Part shown: positions 1 through 64,000 of the stretch, piece by piece
Layout: every line of letters begins with the position of its first letter
Position numbering within the stretch: position 1 is the stretch's first letter
NCBI RefSeq assembly: GCF_001282785.1
Contig: NZ_CVUA01000001.1
Coordinates: forward strand, 2,604,001-2,668,000
Reading direction: 5' to 3'
DNA length: 64,000 bases
DNA from: Halolamina sediminis
GTDB lineage: Archaea; Halobacteriota; Halobacteria; Halobacteriales; Haloferacaceae
Notes under the pieces: generated by a model
Told to the model about the DNA's origin: nothing
Database searches by the model: none
The model's input: only the letters and a program-made list of their open reading frames with translations
Made by a program: the position numbers and the translations under genes

Positions 1-19
1 TCCACCGCACTCGTAGACG

Positions 20-1840
20 ATGAGCGGCAAGAAACGGTTCACCCCCGAAGAGTTGGCCCGCCTCCCCGAGTTCCACCACCCCCGCGTGGGGCCGGACGGC
101 GAACGCATCGCGTTCTACTACGACGGTAGCGGCCGCAACGAACTGTACGTGCAGGAAGTCGAGCGCGGCGAGCGCCGGCAGATCAGCGACGGGGAGGTCC
201 CCCGCGCCGCGCGCTGGCCGATCGCGTGGGGTGCCGACGGCGAACGGGTGTTCTTCCACCTCGACGACGACGGCGACGAACAGAACGACATCTGGGCGAT
301 CGACCTCGACGGCGACGCCGAGCCGGTGATCGAGACACCCGGACAGGCGTCGCTGCAGGACGTGGCCGACGACGGCCGGCTGCTCTACGCCAGCGACGAG
401 GGCGAGCAGATGAACCTCTACCTGTTCGACCCCGCGGCCGGCGAGTCCGAGCAGCTGACCGAGAACGACGAGCCGGTCCGGGGCGGGAGCTTCGCGCCCG
501 CCGACGACCGGATCGCCTACATGACCAACGAGACGGAGGCGATGGAGAACCGCGACGCGTACGTGATGGATCTGGAGCGCCGCGAGTCGCGCCGGCTCGA
601 CATCGGCGAGACGGGCTCCCAGACCGCCGCGGTCGACTGGCACCCCGACGGCGAGCGCCTGCTCGTCCGCGACGACACGGAGGACTTCACCAACGCCGGC
701 GTGTACGATCTGGGGAGTGACGAGGTGCGGTGGCTCAGCGCCGGCGACGCCGAGGAGTCGCCGGAGGCGTTCGGGCCCGACGGCGACCGGGCGTACGCCC
801 TGCGCAGCGAGAACGCCGGCCGGGCACCGATCGTCTACGACCTCGACGGCGGCGAGTCCGAGCCGCTCGACCTCGCCGAGGGTGTCGCCTCGCTGGCCGG
901 CGGCGAGCACTTCCTCACCGACGGCCGGCCCGTGTTCACCCAGACGACGCCCGACACGCGCTCGTCGCTGCTGGCGTACGACGACGGCGCGACCGAGACG
1001 CTGATCGAGCCCGACTACGGCGACATCGACCCCGACGCGTTCGTCGACGCCGAGTACGTCACCTACGAGTCCGCGGACGGGCTGGAGATCGGCGCGCTGC
1101 TGTACGACGCGCGGGACCGGCCTGACGGCGAGGAGAGTGAGGAAACCCCCGGCGTCGTGAAGGTTCACGGCGGCCCGCACGGCCAGTCGATGCAGTCGTT
1201 CGACCTCTACGCCCAGTTCCTCGTGAGCGAGGGGTACTCGGTGCTGCTGCCGAACTACCGCGGCTCGGTCGGCCGCGGGCGGGAGTTCCAGCAGGCGATC
1301 CTCGGCGACTGGGGCGGCAGCGAGCAGGAGGATATCGCCGCCGGCGGCCGGTGGCTGGGCGACCGCGAGTTCGTCGACGAGGACCGGCTCGCGGTGTTCG
1401 GCGGCTCCTATGGCGGCTACTCGGCGTACTGCCAGCTCACGATGCACCCCGAGATCTGGACGACCGGGGTGGCATGGATCGGCATCACCGACCTCGAACT
1501 ACTGTACGAGGAGTCGATGCCCCACTTCAAGGCGACGCTGGAACAGCAGCTCGGCGACCCCGAAGAGAACGAGGCGCTCTGGCGGGAGCGCTCGCCGATC
1601 ACCCACGTCGGCGACATGGAGGCGCCGGTGTTCGTCGTCCACGGCGTCAACGACCCGCGCTGCCCGATCTCGCAGGCGCGGGTGTTCCGCGACGCGCTAC
1701 AGGAGCGCGGCTGGGAGATGGGGCCGGACGGCGACTTCGAGTACGAGGAGCTCGAGGAGGAGGGCCACGGGAGCTCCGACGCCGAGCAGAAAGTGCGGGC
1801 GTTCGGGCTGATCGGGGAGTACCTCGAGCGGCGGCTCTAA
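20..1840 (+). CDS. S9 family serine peptidase (prolyl oligopeptidase / acylaminoacyl-peptidase type)
   Basis: The 606-aa protein has the two-part S9 plan: an N-terminal beta-propeller of acidic, D/G-rich repeats (about residues 10-340) and a C-terminal alpha/beta-hydrolase domain. The nucleophile sits in GGSYGG (Ser about 463), the acid in VNDPRCP (Asp about 545) and the base in EEEGHGSS (His about 583), so the triad is complete. The KVHGGPHG segment fits the oxyanion region. It should cleave short peptides or acyl-amino acids in the cytoplasm; no signal peptide is visible. The start ATG is 19 bases from the window edge, so the promoter is mostly outside. It converges on the gene at 2141-2641 across a 300-bp repeat array. 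The exact specificity cannot be told from sequence. Confidence 0.93.
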   Translation: MSGKKRFTPEELARLPEFHHPRVGPDGERIAFYYDGSGRNELYVQEVERGERRQISDGEVPRAARWPIAWGADGERVFFHLDDDGDEQNDIWAIDLDGDAEPVIETPGQASLQDVADDGRLLYASDEGEQMNLYLFDPAAGESEQLTENDEPVRGGSFAPADDRIAYMTNETEAMENRDAYVMDLERRESRRLDIGETGSQTAAVDWHPDGERLLVRDDTEDFTNAGVYDLGSDEVRWLSAGDAEESPEAFGPDGDRAYALRSENAGRAPIVYDLDGGESEPLDLAEGVASLAGGEHFLTDGRPVFTQTTPDTRSSLLAYDDGATETLIEPDYGDIDPDAFVDAEYVTYESADGLEIGALLYDARDRPDGEESEETPGVVKVHGGPHGQSMQSFDLYAQFLVSEGYSVLLPNYRGSVGRGREFQQAILGDWGGSEQEDIAAGGRWLGDREFVDEDRLAVFGGSYGGYSAYCQLTMHPEIWTTGVAWIGITDLELLYEESMPHFKATLEQQLGDPEENEALWRERSPITHVGDMEAPVFVVHGVNDPRCPISQARVFRDALQERGWEMGPDGDFEYEELEEEGHGSSDAEQKVRAFGLIGEYLERRL

Positions 1841-1841
1841 C

Positions 1842-2126
1842 CGATCACGGCGAGCAACCTGGCGGAACCTCTGTGTTCCGCCCACGGAGCCGATGCCGTG
1901 ATCGTGTTGTAGCCAGTCACGGCGCGTGACCGCTCGCCGGCTCCGTCCGGCGAGCACGGAACTCGATGCCGTGACTGTGTGTAACCAGCCACGGCGCGTG
2001 AGCTGCCACGACCTTCGTGTCGTGGCCACGGAACTCGATGCCGTGACTGTGTGTAACCCACCACGGCGCGTGACCTGCCGCGAGCTCCGACTCGCGGCCA
2101 CGGAACTCGATGCCGTGGCTGTGTAT
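1842..2126. repeat. Four tandem ~72-bp hairpin units with unit-specific paired stems
   Basis: The whole 300-bp space between two convergent genes is filled by four units starting near 1842, 1915, 1987 and 2060 (period 72-73 bp). Each unit has an outer stem (CACGGC paired with GCCGTG, longer in some units: GATCACGGC/GCCGTGATC in unit 1, AGTCACGGC/GCCGTGACT in unit 2). An internal loop follows, with a shared GGAACTCGATGCC segment on the 3' side in units 2-4. The inner stem differs in sequence in every unit but is always self-complementary: GGCGGAAC/GTTCCGCC, GCTCGCCGG/CCGGCGAGC, CCACGAC/GTCGTGG, CCGCGAG/CTCGCGG. This pattern indicates selection on pairing rather than on sequence. Function is unknown; options are a bidirectional terminator, a structured RNA or a protein-binding cruciform. 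No spacers, so it is not CRISPR. Confidence 0.85.
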
Positions 2127-2140
2127 CGCCGCCGACGCCG

Positions 2141-2641
2141 CTACTCCCGACCGACGACCACCGCGGTCCGGATGTCCAGCGCGGCGTCGAACTCGCTCCC
2201 GCGGCGGGCCTCGGCGCCGATCCGGAGCAGCTGTCGCTCGTGTGTCTGCCGAACCGTCAGCGCTTCCTGCGGCGTCAGCGAGAGCGCCGACGCCACTCCC
2301 TCCCAGTAGTCCGGTGGGACGAAAAACAGCTCGCGACGGTCGTCGCTGTACGGCGACTCGAACTTCCGTCGGAGCGACGCCCGACTCTCCGTCAGGTGTG
2401 CCTCGACGCGACCCAGTAGCTCCGGGAGCGTCCGCGGGTCGACACCGTCGCCGCCCGCGACCTGCTGGAGCACCGCGGCGTCGAACGGCACGTCGTCCGC
2501 GTCGGGGACGGGCGTCGGGTCGGGCTGGTCCGGCCCGTCGTCGGGCCGGCCGGGGAACTCCGAGCGCCTCATCGGCGCCCCGCCGGCCGACGCGGTCGGT
2601 CGTAGACGGGAGATCGCGCGGGCGTCGAGAGGGACATACAC
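2141..2641 (-). CDS. Conserved-looking haloarchaeal hypothetical protein
   Basis: The protein is 166 aa from a GTG start, or about 143 aa from an internal ATG at 2572 (MRRSEFPGRP). It is soluble and charged. The N-terminal third is proline/aspartate-rich and probably disordered. The rest looks helical (LPELLGRVEAHL, LTPQEALTVRQTHERQLL), with an aromatic stretch FFVPPDYW. No catalytic motif or membrane segment is seen and the family is not recognised. An AT-rich CTTATG element lies about 20 bp upstream of the GTG. It is convergent with the S9 peptidase, and its stop codon abuts the tandem hairpin array, so its mRNA 3' end would contain or terminate in that array. Confidence 0.7.
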   Translation of the reverse strand: MYVPLDARAISRLRPTASAGGAPMRRSEFPGRPDDGPDQPDPTPVPDADDVPFDAAVLQQVAGGDGVDPRTLPELLGRVEAHLTESRASLRRKFESPYSDDRRELFFVPPDYWEGVASALSLTPQEALTVRQTHERQLLRIGAEARRGSEFDAALDIRTAVVVGRE

Positions 2642-2680
2642 CCCACTTGTGCGTTCTCGGGCATAAGGAGCGCGACGGCG

Positions 2681-3481
2681 CTACTGGTTCCAGGGCGCCG
2701 CGTCGAAGTCGACGATGCGGTGGCGCTCGTCGATCCCGTCGATGGCGGCCACGTCCTCGTCGTCGAGATCGAGCTTCCGCGCTTCCCAGTTCTCCCGGAT
2801 GTGGCTCTCGCCGGTCGCCTTCGGGATGGCGGCGACGTTCTGCTTCGCGAGCAGCCACGCGAGGCTCACCTGCGCGGGCGTGGCGTCGTGTTTCTCGGCG
2901 ATCTCCTGTATCGTTTCGACGTCCGCGACCTGGTTCCGCGCGATCGGACAGTACGCCACCAGCGCGTAGTCGTGATCGACGGCGTGGGCTCGGAGCTCGT
3001 CCTGCGGGAGCATCGGGTGGCACTCGACCTGATGGGCCGCGAGCCGTGGCTCCAGCCGATCGAGCGCGTCGTTGAGCTGGTCGACGCGGAAGTTCGACAG
3101 TCCCACGGCGTCGATGACGCCGTCCTCGTAGAGGTCATTCAGTGCCTCGATCGTCCCCTCGGGGTCGTAGCTGTTGATCGGCCAGTGGACGTACAGCAGG
3201 TCGATCGTGTCGACGCCCAGCCGGTCGGCGCTCTCACGGGCGGTCTCGACGGCGTCGTCGTACGCGAGGTTCTCCGTCGAGAGCTTGGTGGCGACGAACA
3301 CGTCCTCGCGGGCCACGTCGCTGGCGGCGATGCCGTCGCCGACCGCGCTCTCGTTACCGTAGCTTTGGGCGGTGTCGACGTGTCGGTAGCCCGCTTCGAG
3401 GGCGGTCCGGACGCTCTCGGCGCACTGCTCGGGGTCGTCGTTCTCGTAGGTGCCGAAGCCGAGTCGAGGGATCTCCTGCAT
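2681..3481 (-). CDS. Aldo/keto reductase
   Basis: NAD(P)H-dependent oxidoreductase with a TIM-barrel AKR fold. The N-terminus reads MQEIPRLGFGTYEN. The catalytic tetrad is visible as HVDTAQSYGNE (Asp, Tyr), FVATKLS (Lys) and LLYVHWP (His). The C-terminal cofactor-binding stretch is IPKATGESHIRENWEA. The ATG at 3481 is chosen over one ten codons upstream because family members begin at this glycine-rich strand. At 266 aa it matches 2,5-diketo-gluconate-reductase-like AKRs. It would reduce aldehydes or ketones; the natural substrate is unknown. It lies 49 bp downstream of the PHP gene on the same strand and may share its transcript. Confidence 0.92.
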   Translation of the reverse strand: MQEIPRLGFGTYENDDPEQCAESVRTALEAGYRHVDTAQSYGNESAVGDGIAASDVAREDVFVATKLSTENLAYDDAVETARESADRLGVDTIDLLYVHWPINSYDPEGTIEALNDLYEDGVIDAVGLSNFRVDQLNDALDRLEPRLAAHQVECHPMLPQDELRAHAVDHDYALVAYCPIARNQVADVETIQEIAEKHDATPAQVSLAWLLAKQNVAAIPKATGESHIRENWEARKLDLDDEDVAAIDGIDERHRIVDFDAAPWNQ

Positions 3482-3530
3482 GGGCACAGCGGGGGCGCCG
3501 AGCCCCCTCAACCCACCGGTCCCGGCGATC

Positions 3531-4307
3531 TCAGACGTCGAGCCTCGCCGGCTCGATGCCGCGGTCGTCGAGGTGGGCCTCCAGCGCGTCGATCCGGTCG
3601 CCGATCTCCTCGGGGTGGTGTGAGTCGGTGCCGATCACGAACTCGACGTCGTGGTCGAGGAAGCTGTCGAGCAGCCCCGGCGCGGGGTGGAACTCGCCGT
3701 AGTCGTCGAGCACGCGGCCGGCGTTGATCTCCGGGATCGTCGCGGAGTCGGCGAACGCCGCGGCCACCTGTTCGTAGTGCTCGGCCGTCGAGTACCCCCG
3801 GAGTTCGGGCGTTCGCTCCACGAGGTCGGCGTGGGCGGCGATGTCGAACAGCTCCGTCCCGGCCAGCGCGGCGAGGGCGTCGTAGTAGCCGTCGACGACG
3901 GCGCGGCGGCCCTCGTCGTCGAGGCCGACGAAGTTCTCAGACCACTGCACGTCGTCGCCGTCGACGCTGTGGACGCTGCCGATGGCGTAGTCGAACCCCG
4001 CTTCGTCGAGGAACGCGGCGATGTCGGCCTCCCGGCCCGGGACGTAGTCCATCTCGACGGCATCGTAGATCGCGATGTCGGTCTCGGTGCGGGCCCACTG
4101 GATCCCCTCGCGGCGGCGGGGGTACGTCTCGTCCATCGCGAACCCGAGGCCGTCGAGGCGCCGACGAGCATCGCCCTCGGCGGTGACGTTGCAGTGGTCG
4201 GCGAATCCGATCCCGTCCAGCCCCGCGGCCTCCGCGGCTCGGATCATCCCCGGGATGAAGTGGCCGTCCGAGTAGTTCGAGTGGGTGTGGTAGTCGAACC
4301 GGACCAT
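3531..4307 (-). CDS. PHP-domain metal-dependent phosphoesterase (histidinol-phosphatase-like)
   Basis: The 258-aa protein starts with FDYHTHSNYSDG, the HxH metal site of PHP phosphoesterases. It continues with GIGFADHCN, a mid-domain site YAIGSVHSVDGD, a HADLVER motif and a C-terminal FVIGTDSHHPEE, so the conserved His/Asp metal ligands are present. Members hydrolyse phosphate monoesters with a trinuclear metal centre. Histidinol-phosphate is one known substrate, but no his gene is nearby, so the substrate is open. Its ATG overlaps the stop of the upstream cupin gene by one base (TGATG), which implies translational coupling in a cupin-PHP unit. Confidence 0.9.
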   Translation of the reverse strand: MVRFDYHTHSNYSDGHFIPGMIRAAEAAGLDGIGFADHCNVTAEGDARRRLDGLGFAMDETYPRRREGIQWARTETDIAIYDAVEMDYVPGREADIAAFLDEAGFDYAIGSVHSVDGDDVQWSENFVGLDDEGRRAVVDGYYDALAALAGTELFDIAAHADLVERTPELRGYSTAEHYEQVAAAFADSATIPEINAGRVLDDYGEFHPAPGLLDSFLDHDVEFVIGTDSHHPEEIGDRIDALEAHLDDRGIEPARLDV

Positions 4308-4615
4308 CAGGGCAGTGGCGCGAGCGTCGCGGTGAAGACGGCGGTCTCGTCGGTGTCGTTGCGCGCGCCGTGGGCGAGGCCGCGGTCGTGGGCGACGACG
4401 CCCGGCGCGGCGATCGCTTCCTCGTCGTCCTCCTGAATCACGGTCACGGTGCCCGAGAGGACGTGGAACACGTTCAGGCTCTCGGGATGATCGTGTGCGT
4501 CGAGTTCGGCGCCGGGGCCGAGGAAGAAGGCCTTGACGAGGGCGTCGTCATCGACCACCAGTTCGCGGGTCTCGATCGTGCCCGGTTCCGGGGTCACGTC
4601 GGGGAGTCGGTCCAT
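4307..4615 (-). CDS. Small cupin-domain protein
   Basis: The 102-aa single-domain cupin has the first motif in GPGAELDAHDHPESLNVFHV, with His ligands and the acidic residue, and a second motif around GVVAHDRGLAHGARND. Upstream of the ATG at 4615 the same frame stays open but reads as out-of-frame-like Ser/Thr/Arg composition, so it is excluded. Cupins bind a divalent metal and serve as dioxygenases, isomerases or ligand sensors; this one is too small to assign. It overlaps the PHP gene by one base and is probably co-transcribed with it. Confidence 0.85.
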   Translation of the reverse strand: MDRLPDVTPEPGTIETRELVVDDDALVKAFFLGPGAELDAHDHPESLNVFHVLSGTVTVIQEDDEEAIAAPGVVAHDRGLAHGARNDTDETAVFTATLAPLP

Positions 4616-4676
4616 ACACCCCCACTCGGCGGGCGGGGAGAAAAGTCCGGCTACGTCGGCCCGGGTCTGGCGTTCG

Positions 4677-5153
4677 CTACGCTTCGTCGGGACCGTCGAG
4701 GAAGCCCTGGTACGGGCAGACGTACTCGTCGCGGATGATCTGCTCGTCGACGATCTCCAGCCCCAGCGCGTCGAGCTCCTCGCTGATCCGGTTGAGGTCG
4801 TCGTGGTCGCGGCCGATCGTGTTGACGTAGACGTTGCGCTCACCGGTCATGATCTCCCGGACCGCGGTGACGCCCTCGATTTCCCGGGCCGCGTTCGCGA
4901 GCTCGTCGCGCTCGGGGATCGGGGCGGTGCAGATGATCTTCGTGTACAGCGGGTAGCCTGCGAGGTCGTAGTCGATGTCGAGGTGGTAGCCACGGATGAT
5001 GCCGGACTCCTCGAGCTTGTTGATTCGGGTACGAACCGTGCTCGCCGACAGGTCCAGCTTCTCGGCGATCTCGCTGGAGGAGGTGCCCCGGGCGTCCTGC
5101 TGGAGGTAGTAGAGGATGTGGCGGTCCACGTCGTCCAGCTCTCCGTCTTTCAT
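4677..5153 (-). CDS. Lrp/AsnC-family transcriptional regulator
   Basis: The 158-aa protein begins LDDVDRHILYYLQQDARGTS followed by a winged HTH (SSSEIAEKLDLSASTVRTRI) over residues 5-55. The C-terminal half is a RAM-type alpha-beta ligand domain (VTAVREIMTGERNVYVNTIG). The ATG at 5153 starts exactly at the family N-terminus; longer readings add unrelated residues. It is divergent from the TrkA-N/amino-acid permease pair. A 5-3-5 inverted repeat lies in the shared 210-bp intergenic region, suggesting it controls that transporter and itself in response to an amino acid. That regulatory link is inferred from position. Confidence 0.93.
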   Translation of the reverse strand: MKDGELDDVDRHILYYLQQDARGTSSSEIAEKLDLSASTVRTRINKLEESGIIRGYHLDIDYDLAGYPLYTKIICTAPIPERDELANAAREIEGVTAVREIMTGERNVYVNTIGRDHDDLNRISEELDALGLEIVDEQIIRDEYVCPYQGFLDGPDEA

Positions 5154-5272
5154 CGCTATCGACGAGACGCCCGGTAGCGTCTTAGTCCCCCCGATCCCGC
5201 CGGAGAAGCGTTCGATCGCACCTGCCACCCGCGTGTTTTGCTGACGGTTTTAGCAGTAATAGACAGCTATTT

Positions 5273-5285
5273 TGACGGAACGTCA
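5273..5285. promoter_or_regulatory. Inverted repeat, candidate Lrp operator
   Basis: The site is TGACG-gaa-CGTCA, a perfect 5-bp inverted repeat with a 3-bp centre, in an AT-rich stretch of the divergent region. It ends about 15 bp before the TATA element (TTTATAC, 5300-5306) of the TrkA-N/permease operon. The position suits a regulator touching TFB/TBP assembly. Assignment to the neighbouring Lrp protein is inference. Confidence 0.45.
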
Positions 5286-5299
5286 TTGAAAGCAGCCAA

Positions 5300-5306
5300 T
5301 TTATAC
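5300..5306 (+). promoter_or_regulatory. TATA box of the TrkA-N / permease operon
   Basis: TTTATAC lies in AT-rich sequence about 60 bp upstream of the ATG at 5364, so this transcript would carry a short leader of roughly 35 nt. That is unlike the leaderless genes elsewhere in the window. Confidence 0.55.
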
Positions 5307-5363
5307 ACTTCCGACCCGTACAGTCGGGTGAGCACCCGCGGACAGCGGGTGGCATGCACCACC

Positions 5364-5786
5364 ATGAGCGACATCTCTACCGACATTGACGCATCGAGGG
5401 GGCGATCGACCGACGGCGAACTGTTCGTCTTGGGCGGCGGCGGGGTCGGCGCCGCCGTCAGCCGAGAGCTCCAGGAGGCAGGCCACACCGTCGTCCTCGT
5501 CGACGACGCGGTCGATCCCCCCGGTATCAGGACAGTCGAAGCCTCCCCCACCGACGTGGAGACGCTTCGGGAGGCCGGCCTCCCGGCAGCGTCGGCAGTC
5601 GTCGTGGCGAGCCAGTCCGACCGGCGGAACCTCCTGCTCGCCCAGTCGATCCGCGTCCGATTCGACACGCCCCGAGTCGTCGTTCTCGTCAACAGCGACG
5701 ACCGCGTCGAGCTGTTCGCCGACGCCGGCCACGAGGTCGTCTGTGCGACCAGCGCCGTCTCCGCGGCCGTCACCGAGCACGTATGA
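5364..5786 (+). CDS. TrkA-N (Rossmann) nucleotide-binding regulatory protein
   Basis: The 140-aa protein has one RCK/TrkA-N domain. The dinucleotide-binding turn is FVLGGGGVGAAVSRELQEAG, the acidic end of strand 2 is VVLVDDA, and VVVASQSDRRNLLLAQSIR follows. The ATG at 5364 follows the TATA box; the upstream in-frame extension is rejected because it covers the promoter. It overlaps the permease by 4 bp (ATGA). In haloarchaea such single-domain proteins accompany cationic amino-acid transporters and probably gate them in response to NAD(H) or another nucleotide. It is not a full potassium channel subunit. Confidence 0.85.
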   Translation: MSDISTDIDASRGRSTDGELFVLGGGGVGAAVSRELQEAGHTVVLVDDAVDPPGIRTVEASPTDVETLREAGLPAASAVVVASQSDRRNLLLAQSIRVRFDTPRVVVLVNSDDRVELFADAGHEVVCATSAVSAAVTEHV

Positions 5787-7945
5787 AGGAGCTCGAACGC
5801 GACCTCGGCCTGCCGTCGGTGCTGGCGATCAGCATCGGCGCAATGATCGGAAGCGGCATCTTCATCCTCCCGGCGTTGGCACTGGAGATCGCCGGCCCCG
5901 CGGTGATTCTCGCGTACCTGCTGGCAGGCGTGCTCGTCGTGCCCGCGGCGCTGTCGAAATCCGAAATGGCGACCGCGATGCCCGAAGCCGGCGGGACGTA
6001 CATCTACATCGAGCGCGGGATGGGGCCGCTGCTGGGCACCATCGCGGGCGTCGGGACGTGGTTCTCGCTCTCGTTTAAGGGCGCGCTGGCGCTGGTCGGC
6101 GGCGTTCCCTACCTCCTGCTCCTGTTCGACCTGCCCATGAAGCCGGTCGCGCTGGGGTTGGCGACGGTGTTGATCCTCGTGAACATCGTCGGCGCCAAAC
6201 AAACCGGGCGCCTGCAGGTCGCCATCGTCGTCGTGATGCTGGCCGCACTCGGGTGGTTCGCGGCCGGGAGCGCCCCGCAGGTCCAGACGGCCAACTACGC
6301 GAACTTCTTCGCCGACGGGATCGGCGGGCTACTGGCGGCGACGGGGCTGGTGTTCGTCTCCTACGCGGGCGTCACCAAGGTCGCGAGCGTCGCCGAGGAG
6401 GTCGAGAACCCCGGCCGGAACATCCCGCTGGGAATCCTCGGCTCGCTGGCGTTCACGACCGTCCTCTACGTCGCCATCGTCGCCGTGCTGGTCGGCGTGA
6501 CCGACCCCGGCGCCGTCGCCGGATCGGCGACCCCGGTCGCGGTGGCTGCGGAGGTCACGCTGGGGAGCGCGGGCGTGATCGCCGTCATCGGCGCCGCCAT
6601 CCTCGCGCTGGTGTCGACGGCCAACGCCGGCATCCTCTCCTCCTCCCGTTACCCCTTCGCGATGAGCCGGGACAAGCTCGCGCCGCCGTCGATGGCGGCG
6701 GTCAGCGAGCGGCTCGGGACGCCCGTGAACTCGATCACGCTCACCGGCGCGGTGCTGCTGGCGCTGATCGCGTTCGTCCCGATCCTCGACATCGCCAAGC
6801 TCGCGAGCGCGTTCCAGATCATGGTGTTCGCGCTGATCAACCTCGCCGTGATCGCGTTCCGGGAGGGGACCGTCGAGTACGAGCCGGAGTTCACCTCGCC
6901 GCTGTACCCCTGGGTGCAGGTGTTCGGCGCGGTGACCAGCATCGGGCTGCTGACCCAGATGGGTCGAGTGCCCCTCGCTGGGGCGGGGATAATCACGGTC
7001 GCGAGCGTGCTCTGGTACGCGGGCTACGTCCGCCCGCGCGTCGACCGCGAGGGGGCCGCGACGGGCGCGATCCGACGACAGGTCAGCGAGGAGAACCTCT
7101 CCGAGATCGAGTCCCCGGGTGCGACTCACGAGGTGCTGGTGGCGCTCACGAAGCAGATAGATCAGCGGCGAGTGCAGACGCTGATCTCGCTTGCGGCCGA
7201 TCAGGTTCGTGCCGACGACGGCCGCGTGGTCGTCGTCCAATTCGAGGAAGTGCCCGATCAGGCACCGCTGACGGCGGACGTCGCTGCCCAGTCCGACGCC
7301 GACCGCAGCTTCGAACGCCGGGTCGAACGGTTCGGCGAGGAGCTCGGCGTCGAGGTCGAGGCCGACGAGATCGTCAGCCACGACACCAAACACGCCATCG
7401 TCAACTTCGCCGAGTCGCGTGGCGTCGACGCGATCGTCGCCGAACACGAGCCGCTCCGACTGCGCTCGCGGCTGCTCGGCGACCCGATCGACTGGATGGT
7501 ACGCCACGCGCCGTGTGACGTGCTGCTGGTCGACAGCTCCGCCCCGCGACTGCCCGAGAAAGTCGTCGTGTCGAGCGACACCGCCCCGTTCCCGTCGGCG
7601 CCGGTGAGCGTCGCCGCGTCGATCGCCGCGGCCCACGACGGCGGCGTCTCGCTGTGGTATCCAGCTGACGGCGACGGCGGCCGCGACGAGTCGGTGGAGG
7701 AGTACCGGACGGAGCTCTCGGCGAGGCTCGACGTCCCGGCCGACGCGGAAGCGATCCCGACCGACCAGCGCCCGCCGGCGGCGGACCTGCTCGTCCGCCG
7801 CGGCGCGGACCACCGCCTCCGCGGGGCGCTCGCCGACGGGGGGCAGCCGTTCACGGGGGTCGCCGGGACGACCGTCACAGTGTACCCGCGGGAGAGCCGT
7901 CGACCGTCGCTGCCCCGGCGCCTGGTCGAACGGTACCTGCTGTAG
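5783..7945 (+). CDS. APC-superfamily amino-acid permease with C-terminal USP domains
   Basis: The 720-aa membrane protein starts LPSVLAISIGAMIGSGIFILP, the APC TM1 motif with the GSGIF substrate loop. About twelve hydrophobic segments run to residue 425. A cytoplasmic part follows: a universal-stress domain (about 445-590; VLVALTKQ, APCDVLLVDSS) and a second shorter USP-like segment (590-700). The layout matches haloarchaeal cationic amino-acid transporters. It probably imports amino acids, with the TrkA-N partner and USP domains sensing nucleotides. It overlaps the TrkA-N gene by ATGA and is probably controlled by the divergent Lrp gene. Confidence 0.92.
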   Translation: MKELERDLGLPSVLAISIGAMIGSGIFILPALALEIAGPAVILAYLLAGVLVVPAALSKSEMATAMPEAGGTYIYIERGMGPLLGTIAGVGTWFSLSFKGALALVGGVPYLLLLFDLPMKPVALGLATVLILVNIVGAKQTGRLQVAIVVVMLAALGWFAAGSAPQVQTANYANFFADGIGGLLAATGLVFVSYAGVTKVASVAEEVENPGRNIPLGILGSLAFTTVLYVAIVAVLVGVTDPGAVAGSATPVAVAAEVTLGSAGVIAVIGAAILALVSTANAGILSSSRYPFAMSRDKLAPPSMAAVSERLGTPVNSITLTGAVLLALIAFVPILDIAKLASAFQIMVFALINLAVIAFREGTVEYEPEFTSPLYPWVQVFGAVTSIGLLTQMGRVPLAGAGIITVASVLWYAGYVRPRVDREGAATGAIRRQVSEENLSEIESPGATHEVLVALTKQIDQRRVQTLISLAADQVRADDGRVVVVQFEEVPDQAPLTADVAAQSDADRSFERRVERFGEELGVEVEADEIVSHDTKHAIVNFAESRGVDAIVAEHEPLRLRSRLLGDPIDWMVRHAPCDVLLVDSSAPRLPEKVVVSSDTAPFPSAPVSVAASIAAAHDGGVSLWYPADGDGGRDESVEEYRTELSARLDVPADAEAIPTDQRPPAADLLVRRGADHRLRGALADGGQPFTGVAGTTVTVYPRESRRPSLPRRLVERYLL

Positions 7946-8049
7946 GCGGCCGCGCCGCTGGCGGTCGAAAGCTGTCGAGAGAAGGCGACGCCGATGGAGG
8001 GCGTCGCACGAAACAAACGCGTGCGGCCGGCGGCTGGGACGGCCATCCC

Positions 8050-8076
8050 GGTGCCCCGCCTCTGACAGAGGGCACC
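8050..8076. other. Intergenic hairpin between convergent genes
   Basis: GGTGCC (8050-8055) pairs with GGCACC (8071-8076). An inner CTCT-gac-AGAG stem sits above a 4-base bulge. It lies in the 233-bp gap between the permease and the secreted acidic protein, which converge. No U-tract follows on either strand. It may be a transcript-end structure; nothing else is recognised in this gap. Confidence 0.4.
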
Positions 8077-8178
8077 CCCATCGTCCGCGCCGCCGGAGAC
8101 ACGCCGAGGCCGCCGCCTCCCTCGCGGGAGGATGGGCGGCTCCGAAACCCACTGCGCCGCCGAACTGCGACTCAGCGG

Positions 8179-9237
8179 TTAGTTTTTGCCGTTGCCGTTA
8201 CCGGGGTTGCTGTCGTCATCCTCGTCTTCCTCTTCGTCGTCTTCGTCGTCCTCGTCGTCGTCTTCATCCTCCTCGTCCTCGTCGTCCGATTCACTCTCGC
8301 TCTCGGACTCGTCGTCGCTCTCGTCGTCAGACTGGCCGGGCGCCTCGTCGGAGTTGCCCGGCGCGTCATCGGAGTTGCCCGGCGCGTCATCGGAGTTACC
8401 CGGCGCGTCATCGGAGTTACCCGGCGCGTCATCGGAGTTACCCGGCGCGTCATCGGAGTTACCCGGCGCCTCGTCGGAGTTGCCCGGCGCGTCGTCGTTG
8501 CCGTTCCCGAGCTGCTCCTGGATCAGCTGACCGAGGTTGCCCTCCTGGCCGCTGTCGAGCCAGTTCTGGATGACGGCGAAGACGTTCTTCGCGCGGTCGG
8601 AGGCGTTCTCGTCGGGGCCAGCCTCGTCGTCGCTCTCCTCGACGAGCTCGCCATCCTCGATCGCGTACTCGAGTTCAAGCTCCTGCTCGCCGGACGTGAT
8701 CTCGATCTCGAGCTCCTCGCTCGCGTTCGTCTCGAACGTGAGCGAGCCGTTGGCGTCGGTCGTGCCTACGTCCTCGCCGTTGGCCGTGACCGACGCGTTC
8801 TCGACGCCGCTACCGTTCTGGGTCACCGTCAGGTCGACCGTACCGTTGTCGAACGTCACGTCGGCCGCGAGTTCGGCCTCGTCATCGTCGTCCTCGTCGG
8901 ACTCACGGACGAGCTCGCCGTCCTCGATCACGTACTCGACCTCCTGGTCGATCCCCTCGCCCTCGAGTTCGAGTTCGAGCTCCTCGGTCGCGTTCGTCTC
9001 GAACGTGAGCGTGCCGTTCGCGTCGGTCGCACCCACGTCCTCGCTGTTAGCCTCGACTGAGACGTTCTCGACGCCCGTGCCGTTCTGGGCGACGGAGAGC
9101 GTCACTGTCCCGTCGTCGTAGTTCGCCTCGATACTCGTGTCGGCGCTCGCGTCGTCGGTCTGGGCGGTGACCGCCCCCGCACCCGCGGAGACGACCAGCG
9201 CCGCCACCAGCACCGTGAGAAGTTTCGTGGTGTTCAT
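8179..9237 (-). CDS. Secreted acidic repeat protein with two Ig-like modules
   Basis: The 352-aa protein has a Sec signal peptide (MNTTKLLTVLVAALVV...AGAVTAQ). Two homologous beta-sandwich modules of about 85 aa follow, each with VENVSVEA/VENASVTANGEDVG, TDANG(T/S)LTFETNA and an E-rich strand ending YxIEDGEL. Next come a short helix-rich linker (AVIQNWLDSGQ, LGQLIQEQLG), seven APGNSD(D/E) heptads plus one APGQSDD, and a tail of about 50 mostly Asp/Glu/Ser residues ending NPGNGNGKN. It is probably exported and cell-surface associated; no membrane anchor is seen. NxS/T sequons in the modules suggest N-glycosylation. Function unknown. Confidence 0.85.
   Translation of the reverse strand: MNTTKLLTVLVAALVVSAGAGAVTAQTDDASADTSIEANYDDGTVTLSVAQNGTGVENVSVEANSEDVGATDANGTLTFETNATEELELELEGEGIDQEVEYVIEDGELVRESDEDDDDEAELAADVTFDNGTVDLTVTQNGSGVENASVTANGEDVGTTDANGSLTFETNASEELEIEITSGEQELELEYAIEDGELVEESDDEAGPDENASDRAKNVFAVIQNWLDSGQEGNLGQLIQEQLGNGNDDAPGNSDEAPGNSDDAPGNSDDAPGNSDDAPGNSDDAPGNSDDAPGNSDEAPGQSDDESDDESESESESDDEDEEDEDDDEDDEDDEEEDEDDDSNPGNGNGKN
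8330..8497 (-). repeat. 21-bp coding tandem repeat (APGNSDD heptads)
   Basis: Eight consecutive 21-bp units encode seven APGNSD(D/E) heptads and one APGQSDD. Unit starts can be followed at 8351, 8372, 8393, 8414, 8435, 8456 and 8477. The central units are almost identical at DNA level, which implies recent expansion. The outer ones carry synonymous changes (GCC/ACC, GTC/CTC). Confidence 0.85.
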
Positions 9238-9326
9238 CGCATCCGTCCCGACGACCTACTCCCCCTTGAATGGGGAACGCGCCAAACGCCGATTCCGGTG
9301 GTTTGAGCCCATTCTAAACCGAATTA

Positions 9327-9340
9327 AGTCGGCTTAACAG
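9327..9340. promoter_or_regulatory. TTAAG-n4-CTTAA inverted repeat upstream of the secreted protein
   Basis: A perfect 5-bp inverted repeat in an AT-rich island lies about 90 bp upstream of the start at 9237. Nearer to the gene the minus strand reads TTTAGAAT, a weak TATA-like element. It could be an operator or BRE/TATA region. The rest of the 9238-9452 gap shows nothing else that I recognise. Confidence 0.35.
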
Positions 9341-9452
9341 CCGGTTCCGGGGGACGGTCGAAACAGCCGTCGCTGGCGGGCGTGGGTTCGCTCGGAACGC
9401 AGTCGGCGGCGGCCGGGGCGCGTGGCCGTCGGAGAACGGCATCGCGGAGTCC

Positions 9453-9782
9453 CTACGCGAGTTCGTCGACGAGCTCCTCCGCGACCGCCTCGGGCCCCAG
9501 CAGCGACGGGTCGACGACGAGGTCGACGGTGCCGGCGACCGACTCCGGCAGCTCCCCGCTGCCGAAGCGGACCGCCCGCACGTCGGGATTGATCTCCTTC
9601 GCGAGCGTGATCGAGATCCCCTCCGCGAGGTCGGTGAGCACGAACAGCTCGGCGTCCGCGACCCCCGCGTCCTCGAGCGCGTCGGCGAACACGGGGCTGT
9701 CGACGCGCTCGACGGTCACGCCAAGCGCTTCAAGCTCCTCGCTGATCCCCTCGGCGTCGGCGCCGGCGACGATCGCCTTCAT
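9453..9782 (-). CDS. Small Rossmann-like protein of the pyrG-guaA operon
   Basis: The 109-aa acidic protein starts [22 protein letters not shown], a strand-turn-helix like a nucleotide-binding Rossmann start. Alternating strands follow ([37 protein letters not shown]). It resembles a degenerate TrkA-N-type fold without the full GxGxxG. Its ATG overlaps the stop of guaA by 4 bp (ATGA), so it is the last gene of the pyrG-guaA operon. The context suggests a role linked to nucleotide synthesis, but no function is known to me. Confidence 0.85.
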
Positions 9783-10695
9783 TCGTACTCGATCGTCGCG
9801 GGCGGTTTGTGGGTCACGTCGTACACCACTCGCGAGACGTTGTCGTTCATCCCGGTGATCCGGCTCTGGATCCGCTGGAGCGTGTCCCAGTCGAGCTCCT
9901 GGGCGCGGGCGGTCATCCCGTCCCGGCTCTCGACGGAGCGGACGGCGACGACCCAGCCGTGGACGCGGTTGTCACCTTTCACGCCCGTGGCCTTCCCGAG
10001 CACGGCGCCGAACGCCTGCCAGGGCTCGTGTTCGGCGGTCTCCTCCTCGACGACGTGACAGGCGTCGCGGGCCACCTCCACCTTCTCCTTGGTGACCTCG
10101 CCGACGATGCGGACCGCCAGCCCCGGGCCGGGGAACGGCATCCGCTCGGAGATCACCGCTTCGAGGTCGAGCGCGCGGGCGACCTCCCGGACCTCGTCCT
10201 TGTAGAGGTCGCGGACGGGCTCGACGATCCCCTCGAAGTCGACGGCCTCGGGCAGCCCGCCGACGTTGTGGTGGGACTTGATGTTCCCTTCGCTCTCGAT
10301 GCGGTCGGGGTAGATCGTCCCCTGCACGAGGTAGTCGGCGTCGGCCGCCCGCGCCTCGCGCTCGAACTCCCGGATGAACTGCTCGCCGATGACGTGACGC
10401 TTCTCCTCGGGATCGGTGACGCCGGCGAGTTCGGCGAGGAACCGCTCCTCGGCGTCGACGACCGTCAGCGAGTGCATGTAGGAGAACGTCTCGCGGATAC
10501 TCTCGGTCTCGCCTTTCCGCATCAGCCCCGTGTCGACGTAGACAGGGACCAGCCGATCGCCGATCGCCTCGTACGCTAGCGCGGCCGCGACCGAGGAGTC
10601 GACGCCGCCCGACAGGGCGATGACGGCCTTCCCGTCGCCGACCTCCTCGCGGATCTCTTCGACCTTCTCGTCGATGAACGACTCGGGGTCGACCA

Positions 10696-10696
<1 letters not shown>
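9779..10696 (-). CDS. guaA: GMP synthase, ATP-pyrophosphatase subunit
   Basis: Archaeal GMP synthase is split. This 305-aa subunit adenylates XMP and uses ammonia delivered by a separate glutamine amidotransferase. The PP-loop [16 protein letters not shown] (about residues 25-40) binds [22 protein letters not shown] is the dimerisation-domain signature, and the C-terminus PPATIEYE is the family ending. The amidotransferase subunit is not in this window. It overlaps pyrG by one base and the downstream small gene by four, so CTP and GMP synthesis are co-expressed. Confidence 0.96.
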
Positions 10697-12438
<1,742 letters not shown>

Positions 12439-12445
12439 TCAATCC

Positions 12446-12647
12446 CCACCGATTCCGCCAGCGGTTCCGGAGTCAGTCGCCGTCGATCCCGCCGCCACGT
12501 GCCGGGATCAGTCGCCGTCGATCCCGCCGCCACGTGCCGGGATCAGTCTCCGTCGATCCCGCCGCCACGTGCCGGGATCAGTCTCCGTCGATCCCGCCGC
12601 CACGTGCCGGGATCAGTCTCCGTCGATCCCGTCGAACGGGCTATCGG
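12446..12647. repeat. 35-bp tandem hairpin array (four full units plus divergent end units)
   Basis: Four near-identical units begin at 12481, 12516, 12551 and 12586. Each contains the inverted repeat GATCCCG...CGGGATC (7-bp arms) around an 11-base loop with a CACGTG palindrome. A divergent unit at 12449-12480 keeps the stem with a changed sequence (GATTCCG/CGGAGTC with one wobble). A shortened unit at 12621-12647 keeps CCCG-tcgaa-CGGG. The array fills the gap between the pyrG 5' end and the amidohydrolase stop codon, 10 bp away. It would be in the amidohydrolase 3' UTR. The apparent ORFs crossing it in several frames are by-products of the repeat. No unique spacers, so not CRISPR. Confidence 0.85.
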
Positions 12648-12657
12648 CCGCCGACCG

Positions 12658-13962
12658 TCAGATCGCCGCGAACAGTTCCTCGGCGTACGCCTGTGCACGC
12701 TCGCGGATCGCCGCCGCGTCGACGCCGACGTGCTCGCCGTCCTCGTAGCACACCCGGCCGTCGACCATCGTGAACTCGACGTCGTCGCCGTGGGCCGCGA
12801 ACACGAGGTGGGAGACGGGGTCGTGGACCGGCGTCGCACGCTCGCTGTCGGTCGTGAGCCCCACCACGTCGGCTTTCCACCCCTCCCGGAGCGCGCCCAC
12901 GTTCTCGAAGCCGGCGGCCGCGGCGCCGTTCTCAGTCGCCATCTCGAAGGCGGTCTCGGCGGCGACGGCGGTGGGGTCGTTGTCGTCGACCTTCGCGAGC
13001 AGGCTGGCCTGCCGCATCTCGGTGAACGCGTCGAGCGTGTTGTTGCAGGGCGGGCCGTCGTTGCCCAGCGCGACCGTGACCCCGCGGCTCAGGTAGTCCT
13101 CGACCGGCGCGATTCCCGAGGCGAGCTTCATGTTCGAGGACGGGCAGTGGGTGACGTTCGTCCCCGTGTCCGCGAGCACCTCGCGCTCGGCCTCGTCGGT
13201 GTGGACGCAGTGGGCCAGCACCACGTCCTCGCCGGTGAGGCCGACCTCGTCGAGCCAGTGGACGTTCCGCATCCCGGTTTCCGTCTCGACGGCGGCGATC
13301 TCGTCTTCGTTCTCGCTGGCGTGGGTGTGGATCGTGACGCCGTCGTAGCGGTCCGCGAGCTCGCGGGCGCCGCGCAGGCACGCCTCGGTACAGGAGACGG
13401 CAAATCGCGGCGTCACGGCGTACTGGATCCGACCGTTCTCGACGCCGTGGTACTGCCGGATCAGCGCCTCGCTGTCCCGGAGCGCCTGCTCGGTCGACTG
13501 TTCGAGGCCGTCGGGCGACTCCGTGTCCATCAGCACCTTCCCCATCCGGGCGCGGATCCCGCGGTCGCGGGCGGCCTCGAACGCCTCGGCGGCGTGGTGG
13601 ACCGACAGGTGGTCGATCACGGTCGTCGTGCCCGAGGCCAGACACTCCAGATAGCCGAGGTCGGCGGCGAGGCGCATCCCCTCGGCGTCGAGGCCGGCCT
13701 CCATCGGCAGCACGTGGTCGAACAGCCAGTCGAGCAGTTCGGCGTCGTCGGCGACACCGCGACCCAGCGACTGGACGGAGTGGACGTGCGCGCCCACGAG
13801 TCCGGGGGCGACGATGTCGAACGCGCGGTGCTCGTGGGCCGGGAACCGCTCGCGGAGGTCGCTGGCGGGGCCGACGGCCTCGATGCGGTCGCCCGCCGTG
13901 ACGACGGCGCCGTCCTCGATGGTCGTCTCGGCGTCGACGACGACCGTTCCGGTGAGTAGCAT
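12658..13962 (-). CDS. Amidohydrolase, S-adenosylhomocysteine / 5'-deoxyadenosine deaminase type
   Basis: The 434-aa metal-dependent deaminase of the cytosine-deaminase/MtaD group has metal ligands in GLVGAHVHSVQ (HxH), VTIHTHASENEDE (His with the catalytic Glu nearby), VVLAHCVHTD (His) and TVALGNDGPPCNN (Asp). Flanking beta-sandwich strands open (MLLTGTVVVDAETTIEDGAVV) and close the protein. Such enzymes deaminate adenosine-type nucleosides (SAH, 5'-methylthioadenosine, 5'-deoxyadenosine) in salvage. The ATG at 13962 is the family start; the much longer frame upstream runs through other genes and is spurious. The 35-bp hairpin array follows its stop. Confidence 0.9.
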   Translation of the reverse strand: MLLTGTVVVDAETTIEDGAVVTAGDRIEAVGPASDLRERFPAHEHRAFDIVAPGLVGAHVHSVQSLGRGVADDAELLDWLFDHVLPMEAGLDAEGMRLAADLGYLECLASGTTTVIDHLSVHHAAEAFEAARDRGIRARMGKVLMDTESPDGLEQSTEQALRDSEALIRQYHGVENGRIQYAVTPRFAVSCTEACLRGARELADRYDGVTIHTHASENEDEIAAVETETGMRNVHWLDEVGLTGEDVVLAHCVHTDEAEREVLADTGTNVTHCPSSNMKLASGIAPVEDYLSRGVTVALGNDGPPCNNTLDAFTEMRQASLLAKVDDNDPTAVAAETAFEMATENGAAAAGFENVGALREGWKADVVGLTTDSERATPVHDPVSHLVFAAHGDDVEFTMVDGRVCYEDGEHVGVDAAAIRERAQAYAEELFAAI

Positions 13963-14018
13963 CCCCTGCGTGGGATGGTGTGGAGGATTAAGAGGCTGAC
14001 TATCGCCCACAGCGTCCC

Positions 14019-14213
14019 TCAGAATCCCAGCGCATCCAGCAGATCGAACCCCCAGCCGAGATGCGCCATCACGTAGTAGCCAACGTAGATCCCCACGATC
14101 GCGACGACGCCCGGGAGCGCCGGCGGCGCCGGGATCGGCAGTCGGAGGAACGTGAACAGCGCCCCGGTGACGATCCCGACGGCGAGAGCCGCGACGACGG
14201 CAGCGACGTTCAT
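14019..14213 (-). CDS. XapX-domain small membrane protein
   Basis: The 64-aa protein with two transmembrane helices contains GALFTFLRLPIPAPPALPGVVAIVGIYVG, here cited as the core FLRLPIPAPPALPG, which is the XapX-type hairpin between TM helices. The ATG at 14213 (MNVAAVV) gives the family-length protein; the longer reading covers the divergent promoter. Function unknown. It is divergent from the cyclophilin gene at 14317. Confidence 0.85.
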   Translation of the reverse strand: MNVAAVVAALAVGIVTGALFTFLRLPIPAPPALPGVVAIVGIYVGYYVMAHLGWGFDLLDALGF

Positions 14214-14316
14214 GGTTCCCGGAGCGACGCGGTCCGCGACCGTAAATGCGGCTATCGGCAGCGGGAACGCGTCGGGAGTCAGCAACGTTAACCGTCGCCC
14301 GGCCGGATTCACGGGC

Positions 14317-14886
14317 ATGAGCTACGAAGACGAGATGGAGAACCCCGAAAACCCCGTCGCGACGATCCACACCACCCACGGCGACATCGTCGTCGAGCTG
14401 TTCGAGCAGCGCGCGCCGACGACCGTCCACAACTTCGTCAGCCTCGCGACCCACGCCGAGGACTACGACGACGCCGAGGTCGGCCCCGAGGGCGAGGCGT
14501 GGGAGGACGACGGCGAGAAGCGCGTCGATCCGCTGTACGACGACGTGGCGTTCCACCGCATCATCTCCGGGTTCATGATCCAGGGCGGCGACCCGAGCGA
14601 GACCGGCCGCGGCGGCCCCGGCTACGAGTTCGAAGACGAGTTCCACGAGGAACTCACCCACGACGGCCCGGGGATCCTCTCGATGGCCAACTCCGGCCCG
14701 AACACCAACGGCTCGCAGTTCTTCATCACGCTGGACGCCCAGCCCCACCTCGACGGCAAGCACGCCGTCTTCGGCCGCGTGATCGACGGGATGGATGTGG
14801 TGCGTGAACTCGGCAACGTCCCGACCGACCGCAACGACCAGCCGCAGGTCGAGGCGAAGCTCGAATCGGTCACAGTCGAGGAGTAA
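14317..14886 (+). CDS. Cyclophilin-type peptidyl-prolyl cis-trans isomerase
   Basis: The 189-aa cytoplasmic cyclophilin has VATIHTTHGDIVVELFE, the catalytic region VAFHRIISGFMIQGGDP (Arg), GILSMANSGPNTNGSQFFIT and LDGKHAVFGRVIDGMDVV. The active-site Arg, Phe, Gln and His are visible. A negatively charged insertion of about 20 aa (VGPEGEAWEDDGEK) near the N-terminus is typical of haloarchaeal copies. It assists protein folding. The ATG at 14317 follows CGTTAACC, an AT-rich element about 25 bp upstream. Confidence 0.95.
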   Translation: MSYEDEMENPENPVATIHTTHGDIVVELFEQRAPTTVHNFVSLATHAEDYDDAEVGPEGEAWEDDGEKRVDPLYDDVAFHRIISGFMIQGGDPSETGRGGPGYEFEDEFHEELTHDGPGILSMANSGPNTNGSQFFITLDAQPHLDGKHAVFGRVIDGMDVVRELGNVPTDRNDQPQVEAKLESVTVEE

Positions 14887-15075
14887 CGCAGTCGGGGACG
14901 AGTTCGGCGAGGTCACCACGAAGCCAGTTTTCCACTCGGATACGCCGAATTCGGAGCCTTCGGCTATCCCGTAAGATCGCGTCGCGTGACGATCACACCG
15001 GGAACCGGATCGCTCCAATCGAGATGAACGAGGGGACGTGCGGCGACCGAACCCACTGCCTGCGACGGACGGAAG

Positions 15076-15089
15076 GGGGGAAACTCCCC
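15076..15089 (-). terminator. Hairpin directly after the cohesin-gene stop
   Basis: On the minus strand GGGGAGTTTCCCC lies immediately 3' of the stop codon of the 15091-16647 gene. It is short and lacks a long U-tract, so a terminator role is tentative. The rest of the 14887-15090 gap holds a GCCGAA...TTCGGC inverted repeat near 14947-14966 and nothing else recognised. Confidence 0.3.
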
Positions 15090-15090
15090 G

Positions 15091-16647
15091 TCAGTCGCCA
15101 GCCACGGCGAGGAGACCGAACAGGGAGACGACGACGAACGCGAGCGCTCCGAACACCGCCAGCGGGGCATCCGTCGGCGCACCCCCATCGTCAGCCGGCG
15201 AACCGACGGCGGTGTCGGCCGTCGACCCCTCCGTGGTGGCCACCGTCGACTCGCCGTCCGAGGTACCGGCGGTCGTGGGGGTCGCCGATGGACGCTCGGT
15301 GGCCGTTCCAGCCTCTTCACCGTCTGCCACGGTGTCGGTCGATTCGTCGTCGGTGCTCCCGTCGTCATGGACGTCAATGCCGCTGTCGGGGGCCGACGCG
15401 ATACCGTAGCTGTTGCCGCTCTCGTCGCCGAGCGAGGAGATCGACAGCGACAGGGCCGTCGATCCAGTGGAGACGCCCTGTAACGTGAGCTCGACGATCC
15501 GAGCGGGTGCTTCGTCAGCACCGTCACGGAGTGCGAACTCGGCGGCAACCCTCGTTCCACGGTCGCGGATTTCTGCCCCGCCGATCCCGGGATCACCGGT
15601 CACAGTCGCGTTCGTGATCTCGGCGGAGCTGTCCGTCGTGAGTGTGACGGTGAGGTTACCGGCTCCGACCCCGCCATCGGCGTTCGTCACGACCACGTCG
15701 ACCGTCGTCGTCTCGCCGACCGAGAGGTCGATCGACCCGGGATCCGTGCGGACGATCACGCCGCCACTCCCTGTACCGTCGTCGTTCGGTCCGGACCGAT
15801 CACCGACGGCCGAGAGAGTGACGGAATCGTTCCGATAGCGCTCCTGGTTCGTCGGGGGCTTGCTCGCCACGGCAGTGACCGTGCCAGCGTCCGAGATCAT
15901 CGACTCGCGGACGACGACAGTCACCTCACCGTCGACGCCGGTGTCGACGGTCCGGTTCCCGACAGTGACGTTGGCTTCGACACGGGCGTTCGAGTCCGTG
16001 CGCATGACCGTGAACGTGATCGACTCATCGAGCGTAGCGTTGTCCGCATCGGCCGTAACGGAGAGGGCAACGTCGTTGCGGGAGTTCTCGACGGTCAGTG
16101 CCGTGTCTGGTGTCCCCCCGACGTCGTAGGGATCGCCCGACTCATCACCCAGCGAATCTATCGAGAGGGCCAGATCGGTCGTCCCCTCAAGCTGGCCCCG
16201 GACGGTTACCTCGGCGACCGTGACCAACCCGGTGTCCGCCGTGTCCATCAGTGCCCCGTCGAAGGTGACGGCGTCGTCGGTAACTGTCACGTTCTCGAGT
16301 CCGGGGTCCCCACGCAGTTCGAAACCGACGATGTCCGCGTACTCCGACTCGACGACCGATATCTCCCCGGAAACCGCACCGACACCACCGTCCGCGTTCG
16401 CGACGACGACGTCGAGTGTACGAGTTTCCCCTTCGTCGACAGTCGCGGTCGTGGGATCGAGCCGAACCGTCGTCGATCCGGCAGTGGCGTCTGTCGTATT
16501 CGCTGTGACGCCGACGCTACCGGGGGAGGTACCGTCGCTCGCGACACTCTGGCCAGCAGCGACCATCGGAACGGCCAGCAGGCACAGACAGACCGCGAGG
16601 ACCGCCACGCGGGACGTACCGACCCCCCGGAAGTAGCGCCCCGTCAT
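15091..16647 (-). CDS. Membrane-anchored protein with two cohesin-like modules
   Basis: The 518-aa protein has an N-terminal signal segment (AVLAVCLCLLAVPMVAAG). Two related modules follow at about 55-185 and 300-430. Each has the cohesin-like pattern TVxxGxTxTxDVVVxNADGGVGA early, then a strand pair, an xDGAxD(T/E)A segment and a closing (G)xTxLxLSIxSLGDESG(D/N)xY strand. A beta-rich insert lies between them (VALSVTADADNATLDESITF). A Ser/Thr/Asp-rich glycosylation-prone linker (about 435-490) and a C-terminal transmembrane helix (APLAVFGALAFVVVSLFGLL) end it. The gene overlaps by ATGA the upstream dockerin-bearing propeller, a likely binding partner. The module assignment is from pattern, not from a profile search. 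Confidence 0.75.
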   Translation of the reverse strand: MTGRYFRGVGTSRVAVLAVCLCLLAVPMVAAGQSVASDGTSPGSVGVTANTTDATAGSTTVRLDPTTATVDEGETRTLDVVVANADGGVGAVSGEISVVESEYADIVGFELRGDPGLENVTVTDDAVTFDGALMDTADTGLVTVAEVTVRGQLEGTTDLALSIDSLGDESGDPYDVGGTPDTALTVENSRNDVALSVTADADNATLDESITFTVMRTDSNARVEANVTVGNRTVDTGVDGEVTVVVRESMISDAGTVTAVASKPPTNQERYRNDSVTLSAVGDRSGPNDDGTGSGGVIVRTDPGSIDLSVGETTTVDVVVTNADGGVGAGNLTVTLTTDSSAEITNATVTGDPGIGGAEIRDRGTRVAAEFALRDGADEAPARIVELTLQGVSTGSTALSLSISSLGDESGNSYGIASAPDSGIDVHDDGSTDDESTDTVADGEEAGTATERPSATPTTAGTSDGESTVATTEGSTADTAVGSPADDGGAPTDAPLAVFGALAFVVVSLFGLLAVAGD

Positions 16648-18104
16648 TCCCCCTCCTGAAGCCGCGCGTACAGCGCCTGTATGTCGGCGATGTCGACTTC
16701 ACCGTCGCCGTTGAAGTCGAACTTCGAGACGTTGTTCTGAACCACGTCACTGTCGAGGTTGGCGAACAGCGCCTGTACGTCGATCACTGTGAACGCGCCA
16801 TCACCGTTGACGTCCTCGTAGAGACCATCCTCGTCGAGGTCCCGTGCTGGCGCGCCGTCGCCGGTCACGTCGCCGGGGCTGATAGCCCCCTCCTCGCGAA
16901 GCGCGTACAGGCTCCCGTCCGTGCTGGCGACGTAGACGGTGCCGTCCAATACCACCGGCGGGACGACCACGTCGTTGCCGGTCTCGAACCGCCAGCGTTG
17001 CTCGCTCGACTGGGCGTCGAACCCGTAGACACTGTTGGCACCAGTGCCGAGGTAGATCATGTCGTCGGCGACGACCGGCGACGTCGGCGACCCGTCGAGA
17101 TCGACACGCCACTGCTCAGTTCCGATCGACGGGTCGATCGCGTACAGCGCCGGCTCCTCCGTCGTCACGTAGAGCGTATCGTCGGCGAAGGTGGGGACCG
17201 TGTCGATCTCGCCGAGGTTACTGAACTGCCAGTTTTGCTCCCCGGTTGCCGCATCGCGTGACTCGAGCACTCCGCTGCCGTCACCGACGAACACCGTTCC
17301 CCCGTCGTAGTCGGCGTAAGTCGTGCCACTGGAGGCGTTCGTGTCGTCGTACGCGTCGCCGGTGAGCCTGGTTCGCCAACTCTCGGCTCCGTCCGAGAGC
17401 GTGTGTGCAGCGAGGAGGTGACGGCCGTTCTCGGGACTCCGGCAGTAGACGTACGCCCGACCGTCCGCGATCGTTGGAAGGCTGAACTCGAATGCATCCG
17501 GTATCTCGAAACGCGACTGTCGGTCCCCCGTCGCCGGGTCGAGCACGTACACGTGGTCGGCAGCGTCGTCAGTCTCCGCGAAGACGACCCCCTCCCCCGT
17601 CACCGTGACCGTGCTCGGTGCATCGACTCCGGTGTCGTTGACCCACTGCCCCGAACCGGTTCCAACCGAGAGCCCGAGGATGCGCCCCGTCCGGGTCGGA
17701 ACGTAGACGATGCTGTTGGCGACGGCAGGTGTCCGGACCAGCGGCTGATTGGTTCCGACCGACCACTCCTCGGCGCCGGTGTCGGCCGAGACAGCGTATA
17801 TCCGCGAGTCCCGGCTGGCTTGGAAGACAGTTCCGTCTTTGACGATCGGCTGGGCGACGAGACTGTCGTCCGTCTCGAACGTCCAAACCGCCTCGACCGG
17901 TTCCGACGGCCCCACCGTATCCAGTGTCCCACTGTTGTGGGCGTCGTGCTGGAACATCGGCCAATCCGAGTTCGTCGCGATCGTCGTCTGCGAGTCGGTC
18001 GGATCCGTCCCAATCGCGGTGCCGACCCCGGATACGAGGCCGATAGCGACCCCTGTTCCGGCGGCCGTCCGAAGTAACTCGCGTCGCGAGAACGGCTCGT
18101 TCAT
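16644..18104 (-). CDS. Tat-exported PQQ-type beta-propeller protein with C-terminal dockerin
   Basis: The 486-aa protein starts MNEPFSRRELLRTAAGTG, a twin-arginine signal. The body (about 45-410) has repeated propeller blades of the BamB/quinoprotein type (WTFETDDSLVAQPIVKDGTVFQ-like strands; cited cores: DGTVYVASTDGSLYAL, WRFETGNDV). The C-terminus is a type-I dockerin with two calcium-loop repeats: DVNGDGAFTVID then DFNGDGEVDIAD, each followed by (V/I)QAL(F/Y)A helices. The ATG at 18104 places the Tat motif at the N-terminus; a longer frame is rejected. An ATTATG element lies about 25 bp upstream. It overlaps the cohesin-type gene by 4 bp, so both are made together and probably bind outside the cell. 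Ligand or substrate unknown. Confidence 0.85.
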   Translation of the reverse strand: MNEPFSRRELLRTAAGTGVAIGLVSGVGTAIGTDPTDSQTTIATNSDWPMFQHDAHNSGTLDTVGPSEPVEAVWTFETDDSLVAQPIVKDGTVFQASRDSRIYAVSADTGAEEWSVGTNQPLVRTPAVANSIVYVPTRTGRILGLSVGTGSGQWVNDTGVDAPSTVTVTGEGVVFAETDDAADHVYVLDPATGDRQSRFEIPDAFEFSLPTIADGRAYVYCRSPENGRHLLAAHTLSDGAESWRTRLTGDAYDDTNASSGTTYADYDGGTVFVGDGSGVLESRDAATGEQNWQFSNLGEIDTVPTFADDTLYVTTEEPALYAIDPSIGTEQWRVDLDGSPTSPVVADDMIYLGTGANSVYGFDAQSSEQRWRFETGNDVVVPPVVLDGTVYVASTDGSLYALREEGAISPGDVTGDGAPARDLDEDGLYEDVNGDGAFTVIDVQALFANLDSDVVQNNVSKFDFNGDGEVDIADIQALYARLQEGE

Positions 18105-18227
18105 GTGAACAACACTCCGTCGACTCGACATAATCGTTTGGTGACTCACGTCGGTCAGGTGGTGCGAACGCTCCTCGGAACACGCGTACCTCGGTAAAGC
18201 TTACCACGACCCGCGTTGGTTGTTAAC

Positions 18228-18578
18228 ATGGATAGTATGTTCGAGCAGTTCTCCAGCGGCTACTACTTGGGAGTGTTGTACGTCCAGCCGGGCGAGGAAC
18301 GGGCCGCCCTCAACGTCGAGGACCACGAGGCGGTCAACCGCCAGCTCTACGGCGACAGCGAGGGGATCGAGCGGCTCGACTCCCCGCTCGTGATGAAGCT
18401 CGACGGCACGCACTTCCCGGTACGGGGCGCCGAGGGCGTCCCGACGGGGACGCTGACGGTGCCCGAGTCGCTGGCCGACGACGAGCTGCCGGCGCGCCGC
18501 GAGGTGCTGCTGGCCCGCCCCGAACGTGCGGGGCAGCTGCTCAAGTACGGCGGCTGGGAGCGGGCGGACGCGGCGTAA
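18228..18578 (+). CDS. Small conserved haloarchaeal protein of unknown function
   Basis: The 116-aa soluble protein starts MDSMFEQFSSGYYLGVLYVQP. No signal, membrane or metal motif is visible. A short AGCTTACC element about 28 bp upstream favours a leaderless start at 18228; an internal ATG at 18237 (MFEQF) is an alternative. The FEQFSSGYYLG N-terminus is one I associate with a small halobacterial family of unknown function. It is divergent from the dockerin operon. Confidence 0.8.
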   Translation: MDSMFEQFSSGYYLGVLYVQPGEERAALNVEDHEAVNRQLYGDSEGIERLDSPLVMKLDGTHFPVRGAEGVPTGTLTVPESLADDELPARREVLLARPERAGQLLKYGGWERADAA

Positions 18579-18665
18579 CCCGCCGAGGGAGGCGGTTCGA
18601 CGAGGACAGCGTACGGCCCCGACAAGGTCCCCCTTCGACCTCATTACGGGACGGAAAGCGGCCCA

Positions 18666-18675
18666 TTACTTTAAG
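18666..18675 (+). promoter_or_regulatory. TATA box of the 45-aa gene
   Basis: TTACTTTAAG is centred about 27 bp upstream of the ATG at 18698, the spacing expected for a leaderless haloarchaeal transcript. This supports the short gene being real. Confidence 0.6.
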
Positions 18676-18697
18676 GTGGAAGCACGGTTGTCCAGCC

Positions 18698-18835
18698 ATG
18701 GCAACCCGACAACGCGCCAACACTGTCGTGGAGGAACAGCTCGAAGAGGCGCTCGACGCCGCCGAGTGCCCGGAGGTACGCTACCACATCCGGGAGTCGA
18801 TGCAGTTGCTGCATCTCGACGAGCAGGAGAACTGA
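18698..18835 (+). CDS. 45-aa conserved-type small helical protein
   Basis: A short gene encodes MATRQRANTVVEEQLEEALD followed by AAECPEVRYHIRESMQLLHL and a DEQEN end. It has strong haloarchaeal codon use, a correctly spaced TATA box and a clean stop 41 bp before aVms1. The protein is amphipathic-helical and acidic with one cysteine. Function unknown. It may be co-transcribed with aVms1, which has no obvious TATA element of its own. Confidence 0.75.
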   Translation: MATRQRANTVVEEQLEEALDAAECPEVRYHIRESMQLLHLDEQEN

Positions 18836-18875
18836 GCCCCGAAGCTACAAACCCCTTCCCGCCCGCGGGTTCGGT

Positions 18876-19778
18876 ATGCTCGACCGCCTGCTGGGCCGGC
18901 GCCGCCTGAAGGAGCGCATCGCGGAGCTGGAGGAGGAGTCTGAGAGCCTCCGGGCACAGGCCGAGTCGGCCAAGGAGAGCCGGGCCGAGGCCGTCAGCGC
19001 CCGCCAGAACGCCGAACGCGAGGTCAACAGACTCGAAGATCGCGTCACCGAACTCGAGGACCGCCTCGACCGCGCCGAGGGCGACGGCGAGCCGGACCAG
19101 ACGTTCCGACACGAAGAGACCGCCAGCGGCGGCCGCGTCGAGGCCGTCGCCGACCGACTGCGCAGCGCCGACGCCGGCCCCGAGGGCGCGCTGACCGCGT
19201 TCGTCGCCGACGACGAGTCGGTGCCCAAGGCGGTCCGGGAGACGCTGGGCGACCGTGCCGCGCTCGTCTCGCGGGCGGCGCCGTGTCTGGTCTGTGCCGA
19301 CGACGCCGGCCTCGTCGCGACCGCGCTGTCGCTCCCCGTCGAGCCCGACCCGTTCGTCGAGTGGGGCGACAGCTTCCGGGTCGATCCGGAGTGGATCGGT
19401 CCGACGGGCCGGCTCTGCTTCGCGCTCGTGCGCTCGGACCGGTTCGCCCTCGGCGTGTACGAGGACGGCGACCGCGTGGAGTTCGTGGGGTTCGAGAGCG
19501 ACGTGATGAACGAACACTCGAAAGGCGGCTTCTCGCAGGGTCGCTTCGAGCGCCGACGGGACGCCCAGATCGACGAGCATCTGGAGGAGGCCGCCGCGAC
19601 CGTCGAGGACCACGCGACCGACGCCGACCGCGTCGTGATCGTGGGCGAGCGCAGCGTGCTCGGGGAACTGCGCGAGCTCGCGGACACGACCGCCCGCGTC
19701 GACGCGACCGGCGATCCGGAGGCGGCGCTCGAGACGGCGTTCCGCGACTTCTGGAGCGTCCGGGTTCGGGGGCTGTGA
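18876..19778 (+). CDS. Archaeal Vms1-like peptidyl-tRNA endonuclease/hydrolase (aVms1)
   Basis: The 300-aa protein has a coiled-coil N-terminus (about 8-70, ERIAELEEESESLRAQ) and a VLRF1/eRF1-like domain (about 85-300). The conserved loop HSKGGFSQGRFERRR (about 213-227) carries the GxxQGRxxR motif whose glutamine is needed for Vms1/ANKZF1 activity. Family members release nascent chains from peptidyl-tRNA on stalled ribosomes by cleaving near the tRNA 3' end. It is expected to act in ribosome rescue in the cytoplasm. Length and layout fit haloarchaeal copies. Confidence 0.88.
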   Translation: MLDRLLGRRRLKERIAELEEESESLRAQAESAKESRAEAVSARQNAEREVNRLEDRVTELEDRLDRAEGDGEPDQTFRHEETASGGRVEAVADRLRSADAGPEGALTAFVADDESVPKAVRETLGDRAALVSRAAPCLVCADDAGLVATALSLPVEPDPFVEWGDSFRVDPEWIGPTGRLCFALVRSDRFALGVYEDGDRVEFVGFESDVMNEHSKGGFSQGRFERRRDAQIDEHLEEAAATVEDHATDADRVVIVGERSVLGELRELADTTARVDATGDPEAALETAFRDFWSVRVRGL

Positions 19779-19850
19779 ACTCTCGCCGCATGGTGTAACA
19801 GTTCGTTACGCTCCGTAACAGTGAAGTGAGAGCCGCCTGTCGTGAGCGGT

Positions 19851-20159
19851 ATGACCGAGACAATACGGGTCAGCGACGAGGATTACGAACGGATCGCCGC
19901 CGCGTCGGAGGTGCTGGGACTGACGTTCCCCGAGGTGGTCGAACTGGGGCTGTCGACGGACCTACTGACGGAGAGCCCCCGGCAGAACGCCCGGCGGGCG
20001 CTCCAGAACTACTACGTCTACATCCTCGGACAGTACGACGAGCCACGCGAGGTGCCCGTCGACGAACTCGAGTTCGAGGGGCCCAAGCAGGCGATGACGG
20101 CGCTCACGATCGGCCAGGAGAAACGCGAGAGCCGGATGGCCAAAGCCGCCGAGGAGTGA
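19851..20159 (+). CDS. Small ribbon-helix-helix-like hypothetical protein
   Basis: The 102-aa protein reads MTETIRVSDEDYERIAAASEVLGLTFPEVVELGL. An N-terminal strand plus two helices resembles ribbon-helix-helix or VapB-type antitoxins. A helical, basic-ended C-terminal half follows (QNARRALQNYYVYILGQYDE, ...KRESRMAKAAEE). No toxin gene is adjacent, so a stand-alone DNA-binding role is more likely. The ATG at 19851 is chosen over one 9 bp upstream. Confidence in function is low. Confidence 0.75.
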   Translation: MTETIRVSDEDYERIAAASEVLGLTFPEVVELGLSTDLLTESPRQNARRALQNYYVYILGQYDEPREVPVDELEFEGPKQAMTALTIGQEKRESRMAKAAEE

Positions 20160-20246
20160 GGTCACCGGGGTCGGCGTCGTTCCGACGACGCGAGCGCCGA
20201 CCCGCCCCCGAACCGATCCGGAGCGAGTGTGACCGCGGACCACCGA

Positions 20247-20252
20247 TTTATA
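20247..20252 (+). promoter_or_regulatory. TATA box of the dgcN-dgcA operon
   Basis: TTTATA is centred about 27 bp upstream of the ATG at 20277. It indicates a leaderless mRNA and decides that start over a further upstream ATG at 20229, which lies ahead of the TATA box. Confidence 0.65.
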
Positions 20253-20276
20253 CCCCCGCTCCCCGATTCCCCAACC

Positions 20277-21311
20277 ATGCCCGACCAGCGACGACTCGCG
20301 ATCCTCGCCCACGAGAAGTTCCCGGACCGTGCGAAGACCGCCCTCGGGGTGATGCGCTACAGTGACGACGAGACAGTCGCCGTGATCGACCGCGACGCCG
20401 CCGGCAGCCGGGTGCACGACCACACCGACACCGTCCCGGACGCGCCGATCGTCGACTCGTTCGCGGAGATCGACGACGAGGTAGACGCGCTGCTGATCGG
20501 GATCGCCCCGATCGGCGGCGGCTTCGACGAGTCGTGGCGGTCGGACGTGACCACCGCGCTGGAATCCGGCGTCGACGTGGTCGCTGGCCTCCACTACTTC
20601 CTCAACGAGGACGAGGAGTTCGCGACGCTCGCGGCCGAACACGGCGCGGAGATCCACGACGTGCGCGAACCCCACCCGGGGATCGGCGTCGCCGAGGGAC
20701 GGTCGGACGAGGTCGACGCCGAGGTCGTCCTCACGGTCGGTACCGACTGCTCGGTCGGGAAGATGACCGCCACCTGCGAACTGGTCGACGCCGCACAGGA
20801 GGCGGGCATCGACGCCGGCTTCGTCCCCACGGGCCAGACGGGGATCATGATCGCCGGCTGGGGCAACCCCGTCGACCGCGTCGTCTCGGACTTCACCGCC
20901 GGCGCCGTCGAGGAGATGCTGCTGGAGAAGGGCGACGAGCACGACGTGCTGTTTGTCGAGGGGCAGGGGAGCATCGTCCACCCCGCCTACTCCGCGGTGA
21001 CCTGCGGCATCCTCCACGGCTCGATGGCGGACAAGCTGGTGCTCTGTCACGAGGCGGGCCGCGAGGTCGTCCACGGCTACGAGGACACCGAACTGCCGCC
21101 GGTCGCGGAGTACGTCGACCTCTACGAGTCGCTCGCGGCGCCGGTCCACGAGACCGAGGTCGTCGCCGGCGCGCTCAACACGAAGGACGTGGACGGCGAC
21201 GAAGCGGCCCGTGAGGCCGTCGAGGCGTTCGCCGACCAGATCGGCGCCGCCGCCACCGATCCCGTGCGCTTCGACGCCGCGGAGATCGTCGACGAGGTGG
21301 TCGGGGAATGA
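20277..21311 (+). CDS. dgcN: DUF1611 protein, DgcN-like D-glutamate N-acetyltransferase
   Basis: The 344-aa protein has a Rossmann-like N-terminal half (RRLAILAHEKFPDRAKTALG) and a P-loop-like C-terminal half with VLTVGTDCSVGKMTATCELV, FVPTGQTGIMIAGWG and VLFVEGQGSIVHPAYSAVT. These are hallmarks of the DUF1611 family. In the characterised DgcN-DgcA pathway, DgcN acetylates D-glutamate to N-acetyl-D-glutamate. It overlaps the next gene, a DgcA-like enolase-superfamily racemase, by ATGA; this pairing is the main support for the specific call. It acts in the cytoplasm. Confidence 0.85.
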   Translation: MPDQRRLAILAHEKFPDRAKTALGVMRYSDDETVAVIDRDAAGSRVHDHTDTVPDAPIVDSFAEIDDEVDALLIGIAPIGGGFDESWRSDVTTALESGVDVVAGLHYFLNEDEEFATLAAEHGAEIHDVREPHPGIGVAEGRSDEVDAEVVLTVGTDCSVGKMTATCELVDAAQEAGIDAGFVPTGQTGIMIAGWGNPVDRVVSDFTAGAVEEMLLEKGDEHDVLFVEGQGSIVHPAYSAVTCGILHGSMADKLVLCHEAGREVVHGYEDTELPPVAEYVDLYESLAAPVHETEVVAGALNTKDVDGDEAAREAVEAFADQIGAAATDPVRFDAAEIVDEVVGE

Positions 21312-22348
21312 GCCTCGACACCGAGTTCGAGCGCGTCTCGCTCCCGCTCGCGGACGCCTTTACCATCTCCCGGGGGACGACCGAGGCCGCCGAGAACGTG
21401 ATCGTGACGATCACCGACGAGGGCGGGATGACCGGGATCGGCGGCGCCGCGCCCTCGGCGCACTACGGCGAGACGGCCGACACCGTCGAGGCGGTGCTGC
21501 CGGACCTGCTCGACGTCGTCGAGGAGGTCGGCGACCCCCACGCGCTGACGACGATCGAGGAGCGCATGCGCCACACCGTCGAGCGCAACCCCGCCGCGCG
21601 GTGTGCGGTGTCGATCGCGCTGCACGACCTCGCGGCCAAACGCACGGGCCTCCCCCTCTACCGGATGTGGGGACTCGATCCCGAGTCGACGCCGACGAGC
21701 TCGTTCACCATCGGGCTCGACACGACCGAGAAGATCCGCGAGAAGACCGAAGACGCCGTCGAGGGGGGCCACTCGACGCTGAAAGTGAAGCTGGGCACCG
21801 ACCGGGATCGGGAGATCATCGAGACGATTCGGGAGGAGGCGCCCGACGCGACGCTGCGCGTCGACGCGAACGAGGCGTGGACGCCGCGGGAGACGGTGCA
21901 GAACTCGGCGTGGCTCGCCGACCACGACGTGGAGTTCATCGAACAGCCCGTCCCCGCCGAGGACCCCGAGGGCCTGCAGTTCGCGTACGAGCGCAGCGAG
22001 CTTCCGATCGCCGCCGACGAGTCCTGCGTCACGCTCGAGGATATCCCCGAGATCGCCGATAAGTGTGACATCGCGAACCTCAAGCTGATGAAGTGTGGCG
22101 GGCTGCTCGAGGCGAAACGGATGATCCACGCCGCTCGCGCCGAGGGGCTGGAGGTGATGCTCGGCTGCATGATCGAGAGCAACGCCAGCATCGCCGCCGG
22201 CGTCCACCTCGGGCCGCTGCTGGACTACGCCGACCTCGACGGCTCGCTGTTGCTTTCGTCGGACGCCTACGAGGGCGTCGATCTCGCGGAGGGAGAGATG
22301 CGGCTGGCGGAACTGGGGCTGCCCGGCACTGGCGCCCGCGAGGCGTAG
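21308..22348 (+). CDS. dgcA: Enolase-superfamily epimerase, DgcA-like N-acetyl-D-glutamate racemase (or dipeptide epimerase)
   Basis: The 346-aa protein has an N-terminal capping domain and a C-terminal TIM barrel. The first catalytic lysine is in STLKVKLGTDRD (KxK). Metal ligands are in LRVDANEAW (Asp), EFIEQPVP (Glu) and IAADESCV (Asp/Glu). The second lysine is in IANLKLMKCGGL, followed by LGCMIESNAS. Members are Ala-Glu dipeptide epimerases or DgcA racemases. The overlap with the DUF1611 gene points to the racemase step of D-glutamate catabolism. Its stop codon abuts, with no gap, the stop of the convergent gene at 22349. Confidence 0.87.
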   Translation: MSLDTEFERVSLPLADAFTISRGTTEAAENVIVTITDEGGMTGIGGAAPSAHYGETADTVEAVLPDLLDVVEEVGDPHALTTIEERMRHTVERNPAARCAVSIALHDLAAKRTGLPLYRMWGLDPESTPTSSFTIGLDTTEKIREKTEDAVEGGHSTLKVKLGTDRDREIIETIREEAPDATLRVDANEAWTPRETVQNSAWLADHDVEFIEQPVPAEDPEGLQFAYERSELPIAADESCVTLEDIPEIADKCDIANLKLMKCGGLLEAKRMIHAARAEGLEVMLGCMIESNASIAAGVHLGPLLDYADLDGSLLLSSDAYEGVDLAEGEMRLAELGLPGTGAREA

Positions 22349-23392
22349 CTACTCCTCTTCGATCACCGTGTCCCGGTCCGTCTCCCGGAGGATGAACGGC
22401 CCGATCGACAGCGTTCGTTTGGTGACGGTGACGATGCGGAGCATGTAGGAGAGCAGCACCGCGAACGGCAACAGGGCGATTGCGACGACGGCGGCGGCCT
22501 GCATCAGCGCGAAGGGGACGCCGGCGACGCCGCCCGGCGCGGGGTCGAAGAACAGCAGCGCCCACGTCGACACCACCAGCGACGGCAGCGACGTCCAGAG
22601 GATCGTCCGCGAGAGGTCGATCAACTCCCACTGGAAGTAGAGCGTCTTGAAGTGCTCGCGGGCGGGGCCGAACAGTTCGAGCACGTTCTCGAGCGCCGCC
22701 AGACGGTCGCTCGCGTGGGCACTCAGGCTCTCGGCGTGTTCGGCCTGCAGCCGCTGGGCGGTGTAGAGCTTCCAGGAGTAGTTGAAGTTCAGTGCCGCCG
22801 AGATGACCTCGAACTCGCCGAATCGGGCGCCCTCGAGGTCCGAACGCACCCCCTCGCTGTTCTCCCGGATGGCGTCGACGAACTCGATGATTCCGTCCCG
22901 GAGCTCCTCGTCGTCGAGATCCTCGACGGCGTTCGCGACCTCGTCGGCCCGCTCCTCGGTCGCACCCACGAGCGCCCGGATGAACGCCGACGGCTCGGTG
23001 GGGCTGACGGGGTCCTCGAGGAGGTCTGCCACGTCCGAGCGGAACGTCGTCGCTTCCTCCATCCGGCCGCGCTGGTCGCCGACGGCGCCCTGTTCCTGGG
23101 AGAGCACCAACTGTGAGAGCGTGAGCACGAGGGTGACGCCGGTCACCGTCGACCCGACGAGCGCCTGCGACAGCGTCTCCATCGAGTCACCCTCGGTGAG
23201 CAGCGGGTAGACGGTGTCCGGACGGGCGACGCCGCCACCGACGACGCCGAGAAAGAGCGCGCCGACGACGCCAAGCGCGACCAGCCGCCGGTCGGCGGCC
23301 ATGTAGAGCCAGAGTTTCGCGGTGCTCACGCCCGCACGCTCCCGGACCGTGTCCTGGGTCTCGCCCGGGGATTCGGGGGTGCTCACGGCCAC
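22349..23392 (-). CDS. Haloarchaeal multi-pass membrane protein of unknown function
   Basis: The 347-aa protein has two transmembrane helices near the N-terminus (VALGVVGALFLGVVGGG and LVGSTVTGVTLVLTLSQLVL). A long acidic helical region follows (about 105-245, with ENVLELFGPAREHF), and then two C-terminal helices (ILWTSLPSLVVSTWALLFF, AVVAIALLPFAVLLSYML). No transport or catalytic motif is recognised. It lies 25 bp downstream of... the stop side of nothing on its strand except the PspA gene, whose transcript (23418-24236) ends before its GTG/ATG region, so it is probably separately expressed. Function unknown. Confidence 0.8.
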   Translation of the reverse strand: MAVSTPESPGETQDTVRERAGVSTAKLWLYMAADRRLVALGVVGALFLGVVGGGVARPDTVYPLLTEGDSMETLSQALVGSTVTGVTLVLTLSQLVLSQEQGAVGDQRGRMEEATTFRSDVADLLEDPVSPTEPSAFIRALVGATEERADEVANAVEDLDDEELRDGIIEFVDAIRENSEGVRSDLEGARFGEFEVISAALNFNYSWKLYTAQRLQAEHAESLSAHASDRLAALENVLELFGPAREHFKTLYFQWELIDLSRTILWTSLPSLVVSTWALLFFDPAPGGVAGVPFALMQAAAVVAIALLPFAVLLSYMLRIVTVTKRTLSIGPFILRETDRDTVIEEE

Positions 23393-23417
23393 TCACCGCC
23401 GGTAACTGTCCGAGGGA

Positions 23418-24236
23418 TCACTCCTCGTCCCGAAGCTCCTCGAGTTCGCTCTCGATCTCGGGGTCGGTCGTCTCGCTGTCGGCCGTCTCGGTCTCGCTCT
23501 CCGCGTCGTCGGTCGCGGTCTCGCCCGCCCCGTTCTCCCCCTCCCCGAGGTCGCCTTTCAGCGTCGCGAGCTCGGACTCGACCTCGGTGTCGGTCCGCCC
23601 CTGTTCGAGCTCGCGGTCGATGCGGTCCTCGTCGGAGAGGGCGTTCTCGAAGGCGCCGGAGTCCTGCAGCTCGTCCATCGCCTCCGCGCGGGCCTCCATC
23701 TCCTCGGTGCGCTCCTCGGAACGTTCGATCGCCCGGGTCACGTCGCCCATCTCGTCGCTGGCGCCGGTCATCGCCTCGGAGACGCGCGTCTCCGCCTCGG
23801 CGGCGTCGTGGCGCGCCTTCAGCGTCTCCTTCTTCGTACGGAACTCCTCGATCTGACTCTGGAGCTCCTCCTTCTTCTCGACGAGGCGGTCCTGTGACTC
23901 CTGGAGATCGGCGATCTGGGCCTCCAGATCCTCGATCTCGTTCATCTTCGATTTCTTCTTCTCTAACGCCTCGCGGGCGAGGTCGTCGCGGTCCTGCCGG
24001 ACGGCCTCGCGGGCCTGTTCGTTGTGTTTCTCGACGTTCTCCTCGAGTCGGCGCTTCTGGATCTCCAGCCGTTTCTTCTGGGTCGTCAGGTCGGCGATCC
24101 CCTGTTTGACCTCCTGTAGCTGGTCACGCATCTGCTCGTAGGAGTAGTCGAGCGTCTCGTTCGGATCCTCGGCGCGGTTGAGCACCGAGTTCACTTTCGA
24201 CCGCACGATGTACGAGGCGCGCGAAAGGATTCCCAT
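23418..24236 (-). CDS. PspA/IM30 family membrane-stress coiled-coil protein
   Basis: The 272-aa protein starts MGILSRASYIVRSKVNSVLN, the amphipathic helix that binds membranes in PspA/Vipp1. DPNETLDYSYEQMRDQLQEV follows, then a long coiled coil to about residue 200 (ESQDRLVEKKEELQSQIEEF). The C-terminal 60 residues are acidic and low-complexity. ESCRT-III-like PspA proteins form rods that stabilise the membrane under stress. The ATG at 24236 starts exactly at the family N-terminus; the long open frame beyond it is antisense to the hydrolase gene and is rejected. Confidence 0.92.
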   Translation of the reverse strand: MGILSRASYIVRSKVNSVLNRAEDPNETLDYSYEQMRDQLQEVKQGIADLTTQKKRLEIQKRRLEENVEKHNEQAREAVRQDRDDLAREALEKKKSKMNEIEDLEAQIADLQESQDRLVEKKEELQSQIEEFRTKKETLKARHDAAEAETRVSEAMTGASDEMGDVTRAIERSEERTEEMEARAEAMDELQDSGAFENALSDEDRIDRELEQGRTDTEVESELATLKGDLGEGENGAGETATDDAESETETADSETTDPEIESELEELRDEE

Positions 24237-24329
24237 GGCCGGGTATGCGGCCGTCACCGCCTTAAACCTCCCGCGGAGACGCGGTTCCCGAGCGGAAGGC
24301 GCTTGGCGACGGCGGCCCCAGCCCGACCT

Positions 24330-24959
24330 ATGAGCGACAGCGAGCCGATCGTGATCCCGAGCGCGCGGGACGTGCGGGGGAATCTCGACACGGGGAACGG
24401 CGAAACTGACGCCTGCGTCGTCGCCTGCCCACCCCACCCCCAACAGGGCGGCCACCGCGGCGACGGGCGCCTCGTGGGGATCAGCGAGCACCTCACCGAC
24501 GCCGGCGTCGATTGCCTGCGGTTCGACTACGGCGACTGGGACGAAGGGTACGGCGAACTCGGCGACACGTACGCCGCGCTCGAGTGGGCGAGCGAGCGCT
24601 ACGACCGGGTCGGGGTGACGGGGTTCAGCTTCGGCGCCTGCCTGACGCTGCTCGCGGCGGGCGGGACGACCGTCGACGGCGCTGCGGGAAAGCTGCCCGA
24701 ACTCGCCGCCGTCGCCGCGCTCGCGCCGCCCTCGCGGCTGAACGACGATCTCCTCGCGGTGCCCGCGATGGATCGGATCGAGGCGCCCGCGACGGTGGTG
24801 TACGGCGAGCGCGACGACCTCGCGGACTGGCAGTCGGTCGTCGAGCGGGCCGAGGAACTGGGCTGGGCGACGACGGCGCTGTCGGCGGATCACTTCTTCG
24901 TCGGGCGGACCGAGGTCGTGGCCGAGACGGTCGGGGGGTTCCTGCTCGAGGCGCTCTGA
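24330..24959 (+). CDS. Alpha/beta hydrolase
   Basis: The 209-aa protein has CPPHPQQGGHRGDGRLVG early, the nucleophile elbow VGVTGFSFGACLTLLA (Ser about 98), an acid region TVVYGERDDLADW (Asp) and a terminal base in SADHFFVGR (His). The short length and HPQQGG loop match dienelactone-hydrolase-like lipid/ester hydrolases of haloarchaea. The ATG at 24330 is chosen because the upstream codons overlap the divergent PspA promoter. Substrate unknown. Confidence 0.88.
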   Translation: MSDSEPIVIPSARDVRGNLDTGNGETDACVVACPPHPQQGGHRGDGRLVGISEHLTDAGVDCLRFDYGDWDEGYGELGDTYAALEWASERYDRVGVTGFSFGACLTLLAAGGTTVDGAAGKLPELAAVAALAPPSRLNDDLLAVPAMDRIEAPATVVYGERDDLADWQSVVERAEELGWATTALSADHFFVGRTEVVAETVGGFLLEAL

Positions 24960-24960
24960 G

Positions 24961-25383
24961 CTACTGTGCCTCGCGGTAGCCCGCGACGACGTAGCTCGCG
25001 GTCAACACGGCGACCATCGCGAGCACGAACGCCCAGAAGCCGGCGGAGAGGGCGGCGGCGACCAGCGACGGCGTGACCCCCTCCTCGGGCAGCCGCCAGC
25101 CGACCAGGGCGGCCGCCGCGAGCACGCCGACGGCGAACGGCGCGAGGAAGCGCGGGTCCCACAGCGATCCCCCGGTCTCGCTATAGCTGGTGACGTAGTT
25201 CCGGAACGTCCCGACGAAGATGTAGACAGCGAACGCCCAGAGTAGGCCGCTAAGGACGGTTTTGAGGCCGATAACGAGCACGAATCCCTCGGTACCGCTG
25301 CCGAGTAGTGAGCCGCCGGCGCCGACGAGGAAGGCGGCGACGACGAGGACGTGCCACGGTTCGAAGCGATCAGGGAGGGCCAT
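24961..25383 (-). CDS. Four-TM membrane protein of unknown function
   Basis: The 140-aa hydrophobic protein has about four helices: HVLVVAAFLVGAGGSLLG, FVLVIGLKTVLSGLLWAFAV, FLAPFAVGVLAAAALVG and FWAFVLAMVAVLTASYVVAG. No charged transport motif. Convergent with the hydrolase, one base between stops. Not recognised beyond a haloarchaeal membrane protein. Confidence 0.8.
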   Translation of the reverse strand: MALPDRFEPWHVLVVAAFLVGAGGSLLGSGTEGFVLVIGLKTVLSGLLWAFAVYIFVGTFRNYVTSYSETGGSLWDPRFLAPFAVGVLAAAALVGWRLPEEGVTPSLVAAALSAGFWAFVLAMVAVLTASYVVAGYREAQ

Positions 25384-25425
25384 ACTGTCCGAAGTCGGCG
25401 GCGGTCGGCAAAAGCGTACCGCGGC

Positions 25426-25749
25426 TCAGTTGTACTCTCGCCAGGTGTTGTCGCACTCCTTGCAGCGCAGGAACCGCGTCGGCGGCTCGTCGGCGGAGGC
25501 GGTCTGTTTGATGTCGTACCACGCCTCGCCGTGGCCACACGCCTCACAGGTCACGTCCGAGGCCGTCGGCTTCCCCTCGTACTCGGCGTCCTCGTCGGCC
25601 TCGATCAGGTCGCCCTCGGTCTGTTCGTCGGTGGAGACGAACGCCGCCTCGGCCTCCTCGTCGCGGGGCTGGGTGGCGTCACACTCCTTGCAGACCATCT
25701 GGTCGCCCTCGGCGACCATCATCGAGCCACAGTCGTCACAGAACTGCAT
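25426..25749 (-). CDS. tfs: Transcription factor S (TFIIS / RPB9-like)
   Basis: The 107-aa protein has an N-terminal C4 zinc ribbon (FCDDCGSMM...MVCKECD) and a C-terminal TFIIS-type ribbon (CEACGHGEAWYD...FLRCKECDNTWREY). The loop between has SADEPPTR with the catalytic Asp-Glu pair that stimulates RNA cleavage in backtracked RNA polymerase. A typical acidic haloarchaeal linker joins them. The ATG at 25749 starts at the ribbon; the longer upstream frame is out of character. Confidence 0.94.
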   Translation of the reverse strand: MQFCDDCGSMMVAEGDQMVCKECDATQPRDEEAEAAFVSTDEQTEGDLIEADEDAEYEGKPTASDVTCEACGHGEAWYDIKQTASADEPPTRFLRCKECDNTWREYN

Positions 25750-25783
25750 ACCCGGGGAAGGGGCGTCCCGCAGGAAAGGCTGT

Positions 25784-26305
25784 TCACTCCTCCTCGGCGG
25801 CGAATCCCGAGAGCGCCTCGTCGTCGGCGGCGACTTTCGGGCAGCCCCGGACCCGGAAATGGGCGTTGTCGACGAGCTCGACGATCTCGGTTCCCTCGTT
25901 GGTACAGACCGCATCCGGCGGCGCGGCGAAGAACTCACACCGCTGGCAGTACTCCCGCTTGTCGATCACGTGCTCCTCGGGGAGGTCGGTGGGTTCGACC
26001 GCCGGCTCCGACTCGCTCTCCGTCCGGGGCTCCTCGCCCAGCAGCTCCTCGGGCTCGGCGTCGCCCTCGACGACGGCGTCCCAGACCTCCTCGCCGTCGA
26101 TCTCATCGACGTCGACCTCCTCGAACAGCTCCGCCGACGCCGCGGCGTCGGCCGGCTCCTCCTCGGCGACCGTCTCGAAGGGGTTCTCCCGGTCTTCTTC
26201 CTGCTCCTTCTCGCGCTCGGCCTCGACGCGCTCGCGCAGCCCGGAGAGGGGGAGATCTTCCTCCGAGTCGGCCTCGGCGTCGCCGAACTCGTCGTCCTCA
26301 CTCAT
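25784..26305 (-). CDS. Acidic protein with C-terminal cysteine motif, hypothetical
   Basis: The 173-aa protein has an N-terminal two-thirds that is very acidic and probably disordered (LSGLRERVEAEREKEQEEDR). The C-terminal 55 aa contain KREYCQRCEFFAAPPDAVCTNEG and FRVRGCPKV, giving a CxxC-x10-C-x19-C arrangement that may bind zinc. Its start overlaps the stop of the upstream coiled-coil/zinc-ribbon gene by 8 bp. The two are followed by TFS on the same strand, so the three may form one transcript. Function unknown. Confidence 0.82.
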   Translation of the reverse strand: MSEDDEFGDAEADSEEDLPLSGLRERVEAEREKEQEEDRENPFETVAEEEPADAAASAELFEEVDVDEIDGEEVWDAVVEGDAEPEELLGEEPRTESESEPAVEPTDLPEEHVIDKREYCQRCEFFAAPPDAVCTNEGTEIVELVDNAHFRVRGCPKVAADDEALSGFAAEEE

Positions 26306-27098
26306 CGCCGTCGAACACCTCCTCGGCGGTTTCGGGGTCGAACGACTCGCCGGTCAGCGCCGGCTGGTCGCCAGTCACGAGCGTCGCGGAGCCGAAGAAG
26401 CGGCTGCCGGGCTCCACGTCGACGAACGCCTCCCCGCAGTGGGGACAGCGCGGCGCCGACAGCAGGCCGACGTGGACCTGCCTGTCGCAGGCGGCGCAGT
26501 CGCCGGCGCTCACGTTCCGTCGGTTGGCCTCGGCCTGCAGCTCCTCGACGGCGCTCCGGCGGGCGTCGGCGGCTTCGAGCTCGGTGACCCGGCGGCGCAG
26601 GCGCACCACCGCGTTTGCGAGCGTGTCGAGCTTCCCCTCGGCGTCGTCGGCGCGGTCGGCCAGCGAGGAGAGCACCGCCTCGTAGTTGTCGAACCCGCCG
26701 TCGACCTGTCGATCGAGTTCCGCGAGCGCGCGCCGGAGCGCCTCGACGTCGTCGGTGCCGGCGTCTTCGATCTCGTCGATACGCTCGGCGAGCTCTGGGT
26801 GGTCGTGCTCCTCGTCGGCTTTCGCCTTGGCGATCTGCATCACCTGCACGACCCGGTCGCGCACGTCCTCGACCCGGTCGTCGACGTCGGCCTCGACCGC
26901 CGCCACTCGATCGTTCAGTTCCTCGACCTGTCGGTCCAGCGGCTCCGTGTCGGTCGCGTCCTCGGCCTGCGAAAGGAGGCGGTAGGTCGCGACCGCGCGT
27001 GCGAGCAGTTCCCCACGGTCCCGGCCGGTCTCGGCGGCTCGGTCGTCGAGCCAGGCGTCGAGTTCGGTCGGGAGTGACTGGGGTTGCTCCTCTGCCAT
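26298..27098 (-). CDS. RHH-like, coiled-coil and zinc-ribbon protein
   Basis: The 266-aa protein begins with an RHH/CopG-like helix pair (LPTELDAWLDDRAAETGRDR GELLARAVATY, residues 8-40). A long coiled coil (about 52-190; VEELNDRVAAVEADVDDRVE) and a C4 ribbon (CAACDRQ...PRCPHCGEAF, about 200-225) follow. The ribbon plus coiled coil suggests a nucleic-acid-associated scaffold. The TATA element TTACTTATGT (27130-27121, minus strand) lies 25 bp upstream and supports the ATG at 27098. It is the first gene of the unit with 25784-26305. Function unknown. Confidence 0.85.
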   Translation of the reverse strand: MAEEQPQSLPTELDAWLDDRAAETGRDRGELLARAVATYRLLSQAEDATDTEPLDRQVEELNDRVAAVEADVDDRVEDVRDRVVQVMQIAKAKADEEHDHPELAERIDEIEDAGTDDVEALRRALAELDRQVDGGFDNYEAVLSSLADRADDAEGKLDTLANAVVRLRRRVTELEAADARRSAVEELQAEANRRNVSAGDCAACDRQVHVGLLSAPRCPHCGEAFVDVEPGSRFFGSATLVTGDQPALTGESFDPETAEEVFDGDE

Positions 27099-27120
27099 CG
27101 TAGAGGGGTAGTGTCCCACT

Positions 27121-27130
27121 ACATAAGTAA
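27121..27130 (-). promoter_or_regulatory. TATA box of the coiled-coil/zinc-ribbon gene
   Basis: TTACTTATGT on the minus strand lies about 25 bp upstream of the ATG at 27098. The spacing implies a leaderless transcript covering 27098 down to at least 25784. Confidence 0.6.
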
Positions 27131-27206
27131 CATCGTGCTCCGGCCCACCCACCCCGCTAGCGACGCCGACCGATCCGTCAGTGGTAGAGTTCATCTATCA
27201 AAAATG

Positions 27207-27214
27207 TTTTAAGC
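27207..27214 (+). promoter_or_regulatory. TATA box of the 27236 membrane-protein gene
   Basis: TTTTAAGC lies about 26 bp upstream of the ATG at 27236, within an AT-rich stretch. It indicates a leaderless mRNA. Confidence 0.55.
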
Positions 27215-27235
27215 TGAGTCTCGCCAGAAAACCGT

Positions 27236-28021
27236 ATGTCCCTGAACATCGGTGATGCCCTCTCAGCCGGCGCGGAGAAGCTGACGACGACAGGCGGGAT
27301 CCAGTTGGGCGTGGTCTACGTCCTGCTCCAACTGCTCACCGTTCTCGGCACGAACTCGGCGGTAGCGTCGATCGCGACGTCGACCGACACCTCGGGAATG
27401 GCGACCACGACGCTGTCGCTCCCGATCGGGGTGGCCGGCGGCGCCGCGCTGGCGACCCTCGGCGGGATTCTCAACGTCGCGTTCACGATCGTCGCCCTGC
27501 GGGCGCTGGACCACGACGCCGCCGAACTCGGCTCGATCCCCGGCGGCGTCACGGACGACATGCTGAAAACGTGGGTGTTCCTCGTGGTCGCGCTGATCGT
27601 CCAGGGGATCGCGGTCGGGATCGGCTTCGTCGCGCTGTTCATCCCGGGGCTGTTCCTGCTGGTCAGCCTGATCTTCACGCAGGTGTACGTCGCCGTCGAG
27701 GGCGAGGGCCCGTTCGAGGCGCTCTCCTCCAGTTGGTCGCTCGCGAAGGGGAACCGCTTCCCGCTGTTCGGCCTCGGCATCGTGATCTTCGTCATCAGCC
27801 TGCTCGCGAGCCTCCCGACGGGGATCGTGACGGTGTTCAGCCCGGTCGCCGGAACGGTGCTCACGTACGTCGTCTCCGGCTTCGTGAGCATCTTCTCGCT
27901 GGCCGTGATGATCGACGCCTACCAGCAGCTCGAAAGCGAGGAGGCGCCGACGACGTCCGAGACGAACGACGACGACGGCGTCGAACGACTCGACGACGAC
28001 TCCGGCTTCGACTACGCGTAA
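27236..28021 (+). CDS. Haloarchaeal membrane protein (glycerophosphodiester-phosphodiesterase-membrane-domain-like)
   Basis: The 261-aa protein has about six transmembrane segments: QLGVVYVLLQLLTVLG, LATLGGILNVAFTIVALRAL, VFLVVALIVQGIAVGIGFVA, LFIPGLFLLVSLIFTQVYVA and two more near 180-225. The motif VEGEGPFEALSSSWSLAKGN is typical of the membrane domain found in GdpP-like and DUF-type haloarchaeal families. The C-terminal 30 aa are acidic and cytoplasmic. Function unknown. A TnpB element begins 11 bp after its stop codon, so the insertion spared the gene. Confidence 0.82.
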   Translation: MSLNIGDALSAGAEKLTTTGGIQLGVVYVLLQLLTVLGTNSAVASIATSTDTSGMATTTLSLPIGVAGGAALATLGGILNVAFTIVALRALDHDAAELGSIPGGVTDDMLKTWVFLVVALIVQGIAVGIGFVALFIPGLFLLVSLIFTQVYVAVEGEGPFEALSSSWSLAKGNRFPLFGLGIVIFVISLLASLPTGIVTVFSPVAGTVLTYVVSGFVSIFSLAVMIDAYQQLESEEAPTTSETNDDDGVERLDDDSGFDYA

Positions 28022-28032
28022 ACTACCCTACC

Positions 28033-28170
28033 CTACTCGCTCACGGCGTCGCCGTTCGCTTCGTTGCGGGTGGGGCTTTCGCGTGGACTCCCGTTCTGGC
28101 CTTCACAGGCAGACGAATACTCGCCGTTCACGTTCAGCGTCCCGCGATTCAAGCGCACGTTTACGGGTGC
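28033..28170 (-). ncRNA. Probable omega (reRNA) guide scaffold at the tnpB 3' end, element 1
   Basis: TnpB guide RNAs of the IS605 family are made from the 3' end of tnpB running through the right end into flanking DNA. Here that region is the last ~130 bp of the gene, with the guide expected from sequence below about 28030, the 3' end of the neighbouring gene. Placement follows family knowledge; I did not fold the RNA. Confidence 0.35.
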
Positions 28171-29316
28171 GCCTCCGCCCGACGACTTTTGCGCCGAGCG
28201 GAGATACTTCAGACCGATGTTCTTCGCCGCGTTGTAGTCCGCATGGGGTGAGTAGCCGCACTTCAGGCACTCGAATACGTCCTGCCCGTCCGAATTCGGG
28301 CGGTTATCCTCGTGCGTGAACCCGCACTTTGAACACCGCTGGGAGGTGTAGGCGGGGCTCACTTGTTCGACCGAGATGCCGACCACTTCCGCCTTGTACT
28401 CGACGTACTCGAACAGGCGTCGGAACGCCCATGCGTGGAACTTTTTGGCGTTCGGCATCCGCTCACGAATCCCCGTCAGGTTCTCGAACGCGATCACGTC
28501 GCAGTCGTTCTCGATGGCTTCTGCGACAAGTTCCTTCGAGACGGTGTGTAAGAAGTGGTCGTAGCGGCCCGTCTCAGTGCGTCCGACAGATTGGATGGTT
28601 TCGTGGGCGGCTCGCGTCCCACGCTGTTGGAGCGACCCACGTCGTTTCTCGAACTCACGATGCCAGTGGTTCAACTCCGACCCGTTCCAGAACGTTCCTG
28701 TTGAGGTGACGGCGACGTTTTCGATGCCGAGGTCAACGCCGAGGACTGTGCTGTGCTCGTCGTTGCCGTCGTCGGCAGTCTCGAACTCCACATCCGCCTT
28801 TGTTCGGACGTGAAGGTAGAACTCGCCGTCGCGGTAGTGTAGCTCCCCACCGGTCACTTCGTAATCATCGTTGAACAGATACTCCGAGTGGGGGGTCTCG
28901 CGGCTCTTGTCAGGAAGAACGTACTCGGCAGTGATGCGTCCTTCAACGGTCGAGAGCGTCACGTGATCGTCGTTGAACGTCGCACACCGCTTGTCGTAGA
29001 CGAGTGTCGGGGCTGTGAAGTGCGGTTTCCCCGCGTAGTCGCCTTGCTTCCATCGGGCGACGACGCTCTGGACAGCGTCGGCGGCTTTGTTGCGGGCGTT
29101 CTGGACGAGGTTCGCTTGAAGTCGCGTCTCGGCCCGCACGTCGTCGTAGGTTTCATGCTGGAGTTCGGCCTTGCTCGTGGTCTTGTACTCGCCTTGCCAT
29201 GCGTGGTCGACGACGTAGTTGGCGGCCCACAGGAACTCGGAGATGGTCTCGTGGAGGAGGTCGGCGTCGTTGTCGGTCACGTCGAGTTTGACGGGGACAG
29301 TGCGACGGACCTCCAT
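28033..29316 (-). CDS. tnpB: TnpB-family RNA-guided endonuclease (IS1341-type), copy 1
   Basis: The 427-aa protein is intact. The N-terminal OrfB helix-turn-helix region includes [17 protein letters not shown]. The RuvC-like nuclease has its three acids in [16 protein letters not shown] (Asp), [14 protein letters not shown] (Glu) and [12 protein letters not shown] (Asp). The C4 zinc finger is [14 protein letters not shown]...CLKCGY. TnpB cuts DNA using a guide RNA from its own 3' end and helps retain the element. No TnpA is adjacent, so it cannot move by itself. The TATA box AATATAAAGA (29350-29341) is about 28 bp upstream. Confidence 0.94.
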
Positions 29317-29340
29317 CCGTGTTTCAGATGTCTGCGCTTG

Positions 29341-29350
29341 TCTTTATATT
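29341..29350 (-). promoter_or_regulatory. TATA box of tnpB copy 1
   Basis: AATATAAAGA on the minus strand is centred about 28 bp upstream of the ATG at 29316, the strongest TATA match in this part of the window. It suggests the tnpB is expressed from its own leaderless promoter. Confidence 0.65.
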
Positions 29351-29586
29351 GGTAACGGTTCGATGGGGGAGTTGGTCAGCCATCGATCGTGGCTGGTATA
29401 ATCCCGTGTCGGTTCCCTCTCCGGCCTACTCGCTCCCCTCGGTCGCTCCTTGAGACCGGAGTCTCCACCTTGAATTACGCTGATCGACGCCCCGGCCGCC
29501 GTCGATCGGTTCCGATCACCGCGGTTCGGTCGCCGGCGCTGAAAGATGGCAACTCTTAACCTCGCCGGGTGCCTCGTTTCGCCTGC

Positions 29587-29659
29587 GGGCCGGTGGGGTA
29601 GCTTGGTATCCTTCGGCCTTCGGGTGGCCGTAACCGCGATTCGAATTCGCGCCGGCCCA
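29587..29659 (+). tRNA. tRNA-Pro (anticodon CGG)
   Basis: The 73-nt gene has an acceptor stem GGGCCGG (29587-29593) paired with CCGGCCC (29652-29658) and discriminator A73. The D-arm is GGGT...ATCC with loop AGCTTGGT. The anticodon stem CGGCC/GGCCG encloses the loop TTCGGGT, so the anticodon is CGG and reads the CCG codon. The T-arm is CGCGA-TTCGAAT-TCGCG. CCA is not encoded and no intron is present. It lies between tnpB copy 1 and a P-loop kinase gene; 28 bp downstream a broken second copy of its 3' half begins. Confidence 0.93.
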
Positions 29660-29686
29660 CTTCCCGCATTCTCACACCTCTAGCAC

Positions 29687-29786
29687 CGGCCTTCGGGTGG
29701 CCGTAACCGCGTCCTCGTGAGCGAAGCGAACGAGGGCCAGCGAGACCGCAGGTCTCACGTGATTCCGAATTCGCGCCGGCCCACTT
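29687..29786 (+). pseudogene. Interrupted duplicate of the tRNA-Pro 3' half
   Basis: Bases 29687-29711 are identical over 25 bp to the tRNA from the 5' anticodon stem onward. Bases 29762-29786 repeat the T-loop, acceptor 3' strand and flanking ACTT with a single inserted C. A 50-bp insert (29712-29761) splits the two parts. It contains the hairpins CCTCGT...ACGAGG and GAGACC-gca-GGTCTC. The missing 5' half makes this non-functional as tRNA. Duplication from the anticodon region to the tRNA 3' end is the usual footprint of a tRNA-targeting integrase (attachment site), followed here by a later small insertion. Confidence 0.75.
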
Positions 29787-29921
29787 TTCACCCCACTTCG
29801 CAACGACGAGCGACAGCGAGCAGTCCGGCGTAGTGTGTAACGGTCCACTTCGTTGGCGAGCAGTGACACCCCCACCCCGAAGCGCTGACTATTAGTGCTC
29901 GCACCCCACCCAACAAAACGA

Positions 29922-30437
29922 ATGCTCGTCCTCGTGTGTGGGCTGCCCGGCACCGGCAAATCCACCGTCGCCGAGCGGGTCGCCGAACTGCTGCCCGCGC
30001 GCATGCTCCGAACCGACGTGGTGCGCAAGGAACTGTTCCCGGAGCCGACCTACGAAGCCGAGGAGTCCGCCGCGGTGTACGACGAACTATTCGACCGCGC
30101 GCGGGAGCGACTCGACGCCGGCGAGCACGTCGTCCTCGACGCCACGTTCCGCCGGCGGAAGCTCCGACAGCGCGCCGCCGCGGTCGCCGACGACGCGGGC
30201 GTCGAGTTCCGCCTCGTCCGCGTCGAGTGTGCGGAGTCGGTCGTCCGCGAGCGCATCGAGCGCCGCCAGCGCGAGGAGGACGACGAGAGCGACGCCGACT
30301 TCGCGGTGTACAACCAACTCAAAGAGGAGTTCGAGCCGATCGAGGGCGACGACCACGTCGTCGTCGACAACTCCGGCTCGCTCGCGGCGACGCTCGCGGC
30401 GGTCGACGACGCGTTTCGAACCGTCGTAACCGCCTGA
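29922..30437 (+). CDS. P-loop kinase / zeta-toxin-like ATP-binding protein (AAA_33 type)
   Basis: The 171-aa protein has the Walker A motif VCGLPGTGKSTVAERV at the N-terminus and RTDVVRKELF. VVLDATFRRRKLRQRAAAVA resembles the acceptor-site region of zeta-type and gluconate/polynucleotide kinases. RLVRVECAESVVRERIERRQ holds the lid arginines. The C-terminus is a short strand VVVDNSGSL. It probably phosphorylates a small molecule, sugar or nucleic-acid end; the substrate is unknown. The ATG at 29922 follows CTATTAGTGC by about 25 bp. It is not paired with an antitoxin gene, so it is more likely a housekeeping kinase than a toxin. Confidence 0.82.
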   Translation: MLVLVCGLPGTGKSTVAERVAELLPARMLRTDVVRKELFPEPTYEAEESAAVYDELFDRARERLDAGEHVVLDATFRRRKLRQRAAAVADDAGVEFRLVRVECAESVVRERIERRQREEDDESDADFAVYNQLKEEFEPIEGDDHVVVDNSGSLAATLAAVDDAFRTVVTA

Positions 30438-30601
30438 GGCATAGCGAGAGAAACCCTACCCGTTCACCTCTCCCGACCGTCGCGACCCTGCGCCGCACGG
30501 GCCGGCCGCACACAGAGTCAAGGAAGCCCATGGCTTTAGCCGTGGGAAGAATCCGACAATCCACGAGTGATAGCAGGCCGACTCCCCAACGCCAGACGTA
30601 G

Positions 30602-30611
30602 AATTAATAAA
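30602..30611 (+). promoter_or_regulatory. TATA box of tnpB copy 2
   Basis: AATTAATAAA lies about 28 bp upstream of the ATG at 30637, in an AT-rich stretch that is unusual for this genome. It supports leaderless expression of tnpB copy 2. Confidence 0.6.
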
Positions 30612-30636
30612 AACAACCATAATATGTGAAACACGG

Positions 30637-31977
30637 ATGGAGGACGTGATCCGCACCGTCAAGATCACACTCGACGTACCTGACGAACGGTACGACGACC
30701 TCCATCACACTAAAGACCAATTCCTCCATTGTGCGAACACCACTGCAAAGTGGGCGTGGAGGTACCCGAGCGACTACTGCGTGACCTCGAAACAGAAGGC
30801 CGAGAACGCTCTGTATGAGCGACCCCGCAACGAAACGGAGTTAACAGCGAACCTCGTCCAGAAAGGGATTCGACGTGCTATCGAGGCCACTAAAAGCGGA
30901 GTTGCCCGGCTCAAGAAAGGCGAGAAAACGAGTCAACCACATTTCGATGCGTGGAGCGTCGTCTACGACAAGCGTTCAGCGACGTTCTACCGCGACCACG
31001 TTTCGCTTTCTACAGTAAACGGTCGCGTCGAGTGCGACTACGTGTTTCCCGACGACCCCCAGGGTACACCGATTGGGGAGTACATGCTGAACGAGGACTA
31101 CGAGTTCCGTATGTCCACGTTGCAGTACGACCATCACGCGGAGAGGTTCTATCTCCACGCACGGATGCGCCGAACCACAGATGAGCAAGAGCAGTCCACG
31201 ATTGATTCTTCTGACGTTCATCAGACTCCGTCTGATGCAACCCATCAGAATGCGGAGCGTTCTGAGGACGCCAAGCACAGAACAGTCCTTGGTGTTGACC
31301 TGAACGTGGACGGCTCGCTCGCCGTGACTTCTACTGGCGCGTTCGTCGGGAATGCTGACGAGATGAATCATCGACGTCGAGAGTTCGAGAAGACTCGTGG
31401 GTCGATGCAACAGACGGGAACGCGGTCGGCACACCTGTCGATTCAGTCGATGAGCGACCGCGAACACCGCTGGATGCAGGATGAACTGCACCGCGCCTCA
31501 AACCAGATTCTCAAAGAAGCACGTGACCACGGTTGTACCCACGTCGCGTTCGAGAACCTGACCGATATTCGTGACCGGATGGCTAGTGCGAAGCGATTCC
31601 ACACATGGGCGTTCCGACGCCTGTACCAGTACGTCAAGTACAAAGCCGAGATGTACGACATCGAGGTCAAACAGGTGAGTCCGGCGTACACAAGTCAGCG
31701 ATGTTCCAAGTGTGGGTTTACCCACGAGAATAATCGACGGTCGAAACACCAGTTCGTGTGTCAGAAGTGTGACTACGAACTGAACGCAGATTACAACGCG
31801 AGCAAGAACGTTGCTCGTAAACTGCTCAAACGTCTCCACTCGGGGCAGAAGTCTTCGAGTGGAGGCGCACCCTGTCAGTGTGCGCTAACGTCAGGGACGC
31901 TGAACCTAAACGGCGATTTCCACGCCTCCGTCCAAGCGACGGCAGAAGGGGAGTCCACTGACAAGCCAACGACTTGA
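30637..31977 (+). CDS. tnpB: TnpB-family RNA-guided endonuclease (IS1341-type), copy 2
   Basis: The 446-aa protein is intact and only moderately similar to copy 1. RuvC acids are in TVLGVDLNVDGSLAVTS (Asp), HVAFENLTDIRDRM (Glu) and LNADYNASKNVARK (Asp). The zinc finger is [23 protein letters not shown]. The N-terminal helical domain includes FLHCANTTAKWAWRY. A 25-aa polar insertion (about 185-210, EQEQSTIDSSDVHQ) precedes the first RuvC strand and is absent from copy 1. Base composition is lower in GC than neighbours, which fits acquired DNA. Confidence 0.94.
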   Translation: MEDVIRTVKITLDVPDERYDDLHHTKDQFLHCANTTAKWAWRYPSDYCVTSKQKAENALYERPRNETELTANLVQKGIRRAIEATKSGVARLKKGEKTSQPHFDAWSVVYDKRSATFYRDHVSLSTVNGRVECDYVFPDDPQGTPIGEYMLNEDYEFRMSTLQYDHHAERFYLHARMRRTTDEQEQSTIDSSDVHQTPSDATHQNAERSEDAKHRTVLGVDLNVDGSLAVTSTGAFVGNADEMNHRRREFEKTRGSMQQTGTRSAHLSIQSMSDREHRWMQDELHRASNQILKEARDHGCTHVAFENLTDIRDRMASAKRFHTWAFRRLYQYVKYKAEMYDIEVKQVSPAYTSQRCSKCGFTHENNRRSKHQFVCQKCDYELNADYNASKNVARKLLKRLHSGQKSSSGGAPCQCALTSGTLNLNGDFHASVQATAEGESTDKPTT

Positions 31978-31997
31978 GTCGTGGGTAACTGACAAGG
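31850..31997 (+). ncRNA. Probable omega (reRNA) guide scaffold at the tnpB 3' end, element 2
   Basis: The 3' end of tnpB and the right-end hairpin ACGACT-tg-AGTCGT form the expected scaffold region. The guide would be read from the DNA just beyond about 31997, the promoter region of the arylsulfotransferase-like gene. Assignment follows the known IS605/TnpB arrangement; the RNA was not folded. Confidence 0.4.
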
Positions 31998-32029
31998 GTT
32001 ATGCCCCGGGGGCTACCGACTGTACGGTA

Positions 32030-33343
32030 ATGGACCGGAAGCGACGCGGCGCCGCCCTGGTGATCGGCGCCGTGGCCCTCCTCGTGGTGACGATGGGCGC
32101 GAGCGCAGTGCTCGCCCCCGACGCCTCCGTGGCCGGCACCGACGGCGAACGGGAGACGCTCGTCGGGATCCAAGGCGGCGGCCCCGGCTGGCACCAGTAC
32201 GGCAGCGTCGCGATGTACGAAGGCAGCGACGTGGCGTGGCGTATGGACGATACGGACAGCTACTTCGACGTGACACAACTGGACAACGGCAGCGTGATGG
32301 CCGGGTTCATGGACGGCGGCTACGAGGACTGTGGCCCCTACGAGTCGCCGTGTACCCACACCGGGTTCCGGATCCTCGACCCCGACAGCCAGTCGATCGA
32401 GTACGAGTACTCCTTCCCCGTCCGGAGCAGCGGGAACAGCGAGGTCCACGACGTCGAGAAGCTCGGCGGCGGCGAGTACCTGCTGAGCGACATGGAGCAC
32501 GAGCGGCTCCTGATCGTCCGTGACGGCGAGCCCGTCTGGCAGTGGAACGCCAGCAGCTACTACGACGCCCCCGACGATCCCACCCGGGTCGACTGGCTCC
32601 ACATCAACGACGTCGACGTGGTCGACGAGGGGCAGTTCCTCGTCTCGATCCGCAACGCCAACCAGATCCTCGTCGTCGACCGGGACGAGGGCGTGATCGA
32701 GACCATCAACGCCGACGACGACGGCGCCGACGACTCCTGTATGCCCGGCGGGAAGCGCCAGCTCGAGGACACCGACGGCGACGGCGACGTACGCTGTGGC
32801 GCCCCCGAGGTGCTCGATCACCAGCACAACCCGCAGTGGCTCGGCGGCACGCCCAGCGGCGACGGCGAGGCGGCCGTGCTCGTCGCCGACAGCGACAACA
32901 ACCGCGTCGCGGAGCTCCACCGCGAGGACGGTGAGTGGACGGTCGCGTGGACGCTGGACCGCGCCGGCGGCATCGACCTGCGCTGGCCCCGCGACGCCGA
33001 CCGGCTCGCGAACGGCCACACGCTGGTGACGGACACGCTCAACAAGCGCATCCTCGAAGTCGACCGCAACGGCACCGTCCGGTGGTCGGTCACCACCAAC
33101 CAGATCCCCTACGAGGCCGACCGCCCCCCAGTGGGTGAACAGCCCGAGGGCGAGTGGTACGTCGGGGAGACGCCGACCGATCGGGCCGGGGGCGGCATCC
33201 CGCTGCTGGACGAGGTGGCCGTGATGCTCCGGGGGGTGTTCCCCTGGCTGCCGTTCTGGTACACCGGGCTCGACCTCAGCGTGACTGTCGGCGCCGTCGT
33301 CGTCGCCGGCGTCGGCGCCCGGGACCTCTGGCTGACGCGGTAG
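32030..33343 (+). CDS. Membrane-anchored arylsulfotransferase-like (ASST) beta-propeller protein
   Basis: The 437-aa protein has an N-terminal transmembrane/signal helix (GAALVIGAVALLVVTMGAS) and a C-terminal helix (LDLSVTVGAVVVAGVGA). The extracellular body has blades with FDVTQLDNGSVMAGFM, VHDVEKLGGGEYLLSD, WLHINDVDVVDEGQFLVSIR and LDHQHNPQWLG. Conserved His residues in VHDV, WLHIND and DHQHNPQW match arylsulfate-sulfotransferase-type propellers, where His residues form the active site. In haloarchaea such proteins are surface-located with unproven substrates. It starts about 33 bp past the end of tnpB element 2, so its promoter may be set by the insertion. Confidence 0.82.
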   Translation: MDRKRRGAALVIGAVALLVVTMGASAVLAPDASVAGTDGERETLVGIQGGGPGWHQYGSVAMYEGSDVAWRMDDTDSYFDVTQLDNGSVMAGFMDGGYEDCGPYESPCTHTGFRILDPDSQSIEYEYSFPVRSSGNSEVHDVEKLGGGEYLLSDMEHERLLIVRDGEPVWQWNASSYYDAPDDPTRVDWLHINDVDVVDEGQFLVSIRNANQILVVDRDEGVIETINADDDGADDSCMPGGKRQLEDTDGDGDVRCGAPEVLDHQHNPQWLGGTPSGDGEAAVLVADSDNNRVAELHREDGEWTVAWTLDRAGGIDLRWPRDADRLANGHTLVTDTLNKRILEVDRNGTVRWSVTTNQIPYEADRPPVGEQPEGEWYVGETPTDRAGGGIPLLDEVAVMLRGVFPWLPFWYTGLDLSVTVGAVVVAGVGARDLWLTR

Positions 33344-33415
33344 GGCGGCGGCTGCGGCCACCGACGCCTCGGCAGACCGACCGCCTTTTCTTGCGTCCGG
33401 GCAGCACTCCCGGTC

Positions 33416-33961
33416 ATGGCCGACGACGACCTCGCGTGGGAGACGCTCGACACCGAGATCGACTACCGCTGTCCGGGGTTCGAGGTTCGGCGCGACGACG
33501 TGGCACTGCCCGACGGCACCGAGACGGACTACCACCACGTCGAGGAGGTCGAGACCGTCGTCGTGCTCCCGTTCCTGCCCGGCGGCGACGAGGTAGTGCT
33601 GATCGAGGAGTGGCGGCAGGCGGTCGGGCGCGTCAACCGGGGCCTGCCCGCAGGCGGGGTCGAGCCCGGCGAGGACCACCTCGAAGCCGCCGCCCGGCGG
33701 GAGCTCCGCGAGGAGACGGGCTACACGGCCGACTCGCTCGAGCATCTCTGCACGACCGAGCCGGTCAACGGGATCGCGGACTCGCTGCACCACACGTTCG
33801 TCGCCCGCGGCTGCGAGCCCGCGGGCGGACAGGCGCTCGACGAGAACGAGAGCATCCGGGCGCTGACGATGGCGTACGGCGAGCTCGTCGCCGCGGTCCG
33901 CGAGGGAGAGATCCGGGACGGGCGGGCCGCGCTGGCAGTGAGCCGCTACGAACTCGGCTGA
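33416..33961 (+). CDS. Nudix hydrolase (ADP-ribose pyrophosphatase-like)
   Basis: The 181-aa protein has the Nudix box GVEPGEDHLEAAARRELREE TGY (split here: GVEPGEDHLEAAARREL then REETGY) at about residues 79-102, with all catalytic glutamates. VVLIEEWRQAVGR and RGLPAGGVEPGED before it are like ADP-ribose pyrophosphatases. It would cleave nucleoside-diphosphate linkages (ADP-ribose or similar) in the cytoplasm. The ATG at 33416 is 55 bp after CCTTTTCTTGC, a weak TATA-like stretch. Confidence 0.93.
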   Translation: MADDDLAWETLDTEIDYRCPGFEVRRDDVALPDGTETDYHHVEEVETVVVLPFLPGGDEVVLIEEWRQAVGRVNRGLPAGGVEPGEDHLEAAARRELREETGYTADSLEHLCTTEPVNGIADSLHHTFVARGCEPAGGQALDENESIRALTMAYGELVAAVREGEIRDGRAALAVSRYELG

Positions 33962-34000
33962 CAGGGGAACGTCTTTGACCACGGCGGCCCGCCCTCCGGT

Positions 34001-34768
34001 ATGGACTCTCGACTACGTGCGATCGGCGTCGGCATCGGGCTCGGCGTCGCCGGGATCGGCGCCGCACTGGTGCTGGTCCTGTTCAGCGGGCTCCTCCTGA
34101 GCCTCGCCGGCGTCACGATGACCCCCGTCCTCAGCATCGTGCTCTCCCTCCTGCTGACACAGGGCGTCGCCTTCCTCGGCGTCGGGGCGCTCTACCTCCG
34201 GAAACGCGGGATCCCCGTCCGATCGATCGGGATCCGGCTCCCCTCGATCAAGGAGTTCGGAATCGTGATCGGCGCGCTCGTGCTAAGCTTCGTCTACCTG
34301 ATCGCGGTGAGCCAGCTGCTCGCATCGACCGGGACCGACGCCGCCGAGAACCAGATCGCCGACATGGCGATGGCGAACCCCGAGATCGTGCTCTACCTCC
34401 TCCCGGGGGCGTACCTGCTGATCGGCCCCGGCGAGGAGCTGCTGTTCCGCGGCGTCGTCCAGAACCGGATCCGCGAGGAGTTCTCGGCGGTGCCGGGCGT
34501 GATCGTCGCGAGCGCGATCTTCGCGGCGATCCACGTCGGCTCGCTGGTCGCGTCGAACCCCTCGGCGATACTGGTGACGATCGGCGTCCTCATGGGGCCG
34601 AGCCTGATCCTCGGCGCGATCTACGAGTACACCCGGAACCTCGTCGTCCCCATCCTCGTCCACGGCACGTACAACGCGATCATCTTCCTCTCGCTGTACC
34701 TCGTCGCGACCGGGATGGTCGAGGAGACGGGGAACGCCGCGGCGGCCGTCGTCGCCGCGCTGCCCTGA
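34001..34768 (+). CDS. CPBP-family intramembrane metalloprotease
   Basis: The 255-aa protein has about eight hydrophobic segments. The CPBP/Abi (CAAX protease) motif 1 is GPGEELLFRGVVQNRI (EExxxR type) at about 143-158. Motif 2 is AIHVGSLVA (FxxxH type) and motif 3 HGTYNAIIF (HxxxN/D). Members cleave membrane substrates or process prenylated and bacteriocin-like peptides. The substrate here is unknown. Spaced 39 bp from the Nudix gene and possibly co-transcribed. Confidence 0.93.
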   Translation: MDSRLRAIGVGIGLGVAGIGAALVLVLFSGLLLSLAGVTMTPVLSIVLSLLLTQGVAFLGVGALYLRKRGIPVRSIGIRLPSIKEFGIVIGALVLSFVYLIAVSQLLASTGTDAAENQIADMAMANPEIVLYLLPGAYLLIGPGEELLFRGVVQNRIREEFSAVPGVIVASAIFAAIHVGSLVASNPSAILVTIGVLMGPSLILGAIYEYTRNLVVPILVHGTYNAIIFLSLYLVATGMVEETGNAAAAVVAALP

Positions 34769-34807
34769 CAACACAACCCCTTACCGTTCCCCCGCGAAAA
34801 CCGATCC

Positions 34808-36292
34808 ATGCGCGACGCCTTCGAGATCCGGGCCAGCGACGGGCTGGCCCGCGTCGGCCGACTGACGGTGCCCCGGGCGGGCGTCACCGTCGAGACGCCG
34901 GCGCTGATGCCGGTCGTCAACCCCAACCTCCAGACGATCTCCCCCCGCCGGCTCCACGAGGAGTTCGGCGCTGAGATCCTGATCACCAACTCCTACATCA
35001 TCCGCACCACCGACGAACTCCGGGAGCGCGCCGAAAAAGAGGGCCTCCACGAGATGCTCGACTTCCCGGGTGCGATCGTCACCGACTCGGGCTCGTTCCA
35101 ACTCGCTGAGTACGGCGAGATCGACACCACCACCACCGAGATCCTCGAGTTCCAGCAGGAGATCGGGAGCGACATCGGGACGCCCGTCGACATCCCCACC
35201 CCGCCGGACGTTTCCCGCGAGCAGGCCGAGGAGGAACTGGCTGCGACCGAAGAAGCCCTCGCCGACGCCGAGGCCGTGGATACGGGTGAGATGCTGGTGA
35301 ACGCGCCCGTGCAGGGGTCGACGTACACCGACCTCCGCGAGCAGGCCGGCGCCCACGCCGCGAGCACCAATCTCGACGTGTTCCCCGTCGGCGCGGTCGT
35401 CCCCCTCCTGAACAGCTACCGCTACGACGACATGATCGACGTGACCGCCGCCGCCAAGCGGGGGCTGGGCGCCGACTGCCCGGTTCACCTGTTCGGCGCG
35501 GGCCACCCCATGATGTTCGCGCTGGCCGCCGCCGTGGGCTGTGACCTGTTCGACTCGGCGGCGTACGCGCTGTACGCCCGCGACGGCCGGTATCTCACCG
35601 TCAGCGGCACCGAACAGCTCGACGAACTCAGCTACCTCCCCTGCCCCTGCCCGATCTGTACCGAGCACGACCCCGACTCCCTGCGCGCACTCGACGAGCG
35701 CGAGCGGGAGAACGCGCTCGCCGAACACAACCTCCACGTCACGTTCGCGGAGATCCGCCGGGTCCGGCAGGCGATCCGGGAGGGGAGCCTCATGGAGCTG
35801 GTCGAACAGCGCGCCCGGGCCCACCCTGCGAGCGCCGACGGCTACAAGGCGCTGCTCGATCACGCCGAGCAGTTGGAGGCGAACGACCGCGTCTCGAAGG
35901 GGACGTTCTTCTACACCTCGCCGGAGAGCGCTCGCCGGCCCGAAGTACTCCGCCACCACGAACGTCTCGCCCGGCTGGAGACGCCCGAGAAGACGCTACT
36001 GACGGAGTTCGGCGAGCCCGCCGACCACGACCACGACGCCGTCTGGCGCGTCGAGCCACCGTTCGGTCCGTTCCCGCCGTCGCTGTCGGAGACGTACCCG
36101 CTGCACGCCGAGACGCCCGAACGGCTGGAACCGCCGGCGTACGTCGCCGCTGCCGACGGCGTCGCCGCACTCGCCGAGGCGAACCCCGAGACGACGTTTA
36201 CGCTGGGCCACGACGGCTGGCCGGACGAGGCGCTCGCGGCGCTGCCTGAGGAAGTCGTGACGGAGGACCTGTCGGAGTTGGGCGAGGACTAG
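34808..36292 (+). CDS. tgtA: Archaeosine tRNA-guanine transglycosylase, catalytic part
   Basis: The 494-aa enzyme exchanges guanine-15 of tRNA for preQ0 in archaeosine synthesis. Family features: [55 protein letters not shown] (nucleophile Asp region), [17 protein letters not shown] and the zinc site [10 protein letters not shown]. It ends without a PUA domain, as in the split haloarchaeal TgtA. The second (ArcS-type) protein is not in this window. Its stop codon overlaps the stop of the convergent PiT gene at CTAG (36289-36292). Confidence 0.94.
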
Positions 36293-37467
36293 AGCGACTC
36301 GATCGCCGCCATCGCGCCGTAGCTCAGGAGCAGCGAGAGCGCGAGCGAACCCACCCACGCGAGCACCGTGAACAGCATCTTCTTCCGGCTCACCCCGGCG
36401 CCGCCGGCGGCGTACCCCGAGCCGACGATCGCGGAGACGATGATCTCGTTGAACGAGACGGGGATGCCGAAGGCGACGGCGGTCTGGGCGATCGCGAAAC
36501 TCGGGATCAGCGCGGCGATCGAGCGCCGCGGCCCGAGGCTGGAGTAGTCCTGTGCGAGCGCCTTGATCATCCGCGGCGCGCCGGTCCACGACCCCACGAG
36601 CAGCCCCACGCCGCCGCCGAGCAGGAGCGCGACGATCGGGATCGACTGGAACGTATCGAGCAGCGGTACCAGCGGGCCGATCGCCAGCCCGACCTGCGAG
36701 CCGCCGGCGGAGAACGCGACCAGCCCACCCAACACGAGCAGGAAGCGGCGCTGAGCCCCCTCCGCGTCCCGCCGCGTGTCGGCCGCGAGCGCGAGCGCGA
36801 CCAGCAGCGACAGCGCGACTGTGACGGCGCCGGTGGCCGCCGTGCCGCCGCCGAACACCCCGGCGATCTCGCCCGCGATCGAGCCGCTGCCGCCCGCCGG
36901 ACCCAGCAGCGCGAAACCAACGTTGACGACGATCGCGCCGACCAGCGCCGCGAGCGTCGGCACGAGCACGCGCTCGGGCACCCGTTCGGCGCGTAGCAGC
37001 CGTGCGGTGGCGTAGGCGATCCCGCCGCCGACGAAGGGGGTGAGCACCCACAGCGCCACGATTTCCCGGTACTTCGCCCACGCGGGGTCGCCACCCATCG
37101 CGAGCCCGACGCCGACGACCGCGCCGGTGACGGTGAACGCAGTCGCGATCGGGTAGCCCCGGAACACGCCCAGTGCGACCAGCGTGGCCGCGATCAACAG
37201 CGCCACCGTCGCCGCCAGCGCGGTCAGCGAGACGCCGCCGACGAGCTCGGAGCCGACCGCCTCCGTGACGCTCTGGCCCTGTAGCACCGCGCCGGCGAAG
37301 CCGAGCACGCCGACCACGAGGCCGGCGCGCATCACCGAGATGGCGTTGGCACCGACCGCGGGGGCAAAGGGCGTCGAGCCGGAGGAGCCGGCGCCGATGG
37401 CCCACGCCATGAACAGGCTCGCGAGCGCCGCCACGACAGCGGTTCCGATGGTGAGCGGGTCTACCAC
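36289..37467 (-). CDS. PiT-family phosphate permease (GTG start)
   Basis: The 392-aa inorganic phosphate transporter has about ten helices. PiT signatures appear twice: [19 protein letters not shown] near the N-terminus and [19 protein letters not shown] in the second half. Each follows a glycine/alanine helix ([15 protein letters not shown]). The GTG at 37467 gives the family N-terminus [14 protein letters not shown]. An ATG in the wrong reading further upstream is rejected. Uptake is probably proton- or sodium-coupled. It is 7 bp downstream of a 56-aa membrane protein and shares its transcript. Confidence 0.9.
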
Positions 37468-37474
37468 GGCAGCC

Positions 37475-37645
37475 TCACCGTCCTTTCCCGCTGTCGAACC
37501 CCTCGCGGAGGCCGAGCACCGTCCGACGGACGAGCAGATACATGAAGAAGACGAACCCCAGCATTCCGGCCAGCACCACGGTAAACAGCGGGTTCGAGAC
37601 GAGGAAATCGAACGCCTCGCCCGCGATATTGGCTGGAGCGACCAT
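37475..37645 (-). CDS. 56-aa single-span membrane protein upstream of the PiT permease
   Basis: A short gene encodes MVAPANIAGEAFDFLVSNPL, then FTVVLAGMLGFVFFMYLLVR (one transmembrane helix) and RTVLGLREGFDSGKGR. It has a clear ATG and TGA and ends 7 bp before the GTG of the phosphate permease. The arrangement suggests a small accessory subunit of the transporter. It is not recognised from a characterised family. Confidence 0.8.
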   Translation of the reverse strand: MVAPANIAGEAFDFLVSNPLFTVVLAGMLGFVFFMYLLVRRTVLGLREGFDSGKGR

Positions 37646-37684
37646 ACCCGGCGTTCTCCCGGCGGTCGGTTAGGCGTTTCGGCG

Positions 37685-38701
37685 TCAGTCCTCCGCCGCC
37701 GTGGAGTCCCCGCCGCTCGACGCTGCCGCGCCGTCCTCCTCGTCGGGTTCGTCGTCGGCCGCCGCAGCAGCGGCGTCACCGGCGTCCTCAGCCGCCTCGT
37801 CCGCCTCGACGACGCCGGCGCCGCCCGGCCCCTCGGCGTCGACGGCCGTGGGATCCTGCACCCAGAGGTCGCCGAACAGGTCGTCCTGGTTCAGGCGCAC
37901 GTCGCCGCGGTTCGAGAGGAAGAGGAGAGCGAGATACGTCATCACCGGTCGGCCGCCCGCGTCGCGCACCTCCACGAACAGCACCTCGTCGCGGCCCCGT
38001 TCGTAGCGCTCGGCCAGCGCGCCGTCCACGTCGGCGATCACCTCGTCGATGTCCTCGGTGTGGGTGGTGCCGGTGACGTCGTCCTCGGTCGGCTCCTCGT
38101 CGCGCCGGAAGTCGTCGCCGGCGTGGTAGTCGAGCGTCTGCGGGCCGCGGTCGTAGCCGGCGGGGGACTCGCTTGTGTCGTAGCTCCGGGACTCCTTCCA
38201 CCAGCTCCCGCGCTCGGCGTCCCGGAGTTCCCGGACCAGTTCATCCAGCGTCTCGGGCGTCCCCCGGGTTGATTTCCGTTCGAGCCGGCGGTCCATCTCC
38301 GCCTCCAGCTGGTCGACCGGGTCGAACCCGTCGTCCTCGCCGGGCGGCGGCGCCTCAGCCCCCATGGCCCGCTCCCACGGCTCGGGTTCGGGCTCCTCAG
38401 GCTCGTCGTCGCCCAGCATCGCGTCGGACTTCATCCGCAGCAGCACCGACGCGTAGAACAGCGCGCGGCCCGAGGCACGGAGGTCGGCCTCGTCGAGTTC
38501 GGCGAGGAACGCGTCGGTGACCGCGACGATGTCGATGTCCCACGGGTCGATCTCGCCGTCCTCGGCCAGATTGACGAGCACCTCGACGGGCTCGACTTCC
38601 TCGTCGGCGTCGTCGGGGTCCCTCGTCACGAGGTCGTCGTCGACGCCCGGATCGCCGGTCTCGTGGTCCGCGATGTCGATCGAGAACTCCTCGTCGCTCA
38701 T
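37685..38701 (-). CDS. scpA: ScpA-like kleisin (segregation and condensation protein A)
   Basis: The 338-aa protein has the ScpA N-terminal pattern VEPVEVLVNLAEDGEIDPWD IDIVAVTDAFLAEL, here noted by EIDPWDIDIV, followed by RASGRALFYASVLLRMKSDA. This is the SMC-neck-binding part. An acidic linker follows. The C-terminal winged-helix region includes FVEVRDAGGRPVMTYLALLF LSNRGDV and ends in an Ala/Asp-rich tail. It bridges SMC heads in chromosome organisation. It lies 24 bp downstream of smc in the same operon. Confidence 0.93.
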   Translation of the reverse strand: MSDEEFSIDIADHETGDPGVDDDLVTRDPDDADEEVEPVEVLVNLAEDGEIDPWDIDIVAVTDAFLAELDEADLRASGRALFYASVLLRMKSDAMLGDDEPEEPEPEPWERAMGAEAPPPGEDDGFDPVDQLEAEMDRRLERKSTRGTPETLDELVRELRDAERGSWWKESRSYDTSESPAGYDRGPQTLDYHAGDDFRRDEEPTEDDVTGTTHTEDIDEVIADVDGALAERYERGRDEVLFVEVRDAGGRPVMTYLALLFLSNRGDVRLNQDDLFGDLWVQDPTAVDAEGPGGAGVVEADEAAEDAGDAAAAAADDEPDEEDGAAASSGGDSTAAED

Positions 38702-38725
38702 CGCCCCCTCCGTACCGGTTTCCCG

Positions 38726-41700
38726 CTAGTCGTCATCGGTCGCCACCTCCGCCTCGGGACCCTCCCCGCCGGCGAGGTCGATCCCCGTGACTGCGGAGAC
38801 GTTGTCCTCCTGCATCGTGACACCGATCGCGCGCTCGGAGCGGTCCAGCAGCGCCGAGCGGTGGCTGACGACGACGAACTGCGCGTCGCCCGCGAGGTCG
38901 TCGACCATCTCGCCGACGCGCTCGGCGTTGACCGCGTCGAGGAACGCGTCGATTTCGTCCAGCGCGTAGAACGGCGCGGGGTTGTGCCGCTGGATCGCGA
39001 AGATGAAGGCGAGCGCGGTCAGGGACTTCTCCCCGCCGCTCATCGCGTCCAGCCGCTGGACGGGCTTGTCCGCGGGCTGGGCCTTCATCGTCAGCCCCTC
39101 CTCGAACGGGTTCTCGGGATCTTCGAGCACGAGCTCGCCCGACCCGTCGGAGAGCCGGGAGAAGATGCGCTGGAACTGCTCGTCGATCGCCTCGAAGGCG
39201 TCCATGAACGTCTGTTTCTTCTGCTGTTCGAACCCCTCGATGCGATCCTCGATCCCGTCGCGCTCCTCGACTAGCACCTCGCGCTGCTCACGGAGCTCGT
39301 CGAGGTCCGACTCGACCTCGTCGTACTCGTCGATCGCGAGCATGTTCACCGGCTCCAGCTCTTCCATCGCCTCGCTCAGGCGCTCGATCTCCGCCTCGAC
39401 CTCGTCGTGGGGCGGGATCTCGTCGGCGTCGTACTCGCCGACCTGACTCTCGAGGTCGGAGATCTCCTCGCTCAGCGCGACCGCGCTGCGCTTGAGCGAG
39501 TCGAGCCGGTTCTCGACGCGGTCGACCTCGTCCTGTCGGTCGTTGCGCTCGCTGCGGGCCTCGCGCACGTCGGCTTTGAGCGCCTCGCGCTCCTCTTTGA
39601 GCTCGGCGAGCTGCTCTTCGAGTTCGGCGACCTTCTCGTGTTTCTCCTCGAGTACTTCCTCCTTCTCCTCGATCTCCGCCTCGAACTCCTCGATGTCGCT
39701 CTCCAGTTCGGCCTTCCGGTTCTGGGCCTCCTCGACGGTGTCGTGGAGGTCCTCGAGCGACTCCTCGGCGTACTCCTTCTCGCGTCGCTTGTCTCCCAGT
39801 TCGGCGTCGAGGTCGTCGCTGCGGTCCTCCAGCTCGTCGATCTCCTCGCGGATCTCCTCGGCCCGCGCGGAGAGCTCGGGGATCTTCGAGTCGGCCATCT
39901 CGGTCTCGATCTCCTCGATGGACGCCTCGGCGGCCACGATCCGCTCGTCGAGGTCCGCGATCTCCTCGTCGAGCTCGGTCATCTCCTCGTCGACTGCCTC
40001 CCGTTCCTCGCGGAGTTCGGCGAGCTCGTCCTCGATATCCTCGATCCGGGCCTCCGCCTCCGTCACGTCCTCCTCGGCGTCTTCCACGTCGGTCTCGATC
40101 TCGCGAACCTTCTCGGCCGCGGCGCTCTTGCGCTCGCGGGCGTCGGTGAGGTCGGCCTCCACCTCGTCGAGGTCGTCCTGGATCGACTGGCGCTCGTCTT
40201 CGAGGTCGTGGATCTGCTCGGCCAGCCGTTCGAGCCGGCCGCCGCCGGATTTCGAGAACGAGTAGCGCGAGCCGCCGCCGGAGCCGCCGGTCATGGCGCC
40301 GGATTTCTCGACGAGGTCGCCGTCGAGGGTGACCATCCGGAAGTCGCCCATGAAGTGGCGGGCGGTCTCCATGTCCTCGACGACCAGCGTCGAGCCGAGG
40401 ACGTAGGAGAAAATGCCCGAGTAGCGGTCGTCATAGTCCACCAGTTCGCGGGCGAAGCCGACGACGCCGGGGTCGTTCGGCTCCCGAGGGAGGCTGCGGT
40501 CGTCCATCTCCGTCATCGGGAGGAACGTCGCCCGGCCCGCGTTCCGCGACTTCAGGTAGTCGATGCAGTCCGAACCCACGCCGTCGTCGTCGACGACGAC
40601 GTTCGCGAGCCGGCCGCCGGCGGCGGTCTCACACGCCTCGGCGTACTCACGCGGGACCGACGCCAGTTCGCCCACGGGACCGTGGACACCGCGTTTCCCG
40701 GCGTTCTTGATCGCCGTGACGGCGCGGGGCCACGACGTGTCGCCGCTGTCGCTCGCTTTGGCTTCGAGTTCTGCGTACTCGTTGCGCAGCTCGCGGAGCT
40801 CCTCGTCCACCTCGGAGATGTCGCCGTTGAGCTCCTGCTTGCGCCCCTTGAGCTCCTCGACCATCGACGCCGCGGTGGATTCGTTCTTCTCGGCTTTGTC
40901 CAGCTCCGAGCGGAGGTTCGACACGCGTGCCCGGAGATCTGGCAGCGAGTCCCGGACCTCTTGGAGCTCGTCCTCGCGGTCGCTGACGCGGTTCGAGCGC
41001 CGCCGAGCCTCGTCGAGCAGGCGGTCCTTCTCGCGCTGTTTTCCGTTTTTCTCCTCGCGCAGCGCCTCCAGTGCCTCCTTCTCGCGTTCGAGTTCGGCTT
41101 TGAGTTCGTCGAACGCGGTGTCGACGTTCTCGATCTCCGTCTCGACCTCTTGGAGGTCGCTCTCCTTCGAGACGATGTCGCTTTTGACGTTCGCCTTCTC
41201 GACTTTCAGGTCGCGGATCTCGTCTTCCAGTTCCTCGATCTCCTCTTCCTTCCGGTCGATGTCGACGAACGCGCTGCGGCGCTCGGCTTCTGCCTCCTCG
41301 ATGCGCTCTCTGCTGGCCTCGATGCGGTCCTCCAGTCGGGCGATCTCGCCTTTGACCTCCTCGATCTCGCCTTTCACCCGGAGCTGTTCGTCCTCGCCGG
41401 TACGCTCGATCTCGGAATCGAGCTCGTCGAGTTCGGCCTCCAGCCGGCTCAGCTTCCCCTCGGCCTCGTCGAGTGCGGCCTGCTTCTCTTCGAGCTTCGT
41501 CTCCGCGGTCTCGATCTTCGCCTCGGTCCCTTCGAGATCCTCGCGCTTGTCCTCCAGTTCGGCCGCCCGGAGGTAGCCCTCGTACTCCTCGCGCTCCTCG
41601 CGGAGCTCCTGATACTCGAGGGCGGTCTCGCGCTCGTCGGCCAGTTGCTCCAACCGCGACTCCTTCTCCTCGATCCGGAGCTCGGCCTCGTCGATGCGCT

Positions 41701-42313
41701 CCTCGACGATCTCAAGCTCCTCGCGGGCGGAGGCTTTCTTCTCGTCGAACTCGGCGACGCCCGCGATCTCGTCGATGATCCCCCGACGCTGGTAGGGGGT
41801 CATGTTGATGATCTCGGTCACGTCGCCCTGCATCACGACGTTGTACCCCTCCGGGGTGATGCCGGCCTGTGCGAGCAGGTCCTGAATGTCCGAGAGGTTC
41901 GTCGATCGGCCGTTGAGGTAGTAGTAGGAGTAGTAGTTGTCCTCGGTCTCTTTCACCCGGCGCTTGACCGTGATCTCGTCCACGTCGCCGACGTTCTCGC
42001 TGCCGGCGGCGGCGGTCACCTGCGAGCGGCTGAGGGTGCCGTCGGAGTTGTCCAGCACGACCGTCACCGACGCCTCCCGCGGACCGTCGGTGTCGCTCCC
42101 CTCGCCGCCGGGGTTGTAGATCAGGTCGGTGAGCTTCTCCGCGCGGATCCCCCGCGTTCGCGCGAGCCCCAGCGCGAACAGCACCCCGTCGATGATGTTG
42201 GACTTTCCCGAGCCGTTCGGGCCGGTGATGACGGTGAAGTCCTCGTAAAACGGGATGTGGGTCTCGCGCCCGAAGCTCTTGAAGTCGTCCAGAACGAGTT
42301 CCTGAATGTGCAT
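38726..42313 (-). CDS. smc: Chromosome segregation protein SMC
   Basis: The 1195-aa full-length SMC has Walker A GPNGSGKSN (residues 31-39), coiled-coil arms, a hinge at about 500-680 (GVHGPVGELASV, GRATFLPMTEMD, AMTGGSGGGSRYSFSK) and a second coiled coil. The C-terminal head has the signature MSGGEKSLTALAFIFA and Walker B YALDEIDAFLDAVN. The HIQELVLDDFKSFGRET start is the family N-terminus. With ScpA it forms the condensin ring that compacts and separates chromosomes. It sits in the operon coiled-coil protein-smc-scpA, 6 bp after the upstream gene. A long antisense open frame (39407-42583) is a GC artefact. Confidence 0.97.
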   Translation of the reverse strand: MHIQELVLDDFKSFGRETHIPFYEDFTVITGPNGSGKSNIIDGVLFALGLARTRGIRAEKLTDLIYNPGGEGSDTDGPREASVTVVLDNSDGTLSRSQVTAAAGSENVGDVDEITVKRRVKETEDNYYSYYYLNGRSTNLSDIQDLLAQAGITPEGYNVVMQGDVTEIINMTPYQRRGIIDEIAGVAEFDEKKASAREELEIVEERIDEAELRIEEKESRLEQLADERETALEYQELREEREEYEGYLRAAELEDKREDLEGTEAKIETAETKLEEKQAALDEAEGKLSRLEAELDELDSEIERTGEDEQLRVKGEIEEVKGEIARLEDRIEASRERIEEAEAERRSAFVDIDRKEEEIEELEDEIRDLKVEKANVKSDIVSKESDLQEVETEIENVDTAFDELKAELEREKEALEALREEKNGKQREKDRLLDEARRRSNRVSDREDELQEVRDSLPDLRARVSNLRSELDKAEKNESTAASMVEELKGRKQELNGDISEVDEELRELRNEYAELEAKASDSGDTSWPRAVTAIKNAGKRGVHGPVGELASVPREYAEACETAAGGRLANVVVDDDGVGSDCIDYLKSRNAGRATFLPMTEMDDRSLPREPNDPGVVGFARELVDYDDRYSGIFSYVLGSTLVVEDMETARHFMGDFRMVTLDGDLVEKSGAMTGGSGGGSRYSFSKSGGGRLERLAEQIHDLEDERQSIQDDLDEVEADLTDARERKSAAAEKVREIETDVEDAEEDVTEAEARIEDIEDELAELREEREAVDEEMTELDEEIADLDERIVAAEASIEEIETEMADSKIPELSARAEEIREEIDELEDRSDDLDAELGDKRREKEYAEESLEDLHDTVEEAQNRKAELESDIEEFEAEIEEKEEVLEEKHEKVAELEEQLAELKEEREALKADVREARSERNDRQDEVDRVENRLDSLKRSAVALSEEISDLESQVGEYDADEIPPHDEVEAEIERLSEAMEELEPVNMLAIDEYDEVESDLDELREQREVLVEERDGIEDRIEGFEQQKKQTFMDAFEAIDEQFQRIFSRLSDGSGELVLEDPENPFEEGLTMKAQPADKPVQRLDAMSGGEKSLTALAFIFAIQRHNPAPFYALDEIDAFLDAVNAERVGEMVDDLAGDAQFVVVSHRSALLDRSERAIGVTMQEDNVSAVTGIDLAGGEGPEAEVATDDD

Positions 42314-42319
42314 ACGGCC

Positions 42320-42625
42320 TCAGGCGACGATGATGTCGTCGCCGTCGTCGTCGTCGGATTCCTCCTCCTCGGCGGCGGCCTCCTCGGCGCCGTCGTCCCC
42401 CTCGGCGACGAACTCGGCGTCGCGGCGCTCGGCGCCGCGAGCCTGCGCCTGCTGTTCGGCGGTCGTCTGCCCCTCCGGCTCGCTCTCGTCGGCTTCGAGG
42501 GCGTCGGTCGTCTCCTCGAGCTGCCGGACGCGCTCTTTGGTCTCCACGAGTTCCTCGGTCAGCCCGTCGACCGCTGCCTGTAGCTCCGCCACCTGCGACT
42601 CGAGATCCTCGCCTCGGTTGCTCAT
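42320..42625 (-). CDS. Short coiled-coil acidic protein upstream of smc
   Basis: The 101-aa protein has a leucine-zipper-like N-terminal helix (LESQVAELQAAVDGLTEELV, residues 8-45) and an acidic disordered tail ending DDGDDIIVA. It is the first gene of the smc-scpA operon, 6 bp before the smc ATG. Its TATA box (42655-42648 on the minus strand) is 26 bp upstream. Conserved placement next to smc in haloarchaea would suggest a condensin accessory, but function is unknown. Confidence 0.85.
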   Translation of the reverse strand: MSNRGEDLESQVAELQAAVDGLTEELVETKERVRQLEETTDALEADESEPEGQTTAEQQAQARGAERRDAEFVAEGDDGAEEAAAEEEESDDDDGDDIIVA

Positions 42626-42647
42626 GGGCGGATTACCGAGGCCACCT

Positions 42648-42655
42648 GTATAAAG
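42648..42655 (-). promoter_or_regulatory. TATA box of the coiled-coil/smc/scpA operon
   Basis: TTTATACA on the minus strand is centred about 26 bp upstream of the ATG at 42625. It gives a leaderless transcript for the three-gene operon. Confidence 0.65.
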
Positions 42656-42715
42656 CCACGGACGGGGATTCGCCGATCGATAAACCGCATATCGAGATAT
42701 CGAACTCCGGCCGAG

Positions 42716-45700
42716 TCAGTCGAGCGGGACAGTGCTCTCGGTGACGCCGGCCGAGAACAGGTCGGGCCACGAGCCCTCGGCCTCGGCGTCGTCAAGAAGG
42801 GTATCCCGGTAGACGTACCCGCCACAGTCGTCCGCGTCGGCAGTCGCGACCCACTCGCCGAGTGTCTCCCACGTCGCCCAGTCGCCGCCCAGCCCGATTG
42901 CGTGGAAGGCTCCCGGGAACGCCCCGTTGTTACGCTCGCGTTCGTAGACCGATCGGTAGCCGTCGGGGCCACCGACCAGCTCGAGGTCGTCAAGCGCGAG
43001 GCCATCGAAGAACGTCGCCGCCGTCACGGCGGTAGGGTGTTCCGTAGCGTACGCCGTCGTCGCGTACTGGCCGCCGATCGGGACAGCCTGTACCCGTTCG
43101 GATATGGCTTCCTCGACCGCCTCTAGGTTGTCAGAACCGGGCGGAGCCCCCGGCGACAGAAACACGGTGGAGGCATCCAAGCTGCCACCCCCGCTCCCAT
43201 CGTCGTGGAGTGACGCTATCGGTGCGCGCTCGTCGGCGTCGAGCATGCGATCGGTGAAGTCGGCGAACCGACGGGTGACCGCATCCAACTGCTCGCCCAC
43301 GAGCGCCGTTTCATCGATCGCTGCAGGGTTGGTGACGGGGCCATCCCACTCGATTAGTTTCCGGCTCACGTAGGGGTTGTCGGCTCCACGGAGGTCGATT
43401 CCGGGATCGAACTCCGGCTCGTACCGCCCCTCATACCGCTGCGCGAACTCGGCGCCGGTGACAGCCTGCCCCTCGGTGTGTGGGTCGGGGTTGGGGAGCT
43501 CCGCAGACGCGGACTCGCCGACCGTGAGTTCCCGGAGGAGTTCGAGACGGTCGAGCGTCCCCGTGAGCTCGTCGCCGTCGCCGCCCGTGAGCGCGTGGAG
43601 TCGGTCGACGGTTCGCCGGTAGGTCGTCCGGACGGGCGACAGGTACGCGTCGTACAGCGTCGCCGCGGGGGCGGCGTCCGGTTGGGTCGTGCGCTCGATC
43701 GCGTGGAGCTCCTCCGTTGGGAACAGCGACTCGAACAGCGTATCGACGTCCTCGGCGTCACTGCGCTTGAGCGCGTCCCGTAGTCCGGCCTCGGTCTCGG
43801 GCTCCGTCGGCTCCGGGACCGAGACGTGCGTCGACTCGCCCACCGTTCGCTCGAACTGCGGCGGGTCGGCGCCGCCGAACAGCGCCGTGAACGCGTCGAC
43901 GACGTTCTCGACCGCGTCGTCGTGGCGTGCCGCGATCTCGTCTTCCCGGCGGAGCGGTTCGGGCGAGAACTCGATGCGGAACGCCGCCTCTCCCGTGACT
44001 GTCAGGGGTTCGACGTCGAACCACGCCGTCTCGGCAATCGCCGTGATGTGGTCCTCGTACTCTCCTGCTCGATCGCGTCGGAAAAGCGACGACAAGAACC
44101 CCGCCCGATAGTCGATAAACGCGACCCGTGCCTCACGGAGACGGTCAAACGCCGCCTCGACCTCCCCCAACGGGAGGGGGATGACCCCCATCTCTGAGAG
44201 CCGGGGGTTCAGCGACTCGAACTCACCGAGGTCGAGGGTGACTGACGCAGCAGCCTCAGCGGTGCTCGCGGCTTCGAGCGTTGCGACGGCATCCGCGATC
44301 GTCGCTTCGAGGTCGTCGATCTCCACGACGACCCCCTCTCGGTGCTCGTTGACGGCCGTGAGCACGCTCGCGGCCTCGCCGGACTCCGCGAACACGCGGT
44401 CGAGCCGGTCGCGGAGATCGGTCGCGATCTCCTCGTGGAGCGACTCGATCACCTCGCGCTCGTCCTCCAGTTGGTCGATCTCCGCCGCCACCGCCGCGAT
44501 CCGTTCGTCGGCGGTCGGCGTCCGCGCCGGGTAGACCGCTTCCGAGTCGAGGGCGACCGCCAGCAGCTCCCGAACGAGCCGGGCGTCCGCCTCGTCGATT
44601 CCCGCCTCCTCGGGCGTGATGCGGGCGACGGCGTCGAGGAGCTCCCGCCGCTCGGCGACGTTCTCCAGCTCCGCCACCAACGTCCGGCGGAGCTTATCCG
44701 GGACCGTGTCGGGGTCGAACTCCCACGCTTCGGCGTCGAGGCTCCCGATCAGCAGCTCCGGGGCGGTCTCGACGTACTGCCGGGCCCGTTCGGTTTCGTC
44801 GTCGGCGTCGAGCTGCGAACGAACGTGTTCGAGGCTGTCGTCCACCGTCGCACGGAGTTCCTCGACCTGATGGACGGTGCCGACCGCGTCGAGCGCGTCG
44901 CTGTCGAGCAGGCGTTCCCGGAGCCCCGCCTCGATTCGGTGCCGGAGTTCGAACAGGGACGACGCGTGTTCGGCGGGATCGAGCGACGACGCGTCGGTGA
45001 GTGCGGCGCCGGCAGTGTTCGGGAAGCACTCACGGAGATACGTCCGGACGTGGGCGTGGAGATCGGCTTCGATCTCGAGCTCCATCTGTTTCGCCGTGAA
45101 GAGCTCGTGAACCGCCTCCGTCGCCGCTCGCCGGTGCTCGACCGGGAACTCGACCGTGTACGGGGCGGCGACGGTGAACGGCTCCGAGTTCGGGCCCGCG
45201 TTCCACGGCGCGGGACCGCCCTGTACCGCCTGCTGGTGGGCGAGGATCGACCGAACGGCCGCCATCTCGAACGTACGGGCGTCGACGCCATCGAGGTGGG
45301 GGAGCAGGGTGACCGTGTCGAACGGGCTCTCGCCCGCGTGGTGGGCGTACGCCAACTCCGAGAGCGCCGCGAACGCGTTCGCCTTCTCCTCCGCAATCGC
45401 GCCCTCGTGGGGGAGAATCGCATAGAGGTGTGTCCGGCGGCTGTCGACGCCGGCCGCGAGGTCGAGCGCCATCCCCGATCCCGTTCCGCCGCCGAGCGTT
45501 GTCACGAACGCCACCTCGTCGGTGTTCGTCGTGGGCGGGACGAGCGGTACGTCCAGGTACGTCGCGATGTGATAGAGCGCCTTCCCCAGCGGTCGGCGTC
45601 GGAACGTCCCGTTAGTAAACCCGTGGTTGAGCGCGGACTCCAGCGGGTCCCGATCGTTCGCCAACCACCAGCTATGTAGCCCCTCCCTCTGACAGATATT

Positions 45701-46030
45701 TTTAACCGTTCCAGGTGCTATCCCTAGCGGAAACCATCGGTCGGGAAGATGTTCCGGTACGACGACCCGGCCCTCGAAGGAGAGTGTGGCCTCGTTCGGG
45801 TGGTCGGCCCGGTCTTTGGCGGCCGCGATCCGTTCGTCGATCGCCGTCGTGGGATGCTCCTCCCGGATCGCGGAGTCGACGATCGAAGCGCGGAGCTTTC
45901 CCGGTTCGTCGCCCACATCGGCGTTCAGCACGTCGTCGAGCAGCCAGTCCTGACGCAGAAGCCGAGCGACGACATCTCCACCGCCGCCGCCGAGGCCGAC
46001 CAGCACGTCCGGCGTGTGAGTAACGCCCAT
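42716..46030 (-). CDS. Giant tubulin/FtsZ-superfamily protein (Tubulin_2-like)
   Basis: The 1104-aa protein starts DVLVGLGGGGGDVVARLLRQ, an FtsZ-like first GTP-binding loop. At residues 180-186 it has the tubulin signature GGGTGSG followed by MALDLAAG, and then LYAILPHEGAIAEEKANAF AAL. These place a tubulin-fold GTPase at the N-terminus (about 1-380). I do not see a clear T7-loop catalytic motif (NxDxxD). The rest is acidic, helical and coiled-coil rich (about 380-600; VIESLHEEIATDLRDRLD) with mixed alpha/beta segments to the end. It far exceeds FtsZ or CetZ length. It is monocistronic, next to the smc operon; role unknown. Confidence 0.8.
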   Translation of the reverse strand: MGVTHTPDVLVGLGGGGGDVVARLLRQDWLLDDVLNADVGDEPGKLRASIVDSAIREEHPTTAIDERIAAAKDRADHPNEATLSFEGRVVVPEHLPDRWFPLGIAPGTVKNICQREGLHSWWLANDRDPLESALNHGFTNGTFRRRPLGKALYHIATYLDVPLVPPTTNTDEVAFVTTLGGGTGSGMALDLAAGVDSRRTHLYAILPHEGAIAEEKANAFAALSELAYAHHAGESPFDTVTLLPHLDGVDARTFEMAAVRSILAHQQAVQGGPAPWNAGPNSEPFTVAAPYTVEFPVEHRRAATEAVHELFTAKQMELEIEADLHAHVRTYLRECFPNTAGAALTDASSLDPAEHASSLFELRHRIEAGLRERLLDSDALDAVGTVHQVEELRATVDDSLEHVRSQLDADDETERARQYVETAPELLIGSLDAEAWEFDPDTVPDKLRRTLVAELENVAERRELLDAVARITPEEAGIDEADARLVRELLAVALDSEAVYPARTPTADERIAAVAAEIDQLEDEREVIESLHEEIATDLRDRLDRVFAESGEAASVLTAVNEHREGVVVEIDDLEATIADAVATLEAASTAEAAASVTLDLGEFESLNPRLSEMGVIPLPLGEVEAAFDRLREARVAFIDYRAGFLSSLFRRDRAGEYEDHITAIAETAWFDVEPLTVTGEAAFRIEFSPEPLRREDEIAARHDDAVENVVDAFTALFGGADPPQFERTVGESTHVSVPEPTEPETEAGLRDALKRSDAEDVDTLFESLFPTEELHAIERTTQPDAAPAATLYDAYLSPVRTTYRRTVDRLHALTGGDGDELTGTLDRLELLRELTVGESASAELPNPDPHTEGQAVTGAEFAQRYEGRYEPEFDPGIDLRGADNPYVSRKLIEWDGPVTNPAAIDETALVGEQLDAVTRRFADFTDRMLDADERAPIASLHDDGSGGGSLDASTVFLSPGAPPGSDNLEAVEEAISERVQAVPIGGQYATTAYATEHPTAVTAATFFDGLALDDLELVGGPDGYRSVYERERNNGAFPGAFHAIGLGGDWATWETLGEWVATADADDCGGYVYRDTLLDDAEAEGSWPDLFSAGVTESTVPLD

Positions 46031-46049
46031 ACGTCTAGGCGGTCTGTCG

Positions 46050-46060
46050 GAATAATTAAC
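46050..46060 (-). promoter_or_regulatory. TATA box of the tubulin-like gene
   Basis: GTTAATTATT on the minus strand lies about 25 bp upstream of the ATG at 46030. It is a strong AT-rich element, so the gene has its own leaderless promoter and is separate from the antiporter operon upstream. Confidence 0.65.
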
Positions 46061-46087
46061 GTTGGGGGACGGAGGCGGCGCGGGGCG

Positions 46088-47866
46088 TCAGATCAGCAGC
46101 ACAGCCATCGCCGCCACCAACACCGCCAGCACCAACAGCAGGCTCCGGTCGATGCCGGCTTTCGTCTCGACGGACTCACGGCCCGTCACCCGCGCGATCG
46201 CGGCGTCGGGGTCCTTCGCGACCGCGACCGACGCCTTCGCGAACGCCACCGCGGCGTCGTCGACGCGGGCGTACAGTTCCGTGACGCCCACGACCAGATA
46301 GCGCGCGCCGTAGAACGTCGCGGGGTTGTAGAGGTTGTCCACATCGGGCACCCGACCCAGCCCCGAGAGCGGCTTCTTGACGAGCGCGAAGCCGATCAGC
46401 CCCAGCACCGCCAGTGCGACCCCCTCGATCAGGTGGGGGACCGTATACGTCTTGTAGGCGTGGGCGACCACGTCGCCGTTGGTCACGTCGAACGGGAGCA
46501 GGCTGAACAGCGCACCGTCGAAGATGCCGTAGAACACACACAGCGCCGCGACGAGCACCATCGCGGCGGCCTGCCCGCGGTTGGCGTCCTTCACGCTGCC
46601 GTCGTACTCGCCGTGGAAGAAGGCGTAGTAGCCGAACTTGATGAACGACATGAACGTCCCGACGCCCCCGATCAGGAGGAGCAGTTCGAGCGTGTAGAAG
46701 TCGCCGAGGTGGATCGGCCCCTTCTCGAAGGCGTAGTGGCTCGCGGAGATCACGATCCCCTTGCTCACGAACCCGTTGAAGCCCGGGAAGCCGGCGATCG
46801 AGAGCGCGGCGACGGTGAACGCCCCCGCAGTGATCGGCATCTCGCGGGCGAGCCCGCCCAGCTTCTTCAGGCTCTCCTCGCCGGTGCGGTAGACCACCAC
46901 GCCGGCGGTCATGAACAGCAGCCCCTTGTAGAGGATGTGGTTGAACACGTGGGCAAAGGCGCCGGACTGGGCCAGCGCGCCGCCGATCCCGACGCCGGCG
47001 ACCATGTACCCGACCTGCGACTGGATGTGGTAGGAGAGCAGCCGACGCATGTCGTTCTGGAACAGCGCCATCGTCGCGCCGAAGACGGCCATCACGCCGC
47101 CCATGTACGCGACCGCGACGTTGCCGTCGTTGGGGAACACGCGGTACATCCCGTACACGCCGGTCTTCGTCGTGTACACGCAGAGGAACACGCTGGCCGC
47201 GATGTGCGGGCGCGGGTACGTGTCGGGCAGCCACGCGTGCAGGCCGACGAAGCCGACGTTGACGCCGACGCCCAGCGCCGCGAGGATCGGCGCTACCGGG
47301 CCGGCGAGCCCCGCCGTCTCGGGGCCGCCGGGGACGCTCGCGAAGAGGAACGTGCCCGTCTCCGCGAAGTGCCAGACGACGGCGCCGAGGAACAGCGTGC
47401 CACCGACGCCGTGCAGCAGCGCGTAGCGGTAGCCCGCACGCACCGCCTTCCCGCCGTAGTGCCACACCAGCAGCGTGCTGGTGACGGCCATCAGCTCCCA
47501 GAAGAAGATCAGCGTGAGCCAGTCGCCGCCGAAGACGGCGCCCAGACTGCTCGCGACGTAGGAGAGTGCAAAGGCGGTCTGGATGTTCTCGGCGTCGCTG
47601 TAGTAGGAGTACGCCACGCCGACCACGCCGATGAACGCGAAGATCAGTCCCATCAGCGTCGAGAACGGGTCGACGTTGAACAGCACCGTCTCGAAGCCGA
47701 ACAGGTCGACGTCCGCGAAGTGGGCGCCGGAATCGACCAGCCAGACGTACGGGACGACCGCGCCCGTGAGCAGGCCCGCGGCCGCGTGGCCGAGCTTCCG
47801 GCCGAGGAACGGCAGCAGGAGCGCGGCGAGCAGGACGGGGACGAACGGCGGGACGATCGGCTCCAT
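46088..47866 (-). CDS. Proton-translocating antiporter subunit (NuoL/MrpA/MrpD-like), third copy
   Basis: The 592-aa polytopic protein of the proton-pumping NADH-quinone-oxidoreductase / Mrp family (PF00361-type) shows FFWELMAVTSTLLVWHY with the conserved TM5 glutamate, a conserved-lysine helix YTTKTGVYGMYRVF and NDMRRLLSYHIQSQVGYMV. HVFNHILYKGLLFMTAGVV and FPGFNGFVSKGIVI follow. A single C-terminal helix ends it (SLLLVLAVLVAAMAVLLI). Its ATG overlaps the stop of the preceding gene by one base. It is the last gene of the Mrp operon. Confidence 0.9.
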   Translation of the reverse strand: MEPIVPPFVPVLLAALLLPFLGRKLGHAAAGLLTGAVVPYVWLVDSGAHFADVDLFGFETVLFNVDPFSTLMGLIFAFIGVVGVAYSYYSDAENIQTAFALSYVASSLGAVFGGDWLTLIFFWELMAVTSTLLVWHYGGKAVRAGYRYALLHGVGGTLFLGAVVWHFAETGTFLFASVPGGPETAGLAGPVAPILAALGVGVNVGFVGLHAWLPDTYPRPHIAASVFLCVYTTKTGVYGMYRVFPNDGNVAVAYMGGVMAVFGATMALFQNDMRRLLSYHIQSQVGYMVAGVGIGGALAQSGAFAHVFNHILYKGLLFMTAGVVVYRTGEESLKKLGGLAREMPITAGAFTVAALSIAGFPGFNGFVSKGIVISASHYAFEKGPIHLGDFYTLELLLLIGGVGTFMSFIKFGYYAFFHGEYDGSVKDANRGQAAAMVLVAALCVFYGIFDGALFSLLPFDVTNGDVVAHAYKTYTVPHLIEGVALAVLGLIGFALVKKPLSGLGRVPDVDNLYNPATFYGARYLVVGVTELYARVDDAAVAFAKASVAVAKDPDAAIARVTGRESVETKAGIDRSLLLVLAVLVAAMAVLLI

Positions 47867-49620
47867 CAGACGCTCACCCCCGTGGTCGCCGCGACGATCA
47901 GCCTGACGATCCGGAGGAACACCGCGGTGTCGGGCACGACGCCGAGCACGATCGAGCCCGTCGCCGCGAACAGGATCGGGCCGAGCATGAACCACGTCGA
48001 CTCCCCGCCGAACCAGCCCCGGGACTCCCAGTCGCCGTGGGGTTCGTGGCCGTGGTCACCCTCGTGGTCGTCGGCGAACCCGTGTTCGTCGTGTTCACCG
48101 CCGTCGACGGTAGTGTCACCGTCGACGTGCTCGCCGCCGGCGTCGACGTGTTCCGCATCGTCACTGCCCGAATTCTCCTCCGGGTGGCCGCCGTCGGTCG
48201 CGAGCTCGTCCTCGGCGAACCGCCCGCCGAGCACGTGTTCGAGCAGCGGCTTCCCGTCGCTCTCGCCCTTCGACTCGAAGAAGGCGGCGTAGACGACGGG
48301 CCAGAAGTACGCGATGTTGAGGATCCCCGACACCAGCAGCGCGGCGGTAAAGACGAGCTGGCCGCCGGAAACGGTGCCGATCAGCAGGAAGTACTTGCTC
48401 ACGAACCCCGCGAGCAGGGGGATCCCCGCCATCCCAAGCGACGCGACGCCGAAGGCGGCCATCGTCAGCGGCATCCGCTCGCCGATCCCCGCCATGTCGC
48501 TGATGTCGTCGGTATGGGTCTCGACGTGGATCGCGCCCGCACAGAAGAACAGGGTGAGCTTCATGAACGCGTGGGCGGGGATGTGGAGCAGCCCGCCGAC
48601 GAGCGCGTACGCCGACGCCCGGCCGGGCGCGAGCGCGGCGCCGACCGCGAGCCCGAGCACGATGTAGGAGAGCTGGCTCACCGTCGAGAACGCCAGCCGG
48701 CGCTTGAGGTTGTCCTGCCGGAGCGCGATCACGCTCGCGACGGTGAGCGTGAACGCGGCGACGGCGGCCAGCGGGATCCCCATCCCGATCTCCGCGACCG
48801 TCTCGGGGCCGAACACCTCGAGGATCACGCGAGCGATCCCGAACACGCCGGACTTCACGACCGCGACCGCGTGGAGGAGCCCCGAGACGGGCGTCGGCGC
48901 GACCATCGCGTCAGGTAGCCAGGAATGCAGCGGCATCAGCGCCGCCTTCACACCGAAGCCGAGGATCAGCAGCCCGAACGCGGCGCGGGCCAGCGTCGGG
49001 TCGCTGCCCGCGAGCGCCTCGATCCCGCCGGGGGCGAACGCCGTCGTCCCGGCGAGCAGGTAGACGAGCACCGAGCCCGCGAGCACAGCGACGCCGCCGC
49101 CGAACGTGTAGGTGAGGTACTTGCGGCCGGCCGCGCGAGCCTCGTCGGTCTCGTCGTGGCTGACGAGGGGGTAGGTGGCGACCGTGAGCAGCTCGTAGAA
49201 CACGAACAGCACGAGCAGGTTCGACGCGAACGCGACGCCGATCGCGGCGGCGACGCTGCCCGCAAAGGCCGCGAAGTAGCGCGTCTGGTCGTGTTCGTCG
49301 AGCCCGCGCATGTAGCCGATGCTGTAGAAGCTGGTGACCAGCCAGAGCAGGCTGGCGAGCAGTCCGAACAGCACGCCCAGCGCGTCCGCCTGCACCGCGA
49401 ACTCGACGCCGGGGACGAGCGTCCCGACGGCGCTGACGTACGTGTCGCCGGCGAGCACGCCCGGGACCATGCTGGCGACGATCCCGAGCGCCGACAGCGC
49501 CGCGAGCAGCGTCCACACCTCCCGGACGTTCTGCCGGCCCCGCGAGGCGAGGATCGGGAGGATGGCGACTGCCGGCACGAGCACTGCTGCGAGTGGTCTG
49601 AGTGAAGCTATCTCGGTCAT
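47866..49620 (-). CDS. Proton-translocating antiporter subunit (MrpD/MrpA-like), second copy, with His/Asp-rich insert
   Basis: The 584-aa paralogue has LVLFVFYELLTVATYPLVSH (TM5 Glu), GFGVKAALMPLHSWLPDAM, AVAVVKSGVFGIARVIL (conserved Lys) and NLKRRLAFSTVSQLSYIVLG. Between about residues 470 and 535 there is a cytoplasmic or external insert very rich in His, Asp, Glu and Gly (EHDEHGFADDHEGDHGHEPH). It could bind metal ions. A final helix follows. It overlaps the upstream gene by ATGA and the downstream gene by one base. Confidence 0.9.
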   Translation of the reverse strand: MTEIASLRPLAAVLVPAVAILPILASRGRQNVREVWTLLAALSALGIVASMVPGVLAGDTYVSAVGTLVPGVEFAVQADALGVLFGLLASLLWLVTSFYSIGYMRGLDEHDQTRYFAAFAGSVAAAIGVAFASNLLVLFVFYELLTVATYPLVSHDETDEARAAGRKYLTYTFGGGVAVLAGSVLVYLLAGTTAFAPGGIEALAGSDPTLARAAFGLLILGFGVKAALMPLHSWLPDAMVAPTPVSGLLHAVAVVKSGVFGIARVILEVFGPETVAEIGMGIPLAAVAAFTLTVASVIALRQDNLKRRLAFSTVSQLSYIVLGLAVGAALAPGRASAYALVGGLLHIPAHAFMKLTLFFCAGAIHVETHTDDISDMAGIGERMPLTMAAFGVASLGMAGIPLLAGFVSKYFLLIGTVSGGQLVFTAALLVSGILNIAYFWPVVYAAFFESKGESDGKPLLEHVLGGRFAEDELATDGGHPEENSGSDDAEHVDAGGEHVDGDTTVDGGEHDEHGFADDHEGDHGHEPHGDWESRGWFGGESTWFMLGPILFAATGSIVLGVVPDTAVFLRIVRLIVAATTGVSV

Positions 49621-51203
49621 GAGAGGAGTGCCTGAACCGTCGGTTCGAGGAGCTGTCCGTACTCGAAGGCGATCATCCCGAGGCCGATCGCCGCGAGGGC
49701 GGCGACGACCACCGTGGCCGTCATCCCGATCGAGGGGCGCGAGAGGTCGGCGCCGCCGTCGGTCGCCGTCGGGGTATCGCCCGCCTCGCTACGTTCCGAG
49801 GACCGTGGCTCCTCGCTGCGTTCCGAGGACCGTGGCTCCTCGCTGCGTTCCGAGGACCGTGGCTCCTCGCTGCGTTCCGAGGAGCGTAGCTCCTCGCTGT
49901 CACGGAAGAACATCCGTTCGAGGATCCGCGCGAAGTACGCAAGCGTCAGCAGCGTGCTCGCGAGGATCACGACCGCGAGCGGCCACGCCGACGCCTCGAC
50001 GGCACCCAGCGCGACGTACCACTTGCCGACGAAGCCGATCGCCGGCGGCACGCCGACCATCCCCAGCGCGAGCACGCCGAACGCGCCCGCGCCGAGGGGG
50101 AGCCGCCCGACCAGTCCCGAGTACTCGTCGACCGTCCGGGCGCCCGTGGCGGTCGCGATCAGGCCGGCGGTCAGGAACAGGCCGCCTTTCATGATCGCGT
50201 GACCGACGAGGTGGATCGTCGCGCCGATCAACGCCGTCTCGTTCGCGACGGCGACGGCGCCGACGACGAGCCCGAACTGCGACATCGAGGAGTACGCGAG
50301 CATCCGCTTGATGTCGGTCTGGGACACCGCGAGCACGCTGCCGACGACGATGCTGACCATCGCGCCGGCGACCAGCAGCGAGCGTGCCGCGGGGTTCGCC
50401 TGCAGGAACTCGACGGTGAACACCGTGAAGACGATCCGGATCAGCGCGTACGCCGCGACCGTCGACACCAGCGCCGAGATCAGCGCGCTCACCGAGTCCG
50501 GCGAGCCGGCGTAGGCGTCGGGCTGCCAGGCGTGCAGCGGGAACACGGCGACCTTGACGAACAGGCCGACGACCAGCAGCGCGAACGCCGCTTGGACCAG
50601 CGTCGCGTCGTAGCCGACCGCCGCGAGCTGCTGAGAGAGGTCGGCCATGTTGAGCGTCCCCGTCGCGATGAACGCGTAGCCGATCCCGAGCAGGAACAGG
50701 CTCGCCCCGACCGTGCCCACGATCAGGTACTTGAGCGCGGCACGGGCCGAGCGCCCGCCCTCGCCGCTCGCGACGAGCGCGTACGCCGCCAGCCCCGTGA
50801 TCTCGAGGAACACGTACATGTTGAACACGTCGCCGGTGATGCTCATCCCCGTCAGCCCAGCGACGAGCAGGAGGTAGACGGCGTAGAACGCGTTGCTCCG
50901 CGGGCCCGCCCGCCGCGCGTACGCGAGCACGCCGAAGGAGACCACGGCGACCAGCAGCGCCATCGTCGCCGAGAGGCCGTCGATGTACAGCTCGATACCG
51001 AACGGCGCCTCGAACCCGCCGACGACGTAGCTGACCGTCGAGTCGAACGCCCGCGCGGCGAGCACGCCGGCGCCGACGACCTGCACGGCCGTCGTCACCA
51101 GCGCGACCGGCCAGCCGGAGCGTGAACGGGCGAGGCCGGCGAGGAACGCCAGCGTCGACCCCAGCAGCGGGAGCGCCACCAGCAGCGCGGGGAGGTCACT
51201 CAT
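49617..51203 (-). CDS. mrpD: Mrp antiporter subunit D (MnhD-like)
   Basis: The 528-aa subunit D has FNMYVFLEITGLAAYALVAS (TM5 Glu), LFVKVAVFPLHAWQPDAYAG (Lys and the HAWxPDAY motif), TDIKRMLAYSSMSQFGLVVG and HLVGHAIMKGGLFLTAGLI. These match MrpD proton-channel subunits. The segment between about residues 437 and 475 is a low-complexity insert of four RSSERSEEP-type nonapeptides encoded by 27-bp tandem repeats. It lies before the last helix. It overlaps MrpC by 8 bp and the next antiporter gene by ATGA. Confidence 0.93.
   Translation of the reverse strand: MSDLPALLVALPLLGSTLAFLAGLARSRSGWPVALVTTAVQVVGAGVLAARAFDSTVSYVVGGFEAPFGIELYIDGLSATMALLVAVVSFGVLAYARRAGPRSNAFYAVYLLLVAGLTGMSITGDVFNMYVFLEITGLAAYALVASGEGGRSARAALKYLIVGTVGASLFLLGIGYAFIATGTLNMADLSQQLAAVGYDATLVQAAFALLVVGLFVKVAVFPLHAWQPDAYAGSPDSVSALISALVSTVAAYALIRIVFTVFTVEFLQANPAARSLLVAGAMVSIVVGSVLAVSQTDIKRMLAYSSMSQFGLVVGAVAVANETALIGATIHLVGHAIMKGGLFLTAGLIATATGARTVDEYSGLVGRLPLGAGAFGVLALGMVGVPPAIGFVGKWYVALGAVEASAWPLAVVILASTLLTLAYFARILERMFFRDSEELRSSERSEEPRSSERSEEPRSSERSEEPRSSERSEAGDTPTATDGGADLSRPSIGMTATVVVAALAAIGLGMIAFEYGQLLEPTVQALLS
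49782..49898 (-). repeat. 27-bp in-frame tandem repeat within mrpD
   Basis: Units at 49782, 49809, 49836 and 49863 plus a 9-bp partial unit are nearly identical. Each unit carries an inverted repeat, GAGGA...TCCTC; in the unit from 49863 it is the near-palindrome GAGGAGC-gta-GCTCCTC. The frame stays open and adds repeated RSSERSEEP residues to a loop near the C-terminus. The motif (GAGCGnAGCGA-like) resembles short repeats near 29712, 29425-29460 and 62395. Confidence 0.85.
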
Positions 51204-51552
51204 CGAGGCTCACCTCCCGGATCTCGCTCTCCCGAAGCGAGCCGTACTCGTCGTACACCCGGACGATCAGCCCCAGCGCCACCGCGGTGAGGCTGACCCC
51301 GACGACGATGGCGGTCAGGATCAGCACGTGCGGCAGCGGGCTGACGTACGGCGGCGACGCCGACAGCAGCGGGGGGCTCGCCCCCGAGACGAACGCCGAG
51401 GTGACGAAGAAGAGGAAGATCCCCGTCTGGAACACGTTCATCCCGATCACCTTCTTCACGAGGTTGTCGCTGCCGATCAGCATGTACGTCCCGACGCCCA
51501 TCAGCAGGAAGCCGACGAGGAAGTACCCCCGCGACGCGAGCAGGTCGATCAC
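51196..51552 (-). CDS. mrpC: Mrp antiporter subunit C (MnhC/NuoK-like)
   Basis: The 118-aa protein has three transmembrane helices: FLVGFLLMGVGTYMLIGSDN LVKKVIGMNVFQTGIFLFF (start of the pattern shown: FLVGFLLMGVGTYMLIG) and VLILTAIVVGVSLTAVALGLIV. The NLVKKVIGMNV motif with TAIVVGVS is characteristic of MrpC/NuoK. An acidic loop (ASPPLLSASPPYVSP) is enlarged. It overlaps mrpB by ATGA and mrpD by 8 bp. Confidence 0.92.
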   Translation of the reverse strand: MIDLLASRGYFLVGFLLMGVGTYMLIGSDNLVKKVIGMNVFQTGIFLFFVTSAFVSGASPPLLSASPPYVSPLPHVLILTAIVVGVSLTAVALGLIVRVYDEYGSLRESEIREVSLDE

Positions 51553-52043
51553 GCCGACTCACCCCCGTCGAACCCCGCCGCGATAGCGAAGAACAGGCCG
51601 GTGACGATGCCGGCGACGATCACGCCGATCCCGAGTTCGACGAACTCGATCCCGTACTTCGTCGCGTGGGGGATGCCGAGGTCGTGGTAGACGCCGTACT
51701 CGAGGAAGCCGGCACCGAGCAGGACGCTCCCGATCCCGGTGAACAGGAACGCGAGCATCCCGACGCCGATCAGCGCGACCGGGAGCCGGCTGCCGATCCA
51801 CTCCCGGGTGGCCTCGATCCCGAACGCGATCCCCAGCATCAGGACGACCGTGCCGACGATGACGCCACCCTGGAACCCGCCGCCGGAGGAGTCGGCGCCG
51901 TGGAACATCACGAACAGCCCGAACGTGAACACGAACGGCGTCACCACGCGCACGGTGGCCATGATGATCGGGCTACCGACGTACGGGCCGCTGCGGGCGG
52001 TCGGCGCCTCCGTGTCGGGCGTTCCGGGCTCTTGCTGGACCAT
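51549..52043 (-). CDS. mrpB: Mrp antiporter subunit B (MnhB)
   Basis: The 164-aa protein matches the MnhB domain: VTPFVFTFGLFVMFHGADSS GGGFQGGVIVGTVV, centred on HGADSSGGGFQGG. Helices near IALIGVGMLAFLFTGIGSVLL and FVELGIGVIVAGIVTGLFFA follow. Its stop/start overlaps join mrpC downstream and the DUF4040-type gene upstream (one base). Confidence 0.93.
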   Translation of the reverse strand: MVQQEPGTPDTEAPTARSGPYVGSPIIMATVRVVTPFVFTFGLFVMFHGADSSGGGFQGGVIVGTVVLMLGIAFGIEATREWIGSRLPVALIGVGMLAFLFTGIGSVLLGAGFLEYGVYHDLGIPHATKYGIEFVELGIGVIVAGIVTGLFFAIAAGFDGGESA

Positions 52044-52576
52044 CAGCCGAACACCTCCCTGTCGAGCACGACCAGCAGTCCGACGCCCGCGGAGTACACC
52101 ACCGCGGCCTCGCCCATCGTGTCGAAGCCGCGGTAGGCCGCGAGCACGGCCGTCACGGCGTTTTTGACCTCGGTCTCGTCGTACGCGTTGTCGAGGTAGT
52201 ACTCGCTCACGTCGTCGTCGGACACCGCCGAGTTCGCGTCGCCCACCGCCGGCAGCGCGAACAGGGTCGACGACAGCACCAACACGAGCGCGACCGCCAC
52301 CCCGGCCGCCCGGAGGTCGATCCGTTCGAACGTCCGCTCGGTGGCGGGGTGGTCCGTCTTCACGATCGTGAGCAGGAACAGCACGGTCATGACGCCGGCA
52401 CCGACCGCGGCCTCCGTCAGCCCGACGTCGGGCGCCCGGAGGAACACCCAGACGATCGCGATACCGAGGCTGTACGCGCCGAAGGCGACGACCGAACTCA
52501 GGACGCTGCGTAGCGCCGCCGTCGCGACCGCGGCGCCGACGACCAGCGCGAGGAGGGCGATCTCGAACGGCGTCAT
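52043..52576 (-). CDS. MrpA C-terminal-like subunit (DUF4040 plus MbhE-like parts)
   Basis: The 177-aa protein corresponds to the split-off C-terminus of MrpA. VGLTEAAVGAGVMTVLFLLT with FLRAPDVG is the DUF4040 pattern. VKNAVTAVLAAYRGFDTMGE AAVV (core NAVTAVLAAYRGFDTMGE) is the MbhE-like C-terminal motif. The ATG at 52576 overlaps mrpG by ATGA. This arrangement, with the large N-terminal antiporter part as a separate gene, is that of archaeal Mrp/Mbh-type modules. Confidence 0.9.
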   Translation of the reverse strand: MTPFEIALLALVVGAAVATAALRSVLSSVVAFGAYSLGIAIVWVFLRAPDVGLTEAAVGAGVMTVLFLLTIVKTDHPATERTFERIDLRAAGVAVALVLVLSSTLFALPAVGDANSAVSDDDVSEYYLDNAYDETEVKNAVTAVLAAYRGFDTMGEAAVVYSAGVGLLVVLDREVFG

Positions 52577-52887
52577 GGCTCGTCCTCCTCGCCGGTCCAC
52601 GGTTCGATTCCGAGTTCGTTCGCCGCCCGGGTGATCGCGTGGGCTGCAGTGGGGTTCGTGATGAACATAAAGAGCAGCAGTAGGAGGACTTTCAGCGTGT
52701 CGAAGCCGACCCCGTAGGTGACGGCGACCGCACCCAGCGAGAGCACGGCGCCGAGCGTCTCGCTCTTGGAGGTGCTGTGGGCCCGCGAGTACACGTCGGG
52801 GAGCCGGAGCAGCCCGACGGCGGCGACGACCGCGAAGAACGCGCCGCCGACCACGAGCACCAACACGGCGATCTCGCGGGGCGTCAT
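52573..52887 (-). CDS. mrpG: Mrp antiporter subunit G (MnhG)
   Basis: The 104-aa protein with three helices reads FFAVVAAVGLLRLPDVYSRA HSTSKSETLGAVLSLGAV. LRLPDVYSRAHSTSKSETLG is the MrpG signature. The C-terminus continues FITNPTAAHAITRAANELG. It overlaps mrpF upstream and the DUF4040 gene downstream by 4 bp each. Confidence 0.93.
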   Translation of the reverse strand: MTPREIAVLVLVVGGAFFAVVAAVGLLRLPDVYSRAHSTSKSETLGAVLSLGAVAVTYGVGFDTLKVLLLLLFMFITNPTAAHAITRAANELGIEPWTGEEDEP

Positions 52888-53153
52888 AGCACACCCCCGC
52901 GTTCGACTTGGAACTTCGAGATGGCGATGCTGAGCAGGAAGTTCAGCAGGGCGTACACGAGCGCGATGTCGAGCGCCCCGGGCTCGCCGATGGCGGCGGC
53001 GAGCAGCGCGATCACGATCACGACGTTCGAGCCGATGAAGTTGATCGCGATCACGCGGTCGGGCATCGTCGGCCCGGTGATCGCCCGGTAGATCCCGACC
53101 AGCGAGACGAGGACGAACACCGTCGCCGCGCCCAGCAGGACTCGCTCGATCAT
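52884..53153 (-). CDS. mrpF: Mrp antiporter subunit F (MnhF)
   Basis: The 89-aa protein with three helices has VSLVGIYRAITGPTMPDRVI AINFIGSNVVIVIALLAA. The ITGPTMPDRVIAINFIGSN motif is MrpF-specific. The ATG at 53153 overlaps mrpE by 4 bp. The long frame that extends beyond this start is antisense-free but reads through mrpE and is rejected. Confidence 0.94.
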   Translation of the reverse strand: MIERVLLGAATVFVLVSLVGIYRAITGPTMPDRVIAINFIGSNVVIVIALLAAAIGEPGALDIALVYALLNFLLSIAISKFQVERGGVL

Positions 53154-54235
53154 TCGTTCTCCTCCTGCTGGCGGCGCTCGAACGGACTCGGGATCCGGGC
53201 GGCCGCGCGGCCGTAGAACACGAACCGGACCGCCCGTTCGAGCGTCCCCGCGAACAGCTCCTCGCGTGCGCTGCCAGTGAGCGTGTGGATGATCATGTGC
53301 TGGCGCTCCACGTCGACGGTCAGCGTGCCGGGCGTGAGCGTGATGCTGTTCGCCAGCGTCGTCACCGGCAGCGCCGACCAGACCGCGGCGTCGAACTCCA
53401 CCATCTCGGGGTCGATCGGCAGGTCGGGGTGGAGCACGATGTACGCGATCTCGAAGTTCGCCTTCACGATCTCCCAGAGCAGGAACGGGACGTACAGCGC
53501 GAACCGCGCCAGCCGGCGGACAGTCTGGCTCAGGTCGATCGGCGACGTGAGCGAGACGCGCCACAGCGCGACGGCGACGATCCCCGCGCTGATCGCGCCG
53601 GTCGCGAGCTCGAAGGGAGCGCCGTCGGCGAGCGCGATCGAGCCCCCCGAGAGCTCGAACGGGAAGATCGAGCCCGCAAGCAGGAGGTAGAACGCGAACG
53701 ACGCGGCGAACAGCGCAAAGAACTGCGTGAGCGTCCCCCGCCGGACCAGCGGCTGGGACGGCGTCTCGACGTTCCGGGGCGCCTCCTCGACCGCGAGGCC
53801 GGCTTGCCGGACTTCGGCCTCCAGCGAGGGCAGCAGCGGCGTCGAACCGATCGGATCGTACCGCGGGTCGAACACCGCCAGCCCGAGGTCGTGTTCGTTG
53901 GCGTAGCGGACGAGCACGTCGGCGTAGTCGTTGGGCGTCGAGAGGTACTCGTGGGTGGCCACGAGCGCCGTCTCGATCGTCACGTCCGCGCCGTCGGCGT
54001 CCTCCTCGGCCCACGAGGCGACGCGGTCGAGCAGCGTCCGGGCGGCGTCGACCCGTGTCGAACCCGAGCGAAACGTGACCTTCTCCGGAAGCGGGTAGAC
54101 GAAGTGGATCGCGGCCGGCGATCCCGCCTCGTCGGCGCGGGAGCGCGCTTCCTCGACGACGTAAGCGACCGTGTTCCGGAGGCTCGCCGACTCGTCGACC
54201 GGGACGAGCAACCGTGACTCGGTCACGGCGACCAC
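53150..54235 (-). CDS. mrpE: Mrp antiporter subunit E with N-terminal USP-like domain
   Basis: The 361-aa fusion starts RLLVPVDESASLRNTVAYVVEEARSRADEAG, a universal-stress-like strand-loop-helix (about 7-150 as a whole; core LLVPVDESASLRNTV). Then come an MrpE domain with two helices (LTQFFALFAASFAFYLLLAG region) and LWEIVKANFEIAYIVLHPDLPIDPEMV, the MrpE signature. The start is a GTG at 54235; a second in-frame GTG three codons later is possible. It is the first gene of the nine-gene operon. The USP domain may couple antiporter assembly or activity to nucleotide state. Confidence 0.88.
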   Translation of the reverse strand: MVAVTESRLLVPVDESASLRNTVAYVVEEARSRADEAGSPAAIHFVYPLPEKVTFRSGSTRVDAARTLLDRVASWAEEDADGADVTIETALVATHEYLSTPNDYADVLVRYANEHDLGLAVFDPRYDPIGSTPLLPSLEAEVRQAGLAVEEAPRNVETPSQPLVRRGTLTQFFALFAASFAFYLLLAGSIFPFELSGGSIALADGAPFELATGAISAGIVAVALWRVSLTSPIDLSQTVRRLARFALYVPFLLWEIVKANFEIAYIVLHPDLPIDPEMVEFDAAVWSALPVTTLANSITLTPGTLTVDVERQHMIIHTLTGSAREELFAGTLERAVRFVFYGRAAARIPSPFERRQQEENE

Positions 54236-54307
54236 CCCACGGACGGACGGCCTGCCGGACGAACTGGATCGAGTGGCATCAGTAGTCGCCCGACGGTTCG
54301 TACAGGC

Positions 54308-54318
54308 GCTTTATAGGA
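54308..54318 (-). promoter_or_regulatory. TATA box, candidate promoter of the mrp operon
   Basis: CCTATAAAGCG on the minus strand lies about 75 bp upstream of the mrpE GTG, so the mRNA would have a leader of about 50 nt. The remaining 54236-54520 region between the divergent mrp and tungstate operons holds no gene that I can see; it carries GC-rich sequence and the upstream sequences of both units. Confidence 0.5.
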
Positions 54319-54535
54319 GTTCTCACTCCGGCCGTGGCCGCCGGCGGCCGGTCACGGGCCGACGGTCGGGACCCTCAACTGCGCGGTCGCCGTCGAGAGA
54401 TTTGTGCGCGGGGCGACGTAACCGCTCCCAACCCTCGGCACGCGGATGAGCCCCGTTTTCGCGGCACTGTGTAACGGTAATGGGTTACTCCGGGAAGCGA
54501 ACGTTTTTGACCCGCCCATCGTTATGCCGAGTACG

Positions 54536-55459
54536 ATGCAACGACGGAAGTTCCTGCAGGGGGTCGGACTGGCCGCAATCGCGAGCACCGCCGGCTGTAC
54601 ACAGCTCTCCGGATCGGACTCCGAGGGCGGGGCGGGCGTGAGCGGCGAGACGCTGACGCTCACCACGACGACGAGCACGTACGACACGGGGCTGCTCGAC
54701 GAGATCCACCCGAGCTTCGAGGAGATGTACGGCGTCACCGTCGACGCCGTCGCACAGGGGACCGGCGCCGCGCTGGAGTCGGCCCGGAACGGCGACTCGG
54801 ACGTGGTGATGGTCCACGCCCGCGGGCTCGAGGACGAGTTCATGCGCAACGGCTACGGGATCAACCGCCGGGACCTGATGTTCAACGACTTCGTGATCGT
54901 CGGGCCCGAGAGCGACCCGGCCGGGATCGAGGGGATGGACTCCGCGACCGAGGCGCTCGCCACCATCGCCGAGGAGCAGGCGGCGTTCGTCTCCCGCGGC
55001 GACAACTCCGGGACCCACACCAAGGAGCTGAACCTCTGGGAGGACGCCGGCGTCGAGCCCGGCGGCGACTGGTACCAGGAGATCGGCGCCGGGATGGGCG
55101 AGGCGCTCAACAACGCGAACCAGCAGGGCGCCTACACGCTCTCGGACCGCGGCACCTTCATCTCCCAGCGCTCGGAGATCGACCTCACGATCCTCGTCCA
55201 GGGGCCGATCGAGGACGGGCCCGAGAGCCTCTCGAACCCCTACGGGATCATGGCGGTCAACCCCGGCGTCCACGACAACGCGAACTACGACCTCGCGATG
55301 GCGTACATCGGCTGGATCACCAGCCCCGGCGCCCAGGACGCCATCGCGAACTACGAGATGAACGGGGAGCAGCTGTTCTTCCCGCGGGCGGTCTCGGAGG
55401 ACCCGGACTTCCAGCAGTACGTTCCGGAAGGTTGGAGTAGCGACTCCGACAGCGAGTAA
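54536..55459 (+). CDS. tupA: Tungstate-type ABC transporter substrate-binding lipoprotein
   Basis: The 307-aa protein starts [20 protein letters not shown] followed by a cysteine. It is a Tat signal (RRKFLQG) with a lipobox, so it is exported folded and lipid-anchored. The binding-protein body has [64 protein letters not shown] and [20 protein letters not shown]. These match the TupA tungstate binders of the tupABC system. An ATG 12 bp upstream (54524) is an alternative start. It binds tungstate or molybdate outside the cell. Confidence 0.87.
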
Positions 55460-55461
55460 CT

Positions 55462-56181
55462 GTGCTGCTCGATCCGGTCGCATCGCTACTCCCGCTGTTT
55501 ATCGAATCGCCGTTCGAGCAGGGGTACGTCCGGAGCATCGTCTACGTCTCGCTGTACGTGAGCTGTACCGCGGTCGCGCTGAGCACGCTCGTCAGCATCC
55601 CCGTGGCGCTCGTCATGGGCTTTACCGAGTTCCCGGGCAAGCAGTTCGTGAAGTCGGTCATCAACACCGGGATGGGGTTCCCCAGCGTCGTGGTCGGGCT
55701 GCTCGTGCTGTTCGCGGTCTCGAACCAGGGGCCGCTCGGGGCGCTCGACCTGATCTTCACCAAGGAGGCGATGATCATCTCCCAGTTCGTGCTGGCGACG
55801 CCGCCGATAACCGCGATCAGCCTCGCGGCCATCACGGGCGTCGACGAGAACGTCCGTGACGCCGCCCGCGTGCTCGGCGGCACCCGCCTCGACACGGCGC
55901 TGGTCGTGATCAAGGAGGCCCGCTACGGCATCGCGACTGCCGTGCTGGCGGGCTTCGGTCGCGCGATCAGCGAGGTCGGCTCGGTGCTCATCGTCGGCGG
56001 GAACATCACCAGCGCCGACGGCATCTCCCAGACGCGGACGCTGACGACCGCGATCCAACTGGAGGCCCGACAGGGCCAGTACGACACCGCACTCGTGCTC
56101 GGCGCGGTGCTGGTGACGCTCGTGCTGCTCGTCAACGCGATCGTCGTCCGGCTCGGCGACACGGAGGCGGTAAACCGATGA
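55462..56181 (+). CDS. tupB: ABC transporter permease, tungstate-type
   Basis: The 239-aa permease has a GTG start 2 bp after the tupA stop. About five to six helices are visible. The ATPase-docking EAA-like region is [22 protein letters not shown] followed by [34 protein letters not shown]; the core [19 protein letters not shown] is typical of TupB-type permeases. It overlaps tupC by ATGA. Translocates the oxyanion through the membrane. Confidence 0.9.
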
Positions 56182-57032
56182 TCCGACTCGACGGCGTCGC
56201 CCACGCCTACGACGAGGAGCGGGTCGTCGACGACGTGTCGCTGTCGATCGAACCCGGCGAGGTAACCGCCGTCATCGGCCCCTCCGGCGTCGGGAAGACC
56301 ACGCTGCTGCGGGTGCTCTCGCTGTTTCTCGAACCCGACGACGGAGGGGTCGAACTCGACGGCGACGAGGTGTGGGCGGCCGACGAGGAGGAACGCCTGC
56401 GGCTCCGGCGACGGATCGGGATGGTGTTCCAGGACGCGAGCCTGTTCGACGCTACCGTCGCCCGGAACGTGGCGTACGGGCTGCGTGTCCGGCGGGACTG
56501 GGACGATCGCGTTCGGGACCAGTTCCGTTCGATCGTCACGTCGGTCGGCATGCCGGCCGCCGTCAGTCGTGCGCTCGCGGCAGTCCGCCTCCGCAGCCGA
56601 CTCCAAGCGTGGCTGCAGTCGGTCGTCGGGCCGACCGGGCCCCCCGAAGCCGTCGCGGACGCGCTCGAAGTCGTCGGGCTGGACGAGAAGCTCGACCAGC
56701 CGGCGGGGTCGCTCTCGGGCGGCGAGGCCCAGCGCGTCTCGTTCGCGCGGGCGCTCGCGTACGAGCCGGACTACCTCCTGCTCGACGAGCCGACCTCCGA
56801 CCTCGACCCGCGAAACACGGGACTGATCGAGGCAGCGATCGGGGAGGCCCGCGACCGCGGCATCGGCGTCGTCGTCGCGACCCACGACATGCATCAGGCC
56901 GAGCGCGTCGCCGACCGCGTCGGCGTGCTGCTCGGCGACGGGTTCACCGAGATCGGCCCCACCGAGCGGATCTTCGAGGACCCCAGCGACGAGCGTACCC
57001 GGAAGTTCATCTCCGGGGAGCTGGTGTACTGA
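56178..57032 (+). CDS. tupC: ABC transporter ATP-binding protein, tungstate-type
   Basis: The 284-aa ATPase has Walker [17 protein letters not shown], a Q-loop in [17 protein letters not shown], signature [20 protein letters not shown] and Walker [17 protein letters not shown], with the switch His in [14 protein letters not shown]. An unusual 40-residue helical stretch (about 115-160, [20 protein letters not shown]) lies between the Q-loop and the signature. It powers the tupAB transporter and ends the operon. Confidence 0.92.
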
Positions 57033-57077
57033 CCGGCTCGGAGGGCAGGTCGACGAGCGTTCCTGCCGTCCCGACAC

Positions 57078-57085
57078 GCTTAACC
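57078..57085 (+). promoter_or_regulatory. TATA box of gatB
   Basis: GCTTAACC is centred about 28 bp upstream of the ATG at 57110. It supports a separate leaderless gatB transcript and the short start, not the long open frame from 56372 that overlaps tupC. Confidence 0.5.
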
Positions 57086-57109
57086 ACGAACCACGGGAAC
57101 CGAGAACCA

Positions 57110-58597
57110 ATGAGTCAGGCGCTCGCGGACCGGGAGCTCGCGGCCGTCATCGGGCTGGAGGTCCACGTCCAACTGGAGACCGACACGAAGATCTTCTGTC
57201 GCTGCTCGACCGACGCCGCCGACGACGAGGAGCCCAACAGCCGCACCTGCCCCGTCTGTCTGGGGCTGCCGGGCGCGCTGCCCGTGCTCAACGAGGCCGC
57301 CGTCGAGTCGGCGGTCAAGATCGGCAAGGCGCTCGACGCCGACATCCCCGAGGAGACGACGTTCCACCGGAAGAACTACTTCTACCCCGACCTGCCGAAG
57401 GGGTTCCAGCTCACGCAGTACGACGCGCCGATCTGTGCCGACGGCGAACTCGAAGTGCGCGTCGAGGGCGAGCGCCGCACCATCGGCGTCCGGCGCGCCC
57501 ACCTCGAAGAGGATCCCGGGAGCATCCAGCACGAGGGGGGCAACATCGACACCGCCGACTACACGCTCGTCAACTACAACCGCGCGGGCACGCCGCTGAT
57601 GGAGATCGTCACGCGGCCGGACTTCCGCTCGCCCGCCGAGACCCGCGAGTTCCTCGCGAAGCTGGAGGAGGTACTGGAGTATCTCGGCGTGTTCGACGCC
57701 AACCGCGACGGGAGCCTGCGCGTCGACGCCAACATCTCGCTGGTCCCGGCCGACGCGATCAGCGAGGACGGCGAACTCGACGAGGACGCACGGGACGAGG
57801 CCAACCGCACGGAGGTCAAGAACATCTCCAGCCACAAGGGCGCCGAGCAGGCGCTGGCCTACGAGATCACCCGGCAGAAAAACGCCGTCAAGCGCGGCCG
57901 GGAGGTCGAACAGGAGACCCGTCACTGGGACGAGAGCCGCGGCGTGACCGTCTCGATGCGCTCGAAGGAGGCGGAGAAGGACTACCGCTACTTCCGCGAG
58001 GCCGATCTGCCGCCCCTCCAAGTCTCCGACTGGAAGGAGGAGATCCCGATCCCCGAACTGCCCGACGACCGCCGCGAGCGCTTCCGCGAGGCGTACGGGC
58101 TGAGCGAGGAGGCCGCCTCGAAGCTCACCTCCCGGAAGTCGGTCGCGGACCTGTACGAGCAGCTCGCCGAGGAGTTCGAGCCCGACCTCGCGGCCACGTG
58201 GGTCGCGGACAACCTCCTCGGCGAACTCAACTACCGCGACATGGCCGTCGACGACATCACGGACCGCCTCGACGAGATCGAGCACGTGATCCGCCTCGTG
58301 GCTGAGGACGAACTCACCGCGAAGAACGCCGAGGAAGTCGTGCTCCGCCGAATGCTCGACGAGGGCGAGAGCCCGGAGACGATCATCGAGGACGAGGATC
58401 TCGGGAAGGCAAGTGGCGGCGAGGTCGAGCAGGCCGTCGACGAAGCGATCGAAGAGAACCCCGACGCCGTCGCGGACTACGAGTCCGGCGACGACGGCGC
58501 GCTGAACTTCCTCGTCGGGCAGGTAATGGGGAAGACCGGCGGCTCCGCGGACCCGGGACAGGTGAACCAGCTCCTGCGCGAGGAGCTGGACGGCTGA
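57110..58597 (+). CDS. gatB: Asp-tRNA(Asn)/Glu-tRNA(Gln) amidotransferase subunit B
   Basis: The 495-aa GatB kinase subunit begins ELAAVIGLEVHVQLETDTKI FCRC (core VIGLEVHVQLETDTKIF). It continues with NSRTCPVCLGLPGALPVLNE, FHRKNYFYPDLPKGFQLTQYD and RAHLEEDPGSIQHEGG. The cradle holds LVNYNRAGTPLMEIVT. The C-terminal YqeY-like tail ends LNFLVGQVMGKTGGSADPGQ VNQLLREELDG. It phosphorylates the mischarged tRNA for transamidation in the GatCAB complex; gatA and gatC are not adjacent here. An open frame upstream to 56372 is a shadow of tupC. Confidence 0.96.
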   Translation: MSQALADRELAAVIGLEVHVQLETDTKIFCRCSTDAADDEEPNSRTCPVCLGLPGALPVLNEAAVESAVKIGKALDADIPEETTFHRKNYFYPDLPKGFQLTQYDAPICADGELEVRVEGERRTIGVRRAHLEEDPGSIQHEGGNIDTADYTLVNYNRAGTPLMEIVTRPDFRSPAETREFLAKLEEVLEYLGVFDANRDGSLRVDANISLVPADAISEDGELDEDARDEANRTEVKNISSHKGAEQALAYEITRQKNAVKRGREVEQETRHWDESRGVTVSMRSKEAEKDYRYFREADLPPLQVSDWKEEIPIPELPDDRRERFREAYGLSEEAASKLTSRKSVADLYEQLAEEFEPDLAATWVADNLLGELNYRDMAVDDITDRLDEIEHVIRLVAEDELTAKNAEEVVLRRMLDEGESPETIIEDEDLGKASGGEVEQAVDEAIEENPDAVADYESGDDGALNFLVGQVMGKTGGSADPGQVNQLLREELDG

Positions 58598-58650
58598 CCG
58601 GGAATACGTACTGGTTATTTGAGCTGCACGGCCGTATTACCGCCTTACGA

Positions 58651-58662
58651 GAAGGTTTATCG
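58651..58662 (+). promoter_or_regulatory. TATA box of the cystathionine synthase/lyase gene
   Basis: GGTTTATCG is centred about 28 bp upstream of the ATG at 58686, the leaderless spacing used across this genome. Confidence 0.6.
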
Positions 58663-58685
58663 GGGATACAGCCAGAGTCGCGAAC

Positions 58686-59924
58686 ATGGTCGACCGAGAC
58701 GATCACCGCTTCGCGACTCGGGCTGTCTCCTGGGGCGAGGATCCGGCGAGTTCGGACGTCGGCGACGTGGTCTCGCCGATCCACCTGACCTCGACGTACG
58801 CCGTCCCCGGCATCGATGCGGAGTTCGAACTCGACGAAGCCGACCCCGACGAGGGCGAGTTCCTCTACGGTCGGCTCTCGAACCCGACGCGCCACGCCGC
58901 CGAGAAGCGACTCGCGGCGCTGGAAAGCGGGGACCACGGGCTCGCGTTCGCCTCCGGCACCGCTGCCATCTCGACGCTCTTTTTCGCGACGGTGACGCCG
59001 GGCGACCACGTCGTCGCGTTCGACGACCTCTACGCCGGCACCCGGCGAATGCTCGAGTCGCTGTTCCGCGACCGCCTCGGCGTCGACGTGTCGTTCGTCG
59101 ACGCCACGGACCCCGAGAACGTCGCCGACGCGATGCGGCCCGAGACGGAGCTGGTGTACATGGAGACGCCGACGAACCCGTTACTCAAGCTCTGTGACCT
59201 CGACGCCATCGCCGAGGTCGCCCACGCGGGCGACGCACTGCTGGGCGTCGACAACACGTTCCTCTCGCCGTTCCTCCAGAATCCGCTGGAGCTGGGTGCG
59301 GACGTGGTCGCCCACAGCACGACGAAGTATCTCAACGGCCACTCCGACTCCATCGGCGGCGCGCTCGTGCTGGACGACGACGAACTCGCAGCGGAGTGTT
59401 ACCACCTCCAGCGCGTGCTCTTGGGTAACGCGATGGCGCCGTTCGACGCCTTCCTCACCCTCCGCGGGATCAAGACCCTCCCGATGCGGATGCGACAGCA
59501 CGAGGCCAACGCCCGCGAGATCGCGAACTTCCTCGCGGATCACCCGCTGGTCGAGCGAGTCCACTACCCCGGGTTAGAGAGCCACCCGCAGCACGAACTC
59601 GCGACCGAGCAGATGGCGGGCTACGGCGGGGTGCTCTCCTTCGAGCTCGAGGGCGACATGGACGACGCTGCGGCGTTCCTCGAGGCGCTCTCGACGTTCA
59701 CGCTCGCGGTGTCGCTCGGCGGCGTCGAGTCCCTCGTCGAGCTACCGGCCGGGATGACCCACGAACCGATCCCGAAAGCGGAACGCGAGAAGCTGGGGAT
59801 CACGGACACGCTCGTCCGGATGTCCGTCGGCGTCGAGGCCGTCGACGACCTGCTGGCGGATCTGGAGCGGGGGTTCGCAGCGATGCGCGAGTTCTCCGAG
59901 CAGCAGCCGCCAGCCGAGAACTGA
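58686..59924 (+). CDS. PLP-dependent cystathionine gamma-synthase / gamma-lyase family protein
   Basis: The 412-aa enzyme of the Cys/Met-metabolism PLP family has the N-terminal RFATRAVSWGEDP and SPIHLTSTYAVPG. The cofactor-binding tyrosine/arginine segment is FLYGRLSNPTRHAAEKRLA. LLGVDNTFLSPFLQNPLELG leads to the PLP lysine in HSTTKYLNGHSDSIGGALV. VSLGGVESLVELPAGMTHEP is the C-terminal signature. It makes or breaks cystathionine or related thioethers in sulfur amino-acid metabolism; the exact reaction is not decided by sequence alone. Monocistronic. Confidence 0.93.
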   Translation: MVDRDDHRFATRAVSWGEDPASSDVGDVVSPIHLTSTYAVPGIDAEFELDEADPDEGEFLYGRLSNPTRHAAEKRLAALESGDHGLAFASGTAAISTLFFATVTPGDHVVAFDDLYAGTRRMLESLFRDRLGVDVSFVDATDPENVADAMRPETELVYMETPTNPLLKLCDLDAIAEVAHAGDALLGVDNTFLSPFLQNPLELGADVVAHSTTKYLNGHSDSIGGALVLDDDELAAECYHLQRVLLGNAMAPFDAFLTLRGIKTLPMRMRQHEANAREIANFLADHPLVERVHYPGLESHPQHELATEQMAGYGGVLSFELEGDMDDAAAFLEALSTFTLAVSLGGVESLVELPAGMTHEPIPKAEREKLGITDTLVRMSVGVEAVDDLLADLERGFAAMREFSEQQPPAEN

Positions 59925-59984
59925 GCCGGCTCCGCGGACGCGATCAGGAGACCGAACTCCCTCCGTTCGGGGAGGACGGCTGGC

Positions 59985-60680
59985 TCAGTCCCGGAGCAGC
60001 AGCCACGCGCCCGCGGCGACGGCGACCGTCTCGAACAGGCGTTCGACCCCCGGCTGTGCCGGATACGGAATCGACTGTCCCCGTTCGTACACGACGTAGT
60101 AGTCGCCGTCGACCAGCAGCACCTCGTCGGCGTCCTCGATCGGCTCGTTCGTCGTGATCGAGCCGTCCCGGACCGCCGTCTTCGCGGTGTCGGAGACGCG
60201 GTCCTCCTCTCGAGCCACGTCTTCGAGCGCCGCCGCCGCGTCGACACGCTCCACGCCGAGTTCGACGGTCATGCCAACAGACTCGTTCGCCGCGACGAAC
60301 GTCGTCGAGCGGCGGTAGACCTCGTCCCCGAGCATCACGTACTCGTCGGTTCTCGCTTGTCGGGTGAGTTCGTCGCCCGCATATCCGGTGACCCGGACGA
60401 TGCTGGGGTTCACTCCCGTGACGTTGCCGTCGAGGGCGCCACCGTCGTAGAAACACCGCCGGGAGAAGGTCGAGCGGTCGAAGCAGTCGATCCCGTCGAC
60501 GTCCTCGATGTCGCTTCCCCGAGGGGCGTCGACGGCCAGCTTCCCGTCCTCGGTCGAGAGCTCCGCTGTCTCGTACCGGTAGTCGGGGCCAGTCACGTCG
60601 AGTGCGAGGGCCCAGATCGGCACCGCGATCAGCAGGAGGGCGACCGCGACCGTGAGTTCGCGTCGTGTTGGAGGGCGCAT
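59985..60680 (-). CDS. Membrane-anchored hypothetical protein
   Basis: The 231-aa protein has one N-terminal transmembrane helix (TVAVALLLIAVPIWALAL). The rest is probably extracellular, acidic and rich in beta strands, with two cysteines CFDRSTFSRRCFY that could pair. The C-terminus has a weak hydrophobic segment (ETVAVAAGAWLLL). A Val-rich core VVYERGQSIPYPAQ precedes it. No family recognised. It is convergent with the cystathionine gene and next to the MATE gene on the same strand. Confidence 0.75.
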   Translation of the reverse strand: MRPPTRRELTVAVALLLIAVPIWALALDVTGPDYRYETAELSTEDGKLAVDAPRGSDIEDVDGIDCFDRSTFSRRCFYDGGALDGNVTGVNPSIVRVTGYAGDELTRQARTDEYVMLGDEVYRRSTTFVAANESVGMTVELGVERVDAAAALEDVAREEDRVSDTAKTAVRDGSITTNEPIEDADEVLLVDGDYYVVYERGQSIPYPAQPGVERLFETVAVAAGAWLLLRD

Positions 60681-60722
60681 GGAGGGAGCAAGCGCCGGGG
60701 AGGAGAAAAATCCAGTCCCGAC

Positions 60723-62144
60723 CTAGTCGTCGCCGGCCGCGACGTTCGGCTCGGTGTCGACGACCCCCTCCTGCCAGCGCCCGAGGTTGAACCACGCGGC
60801 GCCGATGACGAACGTGATCACGCCGGAGAACGCCATCGCCCACCAGAGCCCGGCAGCGTCCCACGCGAGGTAGTACGCCAGCAGCCACGCGACCGGGATG
60901 CGGAACGCCCAGCGCGAGGCCAGCGAGAGCGCCATCGCCTGCGGGGTCTGGCCGGCGCCGCGGAAGCCGCCCTGAATCACCATCAGCCCGCCCATGAACG
61001 CCCAGAACGGCGCGATGATCCGCAGGAGCACGACCCCGGCGTCGATCACAGGCTGCTCGTCGACGAACACGCCGACCGCCGTCGCGGGGTAGACGTACAC
61101 CAGCGCGCCGACCGCGAACAGGAAGATCATCGTCGCCGCGGTCGCCTTCCACGTCACCTCCTCGGCGCGCTCGGGCGTGTCGGCGCCGAGGTTCTGCCCG
61201 ACGCCGGTGGCGGTGGCCTGCCCGACCGCGCCGGAGACGGTCCACGAGACCGACATCAGCCGGATCCCGATCCCGTAGGCGGCGGTCGCGACCGGGCCGA
61301 ACCGGGCGACCAGCGCCGCGAAGAACACCGCCGCGAAGGAGCGTGCGAGCCCGTCGCCGGTGCCGGGCGCGCCGATGCGGACCAGATCCGTGAGAACCTC
61401 GCGATCCGGCTTCAGGTCCGGGATTCGGAGGCGGACCCCCCAGCCGCCGTGGAGCAGGACGCCGAGTCCTACCACCGCGGCGAGCACGCGGGAGATGAGC
61501 GTCGCGATCCCCGCGCCGCGGACGCCCATCGCGGGGAACGTGATCGTCCCGACGAGCGGCGCGCCCTCGACGAGCGTCCAGCCGAGGATCAGGAACGGGT
61601 CGAGGATCACGTTCACGCCGGCCGACAGCACGACCAGCCACATCGCCGTCCGCACGTCGCCCGCGGCGCGCAGCACTGCGCGGAACGCGAAGAAGAGGAA
61701 CGTGAAGGGGATCGCCGCGAGGATCGGTTCGAGGTAGGCCAGCGAGTAGTCGAACACCTGTCCCTGCGCGCCGATCAGCGAGACGAGCGGGTAACGGATC
61801 GTGAAACCGATCGCCGCGAGCGCGAGGCCGACGGCAACGGTCAGCAGCACGGTCTGCCCGACCGCGTGGTCGGCCTCGCGCTGCTCGCCGGCGCCGACGT
61901 ACTGCGACACCAGCGCGACCGCGGCGGCAGTGATCCCCATCGCGACCGAGACGAACATCCAGGAGGTGGGGAACATCAGCGACACCGCCGCCACCGCCTC
62001 GGCGTTCACGCGCCCGACCCAGAACATGTCCGCGAGGTTGTACAGCGTCTGGACGAGGTTGCCCAGCACCAGCGGCCACGAGAGCGCGAACAGTTTGGGC
62101 GTGATCGCGCCGGTCGTCATGTCGACGCGGGCGTCGTCGCTCAC
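60723..62144 (-). CDS. MATE-family multidrug/sodium efflux transporter (GTG start)
   Basis: The 473-aa MATE exporter has twelve helices. VLGNLVQTLYNLADMFWVGR is the N-terminal MATE motif. VAAVSLMFPTSWMFVSVAMG and ALVSQYVGAGEQREADHAVG follow. The second half repeats the pattern (LVRIGAPGTGDGLARSFAAV, VGQNLGADTPERAEEVTW). It exports drugs or organic cations using Na+ or H+. The GTG at 62144 is chosen because a minus-strand TTTATC box (about 62172) lies 28 bp upstream. An ATG at 62120 is the alternative. Confidence 0.92.
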   Translation of the reverse strand: MSDDARVDMTTGAITPKLFALSWPLVLGNLVQTLYNLADMFWVGRVNAEAVAAVSLMFPTSWMFVSVAMGITAAAVALVSQYVGAGEQREADHAVGQTVLLTVAVGLALAAIGFTIRYPLVSLIGAQGQVFDYSLAYLEPILAAIPFTFLFFAFRAVLRAAGDVRTAMWLVVLSAGVNVILDPFLILGWTLVEGAPLVGTITFPAMGVRGAGIATLISRVLAAVVGLGVLLHGGWGVRLRIPDLKPDREVLTDLVRIGAPGTGDGLARSFAAVFFAALVARFGPVATAAYGIGIRLMSVSWTVSGAVGQATATGVGQNLGADTPERAEEVTWKATAATMIFLFAVGALVYVYPATAVGVFVDEQPVIDAGVVLLRIIAPFWAFMGGLMVIQGGFRGAGQTPQAMALSLASRWAFRIPVAWLLAYYLAWDAAGLWWAMAFSGVITFVIGAAWFNLGRWQEGVVDTEPNVAAGDD

Positions 62145-62167
62145 GGGGGTTCGGTGGTGACGGGAGC

Positions 62168-62177
62168 CGATAAATCC
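62168..62177 (-). promoter_or_regulatory. TATA box deciding the MATE start
   Basis: GGGATTTATC on the minus strand is centred about 28 bp upstream of the GTG at 62144. This spacing argues for a leaderless mRNA starting there, not at the downstream ATG or the far upstream open frame. Confidence 0.55.
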
Positions 62178-62345
62178 CGCCGTTGCGGACGAACTGGTGG
62201 GGTTCTCTCGTTCCGAGATGGGTGTGCGGTGGCGCGAGACGGGCGCGGCCCTGTGCCGCGCCTCAGCGCGAGGGACGAACGAGCGAACGGAGTGAGCGAG
62301 TGAGTCGGTTGGGGAGGCGTGTGGACTGTCCGGTCGGGTGGGACT

Positions 62346-62442
62346 GAAAGGGGCTGTCGGCTCGACGAACCCGGACGACGCAAGCACCGCTGCGAAGCGA
62401 GGAGCGCAGCGAGTCCCGGGAGTCGAGCCGACAGGGGCTTTC
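62346..62442. repeat. 97-bp imperfect inverted repeat (MITE-like or structured element)
   Basis: The outer arms GAAAG-GGG-CTGTCGGCTCGAC (62346-62366) and GTCGAGCCGACAG-GGG-CTTTC (62422-62442) match with only a 3-bp unpaired GGG/GGG block. A perfect 13-bp inner arm and a 5-bp outer arm result. Between them is a smaller hairpin, GCTGCG...CGCAGC, with GAGCGCAGCGAG-type sequence. It is in the 378-bp gap between the MATE gene and the zinc-ribbon gene. The other part of the gap (62190-62330) holds GAGCGA/GTGAGCGAG direct motifs and GGCGCGG...CCGCGCC palindromes; no gene seen. Confidence 0.7.
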
Positions 62443-62522
62443 ACCGTGTTGCTGTCCCGGAGATATCGGCCGTTTTAGATCGAACCGAAGACAAGCAAGG
62501 CGGATTTGCCACCGAACTATGA

Positions 62523-62711
62523 CTACTCGTACAGCACGTAGAACGTCTCGTCGCAGCCGTCACACGGGATACTCTCTTGCTCCCGGCTCTCGTAGAACGC
62601 GCCCGCGGCGGCGGAGAAGTTCTTTTGTTTGTTTATGTCGGTGATCTCGCCGGCAACTGCCACCTGATTCACTTCCTTACAGTACGGGCACATGAGCTGC
62701 TCGACAGTCAT
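62523..62711 (-). CDS. Small zinc-ribbon protein
   Basis: The 62-aa protein has two CxxC knuckles: LMCPYCKEVNQ near the N-terminus and SIPCDGCDETFYVLYE at the end. The middle is NKQKNFSAAAGAFYESREQE. It is a rubredoxin-like C4 ribbon typical of the many short haloarchaeal zinc-finger genes. The ATG at 62711 follows a CTTTAGTACG element by about 30 bp; a longer frame crosses the S9-gene promoter and is rejected. Function unknown, possibly protein or nucleic-acid binding. Confidence 0.85.
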   Translation of the reverse strand: MTVEQLMCPYCKEVNQVAVAGEITDINKQKNFSAAAGAFYESREQESIPCDGCDETFYVLYE

Positions 62712-62827
62712 TCGTCGTCTACGACGCTGACTGCGTACTAAAGCTTGTTCCGCAAGAACGACACAGAATCCCGGCACACACAGCCCCCGCCCGAACCCAT
62801 TTCCCCCACCCCCCACCACACGTCCCC

Positions 62828-64000
62828 ATGAGCTACGACATCGCCCGCTACCTCGGCATCGACAGCACCGACACGCCCACTTTCACCGTCAACGACACAC
62901 TCGCCTACCTCGGCGACACCACCGGCACCCCGCAGGTGTACCGCCTCGACGAACCCGGGGGCTACCCCGAGCGCCTGACCGCCCACGACGAGCGCGTCTC
63001 GTTCGTCGACGCCTCCCCGACCCGCGACGAGCTCATGTTCGGCATGGACGAGGGAAGCAACGAGCGCGATCAGCTCTACCGCTACGACCTCGAAACGGGC
63101 GAGGAGACCCAACTCACCAACGACCCCGAAGCCAAGCACCTCTGGGGCGGCTGGGGGCCCGAGGGCGACCGCTTCGCGTTCGCCGCGAACCGCCGGCAGG
63201 GCGACACGTTCGACGTGTACGTACAGGGCCGGGACGCGGAATCGGCCGACCTCGTCTGGGAGGGCCCCGGCGGCTTCGTCGGCGTCGCGGCGTGGCACCC
63301 CGCTGGCGACGCGCTGATCCTGCAGGAGTCGAACTCCAGCGCGGATCAGGTGCTCTACTGGCTCGGTATCGGGAGCGGCGAGGCCGAACGCCTCACCGAC
63401 GCCGGCGAGGAAGCCCGGTATCACCACGTGAATTTCGGTCCCGACGGCGACCTGTACACAGTCACCGACTACGGCGCAGAGACGGCGTACGTCGGCCGGA
63501 TCGACCCCGCCGGCCGCGGCCACGGGGGCGTCGACGAGATCGAGACGATCGAGCCGGGTCACGACGACTGGAACGTCGACTCGCTCCAGATCGACGCTGG
63601 GAGCGGCCGAGCGGCGTACACCGTCAACGTCGACGGCTACTCGGAGACCTACCTCGGCGCGCTCTCGGCTGAGGGCAGCGCGATCTGCGACACCGCCCGG
63701 CCGGACCTCCCGGCTGGCGTCGTCGCCGGCGTGGAACTCGGCCCCGACGGCGAGCGTGTGGCGATCGAGTTCAGCGCCGACGATCATCCACACTCGATCT
63801 ACGTGGCCGGAAGCGAATCCGGCGACACGGAGCGCTGGACCACCCCCGGGACGCTCGGGATCCCCGAAGATCGATTCCTGCGCTCGGAAACGATCCGCTA
63901 CGAGACGTTCGACGACCGGGAGATCCCCGCGTACTGGACGCTCCCCGAAGGCGTGAGCGAGGGCGGGAGTGACGGAGAAGTCCCGGTGATGGTCGACATC
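62828..64000 (+). CDS. S9-type peptidase, N-terminal propeller (partial, runs off the end)
   Basis: The window holds the first 391 codons. They encode YDIARYLGIDSTDTPTFTVN followed by propeller blades such as YRLDEPGGYPERLTAHDERV, LYRYDLETGEETQLTNDPEA and HLWGGWGPEGDRFAFAANRR. A linker DDREIPAYWTLPEGVSEGGS then leads towards an expected alpha/beta-hydrolase domain. ETIRYETFDDREIPAYW is the usual entry to the S9 catalytic domain, which lies beyond the edge, so the triad cannot be checked. No signal peptide, so it should be cytoplasmic. It is a paralogue in layout of the S9 gene at the window start. Confidence 0.85.
   Translation, partial: MSYDIARYLGIDSTDTPTFTVNDTLAYLGDTTGTPQVYRLDEPGGYPERLTAHDERVSFVDASPTRDELMFGMDEGSNERDQLYRYDLETGEETQLTNDPEAKHLWGGWGPEGDRFAFAANRRQGDTFDVYVQGRDAESADLVWEGPGGFVGVAAWHPAGDALILQESNSSADQVLYWLGIGSGEAERLTDAGEEARYHHVNFGPDGDLYTVTDYGAETAYVGRIDPAGRGHGGVDEIETIEPGHDDWNVDSLQIDAGSGRAAYTVNVDGYSETYLGALSAEGSAICDTARPDLPAGVVAGVELGPDGERVAIEFSADDHPHSIYVAGSESGDTERWTTPGTLGIPEDRFLRSETIRYETFDDREIPAYWTLPEGVSEGGSDGEVPVMVDI

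Follow-up and report, generated by a model that had tools for sequence, protein, structure and literature searches.

The window analysed here, 64,000 nucleotides of the Halolamina sediminis genome, carries on its minus strand two genes, A and B, that encode a propeller protein with a C-terminal type I dockerin and a two-cohesin protein ending in a hydrophobic helix (Table 1). The genes share an ATGA stop/start overlap; a 4-bp overlap had already been noticed from the sequence alone, with coordinates that prove exact, and the same −4 overlap recurs in the ortholog pairs of loci L063, L064 and L065.

Table 1. Coordinates of the gene pair and its parts within the window
Feature	Position	Strand	Basis and remarks
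Gene A: Tat signal, propeller, C-terminal type I dockerin	16644..18104	minus	486 aa; ORF, sequence, Pfam
Tat signal sequence of gene A, MNEPFSRRELLRTAAGTGVAIGLVSGVGTAIG	18009..18104	minus	twin-arginine motif SRREL, then hydrophobic stretch
BamB/PQQ_2-type beta-propeller of gene A	16890..17972	minus	Pfam PQQ_2; PDB relatives
Dockerin of gene A: third acidic stretch and two Ca-loop/helix repeats	16647..16847	minus	Pfam PF00404, aa 429-482
ATGA stop/start overlap of genes A and B	16644..16647	minus	sequence
Gene B: signal peptide, cohesin 1, Ig-like, cohesin 2, Thr-rich stalk, TM helix	15091..16647	minus	518 aa; ORF, domain mapping
Cohesin module 1	16090..16479	minus	AF2 model; best Foldseek and VIA matches are cohesins
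Ig-like domain between the cohesins	15793..16089	minus	probable beta-sandwich; no family match
Cohesin module 2	15370..15765	minus	homology to module 1; module HMM
Acidic Ser/Thr-rich stalk	15172..15366	minus	36% Ser+Thr, 24% Asp+Glu over aa 428-485
C-terminal hydrophobic helix (putative anchor)	15109..15171	minus	APLAVFGALAFVVVSLFGLLAVAGD; no basic tail behind
Accessory insert with genes A and B only	14887..18191	.	flanks adjoin in six congeners

The pair occupies an accessory insert of ~3.3 kb. The site is empty in six same-genus genomes (G002, G030, G050, G066, G077 and G086), where the two flanking genes lie side by side, one for a peptidyl-prolyl isomerase (14152–14886) and the other for a 116-aa protein (18228–18578). 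DNA homology with these congeners ends at 14883-14897 and restarts at 18192-18222, so that the insert consists of exactly A plus B. Its GC3 of 79-82%, compared with 91-94% in the flanking genes, speaks for horizontal acquisition of the pair rather than its loss from every one of the six congeners; between 14887 and 18191 there is no transposase or integrase, and the end repeats give no convincing target duplication. In line with a halophilic host, both encoded proteins are rich in acidic residues (16-17% Asp+Glu, against about 4.5-5% Lys+Arg). Elsewhere in the window, a 35-bp tandem repeat of 4.5 copies (99% identical) lies at 12473-12631, just 5' of the CTP synthase gene.

Dockerin and propeller of gene A

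Translation of gene A starts at the ATG at 18104, with an in-frame GTG at 18149. The leader contains the Tat motif SRRELLRTAAG and is matched weakly by the Pfam TAT_signal model (E 0.069). At the opposite end, the two-repeat type I dockerin described in the sequence-only reading is confirmed: Pfam PF00404 (Dockerin_1) matches with E 3.3e-7 and 30.8 bits, above its gathering score of 22.9, and the genome-wide search scores the domain at 36.1 bits. Both 12-residue D-x-N-x-D-G calcium loops, DVNGDGAFTVID and DFNGDGEVDIAD, are intact, a third acidic stretch (DLDEDG) lies ahead of them, and the AlphaFold model of an ortholog dockerin predicts a helix after each loop, in the type I dockerin layout. 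The dockerin is also the most conserved part of gene A, with 64-67% identity to four orthologs versus 40-62% for the propeller. Its recognition positions, read from the sequence, are hydrophobic (V/I and I/A), unlike those of Clostridium thermocellum, which are S/T; PDB 2ccl is the C. thermocellum S45A,T46A mutant complex.

The propeller has approximately eight blades by repeat count and matches Pfam PQQ_2 with E 5.7e-42; its PDB relatives are designed Cake/Bagel propellers and BamB. The propeller does not qualify as the outer-membrane assembly factor BamB: the curated model TIGR03300 scores it at 122.6 bits, its cut-off being 285, and the Bam complex that forms the bacterial context of BamB would be unexpected in an archaeon.

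Cohesin modules of gene B

Gene B begins with a Sec-type leader, and searches of the protein against Pfam, NCBIfam and PDB sequences returned no match; Pfam Cohesin (PF00963) gave no hit over cut-off in gene B or elsewhere in the genome. B-like modules of related genomes were used to build an HMM, which picked up 96 copies across the window and 40 fetched loci, and 82 modules were aligned for profile search and as AlphaFold2 input. Against the PDB, the best matches of this 82-module profile, though weak, were Ruminococcus flavefaciens cohesins (E 0.047), and only 4 of the 82 modules weakly touched Pfam Cohesin (best 3.6e-4); comparison of folds was therefore needed.

AlphaFold2 modelling of module 1 with the 82-module alignment yielded an all-beta structure (pLDDT 97.1, pTM 0.89), in keeping with the nine-stranded jelly-roll sandwich of ~140 residues that defines the cohesin fold. 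In a Foldseek search of the PDB the leading matches to this model were all cohesins (E 2e-8), including that of Archaeoglobus fulgidus, 2xdh, at E 4.5e-8, TM 0.74 and 20% identity. VIA-align, which has a stated background Z of 7-8, gave Z scores of 14.4 for Clostridium cellulolyticum 1g1k, 13.7 for C. thermocellum 1ohz and 13.6 for 2xdh. To the extent that a confident model can decide the matter, module 1 has a cohesin fold. Modules 1 and 2 are mutually homologous (41% over 129 aa, E 1e-21), and module 2 is a cohesin by virtue of that homology. The two cohesin-like modules first proposed from the sequence alone thus hold up, and the profile search proposed at the same time succeeded in part: the dockerin passes its cut-off, whereas the cohesins are missed by Pfam and NCBIfam and were recovered through their predicted fold.

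That earlier domain list had overlooked the Ig-like domain between the cohesins, which has no match in Pfam, is probably a beta-sandwich, and is 44-52% identical to its counterparts in four orthologs. Against the same orthologs cohesin 1 is 50-58% identical and cohesin 2 just 32-37%. In most other anchored cohesins the terminal helix comes with a basic tail or a PGF-like motif; the C-terminal helix of gene B has neither, which makes its anchor less certain than in relatives.

Probable partnership of dockerin and cohesins

Genome-wide HMM searches detected one dockerin and two cohesins, all of them within the A/B pair, and no further dockerin or cohesin of this type; the search for additional dockerin proteins suggested in the sequence-only reading thus leaves that of gene A as the sole one. 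In 148 genomes of a single family, the modules occur in 46, the dockerin in 63 and both in 39 (Fisher p 2e-12), while 24 of the 63 dockerin genomes in this sampled family have no detectable cohesin of this type. Across the class, the cohesin subfamily is present in 171 of 391 genomes, representing 55 of 86 genera; such pairs are common in haloarchaea, and the one in the window is not a one-off. In ~35 fetched loci the dockerin gene lies directly upstream of the cohesin gene, often overlapping it or at most 10 bp away; because these loci were chosen for carrying the modules, they represent the usual layout rather than a random sample. Across 32 pairs, distances between dockerins are correlated with those between their partner cohesins (Mantel r 0.69, 0 of 5000 shuffles), a correlation that partly reflects shared ancestry.

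The window genes are out of frame, and docking was modelled on the nearest in-frame ortholog, L062, in which the two genes are split by one TGA. Its natural read-through (dockerin, tail, leader and cohesin 1) was folded with an alignment that included ten other in-frame pairs. AlphaFold returned a pTM of 0.73 over 260 residues for this single linked ortholog chain, run without a negative control, with the linker (73–115) disordered in the model. By a simple calculation, a pTM of ~0.47-0.55 would be expected for undocked domains and 0.66-0.75 for an inter-domain error of 2–3 Å, and the model thus gives indirect support for docking of the dockerin on the cohesin in L062. The better conservation of cohesin 1 and the dockerin, compared with cohesin 2 and the propeller, points to cohesin 1 as the principal receptor: the gene A dockerin would most likely bind cohesin 1 of gene B, and the poorly conserved cohesin 2 may not be a binder.

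We propose, with a probability of about 0.78, that A and B form a self-contained, horizontally exchanged two-gene cassette for non-cellulosomal cohesin–dockerin surface display. The product of gene B would leave the cell through the general (Sec) pathway and stay tethered to the membrane through its C-terminal helix, a topology under which the acidic Thr-rich stalk would raise the two cohesins; gene A would be exported folded via Tat and would dock through its C-terminal calcium-loop dockerin, presumably in a calcium-dependent manner, onto the gene B cohesins, so that one or two propellers might be displayed outside the cell. The domain identities, the cohesin fold of module 1 (as a predicted model compared with solved structures), the status of the two genes as sole partners in the genome, their insertion as a unit and their conserved co-occurrence are demonstrated features of the pair. 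These, the conserved orthologous pairs and the docking-consistent ortholog AlphaFold score uphold the two-part system outlined in the sequence-only reading, an anchored two-cohesin scaffold with an exported dockerin propeller.

Cohesin–dockerin specificity is narrow, and the cohesins of B could instead bind something else, such as the dockerin of another cell or a surface glycoprotein, with the dockerin of A having no partner in B and the adjacency of the genes reflecting co-regulation. The low conservation of cohesin 2 and the dockerin genomes of the sampled family that have no detectable cohesin of this type speak for such an arrangement; however, the window genome has no other detected dockerin or cohesin, A and B travel as a unit, and the ortholog docking score agrees with direct contact, which together make this alternative unlikely, if the strongest of those we weighed.

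A second alternative, that the complex is a surface redox enzyme, with A as a genuine PQQ-dependent dehydrogenase and B as its tether, draws on the matches of PQQ-family propeller models to gene A (PF01011, 5e-21; TIGR03075, 4e-19). Every PQQ-dehydrogenase cut-off is missed by a wide margin (TIGR03075, 68.6 bits against 480; TIGR03074, 40.6 against 832), the closest solved relatives are BamB and designed propellers, and the same dockerin bears quite different cargo in relatives; we consider the alternative improbable and reject an identity of gene A as a PQQ enzyme. The "quinoprotein-type" label given to the propeller at the outset is apt for its BamB/PQQ_2-like fold, whereas the enzyme function it implies is unsupported. 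With these cut-offs missed and the nearest solved relatives being designed or structural propellers, a binding role is to be expected over a redox activity, and the propeller probably acts as a binding or interaction module. Least probable of all is a reading in which the dockerin-like tail, stabilised by calcium, would serve only to cap the C-terminus of the propeller or form its stalk, and the cohesin-like modules would be beta-sandwiches for general adhesion, like those in other archaeal surface proteins: the modules do fall under all Pfam and NCBIfam thresholds, and beta-sandwich repeats (PKD, CARDB) occur in many haloarchaeal surface proteins, but the best structural matches are all cohesins, no part of gene A is better conserved than the dockerin, and co-occurrence and gene adjacency across the ~35 loci are strong.

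Known systems and related loci

Non-cellulosomal cohesin and dockerin proteins were described from A. fulgidus (Bayer 1999 and Haimovitz 2008, as cited in PMC9012536), and binding of archaeal cohesin/dockerin pairs is reported as verified (PMC9012536). ANME archaea contain many cohesins and dockerins, including scaffold-like proteins with several cohesins whose proposed role is to fix functional proteins on the outer layer of the cell (PMC9012536, PMC5244752). The window pair resembles that of A. fulgidus in being archaeal, in having no link to cellulose and in its cohesin fold (19-20% identity); it differs in its cargo, a Tat-type BamB-like propeller, in a scaffold that combines two cohesins with an Ig-like domain and a membrane helix, and in its halophile host and accessory insert. 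The A. fulgidus cohesin and dockerin genes are adjacent as well. With ANME archaea the pair shares scaffold-like archaeal cohesin proteins; their cargo, however, includes ABC-transporter binding proteins and S-layer proteins in large numbers per genome, whereas the window holds a closed set of one dockerin and two cohesins. The cohesin fold, the two-loop calcium dockerin and the logic of an anchored scaffold are common to the window pair and the clostridial cellulosomes (C. thermocellum 1ohz, C. cellulolyticum 1g1k), from which it differs in having no cellulase or CBM, in an identity of 12-15% and in a membrane helix in place of S-layer homology domains. A cellulosome is rejected on these grounds, as Pfam finds no carbohydrate-active domain or CBM in A or B and the genome has no second dockerin protein. 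Our search of the open-access literature found no paper on haloarchaeal cohesins; the pair is a newly described case of a class, non-cellulosomal archaeal cohesins and dockerins, that was already known. In the public plasmid records that we checked, matching haloarchaeal cohesin genes are mostly labelled "hypothetical protein", and the system has thus largely escaped annotation.

Relatives carry other cargo on the same kind of dockerin, including subtilases, a 5'-nucleotidase, malectin/PKD giants and a GSDH-like propeller, and the cargo is therefore replaceable. On balance it is an even call whether haloarchaea possess a widespread, modular system of extracellular scaffolds that is exchanged horizontally and is based on a cohesin subfamily absent from Pfam and NCBIfam, in which anchor (TM helix, PGF-type tail or Tat lipoprotein) and cargo (propeller, subtilase, 5'-nucleotidase or malectin/PKD giant) would both be swappable; the window would then be its smallest closed form, with one dockerin and two cohesins genome-wide. 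Judging from the related loci, haloarchaea may rely on the same plug-and-socket to keep proteases, nucleotidases and sugar-binding giants attached to the cell, under salt concentrations that remodel most contacts between proteins. Close to half of the related genomes searched contain members of the family to which the pair belongs, a family that had so far gone largely unrecognised. The window genome offers an unusually clean test of a non-cellulosomal cohesin–dockerin role: it has a single dockerin protein and a single scaffold with two cohesins, no competitor was detected, and close relatives do not have the pair.

In four orthologous loci, L062–L065, the scaffold, in place of a membrane helix, has an additional cohesin-like domain and a second dockerin at its end. 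A third gene there encodes a lipobox protein with a related cohesin-like domain; profile comparison with the main cohesins gives a probability of 84 (E 7.6e-6). Gene B of the window looks like this scaffold with its anchor changed. The three-gene cassettes (L062:7080-11170, L063:6109-9922, L064:7419-11391 and L065:7516-11503) encode a propeller-dockerin protein, a cohesin-Ig-cohesin-X-dockerin 2 protein and a lipobox protein with an X-like cohesin domain, which suggests a two-level scaffold with a lipoprotein anchor.

Other layouts were seen among the fetched loci. A second common one, found in most of L066-L072, L080, L088 and L091, runs from a giant surface protein (~2000 aa) through a cohesin-dockerin protein to an anchored cohesin with a C-terminal TM helix; the giant is malectin/PKD-bearing where scanned (L066, L070), and the cohesin-dockerin protein is PKD-bearing where scanned. 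At L142:337-9454 (G387:C103), a cluster of four dockerin proteins, read by eye, comprises a PKD-cohesin-dockerin protein, a two-cohesin-dockerin scaffold, a putative peptidase-dockerin protein containing HExxH and, on the opposite strand, a subtilase-like dockerin protein; the cluster has the look of a surface complex loaded with proteases. Finally, L084:6650-9972, L087:14263-17591 and L089:3964-7259 each pair a subtilase-dockerin gene with a divergently oriented, separate gene for an anchored cohesin, and may thus encode an anchored protease; the subtilase-dockerin assignment comes from scanning L084, which L087 and L089 resemble in length and layout.
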